Source: Dyadobacter sp. 50-39
Lineage (GTDB): Bacteria; Bacteroidota; Bacteroidia; Cytophagales; Spirosomataceae
Direction: 5' to 3'
Assembly: GCA_001898145.1 (NCBI GenBank)
Contig: MKSR01000048.1
Span: 1 to 64,000 of the forward strand
Length of the DNA: 64,000 bases
Part shown: piece by piece, positions 1 to 64,000 of the stretch
Layout of the letters: each line of letters begins with the position of its first letter
Position numbering within the stretch: position 1 is the first letter of the stretch
The notes under the pieces: model-generated
Seen by the model: the letters and a program-made list of their open reading frames with translations, nothing else
Database searches by the model: none
What the model was told of the DNA's origin: nothing
Program-made: the position numbers and the translations under genes

Positions 1-983
1 TGCTCTTTTTCTGTCTGGTCTACCAAAAGCAAAGTCGCTGCTTTATTTTTGAGACAGATCTCGATTAACCTTTTGCTATATACGTGCTGCTTGTGGGCAA
101 CATATCGCTTCTCTGACTGCATCAGATTTTCGATGGTGGATTGGCGTAGCTGTTCTCGGCTGTGTTGATTCATGAAAGCCATGGCCTTCCTTTTTCGCCT
201 GATTGCCGCCTGGATTGCAAGCCGCTTATAAAGATACTCGTCCTTGCTTCCGATTGTATAGCGTTTGTTGCCTACCGAAACGATGATCGGGTAATCCAGC
301 GACAAACTCGCTTCTGCAATGATATCCTGGTCAAGCGGCTGCTCCTGTCGTTCTATCTGAAAAACAGCAAGCATAAAAATCTTTCCGTTGTCCAGCGCCA
401 GCGAGCTGGTGCATAGTTTGACCTGGCTGGCTTCTAATCGTCGGAGCAGCTCCCGCTTATCATCACCTGCTCTGCCCAGATACGTCTTGAAGGGCATGTC
501 AAACAGGGTGAAATGGAACACCGCTCCTTCCCTACTGCTTCTGAACTTTTTAACATCGGTCCCTTTAAATGGGATCGGTATTTCCTTCCGGAAGCTAGGC
601 AAGCTGCTTTCGCCACTAGCCAGCGCCTTGCTCATTTTATTAAAGCTGGCCACCAGATTGCCATTCAAGGCGCTCATGATGTGCATCGGGATACTGCCTT
701 TGTAGTTTTGGGCCAAAACCTGGTAGCTGGTATTCATCCTTGATGTCGAAAGCATCCCATACGCGTCTTTTTTGATATCAGAGAGCCTGGCCCTAACGCC
801 TTCGGTCAGGTAGAGCATTTCCCTGAGTTGCTGTTGGACGTAATGGTGCGTATAGATCTGGTTAGCGGCTTTGAAGCAGATGTATCGCCATTGGTAGAGC
901 GTATCGATAATCTTGTTCTTCTGATCGATATCGTCCGAATCGATCAGAAGCCGGATCTTTCTAGTGGTGAAAAGCTTTTCCAT
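1..983 (-). CDS. Cas12f/TnpB-like protein, predicted nuclease-dead, partial (runs off the left edge)
   Basis: An open frame runs from the ATG at 983-981 to base 1 without a stop: 327 codons are visible and the C-terminus is outside the window. Residues about 220-327 match the RuvC region of Cas12f/TnpB proteins. A beta strand ending in YPIIVSV corresponds to RuvC-I, then a basic helix with KRLAIQAAIRRKRK, then KRYVAHKQHVYSKRLIEICL, which fits the family pattern of a basic helix, HK..S and a helix before RuvC-II. In that alignment the catalytic Asp of the usual GIDLG motif is Ser226 and the RuvC-II Glu is Asp322, followed by Gln. This predicts loss of DNA cleavage but not of guide-RNA or DNA binding. 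The gene starts 3 bases after the sigma factor stop, so the two are probably co-translated. The RuvC-III and zinc-finger part cannot be seen. An IS605-type TnpB is the alternative, but operon coupling to a sigma factor argues for an RNA-guided transcription factor. Confidence 0.8.
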   Translation of the reverse strand, partial: MEKLFTTRKIRLLIDSDDIDQKNKIIDTLYQWRYICFKAANQIYTHHYVQQQLREMLYLTEGVRARLSDIKKDAYGMLSTSRMNTSYQVLAQNYKGSIPMHIMSALNGNLVASFNKMSKALASGESSLPSFRKEIPIPFKGTDVKKFRSSREGAVFHFTLFDMPFKTYLGRAGDDKRELLRRLEASQVKLCTSSLALDNGKIFMLAVFQIERQEQPLDQDIIAEASLSLDYPIIVSVGNKRYTIGSKDEYLYKRLAIQAAIRRKRKAMAFMNQHSREQLRQSTIENLMQSEKRYVAHKQHVYSKRLIEICLKNKAATLLLVDQTEKE

Positions 984-986
984 GAT

Positions 987-1787
987 CTATCTGCCATTTT
1001 GCTTCCAGTGGTTTTTGATGAGCTGATATGCTTTGATGTAATGCTGCTGAACCTGGGTCTGCGGGTAGCCTAAGATGGAGGCGATGTCAGCAAAAGACTT
1101 CTTCTGAACGTGCCTGAGCTCGAAAACCGCCGCCTGCTCACTGCTCAGAATATGATCGTAAGGATAGGGCTGCTTTGCTTGCCTTATAGGCACAGTCGCG
1201 CGAGGCGCTACCATTTTTTTAAGCTCGTCCACGGCTTTTTGAATTTCGCTGCTCACATGCAGTGTGGTGGCTCCTATTCTTCTGGCTACCTGTTTCGGAC
1301 TGTGTCCATCCTTAAAATGAAGGCTCGCTATCAACTGGCGCTGTTTGGGTAGAAATGAGATCGCCTTGCTGATTTCCTCCCATCTTTTCACTTCGGTGCC
1401 GTCCGCGAAATAGCTATCCACATCTGGCTTTTCGCCCAGGAAAGGTTCGAGATGGTCTATTTCCGTCATTCTCCGGTATATCTGGTATGCAGGCTTTTGG
1501 ACCTGTTTCAAGAGTTGCCAACGGAGATTGAGACGAATAAACCGGTATGCATGAGGCAGGCTTTCAATCTTATCGCGGTGCGCCCAAACTTTAAGGTAAC
1601 ATTCGTGCAGGATGCAGCTTACCAGGAACTCGTCATTAACCAAGCTCTTGCCAACATATAAAAGGCTAGAAAATGACTTGTCGTAAAAACCTGTAAATGC
1701 GCGTTCATCACCATTCTTAAACCTGCCTAACAGATCGCCGTTTCCGCCAGGGTTGGCATGTAGCTTTCGAATTCCCATATCATACAT
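987..1787 (-). CDS. ECF-like RNA polymerase sigma factor with two sigma-4-type HTH domains
   Basis: This 266-residue protein resembles ECF sigma factors. A sigma-2-like region covers about residues 20-100 (GDERAFTGFYDKSF, then ILHECYLKVWAHRDKI). A sigma-4-like HTH covers about 133-192 (LPKQRQLIASLHFKDGHSPK, VARRIG). A second sigma-4-like HTH covers about 212-262 (LSSEQAAVFELRHVQKKSF, ADIASILGYPQTQVQQHYIK). Ordinary ECF factors are about 170-220 residues with one sigma-4, so the tandem arrangement is odd. The Cas12f-like gene begins 3 bases after its stop, giving a two-gene operon. The inferred role is to bring RNA polymerase to sites chosen by the guide RNA of the Cas12f-like partner. A start at the fourth codon (1778) is also possible. 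No anti-sigma gene is adjacent. Confidence 0.85.
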   Translation of the reverse strand: MYDMGIRKLHANPGGNGDLLGRFKNGDERAFTGFYDKSFSSLLYVGKSLVNDEFLVSCILHECYLKVWAHRDKIESLPHAYRFIRLNLRWQLLKQVQKPAYQIYRRMTEIDHLEPFLGEKPDVDSYFADGTEVKRWEEISKAISFLPKQRQLIASLHFKDGHSPKQVARRIGATTLHVSSEIQKAVDELKKMVAPRATVPIRQAKQPYPYDHILSSEQAAVFELRHVQKKSFADIASILGYPQTQVQQHYIKAYQLIKNHWKQNGR

Positions 1788-1860
1788 TATTGACTTAGTA
1801 TTACATCACTCCATCCATTTAGGTGCCTGAAACTGCGGAAAGCAGACACGTGGGACATTT

Positions 1861-1878
1861 GCTTAGTTATAACTAAGC
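1861..1878. promoter_or_regulatory. Perfect 18-bp palindrome, candidate operator between divergent genes
   Basis: The sequence GCTTAGTTATAACTAAGC is a perfect inverted repeat with 9-bp arms and no spacer. It lies 25 bases upstream of the XRE gene start and 73 bases upstream of the divergent sigma gene. An XRE dimer commonly binds such a site, so autoregulation and control of the sigma/Cas12f-like operon are inferred. Confidence 0.6.
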
Positions 1879-1903
1879 ACAAAAATAACGATGTTTTTGG
1901 TTC

Positions 1904-2143
1904 TTGCAACCCATGCCCGAAAAAACAGATTTCGAAATTGCGGTGATAAATCAAGTGAGGAAAGTCCGAAAAGCTAAGGGCTATACTCAGGACGATCTCG
2001 CTATGTTTCTAAATTTGACCAGGGGGTTTATCGGACAAATTGAAAGTCCCAAATTTCCAAGTAAATACAATATTGAACATATTGGAATACTCGCCCGTGA
2101 AATGAACTGTTCTCCCAGGGACTTAATGCCTGAACAGGTATAG
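1904..2143 (+). CDS. XRE/Cro-family transcriptional regulator
   Basis: This 79-residue protein is essentially one HTH_3 domain. The pattern VRKVRKAKGYTQDDLAMFL, then TRGFIGQIES, then MNCSPRDL is the five-helix Cro/CI fold with the recognition helix at about residues 38-48. The start could be the ATG at 1904 or the one at 1913. It is transcribed divergently from the sigma/Cas12f-like operon and the 116-bp intergenic region holds a perfect palindrome. It is therefore the likely local regulator of that operon. Similar small XRE proteins are common on Bacteroidota mobile elements. Confidence 0.85.
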   Translation: MQPMPEKTDFEIAVINQVRKVRKAKGYTQDDLAMFLNLTRGFIGQIESPKFPSKYNIEHIGILAREMNCSPRDLMPEQV

Positions 2144-2296
2144 CAAAGGTGCAAATGAACCCTAAAATGGCACAGTAGGCCTCAGCCATTGCTTTTCCTC
2201 AAACATTTTCAACTCAGGGCGATAGCCTTTACTACTCAAAGCAGAAAGTATCGGGGTTCATCCCTTGGCTGCAAAGCTATCGGCGGTTAAGGCCTA

Positions 2297-2629
2297 CGCA
2301 AAGAGGCATTTACGTATTTCGAGACAATCGGTGAAATGCGCGATAACACTGCCGATGCATTTGAGATCTACTGTAAGCAAATCAACTATCCAACGGGTAC
2401 GAAGTGGATGACCACGTTGAAAGTTTTCGCGAATGCTACCAGGGATTCTTCGGCGGCTCAATGAAGGAAGCTATACTTGAATACACCTACCAATATGTGG
2501 AAGAGACGGGACGGCTGGCAGGCGTGCCGTCCACGCTGGAAAATATACCGACTATATAAAGCCTTCGCCAACGACCTGTCTTTACAGGAACACAGCCAAT
2601 ATGAAGGTCATGTTTTCCTAGACTTCTAA
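2297..2629 (+). pseudogene. Decayed ArdA-family antirestriction gene, frameshifted
   Basis: Reading across three frames recovers a continuous ArdA-like sequence. The first part contains EAFTYFETIGEMRDNTADAF. The next frame gives VESFRECYQGFFGG and YQYVEETGRLAGVPSTLE. A further frame gives YTDYIK, and the last gives AFANDLSLQEHSQYEGHVF ending at TAA 2627-2629. The acidic character and the closing pattern of YxDY, FAxDL and GxVF are typical of ArdA, a DNA-mimic protein that protects incoming mobile DNA from type I restriction. At least three frameshifts and the lack of a start make it non-functional. It suggests that the region derives from a conjugative element. Confidence 0.7.
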
Positions 2630-3311
2630 TAATTTCCTGGATGAAATAACTGAATATGATTTGCTATTGCTCCGCTCCATATTGTAGGTGATGCTATTAG
2701 AAAAAAACTAGTCGTTTGCTAGCCCATCGATCTGGTTCAAAACTATTATTCTTACGAATCTCGTCATTTAATGTAACGAAAATCGTCTTTCCTATCTCAA
2801 TGTACATGATTACACCGTCCAACTTTTACGCCTAAGACCGCTCTGCACTTCACACTCATACCTAGATCGAAAAGATTATAGTGGTCGAAGGCTGTTTGTC
2901 TGGCTATTTCTACCAGACAGTTAACGGAAAATATTCTGCTTTGGATTTGTTTTGATCAAGGTATTTAAGTGATTACTCGACGCATTGGTCGATGATAATC
3001 GGATCATTGGTCTAAAAAAGAGAAAACTTGGTCGAAAATCACCGATCTCATTGCCGTTAGAACTTTTTTATAAAAGAAAGTATCGATATAATTGCGTCGG
3101 CAAAACGTGACATTTCGATAGACTTATAAAAACCTTCAGCAAACGGACTTGCCGCATGGTCAAGGTAAAATCTTTTTTATAAATATTTCATTATTGAGTA
3201 TAACTTCCAATAGTATGCTAATTCAGAGTTGAAATTCTTCAAGATCTGTGACATAAATTAAAAGTAACCGACATAACAGATAGGTGCAATAATAAATTTA
3301 TATCTTTACTA
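2630..3311. other. 682-bp AT-rich gene-free stretch
   Basis: I find no convincing coding sequence in any frame. It holds three TTGGTC repeats (2985-3033) and a small hairpin at 2897-2919 with 7-bp arms (TGTCTGG/CCAGACA). It probably contains the leader and promoter of the O-antigen-ligase-like gene at 3312. A guide RNA could in principle be encoded here, but I see no clear scaffold. Confidence 0.5.
2985..3033 (+). repeat. Three TTGGTC direct repeats at 21-22 bp spacing, possible regulator iterons
   Basis: TTGGTC starts at 2985, 3007 and 3028. The wider context is CATTGGTCGA, CATTGGTCTA and ACTTGGTCGA. Spacings of 22 and 21 bp put the sites on one face of the helix. LytTR-type regulators use direct repeats with this spacing, but the motif itself is not one I recognise. 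It lies about 280 bp upstream of the gene at 3312. Confidence 0.4.
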
Positions 3312-5093
3312 TTGAAGAAAGAATTGTTTTCATATGGAACACAAAATACGTGGGCCATATTTTTCTTGACATTAATTGCTCTAAGTGTATTCGCTACATC
3401 TGATGAAGTTTCAAATGGAAATATATTAGCCAAATACTTACATATTGACCTAGTCACTACGGCAGTCATCACAGCATTTGGTATAAACTTATTTATCCGA
3501 AAGAAATATTCAATAGAATTTAGTCTAATCGATATTCTCGTAGCAATATTCGCTACATATGTATCGGTGCAAAGTTTAATACAAGGATCAATTCTCTCTC
3601 TCGACTATATCAACTTTTTCGCACTAGTTGCAACTTACTATGCGATAGTCATTTTTCTTAGGCATGGTATCGTAAAAGCAGATACACTAGTAACCATATT
3701 CTTAGTCACGTGTACACTCCAATCCATATATGGAACTTTACAACATTCTAACAATCAAATAGTTAAAGGCTCATTTAATAATCCCGGGCCTTATGCAATC
3801 TATATTGCAAATTTGGCTGTATTGGCGGCAACAGTATTATTTAGACACTACAGCAAAATAGAATTTGTTCCTAGGAGGTTAGAACTTATCTCAATATGCG
3901 CAATATTTTTCGCCGCCATTTCCATGTTATTTGCAGATTCAAGAACTTCGTGGATCTCAGCAACGGTCGGTATCGTATCATTAATCTTTATCTTTCTTAA
4001 ATCTATCAAATACCGGCCACGCTTTACAAGTAGGGGAATACTTCTGCTAGGACTTGGATCAATAGCCGCTTTCATATTTGTAATTTGGCTATATAGACAC
4101 AAGGAAAATTCAGCAGATGGTCGTCTAGTTGTTTGGAAAGTTGCAACTCAAATGGCTTCAGAAAATCCTTTGTTTGGTTTGGGACCTTTTTCCTTTGACA
4201 ACCATTACGGAACTTTTCAGGCAAATTATTTTGCTTGCAACGGAGTTAAATCCAACGAGGCAACCCTTGCGGATCAAGTGGATTATGCGTACAATGATTT
4301 CCTTCAAATAACAGTTGAACTTGGGCTCATCGGACTATTACTTTTTCTCGCTATTCTAATATTAGCACTCAGGAATATAAATTGTATCGGATTTCCTATG
4401 CTTACATCTTGTGTGGCAGGCGCACTAACATCTTACCCAGCAGAGGGAGCTCCAACAATACTTAACTTTCTTATAGCCATAGCCCTATGCGCGTTCAATT
4501 CGGGCTCTGCTTGGAAATTTCAATTTCAAAGAACTAAGCCGGCCGCCGGAGCACTGGCATTAGTTGCGGTATTGGTTATTATTTTTGCAACCTTAGATTG
4601 GCGGCGTCGAACAGAATATTATGCGGCGATAAGGCTATATAACAGTGACGAGTTTAAAGAATCGATTAAGATCTTTCAAAAGATCGATTCTGAATATCAA
4701 ATAAAAGACAGTGAAGCTCTTTCATATTTCGCTAAATCACTGGCAATCACAGGACTGCACAACAAAGCTCTCGTGGTCTATGAGCGGGCACTGGCGATAA
4801 AAAATGAGTACTATTTGAATCTCAACTATGGCATTACCTTAGAAGAAACTGGTCACTACAACAATGCTGAAGTGGCTTATATTGCTGCCAATAACATGAT
4901 CCCCAACAGGGTATACCCAAAATACCTTCTTTCAAAATATTATGCGCGCATAGGTGATCGTTCGAGGGCTGACTATATGGCCTCGAAAGTAATTGAGATG
5001 AATGAGAAGGTGCCATCCGTGGCAATTCGAGAGATGAAGGAGGAAATGCGCAAATATTTAAACCAAAAGACTATTCATTCTGCAGAACCATAG
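3312..5093 (+). CDS. O-antigen ligase/polymerase-like membrane protein with C-terminal TPRs
   Basis: This 593-residue protein uses a TTG start (3312-3314). About ten hydrophobic segments cover residues 10-430. The Wzy_C signature is visible: FNNPGPYAIYIANLAV, then SRTSWISATVG, then GRLVVWKVATQMASENPLFG with GLGPFSF. Members ligate or polymerise undecaprenyl-linked glycans at the periplasmic face. Residues about 450-580 form TPR-like helical pairs (YAAIRLYNSDEFKESIKIF, ALVVYERALAI, NAEVAYIAANNM). Such O-antigen-ligase/TPR fusions are common in Bacteroidota and also include protein O-glycosyltransferases, so the acceptor is unknown. Base composition is clearly lower in GC than the region beyond 9 kb, which suggests horizontal origin. 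Confidence 0.75.
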   Translation: MKKELFSYGTQNTWAIFFLTLIALSVFATSDEVSNGNILAKYLHIDLVTTAVITAFGINLFIRKKYSIEFSLIDILVAIFATYVSVQSLIQGSILSLDYINFFALVATYYAIVIFLRHGIVKADTLVTIFLVTCTLQSIYGTLQHSNNQIVKGSFNNPGPYAIYIANLAVLAATVLFRHYSKIEFVPRRLELISICAIFFAAISMLFADSRTSWISATVGIVSLIFIFLKSIKYRPRFTSRGILLLGLGSIAAFIFVIWLYRHKENSADGRLVVWKVATQMASENPLFGLGPFSFDNHYGTFQANYFACNGVKSNEATLADQVDYAYNDFLQITVELGLIGLLLFLAILILALRNINCIGFPMLTSCVAGALTSYPAEGAPTILNFLIAIALCAFNSGSAWKFQFQRTKPAAGALALVAVLVIIFATLDWRRRTEYYAAIRLYNSDEFKESIKIFQKIDSEYQIKDSEALSYFAKSLAITGLHNKALVVYERALAIKNEYYLNLNYGITLEETGHYNNAEVAYIAANNMIPNRVYPKYLLSKYYARIGDRSRADYMASKVIEMNEKVPSVAIREMKEEMRKYLNQKTIHSAEP

Positions 5094-5183
5094 TTGGCTT
5101 GGGGAGACGGGCCAAAATCATTCTGAATTTTGTCGAAATGATTTAAGATCATCTCCATTTATTTATTAGTAACAATATTTTAT

Positions 5184-5891
5184 ATGAAGAAGATTAATTT
5201 ATTCTCAGCGATATTCTTTGTTTTGTCGCTTTTTATCGTGTCATCTTGCAACAAACCGGATGCAGACCCACTTGCACCCGTAGATAGGTTAGTTAATAAA
5301 TACGGACTAACTAAACTTTCGGCGGAAGCGACGCAGGCTATGGTTGCTACGGGAAACTACCGAAATTTCGATACGGTGGAAGAGGCAGAGAAGTTTTTCG
5401 CAACTATGAGAGCGATCGGGAAGAAGGGGGGAAGTTTCACACGTAAAGTTGATGGAAAACGATTTCGAGCTTTCTCTGAGGGCAATGGCCAGGCAACTAT
5501 TCCCTTTGGCACTGCTTTTACAACTTTGGATCTAAAAAAGATGGCATCTGCCAGAGGGCCAGAGAATGATATCGAACCTGGATCAACATCGCTTGAACGG
5601 GATTGGGGTGTGTTCGCTGACCTCATGGTCTCTCTTACTTGGGGAGCTAACTATCAAAACGCAACGGTTGGTGCATCCATTTCCTCCGTTGGTAATTATA
5701 ATACGTGGACAACAACAACCAGCGAAGCCCATTACAATCAAAACTCAGGCGACATTACATTCACTCTCTACGGGCAGGTCCATGCGAACGTTCTTGTACA
5801 GGGCGTGGGAACAATTCAATCCTATAATGGTGTTATCACAGGCAGTTACAATCCTTCAAATGGACAATCAGCGGTTAATTGGAACTACTAA
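5184..5891 (+). CDS. Lipoprotein of unknown function
   Basis: The 235-residue product starts with a classic type II signal peptide ending in IVSSC (lipobox Cys22), so it should be a lipoprotein. The mature part begins with a helical, charged half (PVDRLVNKYGLTKLSAEATQ, TVEEAEKFFATM). It ends in a Thr/Asn/Gly-rich half that looks like beta strands (NATVGASISSVGNYNTWTTT, VNWNY at the C-terminus). I recognise no family. It follows the O-antigen-ligase-like gene by 90 bp and is followed after 2 bp by a tiny membrane-protein gene, so these may be one operon. Confidence 0.7.
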   Translation: MKKINLFSAIFFVLSLFIVSSCNKPDADPLAPVDRLVNKYGLTKLSAEATQAMVATGNYRNFDTVEEAEKFFATMRAIGKKGGSFTRKVDGKRFRAFSEGNGQATIPFGTAFTTLDLKKMASARGPENDIEPGSTSLERDWGVFADLMVSLTWGANYQNATVGASISSVGNYNTWTTTTSEAHYNQNSGDITFTLYGQVHANVLVQGVGTIQSYNGVITGSYNPSNGQSAVNWNY

Positions 5892-5893
5892 AC

Positions 5894-6034
5894 ATGCAGT
5901 GTATGCTTTGTGTTACCTTTGAGAAAGCGGAAGTAGTTGCCATATTGGCAAACCTTGTCTTTTTTGGTGTAGGTGGATATGTTCTGTATCTGCTTATTAA
6001 AGCCCTTAGAAAGTATATTGGTTTTAAGCCATAA
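5894..6034 (+). CDS. 46-residue single-pass membrane peptide
   Basis: An ATG at 5894 opens a 46-codon frame, 2 bp after the lipoprotein stop. The peptide starts MQCMLC, has a short charged stretch (FEKAEVV), then one clear transmembrane helix (about residues 15-36, AILANLVFFGVGGYVLYLLI) and a basic tail (KALRKYIGFKP). The positive C-terminal tail suggests N-out/C-in topology. Tight spacing implies translational coupling with the lipoprotein. No family is recognised. Confidence 0.5.
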   Translation: MQCMLCVTFEKAEVVAILANLVFFGVGGYVLYLLIKALRKYIGFKP

Positions 6035-6043
6035 AACAGGGAA

Positions 6044-6076
6044 GGCCTTGGGGCGTTGCTTGCTCGCCTCAAGGCC
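6044..6076 (+). terminator. Hairpin after the small membrane-protein gene, terminator-like without a T tract
   Basis: Arms GGCCTTGGGGCG (6044-6055) and CGCCTCAAGGCC (6065-6076) form a 12-bp stem with one G-U pair and a 9-base loop. No T run follows, so it may be a transcript-stabilising hairpin rather than a terminator. Confidence 0.35.
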
Positions 6077-6193
6077 CTATTGGGCTCTCTGAATAAATAC
6101 CATCGGACCATTTGCCCCGGCCTTATCGTATCCTATTACTTTCGTCGATGACCTAAATCATTTTTTGTCATTGAGGTAATTTATTTTTCTATT

Positions 6194-7723
6194 GTGAAAT
6201 TTTTCAGGTTCATTCATCAGAGGCAATACGCTCTTGTTGGAGTCATTGCGATGTTAGTGTCTTGCGACAAGTATTCTGGGGAAATAGATAAAGCGTTGAA
6301 TACAGCGGGTCGTAATCGAGGCCAATTAGAAACCGTTCTGAACCACTACAAGAGCATAAGAGATACGCTCGGATACAAATCGGCCGTGTTTTTGGTAAAG
6401 AATATGCCAGGATTGGGAGTGAGGGATTCCACTTATGGAGAATTTGTTCCCGATGTCGAGACAATTTCAGCCAGCTATTTGATCTCAAATATTGATCTTG
6501 CTTTACAGAGTGCTCGCAGCAATATCTTGGAGGGGCAACTGAGCTTTAAGGACTTTTGCGAATACGTTTTACCTTATCGTCTATCCCAAGAGAGTTTGAT
6601 CAACTGGAGAAGAAGCTGTCTTCGTGAATTCAGTGTAATTTCCAAACCTGGAGACGCCCATTCCACGTATAGGATTCTTTACAGCGTCAACGACAGTCTC
6701 CGGAAAGCATTTAAATTCTCATATACCGCTCCTCCTGCTCAAATTCAGAACTGGCAAGAGCTTAACGCAAAAAGGCAAGGAGATTGTTGGGTTATGTCGA
6801 GTACTGCTATTTATCCGCTTCGTGCGATAGGCATCCCTGTCTCAATCGACTTTGTTCCCACTTGGGGTAATGTTAATGGAGGAAGCCATGCTTGGAACGT
6901 AGTGATCAATCAGGATGGGTCCTCGAATCCATTTATGGGTTGTGAAAGTACGTCATCTGGATACGGTCCGTTCAACATCTACAATTTTCAGAGAAAGCCT
7001 CCCAAAGTATTTAGACGAACATTCAGTGCTGGTATTGCAACTGAATTTCTTAAAAATCGGGATCGGATGACTTTTCCGCCCGACCTCCGAATTGAGCGAT
7101 CAATAGATGTAACCAATCAATATGTCACAACGGCTGATTTAACGGTTCAGAATTCACGCCTAAGAGGTGAAAACCATGCATTTGTAAGTGTGTATTCAAA
7201 CGGAACTTGGAAACCTGTCTTTTGGACTAAGGTTAATGGAGAACAAGCTGTCTTTAAAGATATGGCTACCGGCGTTCTATATATGATCTGTGTTTATGTA
7301 GATGGTCAGCTCCTGCATGTTGGCTCCCCTTTATATATAGATGACACAACCAAATCAGTGATTGAACTAAAGACAGATTTGAAAAATCCAGCTCAGGAGA
7401 CAATCATCGCTCACTACTTGCAGTCTAAAGAGCTCGACGAGCAGCTCGTATATAATATGCCCGTCAGCGGTCAGGCATTTTATGATACGATGGATAGTGT
7501 CAAAGCAAACCGCCTCAGAAGCAGACCAAAAGTAACTGAAAGCTATGCTCTGTTTTATTATCAGGAAGGCTGGAGGTTTCACTCCTCAGTCACCAAAAAG
7601 TCAGCAAAGCCTGTTGTATTTGAATCTGTTCCAGCTAGTACAATATATAAAATCCTGTCAGGAAATTCCGGTGGCCATGAGCGCATATTCAGCTATGAGC
7701 ATGGAAAACAAATTTGGTGGTAA
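6194..7723 (+). CDS. Transglutaminase-like lipoprotein
   Basis: The 509-residue product uses a GTG start that preserves a lipoprotein signal peptide ending MLVSC (Cys24). A transglutaminase-like core lies at about residues 150-260. RQGDCWVMSSTAIYPLRAIG supplies the nucleophile-type Cys and GGSHAWNVV supplies the His. The C-terminal half (about 290-500) looks like beta-sandwich domains (YVTTADLTVQNSRLRGENHAF). Such proteins occur widely as surface lipoproteins of Bacteroidota, and their activity may be peptidase-like rather than crosslinking. It ends the AT-rich group that starts at 3312. Confidence 0.7.
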   Translation: MKFFRFIHQRQYALVGVIAMLVSCDKYSGEIDKALNTAGRNRGQLETVLNHYKSIRDTLGYKSAVFLVKNMPGLGVRDSTYGEFVPDVETISASYLISNIDLALQSARSNILEGQLSFKDFCEYVLPYRLSQESLINWRRSCLREFSVISKPGDAHSTYRILYSVNDSLRKAFKFSYTAPPAQIQNWQELNAKRQGDCWVMSSTAIYPLRAIGIPVSIDFVPTWGNVNGGSHAWNVVINQDGSSNPFMGCESTSSGYGPFNIYNFQRKPPKVFRRTFSAGIATEFLKNRDRMTFPPDLRIERSIDVTNQYVTTADLTVQNSRLRGENHAFVSVYSNGTWKPVFWTKVNGEQAVFKDMATGVLYMICVYVDGQLLHVGSPLYIDDTTKSVIELKTDLKNPAQETIIAHYLQSKELDEQLVYNMPVSGQAFYDTMDSVKANRLRSRPKVTESYALFYYQEGWRFHSSVTKKSAKPVVFESVPASTIYKILSGNSGGHERIFSYEHGKQIWW

Positions 7724-8532
7724 AGATTTTTGTATTATCTACGATCGCTCACAACATTCGCAGCTCTTGAAGGCGTTACTGATCCTCAGAAAGTTATGTT
7801 TGGACAGTTTATTTAAGCTGGAAAGTCGCTAGTAAATGATCACTTCTCTCAATCCTCGTCACAGCTCCGGGGAATGTGGGAAATGAAGCGATGCAAATTC
7901 AGACGTATTGTTGCCTCCGAAAGTCCAAAGGCGGAAGCAAAAAAAATGAGCTCTCCCAGAAGCAGATCCGCAGCAGGTCGACTAATGCCAGAAGATGCCG
8001 AATCACCGGATCTACATTACATACCACAAGACCTATGGGTAACAGAGTTGATAAAAAGCAAGACATAGTTTGCCCTGAATTTTCCCGACTGCAAGATTCG
8101 GCGGGACTATCGAACCAATACATTTATAGTTTCTATAACAATCAATCACCATCATCTGATGGTTTTGAGCACTATCCCCCGTTGTCGTGGTCCGCGATTT
8201 TTTGGCTATTGATGAAAGCGTTGACACTCCGCCGGGTGAATTCATCACAAAATTTAATACCACCTGCCCTTGAGCTAGCCGGTACCAACAAGAACTATCG
8301 ATTTAGCCTTGCCTCTTCAACTGCAAATTTGCGTACATTCTGGAAGTATCCTATGATCACATTGTACGGCTCCAGCACCGTTCCCATAGTACCTGAAGAT
8401 AATCCTTTTAAAACGTCATAGAAATTTGTAAATTTGAAGTATCAATCGCTTGTCATTCAAATTAGGTGAGCTATTCGAGAGCAGGCAAATACAAACTTTT
8501 CAAGCTACTCACAATCAGCACATTGCAAAAGA
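7724..8532. other. 809-bp stretch without a supportable gene
   Basis: Several frames are open for 60-180 codons. The longest is 7876-8421 on the plus strand, Ser/Arg-rich, with no signal peptide, motif or family that I can name. I treat these as chance frames or decayed coding DNA. The stretch lies between the accessory genes and the tRNA-Ser-like repeats. Confidence 0.4.
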
Positions 8533-8553
8533 GTTCGAATCTCATCCTCTCTG
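8533..8553 (+). repeat. 3' end fragment of a tRNA-Ser, attachment-site relic
   Basis: GTTCGAATCTCATCCTCTCTG equals the T-loop and 3' acceptor strand of the three tRNA-like units that follow, but the bases upstream do not continue into a tRNA body. A lone tRNA 3' end next to fuller copies is what integrase-mediated insertion at a tRNA gene leaves behind. Confidence 0.6.
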
Positions 8554-8559
8554 CGAAAT

Positions 8560-8591
8560 GCCGGTTTTCTTTATGAAAACTGGCTTTTTTT
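8560..8591 (+). terminator. Rho-independent terminator, first of three copies
   Basis: GCCGGTTTTC and GAAAACTGGC form a 10-bp stem with one G-U pair and a 5-base loop, followed by seven T. The same hairpin recurs at 8694-8725 and 8827-8858, each behind a tRNA 3' end. Confidence 0.75.
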
Positions 8592-8593
8592 AT

Positions 8594-8687
8594 GCCCGAG
8601 TGGTTGAGGGGGCTACCCTGAAAAAGGTAGTATGTGGGTAACTGCATCGTGAGCGGCCGCCGCGCGGTTCGAATCTCTTCCTCTCTG
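8594..8687 (+). pseudogene. tRNA-Ser-like unit 1, defective
   Basis: The D-arm (GCCCGAGTGGTTGAGGGG), the anticodon stem (CTACC/GGTAG), a long variable arm and TTCGAAT are present. The anticodon loop is CTGAAAAA, 8 bases, so the anticodon is unclear. The 5' acceptor strand is missing because the unit starts directly after the T tract of the preceding terminator. A 14-base GC-only insertion splits the T-arm between GTGAG and TTCGAAT. Confidence 0.65.
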
Positions 8688-8693
8688 CGAAAT

Positions 8694-8725
8694 GCCGGTT
8701 TTCTTTATGAAAACTGGCTTTTTTT
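8694..8725 (+). terminator. Rho-independent terminator, second copy
   Basis: This is the same 10-bp stem and T tract as at 8560-8591. It follows tRNA-like unit 1 and abuts unit 2. Confidence 0.7.
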
Positions 8726-8727
8726 AT

Positions 8728-8820
8728 GCCCGAGTGGTTGAAGGGGCTACCCCGGAAAGGTAGTATGTGGGTAAATGCATCGTGAGCGGCCGCCGCGCGG
8801 TTCGAATCTCATCCTCTCTG
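8728..8820 (+). pseudogene. tRNA-Ser(GGA)-like unit 2, defective
   Basis: The anticodon arm is CTACC-CCGGAAA-GGTAG, which would read GGA, but the universally conserved U33 position is C. As in unit 1, the 5' acceptor strand is absent and the T-arm carries the 14-base GC insertion. Confidence 0.65.
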
Positions 8821-8826
8821 CGAAAT

Positions 8827-8858
8827 GCCGGTTTTCTTTATGAAAACTGGCTTTTTTT
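8827..8858 (+). terminator. Rho-independent terminator, third copy
   Basis: This is the same hairpin and T tract as the two upstream copies. It follows tRNA-like unit 2 and abuts unit 3. Confidence 0.7.
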
Positions 8859-8860
8859 AT

Positions 8861-8953
8861 GCCCGAGTGGTTGAAGGGGCTACCCTGGAAAGGTAGTATG
8901 TGGGTAACTGCATCGTGAGCGGCCGCCGCGCGGTTCGATTCTCTTCCTCTCTG
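8861..8953 (+). pseudogene. tRNA-Ser(GGA)-like unit 3, defective
   Basis: The anticodon arm CTACC-CTGGAAA-GGTAG is a perfect serine GGA arm and the variable arm (ATGTGG/CTGCAT) can pair. The upstream bases (CTTTTTTAT) do not pair with the 3' acceptor CCTCTCTG, and the T-arm holds the same GC insertion, so normal processing and charging look unlikely. It is the closest of the three to a real tRNA. Confidence 0.6.
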
Positions 8954-8964
8954 GATACAAGAGT

Positions 8965-9001
8965 AATAAAGCCTCTAAATGAATCATTTAAAGGCTTTAT
9001 T
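8965..9001 (-). terminator. Hairpin downstream of nhaA
   Basis: Arms AATAAAGCCTCTAAAT and ATTTAAAGGCTTTATT form a 16-bp stem with one mismatch and a 5-base loop (GAATC), one base beyond the nhaA stop codon. It probably ends the nhaA transcript. Confidence 0.6.
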
Positions 9002-9002
9002 G

Positions 9003-10319
9003 TTAAACATTAGTCGGTTTGGAAGTTGCACGCAGGTAAATGATTCCTACTGAGCCTGAAATAATGGATGCAAGCAGGATTCCGTATTTAGCCGCGTCGA
9101 TATGGATCTCGTCTGCAAATGCCAGGTTCGTCACAAAAAGCGACATGGTAAAACCAACCCCGGCCAGTAGTGCCACGCCAAAAATATGCTTCCAGTTGAC
9201 CAGCCGCGGCAGTTCGGCAACGCCCAGCCTGACCATTAGCCAAGTAAATCCGAACACCCCCGCCAGCTTGCCGATCACCAGTCCGAACATTACCCCAAAA
9301 CTCACCGGGTTAATCAGCGCGGTAAAAAAGTCGCTTCCAATGTGCATACCGGAATTGGCGATCGCAAATAATGGCATGATCAGGAAAGCCACCCACGGAT
9401 GCAGCGCATATTCAATCTTTTGCAACGGTGTTTGTGCATCAATGCTGATCCTTTTTATTTCTTCGATAATGTGGTGCTGGTCAGAGGTCATCAGTGGCCC
9501 ATGCAGCGGAATGGCCGCTTCGAAGGCTTTGGATTGCTTATGGATTTGCTCGATATATTCAACTTCATTAATCTTCGTGCGCGCTGGGATGGTAAACGCC
9601 ACCAGTACGCCGGCTATGGTCGCATGCACGCCCGAAAACAGGAAACAAGCCCACACTACGATGCCCAGCAACAGAAAAAACAGCGTGCTCCGTATTCCCA
9701 GCAAGTTGCCCCCCACGAGCAATACCAGGAATCCAAACCCGAACATGAGATAGCCAAAATCAATATGAGCCGTGTAGAAAAATGCGATGACCAACACCGC
9801 GCCCAGGTCATCAGCCACTGCCAGTGCAGACAAAAAAACCTTTACCGAAGGCGGAATATGCTTGCCCGAAAGCGATAGCAGGCCCAATGCAAACGCGATA
9901 TCCGTCGCCATCGGGATTCCCCACCCGCCGGCGGATTCCGTTTCGTAATTGAATGCGAAATAAATGGCTGCCGGCACCAGCATTCCGCCCAGCGCGGCTA
10001 CCATGGGCAATGCTGCCTTTTTTACGCTCGACAATTCCCCGGCCATAAACTCCCGTTTCAGTTCCAGCCCGATGACGAAAAAGAAAACTGCCATCAGCCC
10101 GTCATTGATCCATATATGGAGCGGGTGATCGAACATGCTTCCGTTAAAACCGACGGAAAGACTTGTCTCCCAGACATGGTGATACGATTCACCCAGCGGC
10201 GAATTAACCCAGATCAGCGCTGCAACGACGCAGAGAAACAGTACAATGCCACTGGTATACTCCTGGTGAATGAATTTGCTGACAGGTTGAATGACGCGAT
10301 CAATCGGGGTCTTAGCCAT
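9003..10319 (-). CDS. nhaA: Na+/H+ antiporter NhaA
   Basis: This 438-residue integral membrane protein has about 12 hydrophobic segments. NhaA hallmarks are present: FFFVIGLELKREFMAGELS near residue 80, ATDIAFALG with Asp140, and ADDLGA with Asp170-Asp171. The last three correspond to the ion-binding aspartates 133, 163 and 164 of the E. coli protein. It exchanges Na+ or Li+ for protons across the inner membrane for pH and salt homeostasis. A charged loop at about 240-300 is longer than in E. coli. It is transcribed alone and diverges from the AGCS symporter gene. Confidence 0.95.
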   Translation of the reverse strand: MAKTPIDRVIQPVSKFIHQEYTSGIVLFLCVVAALIWVNSPLGESYHHVWETSLSVGFNGSMFDHPLHIWINDGLMAVFFFVIGLELKREFMAGELSSVKKAALPMVAALGGMLVPAAIYFAFNYETESAGGWGIPMATDIAFALGLLSLSGKHIPPSVKVFLSALAVADDLGAVLVIAFFYTAHIDFGYLMFGFGFLVLLVGGNLLGIRSTLFFLLLGIVVWACFLFSGVHATIAGVLVAFTIPARTKINEVEYIEQIHKQSKAFEAAIPLHGPLMTSDQHHIIEEIKRISIDAQTPLQKIEYALHPWVAFLIMPLFAIANSGMHIGSDFFTALINPVSFGVMFGLVIGKLAGVFGFTWLMVRLGVAELPRLVNWKHIFGVALLAGVGFTMSLFVTNLAFADEIHIDAAKYGILLASIISGSVGIIYLRATSKPTNV

Positions 10320-10474
10320 GATGATAAAGGTGAGCGAAATGTTGTTTTGGGCAAATATAGGCCTAAAAGCCTTTTACCGAAGAAGAAATTTATCTCTCCT
10401 GATTTGATATAATTTCGCTTTATTTGGCATTTCACCCAACAAAATTTCTCCCTATACCATTTAAAGCCAATAAA

Positions 10475-11896
10475 ATGGAGCAAATAGTCAATTTTATCAA
10501 TGATCTCATTTGGAGTAAAGCATTAATCGGACTCTGCCTTGCGACCGGGATTTATTTTTCGTTTGTAACTCGGTTTCTGCAAGTGAGGTATATTAAAGAT
10601 ATGGTGACCTTGCTTTTCGGAGGAAAATCGTCAGCCCAGGGAGTGTCCTCATTTCAGGCGTTCGCCATTGCAATCTCTGGTCGCGTCGGAACGGGTAACA
10701 TTGCCGGTGTTGCTACGGCGATCGCGATGGGCGGGCCGGGCGCCGTATTCTGGATGTGGGCCATCGCGTTTCTGGGCGCGGCCTCGGCCTATGTGGAAGC
10801 GGCTTTGGGACAGATCTACAAAACCGTACAGGACGGTCAGTACCGCGGCGGACCGGCATATTACATTGAAAAAGGTTTGGGCATGAAATGGTATGCCAAT
10901 CTTTTTGCATTTGCTACCATACTCAGCACGGCGCTTTTTCTGCCTGGCGTGCAAAGTAACAGCATTGCTACCAGCTCGCTTACTGCGTTTGACATCCCTG
11001 TCGAAGTCACCGGTGGCTTTGTAACGGTTTTGTTGGGGCTGATCATTTTCGGCGGCGTTAAACGCATTGGCAAAGTGGCGGAATTCGTGGTTCCGTTTAT
11101 GGCCGGAGCTTATATCCTGATGGCCCTGATCGTAATCGGATTAAACATTACCGAAGTACCTGCCGTATTTGCGTTAATATTTCGCAGCGCATTTGATCTG
11201 GAACCAGCCTTCGGTGGCATTTTCGGGATGGCGGTCCTTTGGGGTGTAAAGCGCGGCGTTTATTCCAATGAAGCCGGACAGGGTACCGCTCCGCACGCGG
11301 CGGCAGCAGCTGAAACAAGCCATCCGGCCAAACAAGGACTGGTTCAGGCATTCTCTGTGTATGTCGATACGCTTTTCGTATGCACCGCTACTGCTTTAAT
11401 GATCCTTTTTACCGGCCAATACAATGTCTCCAACCCCGCTGGCGGCTTTCTTGTAGAGCATATTCCAGGAGCGGCAATGGGTGCCGAGTTTACGCAATCG
11501 GCTATTAACGTTCATTTTCCTTCGCTGGGCAGCGGTTTTGTAGCGGTTGCGCTCTTGTTCTTTGCATTTACCACGGTTATGGCTTATTACTACATTGCCG
11601 AAACCAATCTGAGCTATCTGCTTGGCAACAAAACCAGCAAAGCGGCTCTCTGGGGTTTGCGTATCCTAATCATGGCGGCGACGTTTTACGGTTCGGTCAA
11701 AACTGCCGCGCTCGCCTGGACGATCGGCGATATCGGCGTTGGGTTGATGGCCTGGCTCAACATCGTTGCCATTATTCTATTAAGAAAACCTGCACTGGAC
11801 ACTCTAAAGGACTATCAGAAGCAGAAAGATGCGGGCAAAGACCCGGTATTCCGGCCGGAAGAACTTGGCATTAAAGGGACGGAGGAATGGAGTTAA
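10475..11896 (+). CDS. AGCS-family sodium:alanine/glycine symporter
   Basis: The 473-residue product has about 11 transmembrane segments. Family motifs are clear: FQAFAIAISGRVGTGNIAGV near residue 70, GGPGAVFWMW, GGPAYYIEKGLGMKW, and GVKRGVYSNEAGQGTAPHAA near 275. It should import alanine or glycine with Na+. I chose the ATG at 10475 because it gives the usual N-terminus (MEQIVNFINDLIW); an in-frame TTG at 10424 would add 17 untypical residues. The neighbouring NhaA could recycle the sodium, but this is only a guess from proximity. Confidence 0.92.
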   Translation: MEQIVNFINDLIWSKALIGLCLATGIYFSFVTRFLQVRYIKDMVTLLFGGKSSAQGVSSFQAFAIAISGRVGTGNIAGVATAIAMGGPGAVFWMWAIAFLGAASAYVEAALGQIYKTVQDGQYRGGPAYYIEKGLGMKWYANLFAFATILSTALFLPGVQSNSIATSSLTAFDIPVEVTGGFVTVLLGLIIFGGVKRIGKVAEFVVPFMAGAYILMALIVIGLNITEVPAVFALIFRSAFDLEPAFGGIFGMAVLWGVKRGVYSNEAGQGTAPHAAAAAETSHPAKQGLVQAFSVYVDTLFVCTATALMILFTGQYNVSNPAGGFLVEHIPGAAMGAEFTQSAINVHFPSLGSGFVAVALLFFAFTTVMAYYYIAETNLSYLLGNKTSKAALWGLRILIMAATFYGSVKTAALAWTIGDIGVGLMAWLNIVAIILLRKPALDTLKDYQKQKDAGKDPVFRPEELGIKGTEEWS

Positions 11897-11941
11897 ACTA
11901 AGCTGAGAATCCACAAACATAACCGCCCATTAAATCACCCC

Positions 11942-13297
11942 TCACCCGATTTTCGCAAAAAGATCGTTCAGCGACTCGCTCATGGACGGGTGCGTGTAGA
12001 TGGTGTCGCGCAGCACGGTGTAGTCGAGCCCGGCGTGCATGGCTAGCTGCACCAGGTTGATGAGCTCGCTCGAATCGGAGCAGAGCAATGTACATCCCAG
12101 GATCAGGTTGGTATCCGCATCTACTACTGCTTTAAAAATTCCTTCCGGCCGGTTCAGAAGCTGCGCCCGCGTGCTCGACGATGCCGGCAGGGTGGCCACT
12201 TTTATCCGGTAGCCCTGCCGGATCGCTTCATGTTCCCGCAGTCCCACGTGCGATAAAGGAGGGGTAATGAACAATGCGCCGGAAACCCGCTTTCTGTCGG
12301 CGGTGCTGTGCGGCTTAAAGTCAAATAACTGACTTCTGATGATCCGGAAATCATCGAGCGAAATGTAGGTAAACTGCGGGCCGCCGTTGACATCGCCGAT
12401 CGCCCAGATATTGGTGGTGGTAGTTCGAAGCTGTTCGTCGACCCGGATGTAGCCTTTATCATCCCGCTGCACGCCCGCCGCTTCCAGATTGAGGTCTTCC
12501 GTATTGGGCTGTCGTCCCGTGGCTACCAGTATGGCCGATGCGCTCGCTTCCATCCGCATTCCCGCCTGACGGTAAACGACGGTATCTGCGTCCTGGCCGG
12601 GCTCTATTTCATCCACGGCCACGCCCAGCTCAATTTTAATTCCCCTGGCAGTCAGGATTGCATGCACGGCATCCGCAATATCCCGGTCCTCGTCGGGTAA
12701 AAACGTAGCCGACCGGCTTAGCAGCGTCACTTCCGAGCCAAATTGTGCATACATACCGGCAAATTCCAATGCAATGTAACCGGCCCCGATGACCACAAGC
12801 CGCCCGGGCAAATCGGTTTGCTCGATCAGCGCCGTACTGGTAAAAACACGCCGGCTCTCGGATAAGCCGGGAATGGAGGGAACAACCGGCCTGGCACCGG
12901 TATTGATCACAATGCGGTCGGCCTGGATCTGCACCTCTTCACCGGACCCTGCCAAGCGTACGGCCACGGTGTTTGCCGATACAAACCAAGCATCTCCGGT
13001 GATAACGGCAGCATTCCCGAATTGATCGATCATCTCGAAATTCCGCTTGCGCAGCGACTCCACCAAACGGTTCTTTTCAGCAATCGCCCTGGCATACGGC
13101 ACATGACTTTCAGCACTGTGGATCAGCGACTTGGTGGGAATACAGGCGATATTGATACAAGTACCGCCGTACATCAGGGGCGACCGTTCGATCACCGCCA
13201 CTTGCCAGCCTTGCTTAGCCATAAAGGCAGCCAGTGTCTTGCCGCCTTTCCCGAACCCGATAATCAGGGCGTCATATTTCTTTTGAATGAAGTTCAT
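11942..13297 (-). CDS. RclA-like pyridine nucleotide-disulfide oxidoreductase
   Basis: This 451-residue class I flavoprotein disulfide reductase has an FAD-binding motif GFGKGG at the N-terminus. The redox pair is in GGTCINIACIPTKSLIHSAE (Cys47, Cys52). An NAD(P)-binding VVIGAGYIALEFAGMY lies near residue 170. The C-terminal dimerisation domain carries THPSMSESL with the catalytic-type His. The CINxxCIPTK form and the overall length fit the RclA/MerA-like group rather than lipoamide dehydrogenase. The likely role is NAD(P)H-dependent metal or reactive-chlorine stress defence. There is no mercury operon nearby. Confidence 0.88.
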   Translation of the reverse strand: MNFIQKKYDALIIGFGKGGKTLAAFMAKQGWQVAVIERSPLMYGGTCINIACIPTKSLIHSAESHVPYARAIAEKNRLVESLRKRNFEMIDQFGNAAVITGDAWFVSANTVAVRLAGSGEEVQIQADRIVINTGARPVVPSIPGLSESRRVFTSTALIEQTDLPGRLVVIGAGYIALEFAGMYAQFGSEVTLLSRSATFLPDEDRDIADAVHAILTARGIKIELGVAVDEIEPGQDADTVVYRQAGMRMEASASAILVATGRQPNTEDLNLEAAGVQRDDKGYIRVDEQLRTTTTNIWAIGDVNGGPQFTYISLDDFRIIRSQLFDFKPHSTADRKRVSGALFITPPLSHVGLREHEAIRQGYRIKVATLPASSSTRAQLLNRPEGIFKAVVDADTNLILGCTLLCSDSSELINLVQLAMHAGLDYTVLRDTIYTHPSMSESLNDLFAKIG

Positions 13298-13360
13298 GAT
13301 AAAAAAAACTGCCTGCCTGGTAGCGGGCGTCTAAGTGAATTCGTTTACCCATTACATTCA

Positions 13361-15673
13361 TCATCTTCCGATGGCCACCTGCCTGCTCATTACCACGCCG
13401 TCGCGTCCCGTAATCTGCAATACATACATGCCCGTATGCAAATGCCCGATGCTGATCGCCGCCGAAGGCCTCGCCGCTCTCAGGACGGCTTTGCCGGACT
13501 GGTCCAGCAATTCCACGGATGCCGCGTTTCTGAGCGCCGCTTCGGTTAACTGCAAGTGATCGGCAGCGGGATTTGGATAGAAAGTAAATAATGCGGAGCT
13601 GTCGAAAACGACCCGTACAATTTTGCTGAAAGCGAACGTACTGTCGCGATCCACCATCCTTAACCGATAAAAATTGCTTCCGGCCACCGGCGCAGGATCG
13701 ACAGCGCCATAATTCCGGGCCACCTGGCTGTTGGCAGCGGCTTGCTCGCGACCGATCACATTCCATTCGGTACCATTGGCGCCGCGCTGTATCTCGAAAT
13801 GGCTGGAATTGGCTTCATCGGCCGTCGACCAGCTCAGCACTACCTCATTTTCCCGGGCCGCAGCCTGGAATGCGACAAGCGTTACAGGCAGCACGTCGGT
13901 GGCATTGACGACCATCTCATAAGTTTTTGCACAGCCGCCCTGTCCTGCCGTGACCGAATAGGTGTACGGCCCCGGAACGGACGGTACGATCACACCGGTG
14001 AGATTCGGCGTGTTGCCGATCACATTCCCGTTCAGCTCCCAGCGATACGTAAGTCTGGAGCAATCTCCGGTGCAACTGGAAGACAGGTTAATGGGGGTTC
14101 CAATGCGTGGGCTGCCGGCACTCGGCGAGCCCGTGAGCGTAATCTGGCAATCTTTCTTCAAGTCGTTTTGGATGAAAATATTCACCGGCTCCCCCGAGGC
14201 GCCATTGTGCGCAGCCATCCAGGTTTTGTAGGCGTCACAATCGCCCGCATAGCTGTTACGATTGGTAACGCAGCCGTTTTGAGCGATGATGCCCGACAAG
14301 GTAAAGCTGTCCTGATTGGCCGGCGCCGGTGTGGCAACCGGCTGGGTGAGCCAGGTATCCGCCAGTTCCTTCACGGCAGGTCCGCCGCCGGCACTCAATA
14401 GATTCTCAAAAAACATACAACTCACCATCTGCGCGCCATGGAGGTAGCTTTCGGTTGCGTATGAGATGAAATTGGAAATGCCGAAACTCGCGTTGAAAGC
14501 AGCCTCGTTGATGTACAGCTTTCCGTGAAGGTTGGTCCGGAGCAGGTCTATCGCGAACCGGTGATCATAATTGTTATCGTCATTGATTTTGATACCGTCC
14601 AGCTCGGACGCGATCTCGTTGAATGCAAAAGTACTCCTTCCCAACGACAGCTTATCGAATACCGAGCCATGGTGTGAGATCACTTTGATGCGATTATCGA
14701 TGGACTTCACGGTGTTTCTGAATACATCATTCACTTCTTTGAGCACCTGGGTCCGGTAGAGGTACCAGTCCGCGCCGTCGGGCTGGGCGAACATGTCCGG
14801 CGATGGTCTTTTGGGCGTTATTTCGGTAAAAGAATGGTAGTTTGTCCCCCACACAAAGTTGAGCGACTGGATCTTCTCATATTTCGCCGCAAGCCAGGCC
14901 CTGTAACCTGCCCGCATCGGTTTGGAATAATCGGTCAGGCTGTTGTTGTCGCGGAGGTTCAATGGCTGTTCATAATGGTATTTGTCCGTTCCCGCTTCAA
15001 ACTCCGCCTCTCCCTGGCGGGTATAAATGAGGTCCATATAAAGTAGCTCGTTCGTATCCTGAAGGTGGCCGTACCGCTGCAACACTTTCTGGGTAAAGCT
15101 GGCTATCCTGTCGCGGGTCGATTGAGCGGCCAGCGACGTCATGACGAACTGCACGTGGACGCCGTTGATCGCTCCGCCGTATTTCTGGAAAACAGCCTCG
15201 CTGCCGTCGTAACCCACGTTCAGGATACGCTCGTCCCTGAGCCAGCCGTCACCCGTATCGATGCCATACCGGTCGGAATAGCTGTGCGTTACATTGTCGC
15301 CCGTACTCACCGCCACATTGATCCCTATCTTCATCCCGAGCGAGCGCGCTTTGGCAATCTGATCGTCGTACATCTGCCAGACATTGTAGTCGTCCCCGTA
15401 CTGCTGTTTCATCGACCTGGAAATATATCCTTCGATCGCTCCCCATTGAATACTCAGAAAAACCGCATTACAGCCCACCGCATGGGCCTGATCAATGAGT
15501 TTCAAATTGTTCCAGTTGCCCTCGTTCACCATGCTGAGGCCCAGGTAACGCTGCTGGGCAAATGCGACGGGATGAAGGCTTGCGAGGCTGAAAAGAATGC
15601 TGATGAGAAAAAACTTTTTGACTGGCAACGATCGGATTATGTCAGCCATAATGGTCAGTAACGATTTTTGCAT
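13361..15673 (-). CDS. Secreted protein with glycosidase-like TIM barrel and T9SS C-terminal domain
   Basis: The 770-residue product has an N-terminal signal peptide (cleavage near AFAQ, about residue 40). Residues about 40-450 look like a (beta/alpha)8 barrel of the GH42/GH-A type: LIDQAHAVGCNAVFLSIQWG, IAKARSLGMKIGINVAVSTG, LLYMDLIYTRQGEAEFEAG, KLYINEAAFNASFG. Acidic residues in these strand ends could be catalytic. An Ig/PKD-like region with Cys pairs spans about 510-610, and a second beta domain about 610-690. The C-terminus (FYPNPAADHLQL, then GMYVLQITGRDG) is a type A T9SS sorting domain, so it should be exported and anchored or released by T9SS. No SusCD pair is directly adjacent. The substrate is unknown. 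Confidence 0.75.
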   Translation of the reverse strand: MQKSLLTIMADIIRSLPVKKFFLISILFSLASLHPVAFAQQRYLGLSMVNEGNWNNLKLIDQAHAVGCNAVFLSIQWGAIEGYISRSMKQQYGDDYNVWQMYDDQIAKARSLGMKIGINVAVSTGDNVTHSYSDRYGIDTGDGWLRDERILNVGYDGSEAVFQKYGGAINGVHVQFVMTSLAAQSTRDRIASFTQKVLQRYGHLQDTNELLYMDLIYTRQGEAEFEAGTDKYHYEQPLNLRDNNSLTDYSKPMRAGYRAWLAAKYEKIQSLNFVWGTNYHSFTEITPKRPSPDMFAQPDGADWYLYRTQVLKEVNDVFRNTVKSIDNRIKVISHHGSVFDKLSLGRSTFAFNEIASELDGIKINDDNNYDHRFAIDLLRTNLHGKLYINEAAFNASFGISNFISYATESYLHGAQMVSCMFFENLLSAGGGPAVKELADTWLTQPVATPAPANQDSFTLSGIIAQNGCVTNRNSYAGDCDAYKTWMAAHNGASGEPVNIFIQNDLKKDCQITLTGSPSAGSPRIGTPINLSSSCTGDCSRLTYRWELNGNVIGNTPNLTGVIVPSVPGPYTYSVTAGQGGCAKTYEMVVNATDVLPVTLVAFQAAARENEVVLSWSTADEANSSHFEIQRGANGTEWNVIGREQAAANSQVARNYGAVDPAPVAGSNFYRLRMVDRDSTFAFSKIVRVVFDSSALFTFYPNPAADHLQLTEAALRNAASVELLDQSGKAVLRAARPSAAISIGHLHTGMYVLQITGRDGVVMSRQVAIGR

Positions 15674-15882
15674 GGAGACAAAGTTTTTGTGGTGTTACCG
15701 TTCAGGCGGTTATGCCGAAACCGGTATGAAATTAGGCTTTTAGTAACCCCGTTAATCCTTATTCTATAAATTTATTTAAAAAAATTCTACTTATCTTCTA
15801 AGTGTTTCTATGGCCGGGATCGACATTATAGTTGTAGGCCTTTGAAACCTGCCTTTAACCGGCATTTTTTTAACCCACTCAT

Positions 15883-16542
15883 ATGGATAGTTTGGAATTG
15901 TCTGATCCTCAAGAGGATGATCCCGGCCCTCCCGGCAGAGGCCCGGACCGTCTGGCACGCCGGCCCGAGTTTCCGGCCGAGTCGGAGATGCTGCTCAAAA
16001 AGGCATTCGAGTCGGATACCAACACGGGCATGGAGCTGCTTTTCCGCTGGTACTACCGGCCGCTATGCAGCCACGTGGTCCGGTATGTCTCCTCGAAGGA
16101 AATCGCCGAGGACATCGTTTCGGAGGTTTTTTACAAGTTTCACAGGGACAAGGCTTTCACCCACGTAGAGACTTCTTTCCGGAATTACCTTTTTTCGGCT
16201 GTCCGGTACAGCGCATTCGACTACGCCCGCGCCGAGATGAAGCGGAACACCTCGCTCGAACACGCCGAGTATGTGACATTGCAGCCCGAGCAGCAGCCCG
16301 ACCACATTACGCAATATGAAGATCTGTACAACGACGTGCAGAATGCCATCAACACGCTTCCGCAAAAGCAGCGCCGCGTGTACCTCATGCACCGATATGA
16401 AGGGAAAAAGTACAGCGAAATCGCGGCTGAGCTGGGCGTTTCTTACCGGACCGTAGAGTCGCAGATGTACACTGCCATGCAGGAATTGAGAAGGATTATT
16501 AAGGCCAAATGGCTGTTCACGCTGCTGGTCCTGTTCAACTAG
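15883..16542 (+). CDS. ECF sigma factor of the SusCD-linked FecI type
   Basis: This 219-residue product has a Pro/Asp-rich N-terminal extension. Sigma-2 covers about 50-115 (LLFRWYYRPLCSHVVRYV, AEDIVSEVFYKFH) and sigma-4 about 150-205 (LPQKQRRVYLMHRYEGKKY, SEIAAELGVSYRTVESQM). It is followed by fecR, an STN-type susC and susD in the same orientation, the standard trans-envelope induction cassette of Bacteroidota. The start ATG at 15883 could also be further in, because the first 35 residues are not conserved-looking. Confidence 0.93.
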   Translation: MDSLELSDPQEDDPGPPGRGPDRLARRPEFPAESEMLLKKAFESDTNTGMELLFRWYYRPLCSHVVRYVSSKEIAEDIVSEVFYKFHRDKAFTHVETSFRNYLFSAVRYSAFDYARAEMKRNTSLEHAEYVTLQPEQQPDHITQYEDLYNDVQNAINTLPQKQRRVYLMHRYEGKKYSEIAAELGVSYRTVESQMYTAMQELRRIIKAKWLFTLLVLFN

Positions 16543-16590
16543 CTATTAGCCCCAACAGGTACCGGCGACACATTGTTTGAAAAATTAACC

Positions 16591-17598
16591 ATGAAAGACT
16601 CAATAAACAAAGAACTGATTTTCAACTACTTTTCCGGAAATGCAACGGCTCTTGAGAAAGACCTAATCGACCAGTGGAGCACCGATCCGCAGGCGAGGGA
16701 ACAGCTGTTCATTTGGCTGATGGAATGGGAAAATCAGAACATTCAGTACAACGCCGACGTGGAACAGGCGATCGCCCGGCATTTTGAACGCATCAACGAC
16801 ACTCCGGTAGGGTTCGACATCGAAGCGGAACGCGCAGCGGTGCGCACGCTGGCATGGCCCGCGAAAGGAAAATCCTGGCTCGTGGCAGCGGCTGTTACGC
16901 TGCTTGTGCTATCGGGCGGCTGGTTTGCCCGTGACCATGTGCGGTATGAGATCTATTCCACCAACTTCGGCCAGATACAGCGTCTGGTACTGCCCGACGG
17001 GAGCAAAGTCGTGCTCAATGCGAACTCCACGCTCCGGGTACCGCGCTTCGGCTTTGGAGAAACCACCCGGGAGGTTTATATGACCGGCGAGGCGGATTTC
17101 TCCATTACGCACACGGCTAACCACCAGAAGTTCATCGTGCACACTGCGAAAAATTTCGACGTGGAGGTACTGGGCACGGAGTTCAACGTATATGCGCGAC
17201 CGCGCCGCTCGCGCGTGGTGCTCAACAAGGGTAAAGTGAAGCTGCATTACCTGAAAGGCTCCGAAACAGACCAGATCGTGATGCAGCCGGGCGACCTCGT
17301 CACATTTGATTCACCAGGGCGGGCATCCGTGAAGAAAACCCTGAACCCGGCCAACTACTCGGCGTGGAAAGCACACCGTTTTGTCTTCGAAAACGAGAGT
17401 TTGCGAGAGATATGCGACCTCTTCGAGGACAATTTCGGCCTAAAAATCAGAATCCCCGATTCGACGCTCGCTGCCCAAACGATCTCAGGCTCCTTCACGG
17501 CGCTGAATGCCGAAGAGCTTTTTGAAATACTCGCCGACGACTCCGGCCTCACCTATTCCCGCTCTGAAGACGGGAAGGTCATCACCCTCGATTATTAA
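16591..17598 (+). CDS. FecR-family anti-sigma factor
   Basis: The 335-residue product has a cytoplasmic N-terminal part (FNYFSGNATALEKDLIDQW), one transmembrane helix at about residues 94-110 (WLVAAAVTLLVLSGGWF) and a periplasmic FecR domain (LPDGSKVVLNANSTLRVP, VEVLGTEFNVYARP, VVLNKGKVKL). The C-terminal domain (FENESLREICDLFEDNFGLK) is the usual STN-contacting region. It should hold the upstream sigma factor inactive until the STN domain of the downstream SusC reports ligand. I chose the ATG at 16591 rather than the TTG six codons upstream. Confidence 0.93.
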   Translation: MKDSINKELIFNYFSGNATALEKDLIDQWSTDPQAREQLFIWLMEWENQNIQYNADVEQAIARHFERINDTPVGFDIEAERAAVRTLAWPAKGKSWLVAAAVTLLVLSGGWFARDHVRYEIYSTNFGQIQRLVLPDGSKVVLNANSTLRVPRFGFGETTREVYMTGEADFSITHTANHQKFIVHTAKNFDVEVLGTEFNVYARPRRSRVVLNKGKVKLHYLKGSETDQIVMQPGDLVTFDSPGRASVKKTLNPANYSAWKAHRFVFENESLREICDLFEDNFGLKIRIPDSTLAAQTISGSFTALNAEELFEILADDSGLTYSRSEDGKVITLDY

Positions 17599-17669
17599 TA
17601 CGACTAAAACTAAACCCCGAATAACAGCACAATCCTTAACCTTTTCTACCCCCGTTCAAAACCCGTTTT

Positions 17670-20600
17670 ATGAAAAAACCGTTACGATCCCTTCTATTCG
17701 TGCTGGCTGCCGCGAGTGCCGGTTCTCCCGGCCACGCACAACTGCTGGCGGCGATCGGGCAGCGGCAGCAGCCGTTCACCGCCCAGCAGTCTACCAGAAG
17801 CCTCAAATCAGTGTTACAGGAATTCAAAACGCATTACAAAGTCGACATTCTCTATTTCGACAGCGTGGTACAAGGCTATGAAGTACCTGCAAGCGCGTTG
17901 GATTTTCAGGCTAATGCGGAAAAATCCCTCACCAGGATCCTGAAACCGCTGGGCTTGCAATACAGAAAATCCAAAACCGGCGGATACATTGTGATCAAGC
18001 CCCTGAGAGCCGACAAGAAGTCGCAGCAGGTACCTGTATCGAACGTCTCGAACCAGCCAGCGGAAAATGCACTTCGCGAGCTGACGGATGAATCTTCCGA
18101 AAGCGCTTTGGATGAAATCGTGCTGAGAGGCAAGGTTTCCGACGACAAAGGTGCCGGGCTGCCCGGGGTAAGCGTCGTGGTGAAAGGCACCCAGCGCGGC
18201 ACGATTACCGACGAGGACGGCGAGTTCAAGGTAGAGGCGGCAGACAGGAATGCAGTCCTGGTGTTTTCGTTTGTGGGGTTTTTATCACAGGAAATCACGG
18301 TAGGCAACAAAACCCACATTGAGGTGACGCTCGCAGCCGATACCAAGGCCCTGGAAGAACTGGTCGTGACAGGTTACACGTCCCAGAAACGCTCCCTGAT
18401 GACCGGCTCGGTAGCTACGATGAATGTCACGGAAGAGATGAAAAACATCCCAACAACGTCCACCGGCAACCTTCTCTCCGGTAAGCTCGCGGGCGTCAGC
18501 ATCGGTACGCCCAATGGGATACCCGGTACCAACCCGCAAATCAGCATTCGAACGGGTTCTTCGCTCAATGCGCAGCCGGTAACTTATGTAATCGACGGCA
18601 TCATCAGGAGCTGGGAGGATTTCAACAACCTGAGTCCGAATGAAATCGAAACGATCACCGTCCTGAAAGATGCCGCGTCGGCTGCGGTCTACGGATCGCG
18701 TTCGGCAGGCGGTGTGATCCTGGTTACCACCAGGCGGGGCAAGTCGGGTAAGCCCACATTCAACTATTCTTTCAATACAGGCTTTGATACCCGGACTAAA
18801 AATGTACCGCTGACAAGTGCCGTGCAGGCGGGTGAGCTGTACAACCGAATCAACGGCAATACCGATCCGGCAGGCTGGGCCTGGTCGCAGGAGGAACTCG
18901 ACCACTACAAGACCATCAACGGCGGCTGGGGCTATGACCAGCTGGAATCGGTGTGGCGCAATCCTTCCACTTCACAACACAACCTGAGCGTAGCCGGCGG
19001 CACCGAAAAAGTGAAGTACTTTGCAGGTGCCTCCTACGTGAAACAGAACGGCTTCCTGAAACCACTGACTTACGACAAATACAACATCCGGCTCAACACG
19101 ACGGTAGATGTGACCAAAGACCTGCAATTTTTTGTAGGCCTGGGCCTTAGCAACAACCTTCAGGGCAACATCACCTGGGAAGGGCCGCAATCGCTGTACC
19201 GCAAGCTCCTGGTATGGCAGCCTGACCAGCCCGTTTATACCGACAGCGGGAAGCTGCTCGACTACGGCTGGATCGCCAACGTGGGCGGGACTGTCAACGG
19301 CGACGGCGGGTATAATAAGAGCAACTTCCTGAAACCGCAGGTAGTGCTCAATGCCACCTACAATATCCCGGTGATCAAAGGGCTGAGCGCGAAGGCTGTT
19401 TTCAGCAAAAACTTCCAGTATATGCGCTGGAAAATTTTCGAGAAGAGCTACCAGATGAATATCATGAAGCGGGATGGCGTTAACAAGCACATTATCCATA
19501 CCGATGACGCCAGCATTGTCGGCACCAAGAATTCGAACAACATTTCCAAGGATTATCTTCGCTCGGATGTTTTCTGGAACCAGGATTATCAGCTCGACCT
19601 CCAACTGAACTACGAAAATACGTTCGCCGATGTGCATCACGTGCAGGGTATCCTGGTGTATGAAAAGGCAGAGTTTAACGGAAGCGGCATCTATGCAGGC
19701 CGCGAAACGTTTCCCGTGTACACGACCGACCAGTGGTGGGCAGCAAGCGGCGCCCGTGCGGACGATTACGGAGGCGGGAACCCGGATTATGTGAGCGGCC
19801 GCGCTTCGTACATCGGACAGCTGAACTACGACTATAACGAGAAGTACCTGGCCACCTTCTCCTTCCGGAAAGACGGCTCGATGAACTTCGCACCCAACAA
19901 AAGATGGGGTTTCTTTCCTGCGGGTGCATTGGGATGGGTAGTTTCAAAAGAATCATTTTTCCCTTCCCATTCAGGCATCGATCAGCTGAAACTGCGCGTG
20001 TCGGCCGGGCTTACCGGAAACGACGCGGTGGGTGGCTGGCAATGGCAGGAGTCGTACAAGCAGGGCACGTCCGCATTCTTCGGCACAGAACCGAAAACCG
20101 CCACCGGTATTACCTACGGCTCGGTGGTGAACCCGAACCTGACCTGGGAGAAGGCATTGACTTATAATGCCGGAGCCGATGTCAGTTTCCTGAAAAACTT
20201 CACGGCCACCGTCGAGTACTGGAACCGGAAATCGTATGACATTCTGGGGTCGAGGACACTCTCTGTTCCACCTACTTTCAGCCTTAGCCTGCCGCCCGAA
20301 AACTACGGAAAGATCAATGCGCAGGGCTTCGACCTGAGTATCGGTTATACCAGCAAGAAGGACAGGGCATTCACCTACCAGGGTAACCTCACAGCCTCTT
20401 ATGGATGGAACAAGGTCATTACGCAGGACTACGCCCAGAATGCGCTGCCGATCGACATTCCGACAGGCAGATCGATGACGGTCATCCGGGGCTATCAGTT
20501 CGACCGAATCATTCGCACACAGTCCGATCTCGACAAGTTCAACAGCGAGCATCCGAAATATTCCTACAACGGCATCACACCTGAACTGGGCATGATGACC

Positions 20601-21143
20601 TACAAGGATCTGAGCGGTCCGGAAGGCACACCCGACGGGCTCATCGACCGGTACGACCGCATTGTGATCAAGCCGAGCAATTTCCCGGTCGTGTACGGTC
20701 TCAATCTGGGCGGAAGCTGGAAGGGGTTCAGCGTGGACCTCATGTTCAACGGCAACCTGAAATACAAGAAGTCGTTCCAGGACCTGGCCGGGGGCGTAGA
20801 ATGGAACCGGATGTACTCGGGATGGTATGACGACAGCTGGACACCGGATAATCCGAATGCCACGCTGCCCAAACGGATCTCGGCCAGCCAATCCAACACC
20901 TACGGCGCCGCGTCGACCTACTGGTACCGCAATGCCGGCTTCGTGCGCCTGAAATACCTCACCTTGGGTTATACCATTCCGGCCCGCTTGTACAACAAGG
21001 CGCTGGAGAGTGTGAAGCTGTATTTCTCGGGAACCAACCTGTTCAACCTGACCGGCTTCTCTTATTATGATCCCGAAATCGGCGACGGCACGGCGTATCC
21101 CGTTATGCGCAACTTCAACTTCGGTGTAAACGTCACATTCTGA
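17670..21143 (+). CDS. SusC/RagA-family TonB-dependent receptor with STN signalling domain
   Basis: The 1157-residue outer-membrane protein has a signal peptide, then an STN domain at about 38-112 (RSLKSVLQEFKTHYKVDIL, ILKPLGLQYRKSKTGGYIVI). A carboxypeptidase-regulatory-like domain follows at about 153-235 (GLPGVSVVVKGTQRGTITDE). The plug (YVIDGIIRSWEDFNNLSPNE, GSRSAGGVILVTTRRG) precedes a long beta-barrel ending in NFGVNVTF. It imports glycan fragments across the outer membrane with TonB energy. The STN domain signals to the FecR just upstream. It forms a pair with the SusD 21 bp downstream. Confidence 0.95.
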   Translation: MKKPLRSLLFVLAAASAGSPGHAQLLAAIGQRQQPFTAQQSTRSLKSVLQEFKTHYKVDILYFDSVVQGYEVPASALDFQANAEKSLTRILKPLGLQYRKSKTGGYIVIKPLRADKKSQQVPVSNVSNQPAENALRELTDESSESALDEIVLRGKVSDDKGAGLPGVSVVVKGTQRGTITDEDGEFKVEAADRNAVLVFSFVGFLSQEITVGNKTHIEVTLAADTKALEELVVTGYTSQKRSLMTGSVATMNVTEEMKNIPTTSTGNLLSGKLAGVSIGTPNGIPGTNPQISIRTGSSLNAQPVTYVIDGIIRSWEDFNNLSPNEIETITVLKDAASAAVYGSRSAGGVILVTTRRGKSGKPTFNYSFNTGFDTRTKNVPLTSAVQAGELYNRINGNTDPAGWAWSQEELDHYKTINGGWGYDQLESVWRNPSTSQHNLSVAGGTEKVKYFAGASYVKQNGFLKPLTYDKYNIRLNTTVDVTKDLQFFVGLGLSNNLQGNITWEGPQSLYRKLLVWQPDQPVYTDSGKLLDYGWIANVGGTVNGDGGYNKSNFLKPQVVLNATYNIPVIKGLSAKAVFSKNFQYMRWKIFEKSYQMNIMKRDGVNKHIIHTDDASIVGTKNSNNISKDYLRSDVFWNQDYQLDLQLNYENTFADVHHVQGILVYEKAEFNGSGIYAGRETFPVYTTDQWWAASGARADDYGGGNPDYVSGRASYIGQLNYDYNEKYLATFSFRKDGSMNFAPNKRWGFFPAGALGWVVSKESFFPSHSGIDQLKLRVSAGLTGNDAVGGWQWQESYKQGTSAFFGTEPKTATGITYGSVVNPNLTWEKALTYNAGADVSFLKNFTATVEYWNRKSYDILGSRTLSVPPTFSLSLPPENYGKINAQGFDLSIGYTSKKDRAFTYQGNLTASYGWNKVITQDYAQNALPIDIPTGRSMTVIRGYQFDRIIRTQSDLDKFNSEHPKYSYNGITPELGMMTYKDLSGPEGTPDGLIDRYDRIVIKPSNFPVVYGLNLGGSWKGFSVDLMFNGNLKYKKSFQDLAGGVEWNRMYSGWYDDSWTPDNPNATLPKRISASQSNTYGAASTYWYRNAGFVRLKYLTLGYTIPARLYNKALESVKLYFSGTNLFNLTGFSYYDPEIGDGTAYPVMRNFNFGVNVTF

Positions 21144-21164
21144 TCAATCTAAAAGGATTTAATA

Positions 21165-22970
21165 ATGCGTAAACATTTAAAAAACCTTCCGTTCTCATTG
21201 CTCTGCCTGGCCGCCATGATGCTGCCCCAGGCTTGCGAACCCAACCTGGACTACGTCAATTCGAACGCGATCAACCCGGATAACGTCTGGAAAGACGAAA
21301 AACTGATCACTGCATTCTTGTCGGACATTCATGGCAACATGATCCCGTCCTGGCCGGTGAACGGCAACAGCAGCGACGAGGGCATGAATGCGCCGGGTTC
21401 GATGGGCACATACCTGCGGGGAATCATCAGCGTCGCCTCCGACGGGCAGAACCTCGTTTATACCAATATCGACAAGATCAACTTTTTCCTCGCCCGCATT
21501 GCAGACGTCTCTCCGACGGTGCTTACCGAAGACAAAAAGAAACAAATGGCCGGACAGGCACTTTTCTGGCGGGCATGGGACTATTTCGGCAAAGTGGCCA
21601 CGTTCGGCGGCGTGCCGCTGATTCTCAAACCGCAGGATCCGGCCAATAAGGAAAGCCTTTTCGTGCCCCGGAACAAAACCTCCGAATGCATTGCACAGAT
21701 CCTGGCCGACCTGGATGCCGCAATCGCATCGCTGCCGGATCAATGGGATAATACCAATTACGGGCGTATCGACAAAGGTGCCGCCATGGCGCTGAAAGGT
21801 AAAGTATTGCTTTGGTATGCGAGTCCGTTGTTCAACCCGGCCAACGACCAGGCGCGGTGGCAACAGGCCTACGACGCCAACAAAGCAGCCGTAGACTATC
21901 TCAAAGCACAAGGAAAAGGCCTGCTGGGCACGTATGGCCAGATATGGAAGCAGGAACGTAATAAGGAGGTGGTGATGGTGCACCAATTCACCTACCCTGA
22001 TCACCCTTTCAACCAGGCAAGCATCCGCCCGCAGCCCCTTACACAGGGCGATGCGAACCGAAACCAGCCCTTGCTGCCATTGCTGAATGCCTATCCGAAA
22101 AGGGACGGCTCGCCCATGCAGTTCGACGCGGCAAAACTCGCCGCCGACCCTGCCTATAACGAGCAGTATATGAACGACTTCGTGACCAATCGTGACGACC
22201 GCTTCTACGCAACGATCTTCACCGGCGGTACCCCATACCCTACCCCCGACCTTCCTACGGGAACCCGGTACTGGAGCGCGTGGAGGAAAATGGCCGATGC
22301 CGGCTCTCCCGGTGGCTTCAAGTATGTTTCCCTGGTCAGCGACCAGAAAGCCGTGACCGTCGGGGCGGGCGTGTCCGGGTTTTTCGAGATCAAAGGGCTG
22401 GATAATACCCTTACCAGTACGCTGATCGGCAATGCCTCGACCGACTGGATCGAAATCCGCTTCGCAGAGGTGCTGATGAACTACGGCGAGGCGGCCAATG
22501 AAACCGGAAAGTCGGAAGAAGCGCTGCAAGTGTTGAAGGACATCCGCGCGCGGGCAGGCATTACGCCAGGCGCCTCGGGCAGGTATGGCATTACCGCGAC
22601 CACGCAGGCGGGCCTCCGAGAGGCATACATGGCCGAGCGTTTCGTGGAGTTTGCGTTTGAAAACAAGCGCTGGGGTGATCTGCGGCGGTGGAAGCGGTTC
22701 GACGTCGTCAACAAAACAGGGTTCCGCCAGGGTATCTATTTTGTGTTGAAGGATGGGGCGAAAATCGAATGGACCGATGATATTTCCGATGCGGCGGTGC
22801 GTAAGAAGTTTACGGCCGTATTTATCGAAAACCTCGACGGCGACCCGCAGTACAAGTACAATCTCGACCTGAACCACTGGTTCTACCCAATCAGCCAGGC
22901 AAACCTGGAAGCCAGTTCCGCACTGAAACAGAATGCGGAATGGGGCGGCACATTCAATCCGTTGGAATAA
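21165..22970 (+). CDS. SusD/RagB-family glycan-binding lipoprotein
   Basis: This 601-residue product begins with a lipoprotein signal (MLPQACEPN, Cys near residue 24). It has the alpha-helical SusD fold: QALFWRAWDYFGKVATFGGV near 130, ALKGKVLLWYASPLFNPAND near 208, and the C-terminal FAEVLMNYGEAANETGKSEE, AYMAERFVEFAFENKRWGDL and LDLNHWFYPISQANLE. It caps the SusC barrel and captures the glycan at the cell surface. It lies in the same operon as the STN-type SusC. Confidence 0.95.
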   Translation: MRKHLKNLPFSLLCLAAMMLPQACEPNLDYVNSNAINPDNVWKDEKLITAFLSDIHGNMIPSWPVNGNSSDEGMNAPGSMGTYLRGIISVASDGQNLVYTNIDKINFFLARIADVSPTVLTEDKKKQMAGQALFWRAWDYFGKVATFGGVPLILKPQDPANKESLFVPRNKTSECIAQILADLDAAIASLPDQWDNTNYGRIDKGAAMALKGKVLLWYASPLFNPANDQARWQQAYDANKAAVDYLKAQGKGLLGTYGQIWKQERNKEVVMVHQFTYPDHPFNQASIRPQPLTQGDANRNQPLLPLLNAYPKRDGSPMQFDAAKLAADPAYNEQYMNDFVTNRDDRFYATIFTGGTPYPTPDLPTGTRYWSAWRKMADAGSPGGFKYVSLVSDQKAVTVGAGVSGFFEIKGLDNTLTSTLIGNASTDWIEIRFAEVLMNYGEAANETGKSEEALQVLKDIRARAGITPGASGRYGITATTQAGLREAYMAERFVEFAFENKRWGDLRRWKRFDVVNKTGFRQGIYFVLKDGAKIEWTDDISDAAVRKKFTAVFIENLDGDPQYKYNLDLNHWFYPISQANLEASSALKQNAEWGGTFNPLE

Positions 22971-22982
22971 AATCACCCACCT

Positions 22983-25271
22983 ATGCGATTTTCAATTTTT
23001 CAAACACTAGCATTTACCCTGATGACGCTCGTTCTGGCTCCCTATGCCCGGGCCCAGCACGATTTCAGTACCCGGTATTTCAAAATCCACGTCAACAACA
23101 AGGGCTGGATCACGAGCATGAAAAATGTAACGGGAAAGGCCCCGCAGCGCGAGTTCAGCCCCGCCGACAAACCATCCCCGCTGCTCTCCCTGTTCGACAG
23201 TAAAAAGCACCGGTACTACCAGCCTGTCAAAGCTATTTTCAACAAATCCAAACAAACATTTGCATTACATTATGCCAACGGTTCGGTAGCGACGGTTTCG
23301 GTGGTTCCCGAGCAAAAATACCTGAAACTGACCCTGCAAGCGCTGCACCCGCGTAATGGCGTAGACAATGTACAGTGGGGCGCCTATCATACCAATATCA
23401 CCAATCTTTTCGGCGAGATAATCGGCGTTGCCCGCGACACGAGCGAGGCGGTCAATTACGCCATCGGAATGCTGGCGCTGAATGACAACACGCTCGGCAG
23501 CACTTCCGAAACCGTGGCCGATGCCGCACCGTTTCAATACATTATCCATTCTCCCGACAAAAAGCGGTTCCCGCTTCCCGCACACCTGCACGAGGGACAG
23601 GTATTCCCGATCGGTGGCGATGGGATCAGCGACGTCGCATTTTATGCACATAAGGAGCCATATTACCGGATTTTATATGGTAATGCCGCTCAGATTGACC
23701 CCAAGGGCAGGATTTCCATTGCCTATAACTCACGGGACAGGGGACCGAAACGCACGGTATTCTTTTCACTGATCCCCAATATGGAAGCCAACATCCCCAA
23801 CCACCTGGACGTGCAGCCGCTGCCGGGCATCGACTTCATCGGCTCGTCGGTGGCTTTCTGGGGCAGTCCGGACAGTACCGCCCTGCTGGACGTAGTGCAG
23901 AACATCGTCCTTTCGGAAGGCCTGCCCTATCCCACATTCAACGGTAAATGGGTGAAAGATCCTGCCGCCTACCTGCCCGACGTGCTCACCAGCGGGGGCG
24001 TGTACGACAGTATCGTGCCCTATACGCACCAATTGGGGTTCAAGGCCATCAGCCTTTACGACCAGGGCTTCATCCGCCCCGACCGCGCCAACGGCGGCTA
24101 CATTGACGGCAGGAATTTTGAAAAGAAACCTTTAAAAATGGCTGCCGGGAATCAATCGCACAAGGAGCTTTCCGAGATGGCGGCGCGGCTCGGTATCATC
24201 ATCGGGCGCACGCCCATTACCACCGCGCTCGCACCGGGTACGCAGGACGCAAGCCCGGTTCCGAGCGACAGTCTTTGCTACCAGCAGAAACGCATTCTGA
24301 CCAAAAGCATCAACTCAGCCGATACGATGATTTTCGTCAACGACCCGCAATACCTTGATGAAATAGCGAGCTGGGAGGGGCACTGCAAGAACCTGAACAT
24401 GATCAGGATCGGCAAGGAGCTCATTCATTACCTGGGTGTTTCCAAAGAAGCGCCCTACCGCCTGCTGAATGTCAAACGCGGCTATTGGAATACCGCAACC
24501 GCAAACCACGCCGCCGGCGATACCCTTTACAAACTGCAAGTGACCATCAATTACGGCTACGACGGGCTGATACCCAATATGCAGTTGCAGGACCAGATCG
24601 CCGAGTATTACGCGTCGGTTTGCAAGGTCAACGGACTGGGCTACTACGACTTCGACGGGCAGGAATTCCTGTTCAACAACGGGCATGGCTATTACTCCGT
24701 CAAGCGCTTTTTCCGCAGGATGTTTGAAAAAGGCAAAGCACTTGGCGTGCCTTACATCCGTTTCACCGGCTCTACGCTGTCCGAAGGCTCGTGGCATTAC
24801 CAGAGCATCTGGAATGTGGGCGGCGGCAAGAACCTCTACGACGTCGAAAGGCGGGAATGGGGCAGCGCCACCAGCCAGGGGAAAGATCTCCGCGATGTGA
24901 CCTATGCCAATTTTTTCCCATCCGGCATGGGCGGCAATTTCCCTATCAAAGCCGGCTCGACGGTAGCCCAGTATGAGCATATTCAAGCCGTGTCTGTGGG
25001 TATCGGGTCGACTTACAGCCTTCAAATCAACCAGAAAGACGTGGAGGCCTGCACCGAAAAATACGCGATTTTTAAAGCCATCCGGACCTGGGAAAATGCG
25101 CGGGCAGCCAATGCATTTCCAAGGTGGGTAAAAAAACACCTGGCCGATCCGGCGAACCAGTTTCATCTAGAAGAGCTCGATCAAAACTCCTGGCAGCTCT
25201 ATCATACCGACCTCGATGGCGGAAACCGCAAGCCGTTTTGCGTGCTCGTCAAAAAGCCCGCAAATCACTGA
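22983..25271 (+). CDS. Secreted TIM-barrel-like protein of the first glycan locus, family not recognised
   Basis: The 762-residue product has a signal peptide (cleavage near ARAQ, residue 26). The N-terminal 270 residues look like a beta-sandwich. The middle reads like a barrel: PYTHQLGFKAISLYDQGFIR near 345, LGIIIGRTPITTAL, and YASVCKVNGLGYYDFDGQEF near 550, followed by GKALGVPYIRFTGSTLSEGS. The acidic DFDGQEF and SEGSWHYQ segments resemble strand-end catalytic motifs of retaining glycosidases. I cannot assign a GH family. It starts 12 bp after susD, so it is the locus's own candidate enzyme. Confidence 0.65.
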   Translation: MRFSIFQTLAFTLMTLVLAPYARAQHDFSTRYFKIHVNNKGWITSMKNVTGKAPQREFSPADKPSPLLSLFDSKKHRYYQPVKAIFNKSKQTFALHYANGSVATVSVVPEQKYLKLTLQALHPRNGVDNVQWGAYHTNITNLFGEIIGVARDTSEAVNYAIGMLALNDNTLGSTSETVADAAPFQYIIHSPDKKRFPLPAHLHEGQVFPIGGDGISDVAFYAHKEPYYRILYGNAAQIDPKGRISIAYNSRDRGPKRTVFFSLIPNMEANIPNHLDVQPLPGIDFIGSSVAFWGSPDSTALLDVVQNIVLSEGLPYPTFNGKWVKDPAAYLPDVLTSGGVYDSIVPYTHQLGFKAISLYDQGFIRPDRANGGYIDGRNFEKKPLKMAAGNQSHKELSEMAARLGIIIGRTPITTALAPGTQDASPVPSDSLCYQQKRILTKSINSADTMIFVNDPQYLDEIASWEGHCKNLNMIRIGKELIHYLGVSKEAPYRLLNVKRGYWNTATANHAAGDTLYKLQVTINYGYDGLIPNMQLQDQIAEYYASVCKVNGLGYYDFDGQEFLFNNGHGYYSVKRFFRRMFEKGKALGVPYIRFTGSTLSEGSWHYQSIWNVGGGKNLYDVERREWGSATSQGKDLRDVTYANFFPSGMGGNFPIKAGSTVAQYEHIQAVSVGIGSTYSLQINQKDVEACTEKYAIFKAIRTWENARAANAFPRWVKKHLADPANQFHLEELDQNSWQLYHTDLDGGNRKPFCVLVKKPANH

Positions 25272-25283
25272 TCTGCGGGTTTA
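25252..25283 (+). terminator. Hairpin terminator at the end of the first glycan locus
   Basis: CCCGCA (25257-25262) pairs with TGCGGG (25274-25279), flanked by AAAAA upstream and TTTAT downstream. It overlaps the stop codon of the 762-residue gene. The A and T flanks would allow function for both converging transcripts. Confidence 0.55.
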
Positions 25284-25334
25284 TGCATCACCGATTAACC
25301 TAATGGACTGATATCGTTTTCACGAATGAAATCC

Positions 25335-27497
25335 TCAATTTACCATGATTTCGTCGACAAACAGCCAACCTTTGTTTCCTTTCCCCTGGTGCCAGTCCGG
25401 TATTTTGGCCAGGGGCTTCGCCACCACTTTGATGCAGCTCAATGCCTGCGGTTCGAACCCGGCTTCGTAAGCCAGTATTTCACCTCCCGGGATGTATGCC
25501 GTGGGTATTCCCGGTGTAATCACTTTCAGCAGTTTCAATGCCTTCGGGTCGGTACCGCCCCAGACTTCAATGCGGGTAGGCGCAAAGATATAACTTCCGT
25601 GATTTTGCAATGTACTCAGTGTCACCAGGCTTGCTCTCACCGGCTTTTTGAAGAACAGGTAACTCTGGAAATCGTTCTCTACATAACCCAGCCACGTGCC
25701 GCTCACCCGTTCGGTGTCGCCTACTTTGCCATCGAAAAGGGAAGCTGCACCCTTGGCTTTGTAGCGCTGGTCGACCGGCGTGATCAATTGTGCGCTATCG
25801 ATGTGGTAACCTTCCTTGAAAAACTGTTTGCTCACCATCGTACTGCCATACCAGCCGCTCCGGAATGCTTTGGCTTTGAGGTTGGTGTTTCCGGTAATTG
25901 CAATAGGCTTTTCATAAATGGGCGACTGCGTGCTGTCGGGATCGGAACCGTCGAGCGTATAGCGGATCACGGTGCCGGCGATCTGGTGTTTGAGGGTAAT
26001 GGCTTCGTTTTTGCCGAGCAGCTGCTTTTCCGTGACGATCACCGGCGGGTTGAGCGCCATTACCAGCGTATCGCTTCGGAAACCAGTTTCAAATGCAATT
26101 TTCCGACCCTTTTTCAGCGTTTCCAACTCTATGGGCCCGATGCCGGTGCTCCACAGATACACCCGCTTGAGAGCCGGAAAGCCATCGAGCGGTTTTACAT
26201 GGGCCATAGTAATGCCCGTACCGCTCAGCGAGAGCTCGCGCAAATGGGCCAGCTTTTTCAATTCGGCCAGGTTTGCACCGGTAATGTCGGTAAAATTGAG
26301 GATAAGCCTTCGCAGTTCCGGAAACTGGGCCAGTGTTTTGATATCCTCGTCTTTCACGGGCATTTTGCTCAAATCCATCGATACGATCTGCTCCTTCAAA
26401 GGCAGCAGTCCTTCTATATCCTGGCTTTTGAAACTCGCCCGGTTGTAAAAATTCACAAACAATGCCGGCGAGCCCGCCGACAACGGCTTAATGAGCCGGT
26501 AGTTGGTGTTCAATTTCTTCACCTCGTCGGCGGATGCCGCGCTGAAAGTATACTGCTCTTCCGTACGATCTCCGCCAAGTACATTCTGTGCGTAGGAATA
26601 TATGGGATTCTGCGGCGGCAGCGAGCTCACCAGCTGGTCGAAACGCGAGCCGCCTTTTACCCAGGCGGCCAGCAGTACCACTTCATCTTCCGTAAGCTGT
26701 ACTTTGCCGCGTGGAGGCATATGCTTTTTGTCTTCGAGCGGCAAATGCAGCCGGCTGATCAGCAATCCCAGGTCGGCTTTGGTTGTATCCCAAAGCACTC
26801 CTCCTTTGCCGCCCTTGGCGAGCAGCGCCTGGGTCTGCATTTGCAGCCCACCCTTCGATTTTTCCTCATTGTGGCAGGAAAGGCACTTCTGCTCGATGAC
26901 CGGTTTTACCAGGTGCTCATACACATTGGCCTCCTCAAAAGCCACCTGCGGGGCTGTCTCTTCCGATGGCCCGAGGGGCGAAATCAGGAAGTCTTCGCCG
27001 TGGGTGAGGTTACCGCCCAGGTGGCCGCCCACAAAAAGCAGGACAAGGAATGCGCCCGCAACAGCCTTCGCGCCGATGGTCCAGGGGGAAAGGGATTTCC
27101 TTAACCCATACCATGCCACTGCCGCAACCGAAATGGCGATACCCAGCCATTTATGCCAAAGCAATGTGCCGGACTCGTATCCCTCTTCATGGGACAAAAC
27201 AAATCCCGAAAATGCCGCAACCGCCGCGGTGACAGTACCGATAACCAGCAGGCTGTCGGCCAGTTCTTCATTCCAGGCGGGGGAATCCGGCTTACGCACG
27301 ATCAATACCCAAAGGCTGTACAGGATCAGCACCACCAGGGGAAAGTGCAATACCAGGGGGTGCATTCTTCCGACTGACTGCATCCATTGCGGAACAGTAA
27401 ACCGGCTTTCGAAGCATAACAGAAATACCAGCAATCCATTCAGGAAAAAGGCAATGTTGTAGACGTACCCTTTCCAATCCGACAAAATTCTACTCAC
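25335..27497 (-). CDS. Membrane-anchored c-type cytochrome/LRR/chitobiase-like multidomain protein
   Basis: The 720-residue product starts with about four transmembrane helices (residues 12-165). A cytochrome c-type motif CLSCHNEEKSKGG follows near 204 (PSCyt1 type) with MPPRGKVQLTEDEV. A short leucine-rich-repeat region lies at about 370-460 (LAQFPELRRLILNFTDI, LAELKKLAHLRELSLSGTGI). A chitobiase/FN3-associated domain is at about 505-550 (IRYTLDGSDPDSTQSPIYEK), and the C-terminal 150 residues look like a carbohydrate-binding beta-sandwich. It follows the DUF1501 gene by 19 bp. Such modules are typical of Planctomycetes and Cytophagales and are probably tied to oxidative sugar processing, but the chemistry is not established. 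Confidence 0.75.
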   Translation of the reverse strand: MSRILSDWKGYVYNIAFFLNGLLVFLLCFESRFTVPQWMQSVGRMHPLVLHFPLVVLILYSLWVLIVRKPDSPAWNEELADSLLVIGTVTAAVAAFSGFVLSHEEGYESGTLLWHKWLGIAISVAAVAWYGLRKSLSPWTIGAKAVAGAFLVLLFVGGHLGGNLTHGEDFLISPLGPSEETAPQVAFEEANVYEHLVKPVIEQKCLSCHNEEKSKGGLQMQTQALLAKGGKGGVLWDTTKADLGLLISRLHLPLEDKKHMPPRGKVQLTEDEVVLLAAWVKGGSRFDQLVSSLPPQNPIYSYAQNVLGGDRTEEQYTFSAASADEVKKLNTNYRLIKPLSAGSPALFVNFYNRASFKSQDIEGLLPLKEQIVSMDLSKMPVKDEDIKTLAQFPELRRLILNFTDITGANLAELKKLAHLRELSLSGTGITMAHVKPLDGFPALKRVYLWSTGIGPIELETLKKGRKIAFETGFRSDTLVMALNPPVIVTEKQLLGKNEAITLKHQIAGTVIRYTLDGSDPDSTQSPIYEKPIAITGNTNLKAKAFRSGWYGSTMVSKQFFKEGYHIDSAQLITPVDQRYKAKGAASLFDGKVGDTERVSGTWLGYVENDFQSYLFFKKPVRASLVTLSTLQNHGSYIFAPTRIEVWGGTDPKALKLLKVITPGIPTAYIPGGEILAYEAGFEPQALSCIKVVAKPLAKIPDWHQGKGNKGWLFVDEIMVN

Positions 27498-27516
27498 TGT
27501 ATTAGAGGTTAGTACA

Positions 27517-28977
27517 TTACGCGATAATTCCCTTCACCAGTTTGCCGGCCACGTCTGTGAGGCGGTAGCGGCGGCCCTGATGCTTGTAAACCAGTTTTTC
27601 GTGGTCCAGGCCCAACTGGTTGAGTATCGTCGCATGGAAATCGTGGACATGGACGGGATCTTTTACAATGTTATACCCGAATTCGTCGGTCTCGCCATAC
27701 ACGATACCCGGCTTGATACCTCCGCCGGCCATCCATACGGTGAATGCCCTCGGATGGTGGTCGCGGCCGTAGTTGTCTTTGGTGAGCGTTCCCTGGCAGT
27801 AGTTGGTCCGGCCGAACTCCCCTCCCCAGATCACCAGCGTTTCGTCCAGCAACCCGCGTTGTTTCAGGTCGGTAACCAGTGCCGCCGACGCCTGGTCGAC
27901 GTCCATGCATTGGCCCCTGATCTCTCCGGGGAGTCCGCCGTGGCTATCCCATCCCTGGTGATAAAGCTGCACGAACCGCACGCCCTGCTCGGAAAGTTTC
28001 CGCGCCAGGAGGCAGTTGGCGGCATAAGTACCCGGCACGAGGCATTCCGGACCGTACATTTTCACCACCGACTCGGGCTCTTTGCTCATATCGGTAATTT
28101 CCGGAACGGCCGTCTGCATGCGGAAAGCCATTTCATACTGCTGTATTTTGGCCGTGATTTCCGGGTCGCCGAAATCGTTGTAGGTCCCCTGGTTCAGTTC
28201 GGCCAGATTGTCGAGCATTTTGCGACGCTGTGCCCTGTCCATTCCATCGGGATCATTGAGATACAAAACAGGGTTTTCACCGCTGCTGAACTGCACGCCC
28301 TGGTGTACCGAATCGAGAAAGCCGTTGGTCCACAATTTGGAATACACCCCCTGCCCATTTCCTTTCCCGCGCGAAAGCAGCACGCAGAAACCCGGCAAAT
28401 TCTGGTTCTCACTGCCCAGGCCGTAGCTCAGCCACGCACCAAAGCTCGGCCGGTTGCCTACCTGCGCGCCCGTTTGGAAAAAGGTCAGCGCCGGATCATG
28501 GTTAATGGCCTCTGTGTTAAGGGTTTTGATAATACAGAGGTCATCGGCAATGCCGGCCATGTGGGGCAATAACTCGCTCATCCAGGCACCGCTTTTGCCG
28601 TGCTGCTTGAAATTGAATATCGAACCTGCCAGCGGGAATTTGGCCTGGTTGGCCGTCATGCCGGTCAACCGCTGCCCTCCGCGGATCGACTCGGGCAGGT
28701 CTTCCCCATGCATTTTATTCAGCATCGGCTTGTAGTCGAACAGGTCCAGCTGCGAAGGTGCGCCGTTCTGGAAGAGGTAGATCACCCGCTTCGCTTTCGG
28801 GGCGAAATGCGGCAAGCCGGCCATCAATTCATTTACGTCGGCTTCCCCGCCGCCCCCTTTGAAAAGGTCAGGGATCATCAGCGACCCCAGGGCAGCGCTC
28901 CCAAGCCCCAGGCTCAGTTTGGAAAGAAAATGCCGGCGTGTGGTGTTCATTCCGTGATCAAATATTGGCTTTTCCAT
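27517..28977 (-). CDS. DUF1501-family protein with Tat-type signal
   Basis: The 486-residue product carries a twin-arginine-like signal (TTRRHFLSKLSLGLGSAALG). The rest is typical of DUF1501, a family with an alkaline-phosphatase/sulfatase-like fold: VIYLFQNGAPSQLDLFDYKP, then GGEFGRTNYCQGTLTKDNYG, then DHHPRAFTVWMAGGGIKPG and DFHATILNQLGLDHEKLVY. The family is nearly always encoded next to DUF1549/DUF1553 cytochromes, as here. Substrate and reaction are unknown. Confidence 0.88.
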   Translation of the reverse strand: MEKPIFDHGMNTTRRHFLSKLSLGLGSAALGSLMIPDLFKGGGGEADVNELMAGLPHFAPKAKRVIYLFQNGAPSQLDLFDYKPMLNKMHGEDLPESIRGGQRLTGMTANQAKFPLAGSIFNFKQHGKSGAWMSELLPHMAGIADDLCIIKTLNTEAINHDPALTFFQTGAQVGNRPSFGAWLSYGLGSENQNLPGFCVLLSRGKGNGQGVYSKLWTNGFLDSVHQGVQFSSGENPVLYLNDPDGMDRAQRRKMLDNLAELNQGTYNDFGDPEITAKIQQYEMAFRMQTAVPEITDMSKEPESVVKMYGPECLVPGTYAANCLLARKLSEQGVRFVQLYHQGWDSHGGLPGEIRGQCMDVDQASAALVTDLKQRGLLDETLVIWGGEFGRTNYCQGTLTKDNYGRDHHPRAFTVWMAGGGIKPGIVYGETDEFGYNIVKDPVHVHDFHATILNQLGLDHEKLVYKHQGRRYRLTDVAGKLVKGIIA

Positions 28978-29107
28978 ATTTTTAAGGCTGTAAGCGTTAC
29001 GCTATGAGCTGTAAGCTCAGCGCCGCGTGCTTTGATTAACATTTTCCTTTTAATTGCTTAATGCTCGATTCAAAAAGCTTAAAACTTATAGCTTAAAGCC
29101 TATCGCT

Positions 29108-31432
29108 TTAACTCTTCGTTATCGTCTCCTCCATATTATACAGCGTGTTGATCACGCGCATCATGGCGGCGGCACGCACTTTGTCGGCCTTTGCTTCATG
29201 CGGGTACTCGCCTACATTCAGCACCTTTGCGGCTTGCGCCTGCTGTTTTGAGAACATGGCTGCCTCTTCGTTGTAATACTTTTTGAGCAGTGCCACTTCC
29301 TTGTCGGTCGGCTGCCGGCAGACAATCCGCTGAAACGACGCCCGGATATTAGCTTCCGCGTCCGTAGACTTCACCACCAGTCGCTCGGCCATTACCCGCG
29401 ATGCTTCGAGCACTGTGGGGTCGTTGAGCATCACAAGCGCTTGCAGCGGTGTATTGGTTTTAGAGCGCTTCACCTCGCAATGGTCGCGGTTGCTGGCGTC
29501 GAAAATGATCATCGAAGGCGGCGGCACGGTGAGTTTGATAAAGGTATACATCCCTCTGCGGTACAATGCATCGCCTTTGTCCTGCTGGTAGGTCCGCAGC
29601 GTACCGCGGCCGGATGTGGCGGCTTCCCACAAGCCTTTCGGCTGGTAAGGCTTCACGCTCGGCCCTCCTATCTGAGGGTTCAGCAATCCGCTGGTGGATA
29701 GCACCATGTCGCGCACGAGCTCCGCGGGCAGGCGGTAACGCGGGCCGCGGGAGAGGTAAATATTTTCGGGATCGGCTTTCAGTTTTTCCTCCGTAACCCT
29801 GGCGGACTGCCGGTAGGTTGCCGATGTGACGATCTGCTTCACGAGCCTTTTGACATCCCAGCCATGGTTCATGAAATCTACGGCAAGCCAGTCCAGCAAT
29901 GCGGGGTTGGTGGGAAGGTCGCCCTGCATACCAAAGTCCCCGGTACTTTTCACGATCCCCCTGCCGAAGAATTCCTGCCAGATCTGGTTGATGAAAACCC
30001 TGGCCGTGAGCGGATTACTCTTACTAACCGTCCATTTGGCCAGTCCCAAACGGTTCTGCGGCAGCCCTGCGGTGTCGAAACGCATCACGGCAGGCAATGC
30101 GGAGGCAGTGACGACCCTGCCGGGCGCGTCGTAAGATCCCCGGTTAAGGATATGCGTCGGCCGGAGCGTATCTTCCTGGTCGCCCAGTACCGATACCATC
30201 AGGCGGCTGGTATCCGGCCGGTTAATGAACGTCAGCAAGCTCTTTGCTTCCTCGTCCGAAATGGTCATGATCGGTATTTTGGCCGGTCTTGTATTGTCGA
30301 TAGCCCCCTCGAAACCAAGCTCTTTGGAATTATTGAAAAATGCGAACAGCCGGTAGTAATCCTCCTGCGAAATGGGGTCATACTTATGGTCGTGGCATTG
30401 GGCACACTCCACGGTAAGGCCCAGGATGCCGGTGCTGAAAGTCTTTGTTTTATCGATGTTATATTCGATCCGGTACTCTTCCGGGATCACCCCGCCCTCT
30501 TCGGTGTATTTATGGTTTCTGAAAAATGCGGTAGCCAGGATCTGCTCCTTGCTGGCATTGGGCAGCATATCGCCCGCAATCTGCCACATCAGGAACTGGT
30601 CGTACTTCATATTTTTGTTGAATGCATTGATCAGCCAATCGCGCCATGGCCATTGGGTACGCATTTCGTCGTCCTGGTAGCCGTACGAATCCGCATACCG
30701 GGCCACATCGAGCCAATGAACAGCCATTTTCTCGCCGTAGGTTTTTTGCGCCAGCAATTGGTCCACCACTTTTTCGTAAGCCTTCTCGCTGTTGTCGGCT
30801 TCAAACTGCTTTTGCATTTCTACGGTTGGCGGCAGGCCCGTCAGGTCCAGTGCCACCCTTTTCAGCAAATGGCTTTTGCCCGCCTCCTCGTTGGGCTCCA
30901 ACCCGGCGCCTTCCATTTTGCGCAGCACGAAATGGTCGATTTCGTTTTTGGGCCAGTCTCCTTTCGAAACTTCCGGAACCGCCGGCAGTACCGGGGTAGT
31001 GAATGCCCAATGCCGCTCGTATTTGGCCCCTTCTTTGATCCATTGCTTCACCAGGCCGATCTCCGTCTCGTTCAGCAGCCCCAGGTGCGACTCGGGCGTA
31101 GGCATTTGATAGGATGGGTCCGGAGAAGTGATCCGGCGGTACAGCTCCGACTGTTCCGGCTTGCCCGGAAATATCGCTACGCCTTTTCCATCCTTCAATT
31201 TGGCATAGGCGCTTTCGGCCAAGTCGAGCCGGAGGCCCGCCTCCCGCTTTTTGGCGTCCGGACCGTGGCAGGCGAAACATTTGTCGGATAAAATGGGCCG
31301 GATATCAAAATTATAACTCACGGCTTCACTCCCCGACTGGCTTTGCAGGACCCCGTTCTTTTTGAAACAGGAAACCGCCAGAAAAGCCACAGTGCCGGAA
31401 AGCAACCCCAGATACAAGAACTTTTTTTTCAT
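29108..31432 (-). CDS. DUF1549/DUF1553 PSCyt1 cytochrome lipoprotein
   Basis: This 774-residue product starts at the ATG at 31432, which gives a lipoprotein signal ending FLAVSC. A heme motif CFACHG follows near residue 52 within a PSCyt1 domain. DUF1549 covers about 140-345 (HFVLRKMEGAGLEPNEEAGK, TVECAQCHDHKYDPISQEDY with a second CxxCH). DUF1553 fills the C-terminal half (NPLTARVFINQIWQEFFGRG, RSKTNTPLQALVMLNDPTVL). It pairs with the DUF1501 gene downstream, after a 130-bp gap. Confidence 0.9.
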   Translation of the reverse strand: MKKKFLYLGLLSGTVAFLAVSCFKKNGVLQSQSGSEAVSYNFDIRPILSDKCFACHGPDAKKREAGLRLDLAESAYAKLKDGKGVAIFPGKPEQSELYRRITSPDPSYQMPTPESHLGLLNETEIGLVKQWIKEGAKYERHWAFTTPVLPAVPEVSKGDWPKNEIDHFVLRKMEGAGLEPNEEAGKSHLLKRVALDLTGLPPTVEMQKQFEADNSEKAYEKVVDQLLAQKTYGEKMAVHWLDVARYADSYGYQDDEMRTQWPWRDWLINAFNKNMKYDQFLMWQIAGDMLPNASKEQILATAFFRNHKYTEEGGVIPEEYRIEYNIDKTKTFSTGILGLTVECAQCHDHKYDPISQEDYYRLFAFFNNSKELGFEGAIDNTRPAKIPIMTISDEEAKSLLTFINRPDTSRLMVSVLGDQEDTLRPTHILNRGSYDAPGRVVTASALPAVMRFDTAGLPQNRLGLAKWTVSKSNPLTARVFINQIWQEFFGRGIVKSTGDFGMQGDLPTNPALLDWLAVDFMNHGWDVKRLVKQIVTSATYRQSARVTEEKLKADPENIYLSRGPRYRLPAELVRDMVLSTSGLLNPQIGGPSVKPYQPKGLWEAATSGRGTLRTYQQDKGDALYRRGMYTFIKLTVPPPSMIIFDASNRDHCEVKRSKTNTPLQALVMLNDPTVLEASRVMAERLVVKSTDAEANIRASFQRIVCRQPTDKEVALLKKYYNEEAAMFSKQQAQAAKVLNVGEYPHEAKADKVRAAAMMRVINTLYNMEETITKS

Positions 31433-31450
31433 TTGCATTTTTTTACACAA

Positions 31451-32860
31451 TCAACCAATCTTTATTTCTCCTTTTACAGTCTCCGAATGCAGGAGCTGCT
31501 CTATTTCTTCCAGCCGCTTTCCTTTTGTCTCAAACAGGTTCTTCCGTGCATACACGTACGAGCACACGCAGAAGAATGAAAAAACAAAAAACGTATTGGC
31601 GACGCCCAACCCGTCCCGCATCAGGGGAAAAAGCAGGTTTACGATCCAGTCGGAGACCCACATGGTCATGATGCAGATCGACAGGGCCGTGCCGCGGATA
31701 TGGTTCGGAAAAACTTCCGTAGCGATCACAAATTTCAAAGGCCCGAGCGAGAAGGCGAAAAAGAGCAGGAACAGCATGATGCAAACCAGCATACCCCACC
31801 CATTGACCCCATATGCAAAGCACAGGCCCGTCAATGCAAGCGAAACTGCCGCCCCGGCCGAACCGAGCAGGTACAGCGACCTCCGCCCGAGGGTATCGAC
31901 CTTCCAGATCGCCACGAAGGTGAACACCATGCTCGCCAACCCCAGCATGACCTGGTACAACAGCACGTCGCCGATCACAATTCCCGCCGAACGAAGGATC
32001 GTCGGACCGTAGAAAACCACGCCATTAATCCCGCTGAACTGCGAAAGCGCGGTGAGTACCATGGTCATCACCAGCAATCCGCGCAGCGGATATTGCATCA
32101 GTTCCTTTACGCCTCCCTCCTTTTGAAAGACAGTTTCTTTAATTGCCCCGAACTCGGCGGAAGCCTCGGTACTTCCATTGATTTTAACCAGTATCCCAAG
32201 CGCTTCGTCATCCCTGCCGTGCTTGGCCAGCCAGCGCGGGCTCTCGGGCACCGTCACCAGCAATACGCAGAATACCGCCGCAGGGACTACGCTCACAAAA
32301 AACATCCCGCGCCATACTTCTTCCACAAACAACCAATGGAAAATGCCGCTCGCCCCACCTGTGTGGGCGAGGGAATACCGGTGCAGCAACAGGTTGCTGA
32401 TGTAAGCCGCCAGCACACCGATCGTGATTGCCAGCTGGTAGAAAGTAACGAGTCCGCCTCGCTTCGGCGCAGGGGCTATTTCTGAGATATAAAGCGGCGA
32501 TACATTGGATGCCACGCCCACCCCGGCACCAGCCAGAATGCGGAAGAGGATGAGTACGGTATAGTTCGCGGAAAATGAAAAACCTACGGCACTAATGAGA
32601 AACAGCATCGCCGCTACAAAAAGGACTTTCTTTCGTCCGATCCTGTCGGCCAGGTATCCCGAAAACGCGACCCCGATGATGCAGCCCAGCAGTGCAAATG
32701 ACACAAACAACCCTTCCTCTGCGGCCGACAAGCCATATTGAGCCCTCACCGGCTCGATGATTCCGCTCACCACCGCCATGTCAAATCCAAACAAAAAGCC
32801 TCCCAATGCCGCTATAAGCGTAATGAGGAAAGTAAAATGCTGAACGGGTTGTGTTTGCAC
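31451..32860 (-). CDS. Sugar porter (MFS) family transporter
   Basis: The 469-residue product has 12 transmembrane segments with sugar-porter signatures: DRIGRKK in loop 2-3, PESPRWLAKHGRDDE in the central loop, QFSGINGVVFYGPTI in helix 7 and TLGRRSLYL in loop 8-9. It should move a monosaccharide across the inner membrane, probably by proton symport. It starts 40 bp after the ROK-like gene and its stop is 18 bp from the start of the cytochrome gene, so the five genes 34175 to 25335 look like one operon. Confidence 0.92.
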   Translation of the reverse strand: MQTQPVQHFTFLITLIAALGGFLFGFDMAVVSGIIEPVRAQYGLSAAEEGLFVSFALLGCIIGVAFSGYLADRIGRKKVLFVAAMLFLISAVGFSFSANYTVLILFRILAGAGVGVASNVSPLYISEIAPAPKRGGLVTFYQLAITIGVLAAYISNLLLHRYSLAHTGGASGIFHWLFVEEVWRGMFFVSVVPAAVFCVLLVTVPESPRWLAKHGRDDEALGILVKINGSTEASAEFGAIKETVFQKEGGVKELMQYPLRGLLVMTMVLTALSQFSGINGVVFYGPTILRSAGIVIGDVLLYQVMLGLASMVFTFVAIWKVDTLGRRSLYLLGSAGAAVSLALTGLCFAYGVNGWGMLVCIMLFLLFFAFSLGPLKFVIATEVFPNHIRGTALSICIMTMWVSDWIVNLLFPLMRDGLGVANTFFVFSFFCVCSYVYARKNLFETKGKRLEEIEQLLHSETVKGEIKIG

Positions 32861-32900
32861 GGAAGTCGTTTTTAAGGCTATCTGTTATACGGGCTGCCCA

Positions 32901-34175
32901 TCAGAAAGCGGGTTTCACTTTACGGGCGGAATCGAGGCTCACCAGCTTCCCGGTCCAGCCGCACAGCGCTGCGCCGGTTCCATACACGATACACAGGTCC
33001 GCGGAGGGATCGGGGCGCATTGCCCTGATCTTGGCGTGGTCGAACGAATGGAAGCCATGCATGGAACTCCCGGGATCGGCGACGCCAGCCTTCATGCAGG
33101 CCTCTATGTCATACCAGAAGACCTGCCTTCCGCTCACTGTCAATGCCGAATGCAATGCTTGCCGCACGGCCTCCCAGCCATCCACCTCAAACCCGTCGAT
33201 CGCGGCAGTTGTTTCATAGCGCAGGCGCTCCACCAGGAAATCCATGTCGAAGTCAAATCCCGGATCTTCGGCATTACCGTGACCGCCCTGATCTTCCAGC
33301 GTCGCCAGGCGTGCTGCACCGGTTAGGATACAAGCTTCCGAATCATCACAAAATACGATATTAACCTCATTTCCAATGGATTCAATCTGTTTTTTCAATG
33401 CGCTCAGAAACTGGCTTCCTGCTTTGGCGATATTACCGCCGATGACTAGCTCATCGCATTCGAAACTTTCGAGCCAGGGCCGCAGAAAAGCGCCCAGGCT
33501 GGTACCAAATGCATTAAAAATACCTCGTGCCGCCTCTGAATGCATTTCAGCCAGTTCGCGTACGCCGCTGATCGTGTGCCCTGTCGTCTGCTGATAGGCG
33601 TCCACAAACCATCTCGTGGAAAAATAGTCGTCGGCGATGGACGTACCGAACGGCTCATTGTAGAATGCGCATGATTCGGGCAATGCATGATGGCAGGTCA
33701 GCAGCCGGCCATCCTCCATGAACGCCGACCCGAACCCGGATCCGAGCGTGAGAAAGACAGTACGCCTACCTTCCAGATTGTTCCGCTCGCGGGCCCCGAC
33801 GGCAAAACAGTGGGCGTCGTTAAAAAACCGGAACGCTGTCCCGGGCATACCGGAAACATCCTGCAATGCCTGCCCGACGTGCAGCCCGAACATCTGCTCG
33901 AACTTGCCGCCCACGTCGCGTATTTCACAAACGCCTTTCTGATAATTGAACGGGCCCGGAAATGCAATTCCGATGGCGCCTACCGGCTCGCTCCCGAGCG
34001 CATCCGCAATGCAATCGCCGATAGCAGCGACGATAGCCGAGGCCGGCGCCAGGCTATCCATATCCCTTCTCACCAAATACAGGCGCTGCTTGCCGCCAGA
34101 AGACGCGCCGACAACTCCGGCCGTCACGTGACTTCCCCCGACATCCAACCCCAGACTTGCATTTGGTGCATTCAT
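32901..34175 (-). CDS. ROK-like sugar kinase with an extra C-terminal domain
   Basis: Residues 1-300 follow the ASKHA/ROK plan: LGLDVGGSHVTAGVV (phosphate 1), AIGIAFPGPFNYQKGV, FFNDAHCFAVGARERNN, LTLGSGFGSAFMEDG and ELVIGGNIAKAG. The ROK zinc motif (CxCGxxGCxE) is not present. Residues about 325-424 are an addition that I do not know from ROK proteins. They contain DGWEAVRQAL, FWYDIEACMKAGV and CIVYGTGAALCG. The same pattern occurs at the N-terminus of the phosphomannose-isomerase-like protein at 45979-47730. The enzyme probably phosphorylates the sugar imported by the adjacent porter. It is the first gene of its operon, below two GntR-type operator candidates. Confidence 0.8.
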   Translation of the reverse strand: MNAPNASLGLDVGGSHVTAGVVGASSGGKQRLYLVRRDMDSLAPASAIVAAIGDCIADALGSEPVGAIGIAFPGPFNYQKGVCEIRDVGGKFEQMFGLHVGQALQDVSGMPGTAFRFFNDAHCFAVGARERNNLEGRRTVFLTLGSGFGSAFMEDGRLLTCHHALPESCAFYNEPFGTSIADDYFSTRWFVDAYQQTTGHTISGVRELAEMHSEAARGIFNAFGTSLGAFLRPWLESFECDELVIGGNIAKAGSQFLSALKKQIESIGNEVNIVFCDDSEACILTGAARLATLEDQGGHGNAEDPGFDFDMDFLVERLRYETTAAIDGFEVDGWEAVRQALHSALTVSGRQVFWYDIEACMKAGVADPGSSMHGFHSFDHAKIRAMRPDPSADLCIVYGTGAALCGWTGKLVSLDSARKVKPAF

Positions 34176-34337
34176 ATGGCAATCCTATTGTCTGTTTCAA
34201 TTACAATACCTAAAAACCAACGTACCGGACGATGCTATACGCAACACAGGACTCACACCGCCCGAAAAACTTCCAACAGCGGCCGCATTACTAATAAATC
34301 GAACCGGTAACGGCCTACTTTGTAACATATGTTCAAA

Positions 34338-34350
34338 TATACAAACATAT
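34338..34350 (+). promoter_or_regulatory. Candidate GntR operator, site 1 (ROK-like operon)
   Basis: TATACAAACATAT matches the shared motif TRTACAWACATAT, about 165 bp upstream of the ROK-like start. A nearby ACATATGTTC adds a second half-site. Confidence 0.5.
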
Positions 34351-34528
34351 CACTAACAGTCAAAAAAGTTGCATTAAATCAACACGTTAAAAACATATTA
34401 ATATTAATTAATAACCTCATTATTAAGTTCTTAATTTTAAAATAACAGAGAAATTTAATAACTACGCTTCGCGGTCAACGACAGGATGTAGTCAATTTTC
34501 GTCGAAATTCAGCCAAGTATGTATACTA

Positions 34529-34541
34529 TGTACATACATAT
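34529..34541 (+). promoter_or_regulatory. Candidate GntR operator, site 2
   Basis: TGTACATACATAT matches the shared motif and overlaps the perfect 10-bp palindrome TATGTACATA. It lies about 355 bp upstream of the ROK-like start and just downstream of the haloperoxidase-like gene. Confidence 0.5.
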
Positions 34542-34573
34542 TGATTAACCTATTGAACAAATCCGCCGGATGG

Positions 34574-35890
34574 TCATTTGATCCGCCCGATAATGCGCCG
34601 GCCCACTTTCGCTCCCTGCCTGGCGCCCTCTTCCACACTGTTTCGGTAATGAATACCGCCATACAGCCGGCTCACCGAGGCTTCCGCCGCTGCTTCACTA
34701 AAAGAGTTGAAATGGCGCTGCATACCTATGTACCGTAGGTCGCTCGTGTCCTGAAAAGCAAAGTTTTCGCCGTAGAGGTGCGTCAGTATCGCAGAGGCGG
34801 AGGCGGTAATACTACTATGGCCGCTGGGGTATTCCGGGAACGGCGGCGTTTGTAAGAACGGCACGAAGTCCTTGCCGATCATCTCGTTGATCACCGTCAC
34901 GGGACGCACTACGCTGCTGCGATACTTCTCGTCCCAGCAGGCAATGAATGCATCGTACAATGCCACGGCCGTGAGTGCATATCCCTGCGCGGTTTTCACC
35001 GCGTCGGCACGGGTTTGCTTCGCCGCAATAGCCGCAATGCCCATCCAGTGCCCGCCGGGTGTAATCTTTTTCTTCCCCACGGCCAGGTGACCCGCATGCT
35101 CGATCACGAGGGGATTGTCGTCCCAGAAGCGGGCGATCTGTATTTGTTCTTCGCTTAAATTCTTACCTACCTGAAAAACCTCGTAGGCGGCCTTGTAGAA
35201 CGCGCTTGCCGTGTCGCTGCTGAATGCGGGCGGACGCGGCGGCATAAATTGCGATGCAGAATCCAGCGCCATCGGCTGCATGTCGTTCCAGCACCATTCC
35301 ACGCCATCGAGGTAATCGGGCGGGGTCGGGCGCCATTTGCCGGGTTCGGAACTCCCCAGGTATTTGGGTTTCCCCCTCGACTTCGTGTAGCCGTCGGCGG
35401 CAGCCCTGGTGAGGATCGCCGCAGCCACCGAGTCGCCAAATGCGACGGAGCGCTGGTACGTGGAATCATCGAGCGTTTCGCCGAACTGCCGGTAAACGTC
35501 ATTTTCGTAGCCGGCCAGCGAATCAACCGAGAAAACCCTCACTTTTCGCGCCACCGTAAAGAAAGCTTTCGTGGCAGCCAGCGCGTAGTTATAGCTTTTC
35601 CCCGCAACCGGTTGCGGCATTGCACCAAATCCATTGAGTTTTTCCGCAATGGAGGCACTTCCTTTTTGCGCGAACCGAACCGCCTCGTACGAAGCCAGCG
35701 AGGAATAGGCATAGATACGGCTCGCGACCGGCGGGGAAAAGACATCGTAAATGATCACCTGCGTCAGCATATCCTGGTTTTGATGCAGGAGTTCCGCTTC
35801 ATCCAGGCGAGCGGCTTTCTTTCGTGAACAGCCAAAGGCCAGGCTGACCAGACAAATGAAAACGAGGAATTCTTGAATGGATAGTTTCAT
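34574..35890 (-). CDS. Vanadium-haloperoxidase/PAP2-like lipoprotein
   Basis: Starting at the ATG at 35890, this 438-residue product has a lipoprotein signal ending in AFGC. The PAP2/haloperoxidase metal-site motifs are visible: KYRSSVVRPVTVINE near 300, PPFPEYPSGHSSITASASA near 335, and VSRLYGGIHYRNSVEEGARQ near 405. Together they supply the vanadate- or phosphate-binding Arg, Ser-Gly-His and His residues. It could be a haloperoxidase or an acid phosphatase. An ATG six codons upstream would spoil the signal peptide. It follows the CRTAC protein by 18 bp. Confidence 0.85.
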   Translation of the reverse strand: MKLSIQEFLVFICLVSLAFGCSRKKAARLDEAELLHQNQDMLTQVIIYDVFSPPVASRIYAYSSLASYEAVRFAQKGSASIAEKLNGFGAMPQPVAGKSYNYALAATKAFFTVARKVRVFSVDSLAGYENDVYRQFGETLDDSTYQRSVAFGDSVAAAILTRAAADGYTKSRGKPKYLGSSEPGKWRPTPPDYLDGVEWCWNDMQPMALDSASQFMPPRPPAFSSDTASAFYKAAYEVFQVGKNLSEEQIQIARFWDDNPLVIEHAGHLAVGKKKITPGGHWMGIAAIAAKQTRADAVKTAQGYALTAVALYDAFIACWDEKYRSSVVRPVTVINEMIGKDFVPFLQTPPFPEYPSGHSSITASASAILTHLYGENFAFQDTSDLRYIGMQRHFNSFSEAAAEASVSRLYGGIHYRNSVEEGARQGAKVGRRIIGRIK

Positions 35891-35908
35891 ATAATTCGTG
35901 GGAGGCAT

Positions 35909-38900
35909 TCATGGGATCTTCCTTGTCTGGCCGTCGCTTCCGGTGACGGATAGGGATCGGATTCCGCTGCTCATGTGCTGGAAACGAGCTGATTGCGAAA
36001 GGAACGAAGCCCCGTAACCCGGCTCGATTTTTTGCTTCCTGCCATCCGCCAACGTGATCTCCGCGGCAGTGTCGCCCGGGCCGTAAGGCACGTTTTGGCC
36101 GCTTTCTTTCAGCTCGAAAATTTTGAGCGGACCGCGGTTCTGGGCGGCTGCTACCAGGTACTTCCCGTCTTTACCCCGAAGTTTTACAAGCGCCTTGCCA
36201 TTGCCCGGGATAAAAATGCCGCTTTCGAGAATCGATTTAGCCGCAAAATGGCCCTTGCCGTCACCTTTCAGCATCAGCCCGTTCAGCGCATCGTAACGCC
36301 CGATAGTCACGTCGGTTCCATAGTCGTTGGTATTCATCAGCACGTCCAGATTACCATCGCCGTCGAAGTCGTCGGCTATCATTCCATTCAATGCCGACAA
36401 CTGGGCGGTATACGGTAGCGGGGCCAGCGTAAACTTTCCATTTCCCTCATTCCGGCAGTAACCCGACCGGAGCTCGGTCGCTTTCAGCACCAACGCTCCT
36501 TCGAGCTGCTCGCTCGTAAGAAACTGACCCATCGGCGCTTCCGCGTAGGTTTTGTAGTTCTGAAATTTCGCCCGCATGCTGATCATTTGTTTCACGGCGT
36601 CGTCGCGCATGTGTACCGGGTACTCCTTGCGGGTCGGGTCCTGCTGGCTCGTACGGAAATACAGCGCAGGAAAAGCGTCATAACTTCCATTGTGATCGAA
36701 ATCTTTGGCATACACCGAAGCCGGATGTTCAGCGGTTGCCTGGAACAAGGAGTTCTGCCCGACATTCCCGACGATGTAATCTGTATCACCGTCGTTGTCA
36801 AAATCGCCGCCCACCACACTGTTCCACCAGCCTTTGTGACCCGAAATGCCCGTTGCGGCCGTCACGTTCCTAAACCTGCCCCGGTCGTTCTTCAAAAAAG
36901 TGAGCGGCATCCATTCTCCGGCCAGTATCAGGTCTTTCCAGCCGTCATTATCGAAATCGCTGAAAACCGCATCGCATACCAACCCAGCATTGACCAGGTC
37001 CGGTGCCACGTGCGCAGTGACGTCCGTAAACCGTATCTTACCATCCCGGGAATCGTTCCTGAAAACAAAGCTGGAAACGCTTTCGGGATAGCTCCACGGC
37101 TTCACCCGGCCGGCCACAAGCAGGTCCAGGTCGCCATCCCGGTCGTAATCGGCTGCACGCACGCAGGATTTGCTCGTAAAATCGCGGGGAAAGGCAAAGC
37201 TATCCTGCACAAAGTTGCCCTTGCCGTCATTGACATAAAACTGATCGCGGTAATCGGGGCTGCCGGCTTTGGCCTGATAACCACCGCGGACGATGTAGAG
37301 ATCGTTATCACCGTCCCGGTCTGCATCGAACAGCAGCAGCCCCATATCCTGATAATGCACATTCGGATCGGTATTGGCATTACCAAGCGGCTTACGCTCA
37401 AACGAACCATCGGCCCGCTGCATCAGCAGCGTAGTAGCGGCGGCGGAGTTCCCTCCGACCACTATATCGTCCAACCCATCGGCATTCACGTCGCCGGCGG
37501 CGAGAGACGGGCCATACTCCGACAGCTTGTGGGGGAGTAATTTCTGGGTGTTAAAATCAATGTAATCCATTTGTGTGTGCACATATTGAATCCCCAGCGC
37601 AGCGGAAACCTCCCGGAACAACGCAGTTCCAGCCTTCGGCTCACGATTCCAGGTATACTGCTCCGTCGCCTGCTTTCTGTTTACCAGGATCACCGCATCC
37701 GGTTTTACATGGCGCATTACTTGTTTGGCTCCATCCGGCCATTTGACAATCAGCGAATCGACGACAGACACTTCGCCGAGGCCAAAACGGGGATTGAGCT
37801 GCACCGACGAAAGGTATCCCCGGTACGGTGTGAGTTCATATACCTGCCGGCCACCAGCATAATGCAGTTCTATCCATGCCCCTATCCCGTTACGATTGAG
37901 CGAATCGCCGGTAAGCTGCACGCCGAGGTAATGCCTGCCCGACGGCTTTTCGTCTAGCATGGTGTTTTCATATAGCGAAGCCGCGTCGTTGATGTTGTTG
38001 ACGACCATATCCAGGTCGCCGTCGTTGTCCAGGTCGGCATAGGCGGCGCCGTTGGCAAATGTGAGGTCGGTAAGGCCCCAGTCGGACGAAACATCGGCAA
38101 ACCGGGCATTACCCGTGTTTTTGAATGCGTAGTTATGCAGCTTCACTTCGGGTATTTGCCGCAAAGTTTCCATTTGCGGGGTTACCGGCGAGGCTTGCAG
38201 GCGGTAAACCATGAAGTCGTGGTCTGTAACGTCTTTGGGAAAGCCATTGGTAACAACGAGGTCGCGGAGGCCGTCGTTATCGAAATCCGCCACGAGCGGT
38301 GCCCAGCTCCAATCGGTGGCCGCTATCCCGGAATAGTATCCGGTCTCACTGAAAACCGGGTCTCCGATCGAATCGCCTGCATTCACCCTCGGCCCCTGGT
38401 TGAGCTGGATGGTGTTCCGCACGTATTGGTACTGGTATTTAAAGAAGTCGTTGAGCTGGAAGGTCTGGTAGCTGATGCCGCCCATCATCATTTTCCTTCG
38501 GTAATTGTCTTCCGGGTTCATATCCAGCTCAACTACGTCCGAAAGCCCGTCGTTGTTGATGTCGATCACGTCCTGCCCCATTCCATTGGCCGAAGTGTGT
38601 TTAAAATAGGAAGCCGCCTTGTCGGTAAAAGTCCCGTCCTGGTTATTGATATACAACAGGTCATTGGAAATAAAATCGTTGCTGACGAAAATGTCCTTCC
38701 AGCCGTCCATATTGATATCGGCGATGGTCGCACCGTGGCCGTAGCCCTCGATGGTCAGTCCCGCCTCGGTGGTCACATTGGTAAATACAGCGTGTTTCAA
38801 AGTGGGATTGAAATCATTTCTGTAAAGCCGGCCAGTGCTGGGGAATGTCCCGTCGGTCACCTTGGGCTTGAATGTCGAAGGGTCTACCCTGGGAAGTATT

Positions 38901-39481
38901 TCGTTCACGACCAGGTACATATCGAGGTCGCCATCATTGTCGTAATCGAAGAAATTGGCCATGGTCGAATGCGAGGCATCGTCCAGCCCGTAGGCAGCGG
39001 CCTCGTCTTTGAAGGTGATATGTCCGTCCGCCGTTTTACCCTGGTTAACGTAAAGGAGATTTTTCCGCTTCTCCGGATTGCCGTGCAGCGACGCGCACAC
39101 GTACAGGTCCATCCAGCCGTCGTTGTTGATATCCACCACCGCCACGCCCCTGCACCATTTGCCGTCGCCACTCACGCCGGCTGCAGTCGTGACGTCCTCG
39201 AAGCGCATGGCACCCTTGTTCAGGTACAAGCGGCACGGCACCATATTTCCGGTGAAATATATGTCCTGCAAGCCGTCGTTGTCAAAATCGGCAATGCCTA
39301 CCCCGCCGCCGTTGTAGATATTGACGAGGTTAATGGGGTTCAGCGTATCATTCTCCCGGATCGTGTTGTTGAAATCGATGCCCGAGTCTGCCGCTTCCAC
39401 CAGCCCGAACAGCTTATCGTTCCTTTTACATGAAAAACAGCACGCCGCAACGGCTGCCCAAAACACTAAAACAGATTTCAT
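35909..39481 (-). CDS. CRTAC1/ASPIC-UnbV family lipoprotein with FG-GAP/VCBS repeats
   Basis: This 1190-residue product, starting at the ATG at 39481, has a lipoprotein signal (ACCFSC). Its body is built from repeated calcium-binding blades of the form DxDNDGxxD, for example GIADFDNDGLQDIYF, VDINNDGWMDLYV, YDNDGDLDM, FDNDGWKDL and DFDGDGNLDV, which predict two FG-GAP/VCBS propellers. An ASPIC/UnbV domain lies between them near 550-615 (GIGAWIELHYAGGRQVYELT, FGLGEVSVVDSLIVKWPDG). Such proteins are common beside SusCD pairs in Cytophagales. They are thought to be surface glycan-binding or adhesion proteins, but their activity is undefined. Confidence 0.9.
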   Translation of the reverse strand: MKSVLVFWAAVAACCFSCKRNDKLFGLVEAADSGIDFNNTIRENDTLNPINLVNIYNGGGVGIADFDNDGLQDIYFTGNMVPCRLYLNKGAMRFEDVTTAAGVSGDGKWCRGVAVVDINNDGWMDLYVCASLHGNPEKRKNLLYVNQGKTADGHITFKDEAAAYGLDDASHSTMANFFDYDNDGDLDMYLVVNEILPRVDPSTFKPKVTDGTFPSTGRLYRNDFNPTLKHAVFTNVTTEAGLTIEGYGHGATIADINMDGWKDIFVSNDFISNDLLYINNQDGTFTDKAASYFKHTSANGMGQDVIDINNDGLSDVVELDMNPEDNYRRKMMMGGISYQTFQLNDFFKYQYQYVRNTIQLNQGPRVNAGDSIGDPVFSETGYYSGIAATDWSWAPLVADFDNDGLRDLVVTNGFPKDVTDHDFMVYRLQASPVTPQMETLRQIPEVKLHNYAFKNTGNARFADVSSDWGLTDLTFANGAAYADLDNDGDLDMVVNNINDAASLYENTMLDEKPSGRHYLGVQLTGDSLNRNGIGAWIELHYAGGRQVYELTPYRGYLSSVQLNPRFGLGEVSVVDSLIVKWPDGAKQVMRHVKPDAVILVNRKQATEQYTWNREPKAGTALFREVSAALGIQYVHTQMDYIDFNTQKLLPHKLSEYGPSLAAGDVNADGLDDIVVGGNSAAATTLLMQRADGSFERKPLGNANTDPNVHYQDMGLLLFDADRDGDNDLYIVRGGYQAKAGSPDYRDQFYVNDGKGNFVQDSFAFPRDFTSKSCVRAADYDRDGDLDLLVAGRVKPWSYPESVSSFVFRNDSRDGKIRFTDVTAHVAPDLVNAGLVCDAVFSDFDNDGWKDLILAGEWMPLTFLKNDRGRFRNVTAATGISGHKGWWNSVVGGDFDNDGDTDYIVGNVGQNSLFQATAEHPASVYAKDFDHNGSYDAFPALYFRTSQQDPTRKEYPVHMRDDAVKQMISMRAKFQNYKTYAEAPMGQFLTSEQLEGALVLKATELRSGYCRNEGNGKFTLAPLPYTAQLSALNGMIADDFDGDGNLDVLMNTNDYGTDVTIGRYDALNGLMLKGDGKGHFAAKSILESGIFIPGNGKALVKLRGKDGKYLVAAAQNRGPLKIFELKESGQNVPYGPGDTAAEITLADGRKQKIEPGYGASFLSQSARFQHMSSGIRSLSVTGSDGQTRKIP

Positions 39482-39519
39482 ATTCTGATATGATCCGGCA
39501 AAAGCCTTTTTGATAGGGA

Positions 39520-39555
39520 TTATAAAAACCAATGGCGAGAGAGCCCCGCCATTGG
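39520..39555 (-). terminator. Terminator between susD and the CRTAC gene
   Basis: CCAATGGCG (39529-39537) and CGCCATTGG (39547-39555) form a 9-bp stem. Read on the minus strand it is followed by GGTTTTTATAAT. It lies 53 bases after the susD stop and 48 before the CRTAC start. It may end most susCD transcripts or attenuate the downstream pair. Confidence 0.65.
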
Positions 39556-39607
39556 TCCATAATACCTCAACTATTTACTAATTCACACTATGAGTTCTTT
39601 CTGCCCG

Positions 39608-41446
39608 TCAATACCCGGGGTTCTGTTTGAGCACGCCATTGCTTTTCCGTATCTCGGTGTTCGGGATCGGGAAAAGGTAGTAGTGGTCGCCTTTCCAGGG
39701 CTTCCTTACTTCGGCTTCGGGAATGACGCCGTAGGTGTAAGACAGTTTTCCCAATACATCCCCTGGCTTGGCGCCGGTCCAGTCCATGGTCACTTTGGTA
39801 AGGCCCCTGATCGCGATATCCACGTTTCCGGGGGCCGCTTTCCAGCGCATCAGGTCGAAGAAGCGCGAGTCCTCCAAATGCAGCTCGATCGCCCGTTCAT
39901 TCCGGTAGTCGCGCAAAAGGGCCGCGCCGGTACTTTTAATATCGGGCATATTCACCGATCCGCGCTTTCTGACCTTGTTGATATATTCCCTCGCGAGCGC
40001 TTCATTGCCCAATGCCATCTGGATCTCGGCATAATTGAGGTAAAACTCGGTGAGGCGCATGAATACCACCACCTGGTTATAATCATAGTCGAAACTCGCG
40101 CGGGGGCCTGAGAAGTCGTCTGTCTTTTTGAAGGTATAACCCGTTTGCACCCGCCAGTGGAAAGGGGTAAGCCCTTTTACCCAGTATGTTTTCGAGTCGC
40201 GGCCGAAATCGAAGAGGTTCTGCCCGTTTTTGGGGTCCACTTTGTTGGGGTTAATGTAAGGCGGCGCATTATCGGGGTTGGGGTTGGCATCCTCCCAGTA
40301 TTCATAGAGGCGCTCGGTACTTTTCGAGCCGTCGATGATGTTGATCGGGCCGGCTCCGGGGTAGATCACCGCATCGTAAAACCTCGGGTCGCGGTTCTTC
40401 TCCGGTTTCTGAGGATCATAGCCCGATGCAGCATTTACCGTTACGCCATCCGGCATATAAGGATATTCCCCGTTGGCCATCTGGAACATGTTCACAAAAT
40501 TCTGCGTCGGAACGATCCGCTGCTGCGCGTCGAAGCCGCTGGGCCAGTAGTCATAATTGTAGCCCCAGCCGGGTATCCTCGTGGCCGGCGTAAACGACTT
40601 CCCGAAAATTGTCTCGTCTGTTTTCAGCGGCTTCTTAAACAGTGCCGCGTACTGCGGGTGCAGCGTAAAGCCGAGTTCCAGCACCGCTTTCGTGGCGGCT
40701 TCCGCCGCCTTCCATTTAGCGAGGTCGTTGGATGGGTTATTGAGCGGACTGGCCATGTAAAGCAACACCCGCGCCTTGAATGCCATCGCGGCCGCCTTGC
40801 TGATTTTCCCCGTATTGACCGGCACACCGTTCAGGAACCCGATGGCCTTTTCCAATTCATCGAGCACAAACTTCGCACATTCGTCATAGGTGTTTCTGGG
40901 CACATCGAAGCTCTCGGAGTTGAGCTGAAAACTGTTGGTGATAATGGGCACCCCGCCGAAAGTCCGCATCAGTTCGAAATACATCCATGCCCGCAAAAAG
41001 TGCACTTCGCCTTTCATTGGATCGAGCTTGTCGGCTGGAATGCTTGAATTCTCGATATTCTCAAAGAATACATTCGCCTTTCTGATAAAACCGTATTCGT
41101 AATCCCAAAGCGGTGTTGCCGCGGGCAGGCCGTTGACAATCGATGCCAGATCGGAAACGTTGTCGGCCGTCAGGTTGCCTTCAATGTAGTTGCGGATACC
41201 TGCCGACCGCTCATGGGTTTCGGGCTGGTTCACAGCAATATCCGTCAACGCATCGTACCCGCCGGTTCCGGGTGCCCAGGGCGGCTTGATCCCGTTATAG
41301 ACGTTGTACACGTAATTTTGGAGAAAAACGGCATCGTTGAACACCGCATCATCCGAAATCGCATCCAGCGGCTTCTTATCCAGCACATTACATGAAGTAG
41401 CCGCAGCAATCATGCCTATCACCGACAGCGTGAACGCCCGCTTCAT
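39608..41446 (-). CDS. SusD/RagB-family glycan-binding lipoprotein (second locus)
   Basis: The 612-residue product, from the ATG at 41446, has a lipoprotein signal ending in AATSC. SusD-fold segments are clear: VHFLRAWMYFELMRTFGGVP near 145, AAMAFKARVLLYMASPLNNP near 215, LTEFYLNYAEIQMALGNEAL near 465, and RNERAIELHLEDSRFFDLMR, closing with YYLFPIPNTEIRKS. An ATG ten codons upstream is also possible. It follows susC by 41 bp and is its partner in surface glycan capture. Confidence 0.94.
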   Translation of the reverse strand: MKRAFTLSVIGMIAAATSCNVLDKKPLDAISDDAVFNDAVFLQNYVYNVYNGIKPPWAPGTGGYDALTDIAVNQPETHERSAGIRNYIEGNLTADNVSDLASIVNGLPAATPLWDYEYGFIRKANVFFENIENSSIPADKLDPMKGEVHFLRAWMYFELMRTFGGVPIITNSFQLNSESFDVPRNTYDECAKFVLDELEKAIGFLNGVPVNTGKISKAAAMAFKARVLLYMASPLNNPSNDLAKWKAAEAATKAVLELGFTLHPQYAALFKKPLKTDETIFGKSFTPATRIPGWGYNYDYWPSGFDAQQRIVPTQNFVNMFQMANGEYPYMPDGVTVNAASGYDPQKPEKNRDPRFYDAVIYPGAGPINIIDGSKSTERLYEYWEDANPNPDNAPPYINPNKVDPKNGQNLFDFGRDSKTYWVKGLTPFHWRVQTGYTFKKTDDFSGPRASFDYDYNQVVVFMRLTEFYLNYAEIQMALGNEALAREYINKVRKRGSVNMPDIKSTGAALLRDYRNERAIELHLEDSRFFDLMRWKAAPGNVDIAIRGLTKVTMDWTGAKPGDVLGKLSYTYGVIPEAEVRKPWKGDHYYLFPIPNTEIRKSNGVLKQNPGY

Positions 41447-41487
41447 GACATGATTTTTTATCACTAAATATTTCATAGGTTCTCTGA

Positions 41488-44400
41488 TTAGAAGGTAAGA
41501 TTGACTCCGAAGCTCAGCGTCTTCATATTGGGATAAGCACCGCCATTCCCGCTCAGGAATTCAGGGTCACCATTACCGAATTTTTTAAGCGAATTGAAAA
41601 TCATGAATGCATTGTCGCCGGAGACATAGACCCGCAGCGCGCTCACTTTCGCCTTTGAAAGCAGGCTTTTGGGAAGTGTATAGCCCAGCTGGATGTTTTT
41701 CATACGCATCCAGGTTGCGGTGTGGTAATAGAAGTCGGCATCCGACGCCGCTACCCCTGTGGGTGCGATCATGGGCAGTTCCGCATTGATATTGTCTTTG
41801 GAATAGCTGTTCAGCGCCACATATTCCAGGCCATTGCCGCCCGCGCCGGAGTTGAATGAGTTGCTCAGGCGGAACTTCGCACCGCTTTGTCCTTGCAGCA
41901 ACGCCGTCAGATCGAAATCACGGTAGTTCAACCCGATGCTCAAACCGTATTGCGTGCTGGGGAAAATGGTCGTGATGTTGGTGGCGGGGTCGGTATTGTT
42001 GGTGGTATTGAACATGTAGCGGTCGTTGCTGTCGATCTTGCCGTCGTTGTTCAGATCGGCGAAGATCAATCCTCCCAGCATCGCGCCGGGGTATTTTACG
42101 CTATTGTCGAGGTCTTGCTGCGTACGGTAAATGCCGATGGCCTTGTACACCAGCCGCGATCCGAAAGGCTCACCTTCCAGCTTCTGGTACTGCTCGGCCT
42201 GGGGTGTTTCATCGAAATAGACGATCTCGTTTTTGTTGTAGGAGATGTTACCGTTCACCCGCAGGGTCAGGTTTGAGAAGTTATGGCGGTAGCCTGCCTG
42301 TAATTCGATGCCCTGGCTATTCATCTTACCAATGTTCTCGTCCGGCAGGATCAGCCCCGTGTAGCCTGGGATGGACGCTTGCCTTCTCCCAAGGATATTG
42401 GAGGTTTTGTTTTTGAAAACGTCCAGTTCAAAAGTAAGGCGGTTATCCAAAAACGCGGCTTCCAGGCCCAGGTCGGTCTTTTCGCTCACCTCCCAGGTGA
42501 TATTCGGGTTCGGCGTCGACTTCACCGCGATACCCCGCGCATCCACACCATTCACTACCCATCCGGCGTCGTATCCGTACGCGGCAATGTACTGGAACGG
42601 GCTCACCCGGTCGTTCCCAAGACGCCCCCATGACGCCCTCAATTTCAGGTTGCTGATGACACTCTTGGGAATAAATGCTTCATTGCTGATCACCCAGCCG
42701 GCCGAAACCTGCGGAAAAAACCCAAAGCGGGTTTCTTTCGGGAAGATCGGCGAACCGTCGTATCTCGCGCTGAACCCGAAAAGATATTTCTCCCGGAAGT
42801 CATAGCTTACACGACCGAAAAAGTTTTGCCGGCCCGATTCAGTGGCGGTACCGTCGTTATTCCAGTTTGCCCGGTTGGTACTTCCTGCAAAGAGCTGATC
42901 GATGAGCGGCGAATCATAACCAAGGCGCTGGGCCCAGAACAGGTTGTCGCTGTAACTCATCTGCTCATAAGCTACGAATGCATTGATTTTGTGGTCTTTG
43001 GCAATTGTATTGCTGTATGAGAGTTTCACGTTTCCGGTGGTCCGGAGGCTTTGCCTGAAATCCTCGCGCAGGCCGATGTCTTCCACCGTTCTGGATTGCT
43101 TTTTCACGATGGTCCCGTCCGGGGCGCGTTCATAATATGGCCATACGTAGTTGAATTGCTTGTCGTAGTTAATCGTTTTGACGAGCGACAGGTAACCATC
43201 GAGCACCAGTCCCTTTACAAATGGAATGCTGTATTTGGCACGCAGCGTACCGCTGGCTACGTCGGCCCGGTACTTGCGGTAACCGGGGCTTTGCAAACGT
43301 GCGGCGGGGTTCAAATGCGACCATCCTTCTCCCGGATAGCGGTAATCGCCGCCGATATAGGCCTCTTGCAGCGGGCTCGTGCTCGCGAGCGAACCCACTT
43401 CGCCGCCTGGCCCGCCCTGGGGTGTCTGGGTGTATTTTTCACGGACGGAAATGTCGAGCCCTACCTCGAAATCTTTCGTAACGCTCACATCGATGTTGCT
43501 TCTTACATTGTATTGTCTCAGCTTGGATTTGTTATCGCCGCGAAGGATCCCGCCCTGTGAGGCTGTACCGAGCGATAAGAAATACCTCACCCTTTCGGTC
43601 CCTCCCCGCATCGTGAGCGAGTAGCGTGTTTGGTGCACCGGCGGCCCGATCAATGCGTCCCACCAGTTTTCAGGTCTCCTTTTTCCGGTGCGAAATGCAT
43701 CCACCAATGCATCGGGGAAATCCGGCGGTGTGCCTTCCAGCGCCCTTCTGTCATTGAGTACCTGCATATACTGAAACGCGTCCGCCGATTTCACTTTCAT
43801 CGTGGGTGACTGCCACGCCTGCGTCGTGGAAAAATCGAACGTCGGCTTACCGGTTGTTCCTCTTTTGGTAGTTACAAGAATAACCCCGCCCGCAGACTGC
43901 GCACCGTAAATCGCCGCGGAAGCGTCTTTCAACACTGAAATTGACTCTATATCATTGGGATCCAACCGGTTCAGGCCGTCGGGGTCCGCATTAGCCACCC
44001 CGTCGATGACGATCAGGGCCGAGGTATTGCGGTAAGTACTGGCGCCCCTTACAAGTATTTGCGCGTCGTCAAAACCGGGCGCAGCGCTCCTTTGCGTCAC
44101 ATACACACCCGCCATACGCCCCGCAAGCGAGTTGGACAGCGATGCCGCCGACGATTTCTTGATCTCCGCGCCGGTGGTCTGTACTACGGCATTCGTCAGC
44201 TCGGACCGCTTCTGGGTGCCATAGCCTACCACCACGACGTCATTTAGTTCCTGTGGTGACACGTCCATTTTTACCTGTATGGCCGACTGCGATCCGACCT
44301 TTACTTCCTTGCTCAGGTAGCCTATGTAGGAAAACACCAGCACGCTGTTTTCGTCCCTTACGCGGATCGAGTAGTTCCCGTCCTGATCAGACACCACACC

Positions 44401-44640
44401 ATTGTTGGTCCCTTTTTCGAGCACATTGACGCCCGGTATTCCCGCATTGTTCTCATCGGTGATTTTCCCGGACACAGCTTGCTCCGCACGGACCCGGTGT
44501 GCTGTATGCGTCACGCCGGGAGCACGACTGAGCGGGCCGGCATTGGCCCACGCAGCGGAAGCAAGAAACCCCATCAACGCAATCCCCAATAAGGTACACG
44601 ACGCGCCGTGCCCATTTTCAGTCAGTAGTTTTGGTTTCAT
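41488..44640 (-). CDS. SusC/RagA-family TonB-dependent receptor without STN domain (second locus)
   Basis: The 1050-residue product starts at the ATG at 44640, giving a signal peptide ending near SAAWANA. A carboxypeptidase-like domain comes first (AVSGKITDENNAGIPGVNVL), then the plug with LIVIDGVANADPDGLNRLDP and GAQSAGGVILVTTKRG, then a 22-strand-type barrel ending SFGVNLTF. There is no STN domain and no sigma/FecR pair nearby, so this receptor does not signal by that route. Control by the local GntR regulator is inferred from an operator-like site about 295 bp upstream. Confidence 0.94.
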   Translation of the reverse strand: MKPKLLTENGHGASCTLLGIALMGFLASAAWANAGPLSRAPGVTHTAHRVRAEQAVSGKITDENNAGIPGVNVLEKGTNNGVVSDQDGNYSIRVRDENSVLVFSYIGYLSKEVKVGSQSAIQVKMDVSPQELNDVVVVGYGTQKRSELTNAVVQTTGAEIKKSSAASLSNSLAGRMAGVYVTQRSAAPGFDDAQILVRGASTYRNTSALIVIDGVANADPDGLNRLDPNDIESISVLKDASAAIYGAQSAGGVILVTTKRGTTGKPTFDFSTTQAWQSPTMKVKSADAFQYMQVLNDRRALEGTPPDFPDALVDAFRTGKRRPENWWDALIGPPVHQTRYSLTMRGGTERVRYFLSLGTASQGGILRGDNKSKLRQYNVRSNIDVSVTKDFEVGLDISVREKYTQTPQGGPGGEVGSLASTSPLQEAYIGGDYRYPGEGWSHLNPAARLQSPGYRKYRADVASGTLRAKYSIPFVKGLVLDGYLSLVKTINYDKQFNYVWPYYERAPDGTIVKKQSRTVEDIGLREDFRQSLRTTGNVKLSYSNTIAKDHKINAFVAYEQMSYSDNLFWAQRLGYDSPLIDQLFAGSTNRANWNNDGTATESGRQNFFGRVSYDFREKYLFGFSARYDGSPIFPKETRFGFFPQVSAGWVISNEAFIPKSVISNLKLRASWGRLGNDRVSPFQYIAAYGYDAGWVVNGVDARGIAVKSTPNPNITWEVSEKTDLGLEAAFLDNRLTFELDVFKNKTSNILGRRQASIPGYTGLILPDENIGKMNSQGIELQAGYRHNFSNLTLRVNGNISYNKNEIVYFDETPQAEQYQKLEGEPFGSRLVYKAIGIYRTQQDLDNSVKYPGAMLGGLIFADLNNDGKIDSNDRYMFNTTNNTDPATNITTIFPSTQYGLSIGLNYRDFDLTALLQGQSGAKFRLSNSFNSGAGGNGLEYVALNSYSKDNINAELPMIAPTGVAASDADFYYHTATWMRMKNIQLGYTLPKSLLSKAKVSALRVYVSGDNAFMIFNSLKKFGNGDPEFLSGNGGAYPNMKTLSFGVNLTF

Positions 44641-44934
44641 AAAAAGGAAAAAGGAAAGGAATAGTTTATTTAAAAAGCATCTCCCCGCCAGCATGATGCC
44701 GGCAGGCGATTAATGGCAAATTCCTTGTTTGCTGATGAAATAATGTAACGGTTAAATATAAACGTCAGCTCCGTCGCATGGACTAGTGCTGGCCTTTGCG
44801 CCGTAATCTCCCCGATTTTTGGCGACTATTTCTTCCTGCTGCGCACAGTTGGCAAACCAAAGACAATACGATAGTCACCGGAGCAAGGCTCGCGTTATTC
44901 GGGCAAGGCACAATCAGCAATCACACTTTTAATA

Positions 44935-44947
44935 TGTACAAACATAT
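44935..44947 (+). promoter_or_regulatory. Candidate GntR operator, site 3 (susCD operon)
   Basis: TGTACAAACATAT matches the shared motif. Further half-sites follow at once (AAACATATAA, GAACATACAAG). It lies about 295 bp upstream of the susC start. Confidence 0.5.
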
Positions 44948-45090
44948 AAACATATAATCGAACATACAAGTATTAAGCGAAATAATAATTCAGTGATTTT
45001 GTATGAATTTTATAAGTAAACAGGATGTCACAAGGCAAGCCGCCTTCCAGGTATGTCTGGCCGGCCGCCGTAGGCGGGCTATTAAGGCGT

Positions 45091-45125
45091 ATAAAAAAAA
45101 TCAGGTACGGACATATCCGGACCTG
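45091..45125 (-). terminator. Rho-independent terminator of the gntR operon
   Basis: On the minus strand ATCAGGT (45125-45119) and ACCTGAT (45104-45098) enclose an inner TCCG/CGGA stem with a 4-base loop, followed by eight T. It lies 26 bases beyond the gntR stop. Confidence 0.8.
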
Positions 45126-45151
45126 ATGCAGTAATTATTGATAGCGAAATC

Positions 45152-45883
45152 TTACTCTCTCACGCTCTCTACCGTGTATACGAAGCTGTCGGCGCGGTAG
45201 TAGCCGATATTGTACTCAATGGGCCGCTCACCCTGATCGAACACGAAACGTTTCCTGAAAAGAATGGGGCTTCCCGGTTCCACTTCCAGCTTGGCGGCCG
45301 TGAATTTATCGGCGGCGATTGCGCTTACCTCCTCTTTCGACAAGGTTGCGATTACCATATGGTCCTTTTCGAGAATGTCGTACAAAGGCCGTTTGAAATC
45401 TTCTTCACCGGTAAGTCCCACCCTGGGATGGAAATAGGAGATAAAATAGACGAACGGCCCTTCCGCCTTGCCGCGCAGCCGCTCCAATTTCAGCACTTTC
45501 TTGTCCGTACCGATATCGAAAAAGTTGGCTATCTTCTCGTCAGGCGTCACCCAGGTCACATGCAGTTCGAAATTTTTGACGATAATCCCCCGCGCATTCA
45601 TCTCCTGCGTGAAACTGAGCCAGTTCTTTGATTTAGAACTGATTACCGGCTCCGTCACTTTCGTACCGACCCCTTTTTTCCGGATGAGCAGGCCCTCATA
45701 AACCAGCTTGTTGAGCGCCTGCCGTAATGTGGAGCGGGAGATGGCCAGTCGCTTGGCCAGTTCCACCTCATTGGGCAGGAATTTCCCGTCCAGGTGTTCC
45801 GGGGAGCTGATCATGGTGCGCAAAAGGTTCTCCGCCTGAATGTGCAAAGGAACCGGACTCTTGTGATCGATACTAAATTTCAT
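45152..45883 (-). CDS. GntR-family (HutC/UTRA type) transcriptional regulator
   Basis: Starting at the ATG at 45883, this 243-residue protein has an N-terminal winged HTH (residues about 10-78: PLHIQAENLLRTMI, FLPNEVELAKRLAISRSTLR, ALNKLVYEGLLIRKKGVGTK). The C-terminal UTRA effector domain covers about 95-238 (KVLKLERLRGKAEGPFVYFI, GSPILFRKRFVFDQGERPIE). UTRA domains bind sugars or sugar phosphates. It is the only regulator in the second locus and probably binds the four TRTACAWACATAT sites. It ends the minus-strand block that begins at 48932. Confidence 0.92.
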   Translation of the reverse strand: MKFSIDHKSPVPLHIQAENLLRTMISSPEHLDGKFLPNEVELAKRLAISRSTLRQALNKLVYEGLLIRKKGVGTKVTEPVISSKSKNWLSFTQEMNARGIIVKNFELHVTWVTPDEKIANFFDIGTDKKVLKLERLRGKAEGPFVYFISYFHPRVGLTGEEDFKRPLYDILEKDHMVIATLSKEEVSAIAADKFTAAKLEVEPGSPILFRKRFVFDQGERPIEYNIGYYRADSFVYTVESVRE

Positions 45884-45978
45884 ATTGACGGATTGCAGAT
45901 AGACAAAAGCAAAAATAGCAAAAAACACGCACGTCTGTCGCTCATGCCATTGTCCCCATCAGCCAAGTAGGCCCTGCC

Positions 45979-47730
45979 TTACCTTCTGACATATGCTTTC
46001 AGCGTGGCGCACTTTTGTCCCGCACTTTTTCCCGATGGCGTTATCGTGTACGACGGCACATTCGCCGGAACGATAAATGTTTCCGCATAATGGATCACAT
46101 AGGGCTCGAAAAGTCCCTCCGGGCTCTCCACCACAGCCTCATCGCCTTCCACCAGATTGACGACATTCAGGTTACCATGGGTATGATGCGTTACTTTCCT
46201 GTCGAACCAATGCCGCCGGGTTTCGATAAACTGGGTATTGAACAGCCCTGTCGACTCTTCCCTGGAATGGCCGTTTACGGAAATTTCCGTCACATGATTG
46301 AACAGGTGTGCCTTCACCCAATCCTCGTCCCGGCCCCAATCGATGACGTTTTTGCCATGCTCGATGTTAATCGGCCTTGGTTTTCCGTCGAGTCCCAGCC
46401 GGCCCCAGTCCCACAATTTGAATGTAAAAATGTAAGGGGTAGCTGAAATTTCGAGTACTACCGCATTCTTCCCCGAGCAGTGGATCGTTCCGGCGGGGAT
46501 CAGAATGTGGTCGTGCTTCCGGACCGCCAGCTTATTCACGTATTTTTCGGCATCGAAATCCTCCAATCCGCTCTGGGCCTTTTCCAGGTCGGCTATCATA
46601 TCGGCGCCCCGCACATTCCTGCGCGTACCCAGGTATACGCAGGCGTCGTCGCCCGCTTCGAGAAAGTAATAGCTTTCATCCTGCGTGTAGTCCATTCCAA
46701 AATGCTCCTTGATGTATTGGCGCGTGGGATGCACCTGCAAGCTCAGGTTCCCACCGTCCATAGTATCAAGAAAGTCGAAACGAATTGGGAATTCGGCGCC
46801 GAACCGGCGGTAAATATTCTCTCCGAGCAGTTTCTGCGGGCGGGTGAGCACGAGGTTGATCGCGGGCAGCTCAAAAATGTGTTCACCAAATTTAAAAAGC
46901 AGGCTATTTTCCTCCGGAACACAGTCAAAGCCCCAGGCATAGTTAACTTCGCCCCGGTCGAGGTCGGCCACTTCTTTCAGCCACTGGCCTCCCCACGGCC
47001 CCGGATCGAAGAACGGCACGACGCGGAAGGGCCTGTTCACGGCTTTGTCCAGCCCCCGGTGATAAATCGCCGCGCCGACCATTTTGGGTTCATCGGCTGC
47101 ACCAGCGTCGACGAAAAAGTCTATTTTATCAAAAAAACGGAGCTTATGGCGGTCGAAAACGCGCCAATCCAGGAAATATCCCTGCTTGTATTTCAATGCA
47201 AAAATCTCTTCCGCATTATCCATTCCGAAGTTAGCGACCATCCCCCGCTTCATGCGTTTCTGGATTTCCCATCGTGCCAGGTCGACGTAAACAAGCAGAT
47301 CGGCATCCGCAAAAAGCGCGGCCCCTTCACCATAAACAATCACGGTCCCATGCGCGACGCCCAGTATCTGTTGACGTACCCGGTCCAGCTTCTCCGTTTC
47401 AAAAAAGTCATCCATTTCCAGGTCGTTCATTTTGCCGAAGACCTGGTCGTCCGTCACAAAAGGGTACACCATCGCGCCGATTTCCGCCGCACTTTTCAGC
47501 GCGACATGGGTGTGTATCGCCTCGGCTGTTCCTGCGTATCGGCGGATCGCCTCCTGCACCGGTTCCGCATCTACTCCATGATACAGATCGATACAGACTA
47601 CATATTTCGCCCGGTTACCGGTTTCGACGAAGCGGATGATCTCCCGAAAAATACCATCCCAGCCCACCAGGCAAGCTTCGGATGATTTGCTTACTTCTAT
47701 AAAAGGAAACTTGTCGTAATTCGAAGGCAT
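45979..47730 (-). CDS. Class I phosphomannose-isomerase-like protein with an extra N-terminal domain
   Basis: The 583-residue product has two parts. Residues about 1-240 form an N-terminal domain with CLVGWDGIFREIIRFV, YVVCIDLYHGVDAEPVQEAI, and GTVIVYGEGAALFADADLLV followed by DLARWEIQKRMKRG. Residues about 270-583 resemble class I mannose-6-phosphate isomerase cupins, with metal-ligand-like SLQVHPTRQYIKEHFGMDY, SYYFLEAGDD and LIPAGTIHCSGKN. It may interconvert a phosphorylated or free sugar in the cytoplasm. The N-terminal domain shares a pattern with the C-terminus of the ROK-like kinase of the same locus. It starts 2 bp after the upstream gene's stop. Confidence 0.8.
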   Translation of the reverse strand: MPSNYDKFPFIEVSKSSEACLVGWDGIFREIIRFVETGNRAKYVVCIDLYHGVDAEPVQEAIRRYAGTAEAIHTHVALKSAAEIGAMVYPFVTDDQVFGKMNDLEMDDFFETEKLDRVRQQILGVAHGTVIVYGEGAALFADADLLVYVDLARWEIQKRMKRGMVANFGMDNAEEIFALKYKQGYFLDWRVFDRHKLRFFDKIDFFVDAGAADEPKMVGAAIYHRGLDKAVNRPFRVVPFFDPGPWGGQWLKEVADLDRGEVNYAWGFDCVPEENSLLFKFGEHIFELPAINLVLTRPQKLLGENIYRRFGAEFPIRFDFLDTMDGGNLSLQVHPTRQYIKEHFGMDYTQDESYYFLEAGDDACVYLGTRRNVRGADMIADLEKAQSGLEDFDAEKYVNKLAVRKHDHILIPAGTIHCSGKNAVVLEISATPYIFTFKLWDWGRLGLDGKPRPINIEHGKNVIDWGRDEDWVKAHLFNHVTEISVNGHSREESTGLFNTQFIETRRHWFDRKVTHHTHGNLNVVNLVEGDEAVVESPEGLFEPYVIHYAETFIVPANVPSYTITPSGKSAGQKCATLKAYVRR

Positions 47731-47732
47731 TT

Positions 47733-48932
47733 TTATTTCGATTTGGAGCTTTGATTAAATCTGATCCGCACAAAGCGCGGACGATAGAGGTTGGGTTTTT
47801 GGGGCAAAACTTCAAGAAACCTGAAAGTGTTCACATTGTAGGAAATAAGTAATTCGCCCGGCTCGGACAATGCGGGATGGGCTTTGGCATTGTAGGTAAA
47901 AAGGTCCGGGTCGTCGATATCCGCCGACGTTTTATACAATACGATCCTCGGCCCGAACGGCCCGTAGGGTGTTGGCCCTACCTGCATACATATCTCGGGA
48001 AAAATACTGCCCAATTGGTATACCAATGCATACTTTCCCGGTGCGAGCATGCTTACACTCAGCTCATTCGAAACGGAATCGCTCAATGCCGCCGCTCCGC
48101 GGATATTGCTGGTCCATCCGTGGGCACCGCGGAACTCCCATTTCTCAAACGCGGTAATCTGCGCGGGCTTTATTCTCGCCGCAACCAGGCTTTTAGCTGG
48201 TCCCCTGACCCCGTAGATGTAAACGAAACCGTCGCCGGATACCTCCCCATCCGGCTTACTACTGCTGAATACGCCAGCGCCGAACGAGGTCGTCTCTTCG
48301 CCGGTTGTGTAATCGTTGAATGGCAGTGCAAACTGTTGCTGGTCTGGATAGGGAAACCGGCTGCCGGTCGGCACCCTGATCAACGCATTGCCCGTTTCCC
48401 TGAACGGGAATGCCGAATTATCGTGTGTATTGGTAATCTGATAAGCAAAAATAAACAGGTCTTTGCCGACGCCGGGATTCACGAATCCGTCGCCCAGCCA
48501 GAAATAAGTATCCTTCTCAGGCTTGTCCGTTTCCGGCACAAACAATGCCCGGTATGCATTTTCCGCTCCTGCCATCCTGAATGTGATGTTTGCCGGATCG
48601 GGCGTTTTGCCCTTCAACAATGCTACCGAATTGTTTACCATTGAAAATCCGGATTTCAGCGCCGAACCCTCGATTTCTCCCAGTACCGTATCGCTGAAAA
48701 GGAACAATATGCTGTCCTGCTGCCCTGCGTCGCGTCCCGAAAAAGGGATCGAGAAAATGCCGTCCCCGCCCAGCCAGCCCGATTTCCTCACGAACAGATC
48801 TGACCATTCCGGTGCGGGTGATGCTGTAAATTCGCGTTCATGAACCTCGCGTACGGGCGTACGTACCTGCCCGCATGCGCGTCCGGAGCACCATAAGGCG
48901 GCAATTCCCCAAATCAGAATGGTCTTCTTCAT
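47733..48932 (-). CDS. Secreted DUF4185/DUF5005-like protein, possible beta-propeller
   Basis: The 399-residue product has a signal peptide (cleavage near ACGQ). Its mature part has propeller-like strands: GWLGGDGIFSIPFSGRDAGQ, ILFLFSDTVLGEIEG, DTYFWLGDGFVNPG, YIYGVRGPAKSLVAARI, KYALVYQLG, and GELLISYNVNTFRF near the end. This pattern of an acidic GGDG..S opening and a terminal ..SYN is shared with DUF4185/DUF5005 proteins, which resemble five-bladed glycosidases. The first gene of a minus-strand operon with the isomerase-like protein and GntR, it is a candidate exo-acting enzyme of the locus. Confidence 0.65.
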   Translation of the reverse strand: MKKTILIWGIAALWCSGRACGQVRTPVREVHEREFTASPAPEWSDLFVRKSGWLGGDGIFSIPFSGRDAGQQDSILFLFSDTVLGEIEGSALKSGFSMVNNSVALLKGKTPDPANITFRMAGAENAYRALFVPETDKPEKDTYFWLGDGFVNPGVGKDLFIFAYQITNTHDNSAFPFRETGNALIRVPTGSRFPYPDQQQFALPFNDYTTGEETTSFGAGVFSSSKPDGEVSGDGFVYIYGVRGPAKSLVAARIKPAQITAFEKWEFRGAHGWTSNIRGAAALSDSVSNELSVSMLAPGKYALVYQLGSIFPEICMQVGPTPYGPFGPRIVLYKTSADIDDPDLFTYNAKAHPALSEPGELLISYNVNTFRFLEVLPQKPNLYRPRFVRIRFNQSSKSK

Positions 48933-48972
48933 CCGTTGTCCTAAATTTCACTTAAATATAGCTCATATGTAT

Positions 48973-48985
48973 ATATGTATGTACA
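48973..48985 (-). promoter_or_regulatory. Candidate GntR operator, site 4 (DUF4185 operon/fucosidase)
   Basis: The minus strand reads TGTACATACATAT, identical to site 2, within a longer palindromic tract (CATATGTATATATGTATGTACA on plus, from 48964). It is 40 bp upstream of the DUF4185-like gene and about 180 bp upstream of the divergent fucosidase gene, so it could control both. Confidence 0.55.
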
Positions 48986-49166
48986 TTATTATACAACTGA
49001 TTTCTGTCAATTTGTTTTTAGTGCCTCACCCTATGTAGGTTGTTTGCCTGAAGCACCTAGTTTCGCTTCCGCAAGCCCGCCTGGGCGAGCCGTTAGTTAA
49101 TTTGGTCTGCTGGCAGCTATTTGGCACAGTATTTCTAACCACTTTTGCCGAAACAACCTTGATGCT

Positions 49167-51662
49167 ATGAAAAAAATTACGGAATTGGTTGGCGGTGTTT
49201 TGCTGGTATTCTTCACAATCCAGCTACCGGTTCTCGGGCAAAACAACGGGCTCCGCATCACCACCACATCGTCAAGTGAATATCAAAAATACCCCAAAAC
49301 GTCGATTTATCCCGCATTTGTCGACAATATCATATACCAATCGTGGACCGAAGCCGGGCCGTCTCCATTCTTTCAGCTGACCGCCGACGGCGGAACGGCG
49401 CCTTACAGCTGGTCTGTGGCGAAGGGCACGTTGCCCGCAGGATTGAAACTGGATAAAAACGGGAAGGTCCGAGGAATGGCGAGCAAGGAGGGGAACTACG
49501 CGTTTACCGCAAAGGTGACCGATGCGAAAGGTGCCACTGCCACCAAATCGCTCACTTTCGAAGCCGCCCCTTACCGCTCCAAATGGTTCGCAGACGCCAA
49601 ATTCGGCTTTTTTATTCAATGGGGCGTGTTCACGCAGCCTTCGCTCAAAGGAAAGGACGGGATCGCACAATTTGAAAAAAGAATCACGAAGTTTAATGCC
49701 GACGAGTGGGCACAGACCGTCGTCGACCTGGGCGGCAAGGTCCTGACCGTGACGATCAATGCGGGCGACGGCGTCCGCCTATGGCCTTCCACCACACCGA
49801 GCAAGCTGGAATTGAAAACGCAGCGGAACCTGGTGAAAGAACTGCTCGATGCCTGCCACCGGAAAGGGATCAAATTCATCGCCTACTTTGCCCCGGATAA
49901 AGCCTGGAATAAAGACGTGGTCGATACCGGCCTGGACGGCACTTACGGCACGCTGAACCAGGGCCTTATCAGGGAGCTCGTGCTGATGGGCGTGGATGGC
50001 CTATGGATCGATATGACCTCCGCCACAGAACTCTACAAGTTCGACTATAACTGGTTTCCCTGGAACAAGATGATTCCGATCATGCGCGCCAACAATCCCA
50101 AACTCATTTTTTCCAACAATACAGGTATATACAACGGAGGGACCGTACTCCAATATCCGAACACCGACGTAGTGGTATACGAAGGGGGTACTTCTCCGAA
50201 CGAAACGGCCCTCGAAGTAGCGAAACCCACCACGGTCAGGAAAAGACTGGCCGTAGAGGTTGTCAACCTGCTGGACAACACCTGGTCGTGGCGCGAAGAT
50301 CCCAAACTGAGGTCGGCCAAACCCGTGGACATGATGATCAAGAATATCAGAAAAAACTGGGACGCAGGCGCTACCTACACGTTGAGCTACCCCGTACCTG
50401 CCAATGGGGATATTCTGCCGGATATTTATAAGGACGAACTGAAACAGATTGCCCGTTTTGTAAAGAAAAATCAGGGATGGAGCGAGACACCACGCGCCTC
50501 ACTTTCCGATACGATCGACTACCAGGGCGGCCAGCGCCTGACACTGAGCGCACCAGCCGGTTCCAAAATATATTACACCGTCGACGGCTCCCGACCGACT
50601 ACGGCTTCCCCATTGTATAAGGCGCCAATCCCAATCAGTAAAACCAGCAGGGTTCAGGCCATTTCCGTCAAGCCTGGCAAACCTGCCAGCAAAGTAATGG
50701 ATCAGACTTTCACTATTCTTGCCAGTTCGGGCAGGACAGCGGCAAACGCGCGTGCTGCGGCACCCGCCGCTTTGGCCAGCAGATCGTCGGGAGGAAAAAC
50801 CGAGCCGAATGGCTATTACCGGGGAATGCGCATTACCGTAGGACCTGCACCCATCCGGCTCACGGACGTAGGCCGTAAGTATTTCGAAGGAAACAGCGGC
50901 AGGCATGCCATCATCATCAAACGCTACGAGGACGATTATCCGGTGCTTACAGCCTCATTGAATACGAGCGCATTGCCCGTTTCCGACGATGGCTACCAAT
51001 ATGCCCCGATTCCGCCGCTGACGCTGGATGCCGGGAAGTCGTACACGATCAGCATGCAGGAAAACGGGCGTGACCAGTTCGCTCCCGAAGATTTCAAAAA
51101 CACACCCGCCACCGACGGTTACCGCATTGTGGAATATAACATCCTGAGCCCGCAGGGCGCAAAGCGGCCTGTTATCGATGATAAAATCGGCCAGCTGCTG
51201 GGTTTGAAATACGAAAAAACAGGCAAGCAAGGTGCAGAAGTGAACATTGCCCTTGGTAAACCTGCTTTTTTACGGGCCAATAACGACGCGGTACTTGGCC
51301 CATCCAGCCAGATCTATTACGCTGAAAACGGTGTGGACGGCGATCTTTCCACGATGGCGATGGCGGGCGGGCAATATCCCTGGACATTCCTGCTAGACCT
51401 GACCAAAGTCGAAAAAGGCATCAGGCGCGCCAAGATTACTTTTGCTCAAAAAGGCTTCTCGACCGATTTTCTGGTAATGGCTTCCCCCGACAACAAGACC
51501 TGGACAACCTTGCTGCATAAGGGAAACAATTCGGACCGGAATATTGACCTGAAATTCGATGCGATCGACGCCCGCTATTTCAGGATCAGGTCGCTCAAAC
51601 CGGAAAAACAAGGCGATCCGGGCGGCGCGATGGCGATCATGGAATTTGAACTATACCAATAA
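49167..51662 (+). CDS. GH29-type alpha-L-fucosidase, multidomain, secreted
   Basis: The 831-residue product has a signal peptide (cleavage near VLGQ). Residues about 65-135 form a putative Ig domain (APYSWSVAKGTLPAGLKLDK). The GH29 barrel covers about 140-440: WFADAKFGFFIQWGVFTQPS, ACHRKGIKFIAYFAPD, and GVDGLWIDMTSA with the nucleophile-type Asp. A chitobiase/FN3-associated domain follows (KIYYTVDGSRPTTASPLY, about 470-515). An F5/8 type C-like carbohydrate-binding module lies at about 690-831 (SQIYYAENGVDGDLSTMAMA, DARYFRIRSLKPEKQG). No T9SS tail is visible. It diverges from the DUF4185 operon. Confidence 0.85.
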   Translation: MKKITELVGGVLLVFFTIQLPVLGQNNGLRITTTSSSEYQKYPKTSIYPAFVDNIIYQSWTEAGPSPFFQLTADGGTAPYSWSVAKGTLPAGLKLDKNGKVRGMASKEGNYAFTAKVTDAKGATATKSLTFEAAPYRSKWFADAKFGFFIQWGVFTQPSLKGKDGIAQFEKRITKFNADEWAQTVVDLGGKVLTVTINAGDGVRLWPSTTPSKLELKTQRNLVKELLDACHRKGIKFIAYFAPDKAWNKDVVDTGLDGTYGTLNQGLIRELVLMGVDGLWIDMTSATELYKFDYNWFPWNKMIPIMRANNPKLIFSNNTGIYNGGTVLQYPNTDVVVYEGGTSPNETALEVAKPTTVRKRLAVEVVNLLDNTWSWREDPKLRSAKPVDMMIKNIRKNWDAGATYTLSYPVPANGDILPDIYKDELKQIARFVKKNQGWSETPRASLSDTIDYQGGQRLTLSAPAGSKIYYTVDGSRPTTASPLYKAPIPISKTSRVQAISVKPGKPASKVMDQTFTILASSGRTAANARAAAPAALASRSSGGKTEPNGYYRGMRITVGPAPIRLTDVGRKYFEGNSGRHAIIIKRYEDDYPVLTASLNTSALPVSDDGYQYAPIPPLTLDAGKSYTISMQENGRDQFAPEDFKNTPATDGYRIVEYNILSPQGAKRPVIDDKIGQLLGLKYEKTGKQGAEVNIALGKPAFLRANNDAVLGPSSQIYYAENGVDGDLSTMAMAGGQYPWTFLLDLTKVEKGIRRAKITFAQKGFSTDFLVMASPDNKTWTTLLHKGNNSDRNIDLKFDAIDARYFRIRSLKPEKQGDPGGAMAIMEFELYQ

Positions 51663-51666
51663 CCGG

Positions 51667-51858
51667 TCACCACAGCTTTTCTTCCTTCATAAAGCCCGTG
51701 GCGGTGAGCACCTGCATGAGCACGCTTGTGACAAGCATAGCGCGGACGACGATGAAAACGGCCCGGTAGTCCACCTGGGGTTCGAGAATGACTACAAAAT
51801 AGTAGAGGGAAATGTTGGTCACAACCAGCAGCACAAACAGTAAAATCTTAGTCAGCAT
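51667..51858 (-). CDS. Small two-helix membrane protein
   Basis: From the ATG at 51858 this gives 63 residues: a first transmembrane helix (ILLFVLLVVTNISLYYFVVI), a short polar loop (LEPQVDYR), a second helix (VFIVVRAMLVTSVLMQVLTA) and a short tail (FMKEEKLW). No family is recognised. It converges with the fucosidase gene with a 4-bp gap. Confidence 0.55.
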   Translation of the reverse strand: MLTKILLFVLLVVTNISLYYFVVILEPQVDYRAVFIVVRAMLVTSVLMQVLTATGFMKEEKLW

Positions 51859-51904
51859 TTTCTTCTTCGGATTTGCATTACGAAGATAATGAACGCATTG
51901 CACT

Positions 51905-51940
51905 AATCCTGCACCGTCACCGGGTGCAGGATTATTTTTA
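51905..51940 (+). terminator. Strong hairpin with T tract, plus-strand terminator
   Basis: AATCCTGCACC (51905-51915) pairs perfectly with GGTGCAGGATT (51923-51933), loop of 7, followed by ATTTTTA. Its orientation would end the fucosidase transcript after it has passed antisense over the small membrane-protein gene. Confidence 0.65.
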
Positions 51941-52110
51941 ATGAAACCATAACACCAGTACCCCGGGGCGTCCCGCTGTGAACGTGCATTGTTCGTTACC
52001 GGACAATTATACTATGTGATGGATTTCAAAAACCGTTGACTAGTAATGCGTTAACAGTCTGGCAGACTATTTGAATCAAAAATTCCGGATCTGTCAGGAA
52101 GAACAACAAA

Positions 52111-54465
52111 ATGCTAAAAAACTATCTCAAAATCGCAATCCGAAACCTGCTGCGGAACAAGGGCTTTTCGGCGATCAATATACTGGGGCTGTCCGTCGGG
52201 ATGGCGAGCGCGCTGCTTATCATTTTCTGGATGTACAATGAAATCAGTTACGATCGCTTTCACAAGCAAAAGGACTACCTGTACGAGGCCTGGAACCGCG
52301 GCACGTTCGATGGTAAGCTGCAATGCTGGAACTCCACCCCGGAAGTACTCGGCCCGACCCTGAAAGCCGAATACCCGGAAGTCAGCAACATTTCACGCAA
52401 CTACTCGCGTTGGTTTGTCACGCGGGCAGGTGACAAGAAAATATCCAGCGAAGCGCTTGTGACCGATCCGGCTTTCCTGAGCATGTTCGATTTCCCGCTC
52501 CTGCAAGGCAACCCGCAGACAGCGCTCAGTTCCGTAAGCTCCATGGTAGTGACGCAAAAGATGGCGGTCAAAATGTTCGGCACGGAGGATGTGCTGGGCA
52601 AAGTGATAGCCATCGATAAAGATAATTTTACGATTACGGGCGTCATGCAGAACCTGCCGCCGAACACCGCATTCCGGTTTGAATACATTCTTCCTATCGA
52701 ATACCTGAAAAAGATCGGCTCTTCGACCGATGGCTGGACATTCAATACCGTAAACACCTACGTCCAACTGAAACCGGGCACCGATACAGAGGCATTTGCG
52801 GGAAAAATCAAGGATATTACGATCCGGCACTCCAACAAGACAGAAGAACACGAGGTTTTCCTCCACCCGATCACCCAATGGCATTTGTATTCCAATTTTG
52901 AGAACGGCAAGGTGGTGGGCGGAAGGATCGCGATCGTGCGGCTGTTCGGCATTATCGCGGCGTTCATCCTGCTGATAGCCTGCATCAATTTCATGAACCT
53001 CAGCACCGCACGCAGTGAAAAACGGGCCAAGGAAGTGGGTATCCGCAAAACAGCCGGTGCGAATAAAGGGTTGCTTGTAGGGCAGTTCCTGGGCGAGTCG
53101 ATCCTGATCGCGCTGATCGGCGGCATTATCGCGCTGACTGCGGTATACCTCATGCTACCGGCTTTTAACGCCCTGGTAGGCAAAGAGTTGTCAGTACCGG
53201 TAAGCCAGCCGAAGTTTTGGGTAGCTGCCGCTGCATTTATCCTCTTCACGGGCATTGTCGCAGGAAGTTACCCCGCATTTTACCTGTCGTCATTCAAGCC
53301 CATCAGCGTCCTTAAAGGTGCATTCAAGCGAACGAATTCCGCGGTAAGTCCCCGGAAAGTGCTGGTTGTGGTGCAATTCAGCTTTGCCATTGTATTGATC
53401 ATCTCCACGCTCATTGTGGTAGAGCAGATCCGTCACGCGCAGAACCGCGACCCGGGCTACGACCGCGGGCAGGTAGTTTACCACTGGATCACCGGCGATT
53501 TGGGCAAACATTATGCGCAGATCAAACGGGAACTGCTGGATGCCGGCATTGCCACGGCCGTAACGAAAACCTCTTCGCCGCTGAGCAGCGTTTCCAGCGA
53601 TACCTGGGGTATCGAATGGAAGGGCAAAAACATGGGCGAAAAGATTGATTTCGATATTTTCACCGAGGACGAAGGACTCGTCAAAACCGCCGGCCTGCAA
53701 CTGATCCGGGGCCGTGACATGGACCTTACCAGGTTTCCATCCGACTCAGCGGCCGTGCTGCTCAACGAGACCGCGGCCAAAGTCATGAGATTCAAAGATC
53801 CTGTCGGGCAAATTATCAAAGACAATGAGCTCTCCTACACGGTGGTGGGGGTGGTGAAGGATTTCGTGATCCGGTCACCTTACGATAGCCAGGGACCGCT
53901 CATCATCGAGGGTGCGCAAAGCTATTTCAATGTCATCCATATGAAACTCAGCGCCGATAAACCGGCCGCCGACCTGATGCCGGAAGTGGAAGCGATTTTC
54001 CGGCGCTACAACCCGGAATATCCGTTCGAATACCATTTTGTGGACGAGGATTACGCCCTGAAATTTGAAGATACCCGGCGGGTAGCCAAGCTTACGGGCA
54101 TTTTTGCGGGCCTCACGATCTTCATCTCATGCCTTGGTCTGTTCGGCCTGGCCGCCTACATGGCCGAAAACCGGGTGAAAGAAATCGGCGTGCGCAAGGT
54201 ACTCGGCGCTTCCGTGATGAGCATAGCCGCATTGCTCTCCGGCGAATTCATGGCGCTGGTCATCATTTCGATCGTCATCGCGGTACCGGTGGCCTGGTAC
54301 GTGATGAACTTGTGGCTGAACGATTTCGAGTACCGCATCGGCATCCAGTGGTGGATATTTGCGGTATCCGGCATACTGGCCACCGTGGTTTCCCTGGCGA
54401 CCGTGAGCTATCAGGCGATACGCGCGGCGCTGCTCAATCCCGTAAAAAGCCTTCGGAGCGAATAA
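52111..54465 (+). CDS. MacB/FtsX-type ABC transporter permease
   Basis: This 784-residue product has the duplicated FtsX/MacB layout. The first half has an N-terminal helix (INILGLSVGMASALLIIFWM), a periplasmic MacB_PCD domain (about 45-240) and three helices with the motif KRAKEVGIRKTAGANKGLL. The second half repeats this with a PCD at about 430-640 and ENRVKEIGVRKVLGASVMSI near 690. No ATPase gene is adjacent, which is usual for the many orphan FtsX-like permeases of Cytophagales. They probably serve lipoprotein or peptide export or envelope stress signalling. Confidence 0.9.
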   Translation: MLKNYLKIAIRNLLRNKGFSAINILGLSVGMASALLIIFWMYNEISYDRFHKQKDYLYEAWNRGTFDGKLQCWNSTPEVLGPTLKAEYPEVSNISRNYSRWFVTRAGDKKISSEALVTDPAFLSMFDFPLLQGNPQTALSSVSSMVVTQKMAVKMFGTEDVLGKVIAIDKDNFTITGVMQNLPPNTAFRFEYILPIEYLKKIGSSTDGWTFNTVNTYVQLKPGTDTEAFAGKIKDITIRHSNKTEEHEVFLHPITQWHLYSNFENGKVVGGRIAIVRLFGIIAAFILLIACINFMNLSTARSEKRAKEVGIRKTAGANKGLLVGQFLGESILIALIGGIIALTAVYLMLPAFNALVGKELSVPVSQPKFWVAAAAFILFTGIVAGSYPAFYLSSFKPISVLKGAFKRTNSAVSPRKVLVVVQFSFAIVLIISTLIVVEQIRHAQNRDPGYDRGQVVYHWITGDLGKHYAQIKRELLDAGIATAVTKTSSPLSSVSSDTWGIEWKGKNMGEKIDFDIFTEDEGLVKTAGLQLIRGRDMDLTRFPSDSAAVLLNETAAKVMRFKDPVGQIIKDNELSYTVVGVVKDFVIRSPYDSQGPLIIEGAQSYFNVIHMKLSADKPAADLMPEVEAIFRRYNPEYPFEYHFVDEDYALKFEDTRRVAKLTGIFAGLTIFISCLGLFGLAAYMAENRVKEIGVRKVLGASVMSIAALLSGEFMALVIISIVIAVPVAWYVMNLWLNDFEYRIGIQWWIFAVSGILATVVSLATVSYQAIRAALLNPVKSLRSE

Positions 54466-54482
54466 ATATCCCACGCTAGCCG

Positions 54483-54812
54483 TCACTCGGAGCTGGTCTT
54501 CCCTTTCAGGGCGATGATCAGCTCCTGTTGTGTTTGGATGAGCTGATGCAGCACCTGATTATCGCCTTGCTGCAATTCCGGTTTCGAAAATTTCACCTTG
54601 TGCAGGCTCACCAGCGTTTCAATGTCCGTTTCGAGCACCACCGCGATCTCCGAAAGCCGACCCATGGTGATGGAATCCTGTTCTTCATTTTCCAGTTGCC
54701 GGTAGCGTTGCTTGGAAATACCGAGTCGCCCGGCCACGTATTCCTGTGAGTAACCCAGCCGGTTGCGCACCAGACGTATATTATCACCAATGGGGATTTT
54801 GTGCTTTTTCAT
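54483..54812 (-). CDS. XRE-family regulator with C-terminal coiled helix
   Basis: This 109-residue protein has an HTH_3 domain at about residues 8-62 (IRLVRNRLGYSQEYVAGRLG, ISKQRYRQLENEEQ, LSEIAVVLETDIETL). A C-terminal helix rich in Gln/Leu/Glu (QVLHQLIQTQQELIIALKGK) probably dimerises. It converges with the permease gene and diverges from the M4 protease gene. Confidence 0.88.
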   Translation of the reverse strand: MKKHKIPIGDNIRLVRNRLGYSQEYVAGRLGISKQRYRQLENEEQDSITMGRLSEIAVVLETDIETLVSLHKVKFSKPELQQGDNQVLHQLIQTQQELIIALKGKTSSE

Positions 54813-54896
54813 AGGGTGCCTCTGACGGATGATTTCATGAAAAAGGTCGTTTGTTACCCGTCATTCCTATTCCCACTTTTCAACCGGCGAGCGATT

Positions 54897-54916
54897 GATT
54901 AGCCTGCGTGCTAATC
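54897..54916. promoter_or_regulatory. Inverted repeat between the XRE and M4 protease genes, candidate operator
   Basis: GATTAG (54897-54902) and CTAATC (54911-54916) form an inverted repeat with an 8-base spacer, 84 bp upstream of the XRE start. It could be the regulator's own operator. Confidence 0.35.
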
Positions 54917-55049
54917 TGATTCTACTCTTGTAAACAACTAGTTAAATGTATCATCAGACTGGTTCTTAACTACCCCCAAAATGAAAGTAATGCGCCATTT
55001 TTTCGGGCTATTTGCAATATGTATTTAGTACAAAAAACTTACACGCATT

Positions 55050-58000
55050 ATGGAGAGAAAACTACTGCTGCTTATCTGCTTTTCACTCTGTCTTCTGGCA
55101 TTCCCTCAAAGCGTCCGCAGCCAGGGCAGTTATAATGAGAAAAACGTTACTCAGGATGTGCTTACCTGGCACTATGATTATGATCAACCGCTAAGGGTAA
55201 TAGAATACTCGGAAGATCCCGGTGGAACAATTATCAGACGACGGCTCGAAGTGTTACCAGAAAATGATCTTCCGTCTGTCAAAGTCCGCATTATCAATGA
55301 TCTTTTTGAGGAAATACCATTTATTAACTATCCGCCATTTGACGGTTTTTTTAACGATGGTCTGTTTGCGGATAAATTTTGCGTCGAAGCGGCGACGCTG
55401 TTGTTTGGTACGGAGGTCTCGCTAAAAGTAATGAAGGACAAATTTGGCTGGTTAGGCATCGACAACAAGGCTGTTAACGGGATGCCAATTGTCTGGAATA
55501 TCGAAGGACCTGCTAAACCGCAATTCTCCGCCTCCGTTAAGTATGGTCCAGTTGAGAACGAATTCTATTTTCTTTCCGATGGCACCGAAATTGAAAAAAT
55601 ATCAAAAATTGATGCAGTCTGTCACGAACTCATCCATGCCATCATTGATTTTAAAATTGGGAGCGCAACTGCTGCCGGGTTCGATCCATGCAGTGAAAGA
55701 AAAATTCTGGAAGAAGCTTTGGGAGATATCATCGGACTGTATGTGCTGAATGAATACGAACAAAACTCTCCAGCACTTTACCAGTGGACGTGGTCACAAG
55801 GATTCCTTTATCCGGGACGACCGTTTGTCAATCCCAACGCCATTCAACAACCGGATACCTATTTTGGAGATTTTTATACTAATGTATGCTCGGAAGATGG
55901 CAACTACCTGGTCCATCAAAATGCAACCGTCATCGACCATTGGTATTATCTGCTTGCCGCAGGAACAACAGGGACGGAAACGAATGATCTAGGGTACTCT
56001 TACAATTTCAATGGTATTGGAGTCAATAAGGCTGCGCAGATCGTTTGGAAATCTCTTGATTTTCTCGACTGGAAATCTAATTTCCAAAGTCTTAAAGAAT
56101 GTACGCTCAAAGCTGCGCAGCAACTATACGGCCTCCACTCCACTGAATACCTCGCCGTTATGAACGCTTGGTGTGCGGTAGGAATTTGCGAAAATAATCT
56201 GGGACCATTTTCCATGTCGCCTGCTCATGGAGCGACCGGGGTAGAACCCTGGCCCGGGGCGAATGTGAATGTGACATGGGAAGGCTTGCCTGTGGACGAA
56301 TGGGAAGTGCAGATGGCGACCAACGCTGCATTCACCGAAAATGTCCAGAATGTGCCGATCAAAAACTTTTCCGTCGTGATCAAGCCGGGAGGCGGCAGTG
56401 CCTATTCGGGATACGCGACGGGTTACTACCATCCGGGATCCCGCGTATATGCACGAGCGCGCATCACGAAGGCGGGCGCGAATTTCTGTAAAGGGTATAA
56501 TCCACTCTGTGTGCTTTTTCAGCAATATGGGCCTGCACATGCATTTATCCTTGACGATAAGGAAGCCAAATTCTGGCACGCAGTACCCGGTGACAGCTGG
56601 ACGGTCAACCCGTGGAACGACCCGGAAATCGAATGGAAATCTGTAACCAATGCACATAAATACTCCTTCGAAGTCGCCGAAGACGAGGGTTTCACGAAAA
56701 CGGTCTTCACCGGCGATGCACCTTTTAGCGGAAATTTCCTGGAGTCCGGTACTATCAATGCCATGCTGGAACCTACAAAACCGTACTATACACGTGTCAA
56801 AGCGGAAAGATTAAACGCCCCTAACCTGACAGACAACGTCGGGGCCTGGTCGAAGACGGAGACTATTCATGTGATGACTCCCAGAACTTCGGTCCTTCAA
56901 GGCTTGAACCAAAAGCAGGGCGATCCTGCTACGCCTGTCAGCAGTCTTGGCGTCACAGTTGGGTGGTATCCTTTTCCGGGCGCCAGTCATTACATCATTC
57001 AGATCGCGGAAGACGATGCATTCGCAAACGTCATCCGAACGCAGACTGTCGCCGGGAATCTATCAACCTTCGAAGTCAGCCTGCCCGCAGTACCCGATCA
57101 AACGAACTTGTTTGTTCGTGTGTTACCCCAACTAGGTGCATCATTCGGCCTCTGCGATAAGCTATGGCGCATCAAAACCGACAAAAATCTGGGTACTCCT
57201 TTGATGAAAGGCCCATTGAACGGGACAGCTTTCGCATTCAAATCTTTCCTGCAAGTTTTTGAATGGCAAGGCGGAACCGTCAATCTGAACCTCGTAGATC
57301 ATTTCGAAGTATATTTTACAGAAAAAACTTCCGGGCTCACTTCCATTTTTATAACCCAGGGAAAGGTTTTCGATCAATTGGTGAAAGACCCGCTCTCTTT
57401 CGATGACAAGAACGGAGTGAAAGTTGCTGTGCTGGCCGTCAATGGATTGGGTGCCAAATCAGCCTTATCACCACCCTTCGACTACAAAATATGCCCAGAC
57501 CAGCCTGAGGTTCTTTTTCCGGTAGATTTGGCTGGGGTTATAGACCCTGTCAAAGATTTCAGTGTAAAATGGAACAGCAGCTTCTGGTTCGATCCGGGAA
57601 GCAATTATCTGGTCACACTCAAAGACGCCATGACGGGTGTGCCCCTACCCGCGTTCAACAACAAGCCTACCACTGCTACCTCCATGGTGGTTCCTGCCGG
57701 TACACTCACCAATGGCAAAAAATACGCAGTGTCGGTTAAAAATTCTTCGACGTGTGCGGGCATCGTACTGCCGGAGAATGTCTTTTCCGCGTCGGGGGTG
57801 GGCGGTTCGAACCAACCCCAGCCACCCAAGCTCGTCAATTTCAACATAGAGCTCACCGCATTTCGCAACGATCCCGACGGCACGGTATTTCCGCCGGCAT
57901 ACGGTACGTCCAACTACGTGATCGGAATCCAATTGATCGCCCCCGATGGAACTTTGCTCGGTCTGGTGGATGCAAGTGCAAATAGCAATCCGGTCACTCA

Positions 58001-58268
58001 GTTGGATGTGGACTCCGAAAACTCCGGCGTGCTGATGGTTGCCGAAATGAAGCCGGAAGGCAAATACAAGCTCAGGCTGAAAATGCAGAACATTTTCGAT
58101 CCCCTGATCTACTACCCCTTCGACCAGCCGCGGTTTTCTGTATCGTTCAATGGAAAAACCCTGGTCAATGCGCATGTGATTACCGCCGACTTTGTCGACC
58201 CGTATTCGTCCTTCAATGAATGGAAGATCGGATTCCAGTTTGGGGACATCGTTCTGGACGTCAAGTAG
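55050..58268 (+). CDS. Secreted M4 (thermolysin-like) metallopeptidase with fibronectin-type repeats
   Basis: The 1072-residue product has a signal peptide (cleavage near VRSQG, residue 25). The catalytic domain covers about 80-390. The zinc motif HELIH is at 192-196, the third ligand lies in EEALGDIIGLYV near 220, and NATVIDHWYYLLAAG supplies the C-terminal active-site His as in thermolysin. Residues about 395-950 are a series of fibronectin III-like repeats (GVEPWPGANVNVTWEGLPVD; VTVGWYPFPGASHYIIQIAE; VFEWQGGTVNLNLVDHFEVY). The C-terminal domain shows no T9SS sorting motif. Its substrate is unknown. It is followed by a small T9SS protein gene after 50 bp. Confidence 0.85.
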   Translation: MERKLLLLICFSLCLLAFPQSVRSQGSYNEKNVTQDVLTWHYDYDQPLRVIEYSEDPGGTIIRRRLEVLPENDLPSVKVRIINDLFEEIPFINYPPFDGFFNDGLFADKFCVEAATLLFGTEVSLKVMKDKFGWLGIDNKAVNGMPIVWNIEGPAKPQFSASVKYGPVENEFYFLSDGTEIEKISKIDAVCHELIHAIIDFKIGSATAAGFDPCSERKILEEALGDIIGLYVLNEYEQNSPALYQWTWSQGFLYPGRPFVNPNAIQQPDTYFGDFYTNVCSEDGNYLVHQNATVIDHWYYLLAAGTTGTETNDLGYSYNFNGIGVNKAAQIVWKSLDFLDWKSNFQSLKECTLKAAQQLYGLHSTEYLAVMNAWCAVGICENNLGPFSMSPAHGATGVEPWPGANVNVTWEGLPVDEWEVQMATNAAFTENVQNVPIKNFSVVIKPGGGSAYSGYATGYYHPGSRVYARARITKAGANFCKGYNPLCVLFQQYGPAHAFILDDKEAKFWHAVPGDSWTVNPWNDPEIEWKSVTNAHKYSFEVAEDEGFTKTVFTGDAPFSGNFLESGTINAMLEPTKPYYTRVKAERLNAPNLTDNVGAWSKTETIHVMTPRTSVLQGLNQKQGDPATPVSSLGVTVGWYPFPGASHYIIQIAEDDAFANVIRTQTVAGNLSTFEVSLPAVPDQTNLFVRVLPQLGASFGLCDKLWRIKTDKNLGTPLMKGPLNGTAFAFKSFLQVFEWQGGTVNLNLVDHFEVYFTEKTSGLTSIFITQGKVFDQLVKDPLSFDDKNGVKVAVLAVNGLGAKSALSPPFDYKICPDQPEVLFPVDLAGVIDPVKDFSVKWNSSFWFDPGSNYLVTLKDAMTGVPLPAFNNKPTTATSMVVPAGTLTNGKKYAVSVKNSSTCAGIVLPENVFSASGVGGSNQPQPPKLVNFNIELTAFRNDPDGTVFPPAYGTSNYVIGIQLIAPDGTLLGLVDASANSNPVTQLDVDSENSGVLMVAEMKPEGKYKLRLKMQNIFDPLIYYPFDQPRFSVSFNGKTLVNAHVITADFVDPYSSFNEWKIGFQFGDIVLDVK

Positions 58269-58318
58269 AAGCAACTATCATTTACGCATCACTATCTACC
58301 ATCAAAAGAATAACAGTT

Positions 58319-58807
58319 ATGAAACTCTTCCGATTTTTGCTGATAACCTCCCTCCTGGCTACCTGCGCGTTGACGTCTCACGCGCAACACACGAGGTATT
58401 ATACGAAAGCGCTGACACTCCGGCGAGACGGTGATATTCTCACCGCAGTTGATGCATCGGGTAAGCATCTGGTGAACGTAGATCTGACCAAGCCCGAACT
58501 TAAAGGGAAGGTGATCGCATTTGCATATTCCAGCAAAAAGAAAGAAGTCGAAGCCGGGAACGAACCAACGACCAGCATGACGCTGTTTCCCAACCCGGCT
58601 TCCCAACAGGTACAGCTCGATCTTAAAGGGAATTGGAAATACCCGGTCGATATACAGATATTCGACCACGGCGGCAATTCCATGCAAACCCATCGTTTGG
58701 AATCCTCGGGCCACATGCTGCATATCGCTTCTCTCCGACAGGGCATTTACGTTTTGAAGGCTACGTCCGGGGAAACGAAAGCGGTGCAAAAACTGGTGGT
58801 GGAGTAA
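58319..58807 (+). CDS. Small secreted protein with T9SS type A sorting domain
   Basis: Using the ATG at 58319 gives 162 residues with a signal peptide (cleavage near SHAQ). The first 70 mature residues are unrecognised (TKALTLRRDGDILTAVDASG). Residues about 92-162 form a T9SS sorting domain (LFPNPASQQVQLDLKG, QGIYVLKATSGETKAVQKLV). It is nearly all sorting domain. It follows the M4 protease, which lacks such a tail, so it may be a separate surface factor. Confidence 0.75.
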   Translation: MKLFRFLLITSLLATCALTSHAQHTRYYTKALTLRRDGDILTAVDASGKHLVNVDLTKPELKGKVIAFAYSSKKKEVEAGNEPTTSMTLFPNPASQQVQLDLKGNWKYPVDIQIFDHGGNSMQTHRLESSGHMLHIASLRQGIYVLKATSGETKAVQKLVVE

Positions 58808-58862
58808 CCGGGTAAGCGGATAGATTGCTTATATTTAGTCATCAACATTCCTGTCCGCTGCC

Positions 58863-59366
58863 ATGAACTTTACCGCCTCCAACGATAGAACTACCAAAAT
58901 CATCACCATTGCATTGACAGCCCTGTTCGTGGGCATCATAGCGTTCGAATTTTTCACCTTTTCCGACGAAGCAAAAATCGGGGCATTTGTTTCAACAGCC
59001 ATTCTGGTGGTCACCTATGGGGCCGCATATATCTATCACCCGATCAATTACACGCTGACAGACCAGGATCTGATTATTCACCGGCCTGTCAGCGATGTTC
59101 GCTATCCGCGTGACACATTCGAATTGGTGGAGCGAATCCCGAAAGAAAACTTAAAGTTTACGATCCGAACGTTCGGTGTGGGCGGCCTGTGGGGATATTA
59201 CGGCAAGTTTTACAACTCGGTTTACGGCAAAATGACCTGGTACCTTACCCGCAGGGATCAGCTTGTGCTGATCAAGACGACGGATAAAAAGACGATCCTG
59301 CTCTCACCGGATGACATCGATTCGTTTCTGACAGCACTTCGAAGCGCCGAGCCTGCATTAGGCTGA
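58863..59366 (+). CDS. Membrane protein with bacterial PH-like domain
   Basis: The 167-residue product has two N-terminal transmembrane helices (about 12-30 and 40-58) followed by a PH-like beta domain: NYTLTDQDLIIHRPVSD, then GKMTWYLTRRDQLVLIKTTD and KTILLSPDDIDSFLTALR. The ending is typical of DUF1200/bPH proteins. Its role is unknown. A terminator overlaps its stop codon. Confidence 0.75.
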   Translation: MNFTASNDRTTKIITIALTALFVGIIAFEFFTFSDEAKIGAFVSTAILVVTYGAAYIYHPINYTLTDQDLIIHRPVSDVRYPRDTFELVERIPKENLKFTIRTFGVGGLWGYYGKFYNSVYGKMTWYLTRRDQLVLIKTTDKKTILLSPDDIDSFLTALRSAEPALG

Positions 59367-59386
59367 TTTACAACCTAATGCTTTTT
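59355..59386 (+). terminator. Rho-independent terminator of the PH-like gene
   Basis: GCATTAGG (59355-59362) and CCTAATGC (59374-59381) form an 8-bp stem followed by five T. The stop codon (59364-59366) is in the loop. Confidence 0.75.
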
Positions 59387-59396
59387 CCCTCTAATG

Positions 59397-60437
59397 CTAT
59401 TTACCTGCCAGATGCTTTGAAAAGAACGGTAGCATTTTCGTCTCGATCCGCTCGCCGATCTTGTTGATATGGTCGCCCTGGTACTCTTCATAGGCATGCT
59501 CGATCTTATAATTATCGAGTACCTGATGCAGGATTTTGATATTGGAAGCAATCGGCTGATCACGGTCACCGGCGTCGAAACCAATGCCTTTCATTTGTTT
59601 TAAATTGGTAATGTACTGGTCGATGCTGGGCAGCGGCATATTCGCATTCCATTTGATCTCAACCGCCGGATTCAGCTTTCCGTTTTCGACAATCGCGTCG
59701 GTATAGAACGGCGGCCGGAGAGGATTGGGCGACCAGGCAGCGGCGTAGGCAAGGGCTGCTTTCGTCATAAAATCGGCTTTGGCAATGTCTTCGGGTGTTT
59801 TAACGGCCTCGATTTTGGCGAGCGCCTCAGCTGAACGTGGGTTACCCGGTGCCAGGCAGCAAGGGCTCAGAAGGTAAATGCTTGAAAATATTTCCGGGTG
59901 ACGCTCGCCGATGCGGATCGTGCCGTAGCCGCCCATCGAATGCCCCGCCAGGCCACGGCTTGCAGCTTTGGCGATCGTCCGGTAATGGCTATCGATATAG
60001 GTCACGAGTTCCCTGGATACGAAGTCCTCCCAGTTGCCGGCAGTGATTGAATTGGAATAATAACTACCGCCGCTGCGCGTCAATGCATTGGGTGTGACGA
60101 TGATCATCTCCTGCGCCTGCCGGGAGGCAAATACCTTGTCGACAATAGCCGGCAGATTGATCCAGTGCTTCACAAAGCCATACCATTGCGCATCGGTATC
60201 GGTAAAGCCGTGCAGCAGGTACACCACGGGATAGCGGCGCTTCGACTCTTTTTTGTAGCTGGGCGGCAAATAGACCGACACATCCGGATCGGCGGGATTA
60301 CCTTCCAGATTTCCTTCCAGCGACTTGCCGTGTACCTTAATACGCTCCACCGAACCCTTCGTGGAAGGTTGGCCAAAGGCAAAAATAAGTGCGAGCAGAA
60401 CTACGAATAAGAAAGCGGTTAATCTTTTTCCTTTCAT
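59397..60437 (-). CDS. Secreted esterase (esterase D / CE1-like alpha/beta hydrolase)
   Basis: The 346-residue product has a signal peptide (cleavage near AFGQ). The alpha/beta-hydrolase fold is shown by RRYPVVYLLHGFTDTDAQWY near 67, the nucleophile elbow GLAGHSMGGYGTIRIGERHP with Ser near 168, and the late His in EEYQGDHINKIGER. Proteins of this type hydrolyse acyl esters on sugars or act as feruloyl-esterase-like enzymes. The substrate cannot be read from the sequence. Confidence 0.85.
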   Translation of the reverse strand: MKGKRLTAFLFVVLLALIFAFGQPSTKGSVERIKVHGKSLEGNLEGNPADPDVSVYLPPSYKKESKRRYPVVYLLHGFTDTDAQWYGFVKHWINLPAIVDKVFASRQAQEMIIVTPNALTRSGGSYYSNSITAGNWEDFVSRELVTYIDSHYRTIAKAASRGLAGHSMGGYGTIRIGERHPEIFSSIYLLSPCCLAPGNPRSAEALAKIEAVKTPEDIAKADFMTKAALAYAAAWSPNPLRPPFYTDAIVENGKLNPAVEIKWNANMPLPSIDQYITNLKQMKGIGFDAGDRDQPIASNIKILHQVLDNYKIEHAYEEYQGDHINKIGERIETKMLPFFSKHLAGK

Positions 60438-60507
60438 TAGGGGTTAAGTTTGAATCTGCCCCAAATTAAGAAAGATTAACCGTCTGTTAAAACGCGTCGG
60501 GTAAGGA

Positions 60508-61389
60508 TCAGTAATTAAACCGCTGTCCCTGCGACAATGTCGATACATGCCGCATTTTCCCGTGGCGAAAATCACTGTACAGCCCCTTGATTTCTTCCTG
60601 ATGATCGGCAATGAAAGGACCGTGGGAAACGATCTGGTCATGCTGCGGCTCGGCAGCGTACAGCACTACTCGTGCACCTTGCGCACCGGCCTCAATGGCC
60701 AGCAAGCTGGATTCGCCGGCTCCTCCCCGGCTCAGCCAGCCGACCTGATGGATATCCAATGCCTGCGCACCGTCCCCGACATTCGCACTGCCCTCGATAA
60801 CATATAAAAAAGCATTGAACGAGCCCGGTAGCGTCTCGGCGAACTTTGCACCTGGCTGCAGCCGGATATCAGCCACAATGAGCGGCACATAGTTTTGAAC
60901 CGGCGAATGCAGGCCTGCAAACGAGCCGCTATACAGTACTGTTTTAACACCATCCTTCTCGGCTACCGGCGCATTTTCATAGGCCAGGTCCTGAACCCTC
61001 GGTGTAGCCCATCGATCGGCTTTCGGCAGGTTGAGCCACATTTGCAGCAGGCGCATGCGTGATTTACCCTCGATTGTTTCGGTATGCACAATGCCGCTGC
61101 CGGCAGTCATGATCTGAAAATCGCCTTGCTTCATCCTATGCATCTCATCGCCGATCTCTCCTTCAAGTAAAAGCGAAACGGTCTCGAAACCGGCGTGTGG
61201 GTGGGGCCCGCCTACCGGTGCATCGTCCTTTTTGTCCAGAAAATCGTCCATCAGTATGATGAACGGGTCGCTTTGCTCAAACTCATGATAAATCACGGCC
61301 CTTGCGGTGTGGTCGGGGCCCAGAAAGCCGGGCTGTGCAGGTGGCGTGTTGATACTGACTATATTTCTGACAATGCCTTGATTTTCCAT
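60508..61389 (-). CDS. Pirin-family bicupin
   Basis: The 293-residue product shows the pirin N-terminal cupin: VGGPHPHAGFETVSLLLEGE with metal-binding His residues, and IMTAGSGIVHTE with a further His and Glu. The pirin C-terminal cupin follows (LQPGAKFAETLPGSFNAFLY, VIEGSANVGD). Pirins are iron-binding proteins and some are quercetin dioxygenases, so the activity is open. The gene stands alone. Confidence 0.92.
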   Translation of the reverse strand: MENQGIVRNIVSINTPPAQPGFLGPDHTARAVIYHEFEQSDPFIILMDDFLDKKDDAPVGGPHPHAGFETVSLLLEGEIGDEMHRMKQGDFQIMTAGSGIVHTETIEGKSRMRLLQMWLNLPKADRWATPRVQDLAYENAPVAEKDGVKTVLYSGSFAGLHSPVQNYVPLIVADIRLQPGAKFAETLPGSFNAFLYVIEGSANVGDGAQALDIHQVGWLSRGGAGESSLLAIEAGAQGARVVLYAAEPQHDQIVSHGPFIADHQEEIKGLYSDFRHGKMRHVSTLSQGQRFNY

Positions 61390-61625
61390 GATCTACTGTT
61401 TTCGTGTTAGTTTAAAAGGCTGTTTTCCGCCCTGTTTGGTAAACAAAAACAGCCCGCTCAGCATCCCTTCCAAACACTATACATTAGGTTAGTGCCGCGA
61501 AGAACGCCTCGCTTTCATGCCCGGCCCGTAGCAATAATTTGTCAACAAATGCGAAAATCTGGCGAATAGCCAAATTCTTTCCGTCAAGTTTTTGTTAACA
61601 GAAGAATCCCATATTACACTTCACA

Positions 61626-62120
61626 ATGCAATTTTATTCAGAACGTTTACGCTACGAAAAATTTACTCCCGACCACTTCGAAGACTATTTCCGGCTGGTG
61701 TCGCAGCAGGACGTAATGCTGCACATCAGCGGTACCGGGCTCGACCTGGAAGGTGCGCGCAAAAGATTTGAGAAGTCACTTCGCGCCGATGGCCAGCAAG
61801 GCGACATGGGCTTTGTGGCCGTTTACGAACGTGCCACCGATTTGTATGTTGGTCTAGGCAAAATTGTCCCATTCGAGGACGGCTTTACGGAGATCGGTTA
61901 TGCATTGTTGCCAGAATTCTGGGGTAAAGGCTATGCTTCAGAGATCACCGCCACGCTCGTCGCATATGCGCGGAAATGCGGCAGCGTAGAATCGCTGGTC
62001 GCACTGGTGGCGCCCGAAAACGAGGCTTCCATTAACGTACTCACCAAGCAGCAGTTCCGCTTTTTCAGGGAAGTGCCCGAAGGCGATGTGGTGCGGCATG
62101 ACTACATTCTCGATTTGTAG
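61626..62120 (+). CDS. GNAT-family N-acetyltransferase
   Basis: The 164-residue product has the RimJ/RimL-like GNAT layout: LRYEKFTPDHFEDYFRL at the start, FTEIGYALLPEFWGKGYASE with the acetyl-CoA-binding Q/RxxGxG/A-like loop near 98-106, and VAPENEASINVLTKQQFRFF. It should acetylate an amine on a small molecule or a protein N-terminus. The substrate is not predictable. The gene is alone. Confidence 0.9.
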   Translation: MQFYSERLRYEKFTPDHFEDYFRLVSQQDVMLHISGTGLDLEGARKRFEKSLRADGQQGDMGFVAVYERATDLYVGLGKIVPFEDGFTEIGYALLPEFWGKGYASEITATLVAYARKCGSVESLVALVAPENEASINVLTKQQFRFFREVPEGDVVRHDYILDL

Positions 62121-62286
62121 CTCCGGCCATGTCCGCGAGCTACTTTCGGTCTTTTCGGTGTTGGTATAGGCTACATACTCCACGAATTTCCGGAGCCGGC
62201 AGGATCTATTTGTTGCTTGGCATAATTGTTTCTGTCAGGTAAATCAATTCCAAACCATTGCCTGTATGCAAAGAAATTGACACCAA

Positions 62287-63192
62287 ATGACTGTATCACA
62301 ACACATTACACACCAAACTATTGTAGTAGCCGGCGCCACCGGGCAACTGGGCTCATTGATCGTCAGGGAACTTCTCGCACGGCACACGCATGTAAAAGCG
62401 CTCGTGCGCAAGGATACGCCGCTGACCAAGACGGCGCCGCTGGAAAAAGCAGGCGCGGTGGTCATACCGGTCGATTTTAAAAATACGGTCACGCTTACCG
62501 AAGCGCTCCGGGATAGCCAATGCGTGGTTTCGGCATTGTCGGGTTTGCGCGACGTGATTGTCGAAACGCAATCCGACCTGCTCAAAGCGGCTTTGAATGC
62601 AGGCGTGCCGCGTTTTATCCCGTCGGACTATTGTATCGATTTTACAAAGCTTCCCGACGGCTCGAACCGCAATCTCGATTTACGCCGCGAGTTTGCCGCG
62701 ATCATCGACAACACACCCATTCACGCGACTTCCATTTTCAACGGCATGTTTACCGACCTGCTCAAAGACGAGGCGCCGCTGATCCTGCCCAAACTCACCC
62801 GGGTGATTTACTGGGGCGATGCCGACCAGCCGATGGATTTTACGACCATGGCCAATACCGCCGCATTCACCGCTGCGGCCGCGCTCGATTCGCAGGCGCC
62901 CCGATTTTTGCGTGTTGCGGGCGAGGTGGCGACGATCCGCGACTTGCAGCGCGCCGCAAGCCAGGCTTATGGCAAGGAGTTTGGCCTGTGGCGGGTCGGC
63001 AGCCTGGGGTTTCTGGCCACGATGATCCGCATTACGCGTACCATCGCGCCCGGCCGCGACGAGGTTTTCCCGCCCTGGCAAGGTATGCAATACCTTCATA
63101 ACATGCTCAGCGGCCTGCCCAAGCTGGTATCGCTCGACAATGCCCGTTATCCGGAAATCAAATGGACAAGGGTGCGCGAAGTGCTGGCATGA
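62287..63192 (+). CDS. NmrA-like NAD(P)-binding protein
   Basis: The 301-residue product has a Rossmann motif TIVVAGATGQLGSLIVRELL at residues 10-30. NmrA/isoflavone-reductase-like features follow (VKALVRKDTPLTK, GAVVIPVDFKNTVTLTEALR, GVPRFIPSDYCIDFTKL). There is no clear YxxxK dehydrogenase pair, so it may be a redox sensor or a reductase. It converges with the next gene with no gap. Confidence 0.88.
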   Translation: MTVSQHITHQTIVVAGATGQLGSLIVRELLARHTHVKALVRKDTPLTKTAPLEKAGAVVIPVDFKNTVTLTEALRDSQCVVSALSGLRDVIVETQSDLLKAALNAGVPRFIPSDYCIDFTKLPDGSNRNLDLRREFAAIIDNTPIHATSIFNGMFTDLLKDEAPLILPKLTRVIYWGDADQPMDFTTMANTAAFTAAAALDSQAPRFLRVAGEVATIRDLQRAASQAYGKEFGLWRVGSLGFLATMIRITRTIAPGRDEVFPPWQGMQYLHNMLSGLPKLVSLDNARYPEIKWTRVREVLA

Positions 63193-63978
63193 TCAGTTCC
63201 CTTCCAGGAACTCCCTGACAAGCATAGCCGTGATTTCCTGCTGCCTGCTGCCGGCTTTGGCTGTACAGATTTCTCCCAGTAATGCACCGTGCACTCCGGG
63301 GAGTACCACGAGTTGGGCCTTGGGTATCAGCTTCGAGATTTCGACAATATGCTCGGTTTTGATCACATCCTTATCGCCGGTCATGATCAATGCGGGCGCC
63401 TGAATGCGTGTGAGATCACTTTGCGGCCAGTCTGCAAAGGTCCTGCGGCGCTCGCGGTCTTTATTGAACATGGCCTGCAAGCCTTTCGGATCGGGATTTA
63501 CCTTGAGATAATGTTCTTTCAAAGGGGCAGGCATATTATCGAGGGACGCATCGTCCATCATTTCAAAAAAACCGTCGATCATCCCGGCGCGGGTGTAGTT
63601 GGAGGCCACTACGACAATCCTGTTAACCAGTTCCGGATGCCGTCCGGCCAGTTGCATGGTGGTACAGCCGCCATCGCTAAAACCGAGTACATTAGCCTTA
63701 CGCACTTTTAAATGCCGGAGTAACGCCGCCACATCGTCAGCATCCTGCTGAAACGACTCGGGCGCATCGCGATCGCCCGTGCGGCCGTGCGCCTGCAATT
63801 CCACGGCGATGATCGGGCTGAATGCAGCCAGTTTGGGAAGAATGTTGCCAAATGTCGTCTCGATCGTCGAGCCGCCACCGTGGATGAGCACCAGCGGCAG
63901 ATCGCCGCTTCCGTAGGTCTCATAATACATTTTCAGCCCGTTGACGGGCGCATAACCAGTTGTTTTTGAATGCTCCAT
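63193..63978 (-). CDS. Alpha/beta hydrolase
   Basis: The 261-residue cytoplasmic protein has LPLVLIHGGGSTIETTFGNI (oxyanion HG) near 30, a nucleophile elbow VLGFSDGGCTTMQLAG with Ser near 101, the acid region PALIMTGDKDVIKTEHIVE and a late His in VLPGVHGALLGEI. The family covers esterases, lactonases and perhydrolases. No substrate can be assigned. The ATG lies 22 bp from the window end. Confidence 0.88.
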   Translation of the reverse strand: MEHSKTTGYAPVNGLKMYYETYGSGDLPLVLIHGGGSTIETTFGNILPKLAAFSPIIAVELQAHGRTGDRDAPESFQQDADDVAALLRHLKVRKANVLGFSDGGCTTMQLAGRHPELVNRIVVVASNYTRAGMIDGFFEMMDDASLDNMPAPLKEHYLKVNPDPKGLQAMFNKDRERRRTFADWPQSDLTRIQAPALIMTGDKDVIKTEHIVEISKLIPKAQLVVLPGVHGALLGEICTAKAGSRQQEITAMLVREFLEGN

Positions 63979-64000
63979 GATCGTTTGTTGTGCTTTAACG

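What the first reader, a model, noticed from the sequence alone, without database searches (positions are those of the whole stretch)
1..1787. Operon of an ECF-like sigma factor and a nuclease-dead Cas12f/TnpB-like protein: a probable RNA-guided transcription system
Seen in sequence: a sigma-factor gene (1787-987) is followed after 3 bases by a Cas12f/TnpB-like frame (983 to the edge) whose RuvC-I aspartate position is serine. Established knowledge, recalled and not checked: TnpB-derived nuclease-dead repressors exist, and nuclease-dead Cas12f proteins paired with ECF sigma factors in Bacteroidota have been described as guide-RNA-directed transcription initiators. Inference: this pair recruits RNA polymerase to guide-matched DNA instead of a promoter motif. 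This lineage, its unusual sigma and its adjoining XRE control would be a new variant.
Basis: partly seen in the sequence, partly recalled or inferred. Interest (0 to 1): 0.95.

Follow-up and report, generated by a model that had tools for sequence, protein, structure and literature searches.

The report
Mobile RNA-guided transcription switch in Dyadobacter
The two genes are a sigma factor and a DNA-cutting-dead CRISPR-like protein of a recently solved kind that uses a guide RNA to tell RNA polymerase where to start; here they ride on a mobile element, and their guide RNAs resemble a switch-like sequence in front of nutrient-uptake genes.

Summary
Window 987-1787(-) is an ECF sigma gene; 3-983(-) is the first 327 residues of a nuclease-dead Cas12f, three bases on, cut by a contig end. 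A full-length sister in the same genome (363 aa) ends before RuvC-III. Both proteins match one solved system: dCas12f 9n9c (E 8e-109) and RpoE of the 'RNA-guided transcription complex' 9n9q (E 1e-28). So this is a member of the known dCas12f-sigma family; its second sigma-4-like domain and its XRE neighbour are not special to it. New here: (1) a covarying guide-RNA scaffold just 3' of dcas12f; (2) in Dyadobacter the cassette mostly sits beside relaxase genes of mobilizable elements; (3) guides correspond, behind a 5'-G, to one arm of a conserved hairpin leader before TlpA/SusC/SusD operons, often near ICE tra genes. The leader occurs in 11 of 12 dCas12f-positive and 7 of 36 negative Dyadobacter genomes; in G181 and G231 guide and leader agree 12/12. 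In this genome the match is weak (6-nt seed, then a one-base shift; not above shuffled guides), so its own target is open. RNA binding, DNA binding and transcription are inferred from homology, not shown.

The parts
3..983 (-). dcas12f, first 327 residues (cut by the contig end; the sister copy has 363). RuvC-I Asp is Ser226, RuvC-II Glu is Val321
987..1787 (-). ECF-type sigma factor, 266 aa, core at about 19-191 plus a second sigma-4-like unit near 214-259
1860..1879 (.). perfect 20-bp palindrome between sigma and XRE genes; candidate XRE operator (inferred)
1904..2143 (+). divergent XRE-family regulator, 79 aa (ATG alternative at 1913)

Best explanation
It is a member of the dCas12f-sigma RNA-guided transcription family carried by a mobilizable element of a Dyadobacter strain. 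The XRE protein probably controls the sigma-dcas12f promoter (inferred). dCas12f binds the structured RNA encoded just 3' of its own gene (a covarying RNA is shown for the full-length sister and relatives; binding is inferred; the window copy's RNA lies beyond the contig end). The 3' end of that RNA is read as the guide. The dCas12f-RNA-sigma complex pairs with a guide-matched site behind a 5'-G and brings RNA polymerase there (inferred from the solved relatives). The likeliest natural target class is a conserved hairpin leader before TlpA/SusC/SusD operons, many of them near ICE tra genes. Confidence by step: family membership about 0.95; RNA-guided transcription about 0.85; the leader as target of the family about 0.65; the leaders of this genome as targets of this genome's guides about 0.35.
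For: Homology to the solved dCas12f (E 7.9e-109) and RpoE (E 9.7e-29); fold matches 9n9m, 9n9c and 9n9q_C first. Sigma frame directly upstream in 71 of 75 loci. Guide scaffold with covariation, 7 of 14 pairs changed on both sides, slid controls far lower. Leader in 11 of 12 dCas12f-positive and 7 of 36 negative Dyadobacter genomes, Fisher p 1.4e-5, not corrected for kinship. Guide equals leader site 12/12 behind a G in G181 and G231; 11/12 in G218 and G199. Flavobacterial guides: 18 sites in 8 of 11 genomes with a G in front and at most 2 mismatches, 12 of 14 fetched places in the leader element.
Against: In this genome the guide fits its own leaders no better than shuffled guides (143 and 686 of 1000 shuffles reach the score), and G196, G220 and G229 likewise (681, 700, 443). 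The exact guide occurs in the own genome only in the two guide RNAs themselves. Seven Dyadobacter genomes have the leader without dCas12f. The F. taeanensis-type loci L049, L053, L055 and L059 showed no guide site in their loci. The G in front of the site is also fixed by the hairpin. The permutation of guides among genomes is only p 0.038 by matches (0.0024 by seed length) and ignores kinship. No expression or binding data.
Confidence: 0.8

Rival explanations
1. The pair is a real RNA-guided activator, but the Dyadobacter guide acts on a site not found here; the leader is an independent structured RNA (riboswitch-like attenuator) and its likeness to the guide is an inherited trace.
For: Own-genome guide-leader fit is not above shuffled guides; leader without dCas12f in 7 of 36 genomes; leader covaries as a long hairpin, 18 of 40 pairs.
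Against: 12/12 agreement in G181 and G231 and guide start exactly at the G in several genomes; co-occurrence 11 of 12; flavobacterial guides hit the same arm.
Confidence: 0.3
2. The 3' end of the RNA is no DNA guide but a mimic of the leader arm that pairs with leader RNA (with the complementary CCACGCC stretch) and controls it as an antisense RNA held by dCas12f.
For: Guide and leader arm have the same sense, and the leader's 3' CCACGCC could pair with the guide's GTGGG part (read; no folding of the two states was run).
Against: The solved relatives form R-loops and an RNA polymerase complex (titles); a conserved sigma partner has no role in this reading.
Confidence: 0.06
3. A nuclease-dead repressor like TldR, with the sigma only a neighbour.
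For: Catalytic residues are lost; TldR proteins are repressors (abstract and passages of PMC13418256, and recall).
Against: Sigma frame directly upstream in 71 of 75 loci; closest solved relative sits in a complex with the sigma's closest relative.
Confidence: 0.05
4. Decayed remnant of an IS605-type TnpB or Cas12f gene without function.
For: Catalytic residues are lost and the C-terminus is short.
Against: Frames without internal stops and conserved pairing in many genera.
Confidence: 0.02

Closest known systems
dCas12f-sigmaE RNA-guided transcription system (PDB 9n9c, 9n9m, 9n9o, 9n9q; recalled as Flagellimonas taeanensis)
   Same: Both proteins homologous over nearly full length, same lengths (363/365 and 266/261 aa), same lost catalytic sites, sigma with the same extra C-terminal unit, guide RNA scaffold 3' of dcas12f of the same three-stem type in L049, the F. 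taeanensis record.
   Different: Dyadobacter copies mostly lie beside relaxase genes (10 of 12 loci), have a short XRE-sigma region without the leader before sigma, and another guide.
Cas12f nucleases and TnpB (8hr5, 9nzo, 7wju, 8h1j and others)
   Same: Fold (Foldseek E about 1e-12 to 1e-16 for many Cas12f chains, 1e-4 to 1e-6 for TnpB) and weak sequence match.
   Different: No RuvC triad, no C-terminal zinc-finger/RuvC-III part, sigma partner.
TldR RNA-guided repressors
   Same: Nuclease-dead relative of TnpB used for gene control (recall; passages).
   Different: Here a sigma partner and the closest relatives are dCas12f of an activating complex; no TldR sequence was compared.

Membership tests
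dCas12f-sigmaE RNA-guided transcription | Full-length homology to a solved dCas12f | tested here: met
   E 7.9e-109 over 5-362 of 363 for the C29 sister; fold of the window part
dCas12f-sigmaE RNA-guided transcription | RuvC catalytic residues lost | tested here: met
   Asp to Ser226, Glu to Val321 in the alignment; the C29 sister ends before RuvC-III
dCas12f-sigmaE RNA-guided transcription | Cognate sigma encoded next to dcas12f | tested here: met
   3-base gap; E 9.7e-29 to RpoE of 9n9q
dCas12f-sigmaE RNA-guided transcription | Guide RNA encoded nearby | tested here: met
   For the C29 sister, C29:15056-15124(-), E 4.8e-18 with R1; the window copy's place lies beyond the contig end
dCas12f-sigmaE RNA-guided transcription | Guide-matched target behind a 5'-G (TAM recalled) | tested here: inconclusive
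   12/12 in G181 and G231, but not above shuffled guides in the own genome
dCas12f-sigmaE RNA-guided transcription | Guide-dependent recruitment of RNA polymerase | not testable with these tools
   needs experiment
TnpB of IS200/IS605 | Intact RuvC triad | tested here: not met
   alignment and the 363-aa sister; NF040570 far below cut-off (46.6 against 100)
TnpB of IS200/IS605 | IS605-type ends around the gene | not tested
   no search for such ends was made
TldR | Repressor without sigma partner (recalled) | tested here: not met
   sigma frame directly upstream in 71 of 75 loci
CRISPR-Cas12f adaptive system | CRISPR array and adaptation genes | not tested
   no dedicated array search; R1 found two strong scaffolds in the own genome, C29 and C41

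The most novel reading that the evidence does not exclude
RNA-guided control between mobile elements: mobilizable elements carry a guide RNA, a dead Cas12f and a sigma factor that together switch on hairpin-leader TlpA/SusC/SusD operons embedded in co-resident conjugative elements. The guide follows the leader allele across species, and starting transcription inside the leader could skip an attenuator.
Probability: 0.3. Interest if true: 0.82.

Novelty: new member of a known kind. Interest (0 to 1): 0.6.

Why it matters
RNA-guided transcription by dCas12f and sigma is a very recently solved mechanism (PDB release 2025-12-24), and I found no paper on its natural regulons in the library searched. 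A guide scaffold model (R1), leader models (R2, R3) and guide-leader pairs in named records (for example Dyadobacter sp. CY356, L034 and L035, with 12/12 agreement) make direct tests possible: delete the pair, map start sites, swap guides. If the cross-element reading holds, it is a new way for one mobile element to command genes on another.

Tried and rejected
Truncation as pseudogene: rejected, since the break is a contig edge and a sister copy is full length. The sigma as a new architecture: rejected, since 9n9q_C aligns over both parts. Known plasmids or phages: in 72,556 plasmid records 4 weak matches (23-26% identity), none covering 80% of the protein; in 50,697 phage records none. Guide sites in the own genome: 39 matches within 3 mismatches against 41 for the control pattern, the only two exact ones being guide RNAs themselves; 43 against 39 with a leading G. 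Rfam: nothing at gathering score in the window; in 9 loci 3 matches at E 0.5 or better, none on guide RNA or leader. More guide RNAs in the own genome: C29 and C41 only at strong scores, a third match at E 0.42. More leaders with a genus model: the same two. Guide permutation across 10 Dyadobacter genomes: p 0.038 (matches in 12) and 0.0024 (seed length), kinship not corrected; G178 (no leader) and G226 (dcas12f cut, no guide in hand) left out. The profile searches include the F. taeanensis record itself and are not used as independent evidence. Two structure jobs used alignments of 22 sequences.

Literature: six searches bearing on dCas12f-sigma or RNA-guided transcription listed no paper on this system among the entries shown (searches showed only part of their hits), and none on ICE-borne SusC leaders among the 10 of 33 shown; I saw search listings and the opening lines of abstracts. 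The one preprint identifier tried, from memory, was not held. Of PMC13418256 I saw the start of the abstract and passages. What I say of the original dCas12f-sigma papers (organism, 5'-G TAM) is recalled; PDB names and titles come from calls.

Rows dropped: of the 79 loci, four cut short or at contig ends (L031, L091, L092, L102) were left out of the 75 examined; one search's pattern found a scaffold in 43 of 75, of which 24 were aligned; 19 leaders were aligned for R2 and 14 for R3 (of 17).

Full report
What is in the window. The window begins at base 1 of contig C48 of a 7.7-Mb, 48-contig genome. The genus is judged to be Dyadobacter from the named nearest relatives. On the minus strand a 266-residue sigma gene (987-1787) is followed, three bases on, by an open frame of 327 residues (3-983) that runs off the contig. 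A divergent 79-residue XRE gene lies at 1904-2143, and a perfect 20-bp palindrome at 1860-1879 lies between the two genes.

Sister copies and the missing end. The same genome holds a full-length sister (C29:15137-16225, 363 aa; the window part is 88% identical to it) and another copy cut at nearly the same place by the start of contig C12. The window copy is therefore cut by the assembly. Parts of the surrounding element match at the contig starts C5:3 and C41:1 and near the end of C17, as expected of repeats that break an assembly.

Identity of the proteins. The full-length sister matches the solved 'Nuclease-deactivated Cas12f' at E 7.9e-109 over residues 5-362; the window sigma matches RpoE of 9n9q at E 9.7e-29 over residues 23-260. 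The AlphaFold2 model of the window dCas12f (mean pLDDT 82.3, pTM 0.60) finds 9n9m and 9n9c first (E about 1e-30), titled dCas12f-gRNA-DNA and dCas12f-gRNA complexes, then Cas12f nucleases and TnpB. The sigma model (pLDDT 77.6, pTM 0.38) finds 9n9q_C first (E 9e-11), titled RNA-guided transcription complex; the TM-score is low (0.32-0.33), so the arrangement of domains is not supported by this model. In the alignment RuvC-I Asp is Ser226 and RuvC-II Glu is Val321; the full protein ends before RuvC-III. The sigma has a sigma-70 core (TIGR02985 at 30-191, below cut-off; TIGR02937 above cut-off) and a second sigma-4-like unit near 214-259; the solved RpoE aligns across both.

How common it is. A scan of genome contigs found 230 encoding stretches; 79 loci were kept. 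In 71 of 75 examined loci a sigma-sized frame ends between 26 bases past and 37 bases before the dcas12f start. All 12 Dyadobacter loci among them have a small divergent ORF upstream of sigma; of ten such ORFs from several genera sent to Pfam, nine matched an XRE-like HTH model at E 0.01 or better, at least one of them below the curated cut-off, and one matched nothing.

The guide RNA. Directly 3' of dcas12f lies a conserved sequence. A pattern found it in 43 of 75 loci; the others did not match that pattern. An alignment of 24 gives three stems, 99.7% of cells paired, 7 of 14 pairs with changes on both sides, and a covariation score of 0.460 against at most 0.129 for slid structures. It ends in ATACAAC or a near variant; what follows varies and is read as the guide. 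In this genome it stands beside the C29 dcas12f and, without a dcas12f, beside an integrase gene at C41:469-537.

Guide targets in Flavobacteria and others. Of 43 guides tested against their own loci with a 5'-G, 10 hits were found, 8 of them 145 to 210 nt upstream of sigma (L050, L056, L058, L062, L065, L080, L083, L099); one shuffled version of each guide gave 3 hits in all. Across the 11 genomes held of 12 asked, the pattern GGCGTGGGCTCTCTTATT gave 48 matches within 3 mismatches against 15 for the control pattern; with a leading G and at most 2 mismatches there are 18 sites in 8 of the 11 genomes. Of 14 fetched places, 12 show one conserved element: before sigma-dcas12f in 3, before other frames, SusC-like ones among them, in the rest. 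The guide equals one arm of its hairpin.

The leader in Dyadobacter. A model of that element (R2) finds it in this genome at C37:5752-5880(+) and C7:20054-20185(-), and in 18 of 48 Dyadobacter genomes. dCas12f is in 12 of the 48. The leader is in 11 of those 12 (G178 lacks it) and in 7 of the other 36 (G087, G169, G184, G187, G190, G221, G223); Fisher p 1.4e-5, not corrected for kinship. The hairpin of 14 leaders, 12 of them from Dyadobacter, covaries in 18 of 40 pairs. The own C37 leader precedes TlpA-like, SusC, SusD and LanC-like genes; the C7 leader precedes SusC, SusD and a thioredoxin-like gene. In 14 other Dyadobacter regions fetched, SusC and SusD relatives lie nearby in all 14, and TraG and DUF4133 within about 6 kb in 8 (L249-L253, L258, L261, L262); the other 6 have no TraG in the 12-20 kb held. 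Near the own C37 leader Pfam names TraG and DUF4133; near the C7 leader a frame similar to them was used as a second TraG query and hit the same places. Of six flavobacterial leader regions, three have SusC and SusD matches and three have none.

Guide against leader. In G181 and G231 the guide TGGGTTCGGCTT equals the leader site 12 of 12 behind a G; in G218 the second guide shares a 9-nt seed (11 of 12); in G199 11 of 12 agree. Number of 1000 shuffled guides reaching the local alignment score: G064 first leader 0, G181 0, G231 0, G219 3, G199 9, G218 19, G064 second leader 45, own C37 143, G229 443, G196 681, own C7 686, G220 700. The guide of this genome, TGGGTTAGCTTA, fits the leader type TGGGTTTGCTTA at 11 of 12 in five genomes (G087, G199, G219, G221, G223), but its own C37 leader at 7 of 12, or a 6-nt seed and a one-base shift. 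These leaders are homologous, so the agreements are not independent. The link is good at family level and open for this genome.

Mobile setting. In 10 of 12 Dyadobacter loci a relaxase gene lies within 1.6 kb past dcas12f; L032 has only a weak match at 4 kb and L035 none. Of the 63 examined loci of other genera three have a relaxase match in the held flank (one query, so distant relaxases may be missed). Around the C29 copy Pfam names a NikA-like mobilization protein, a relaxase, a Vsr endonuclease and a cytosine methylase.

Mechanism and limits. Homology to a solved RNA-guided transcription complex supports RNA-guided recruitment of RNA polymerase. Not shown here: RNA binding, DNA binding, start sites, XRE control. 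That guided initiation inside the leader could bypass an attenuator is an inference from sequence: the leader's GGCGTGG segment could pair upstream or with CCACGCC downstream (seen); no folding of the two states was run.

Verdict. A new member of a known, very recent kind; the sigma and the XRE do not make it new. The mobilizable setting and the guide-leader link to SusC/SusD operons near conjugation genes are the interesting part.

Noticed in passing
L133:469-537 (G000:C41): A guide RNA of the same type stands beside a tyrosine integrase gene with no dcas12f between them; the last bases of the integrase gene resemble the last bases of dcas12f.
   Followed up: partly
L081, L063 and L067, 3' of dcas12f: Several guide-RNA-like units in tandem with different following sequence, like a small array.
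   Followed up: no
L036, L037 and L044, 3' of dcas12f (Pedobacter): Short repeats like ATTTGAAAGGTATATACAAC after the scaffold, as if scaffold and guide units were split.
   Followed up: no
L018:844-2241 and L019:1261-2673: Longer Cas12f/TnpB-like proteins (465 and 470 aa) of other genomes of the family, with seemingly intact RuvC motifs by eye.
   Followed up: no
window 1904-2143 and upstream of sigma in L024-L030: Closely related sigma-dcas12f cassettes carry different XRE types (at least three by eye), as if the regulator were swapped.
   Followed up: no
L237:12060-13196 (G000:C37): LanC-like gene in the leader-TlpA-SusC-SusD region; relatives also in L252 and L262.
   Followed up: no
L066: A record titled Neobacillus MAG carries a Bacteroidota-type dCas12f on a 7.4-kb contig; probably a binning error.
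   Followed up: no
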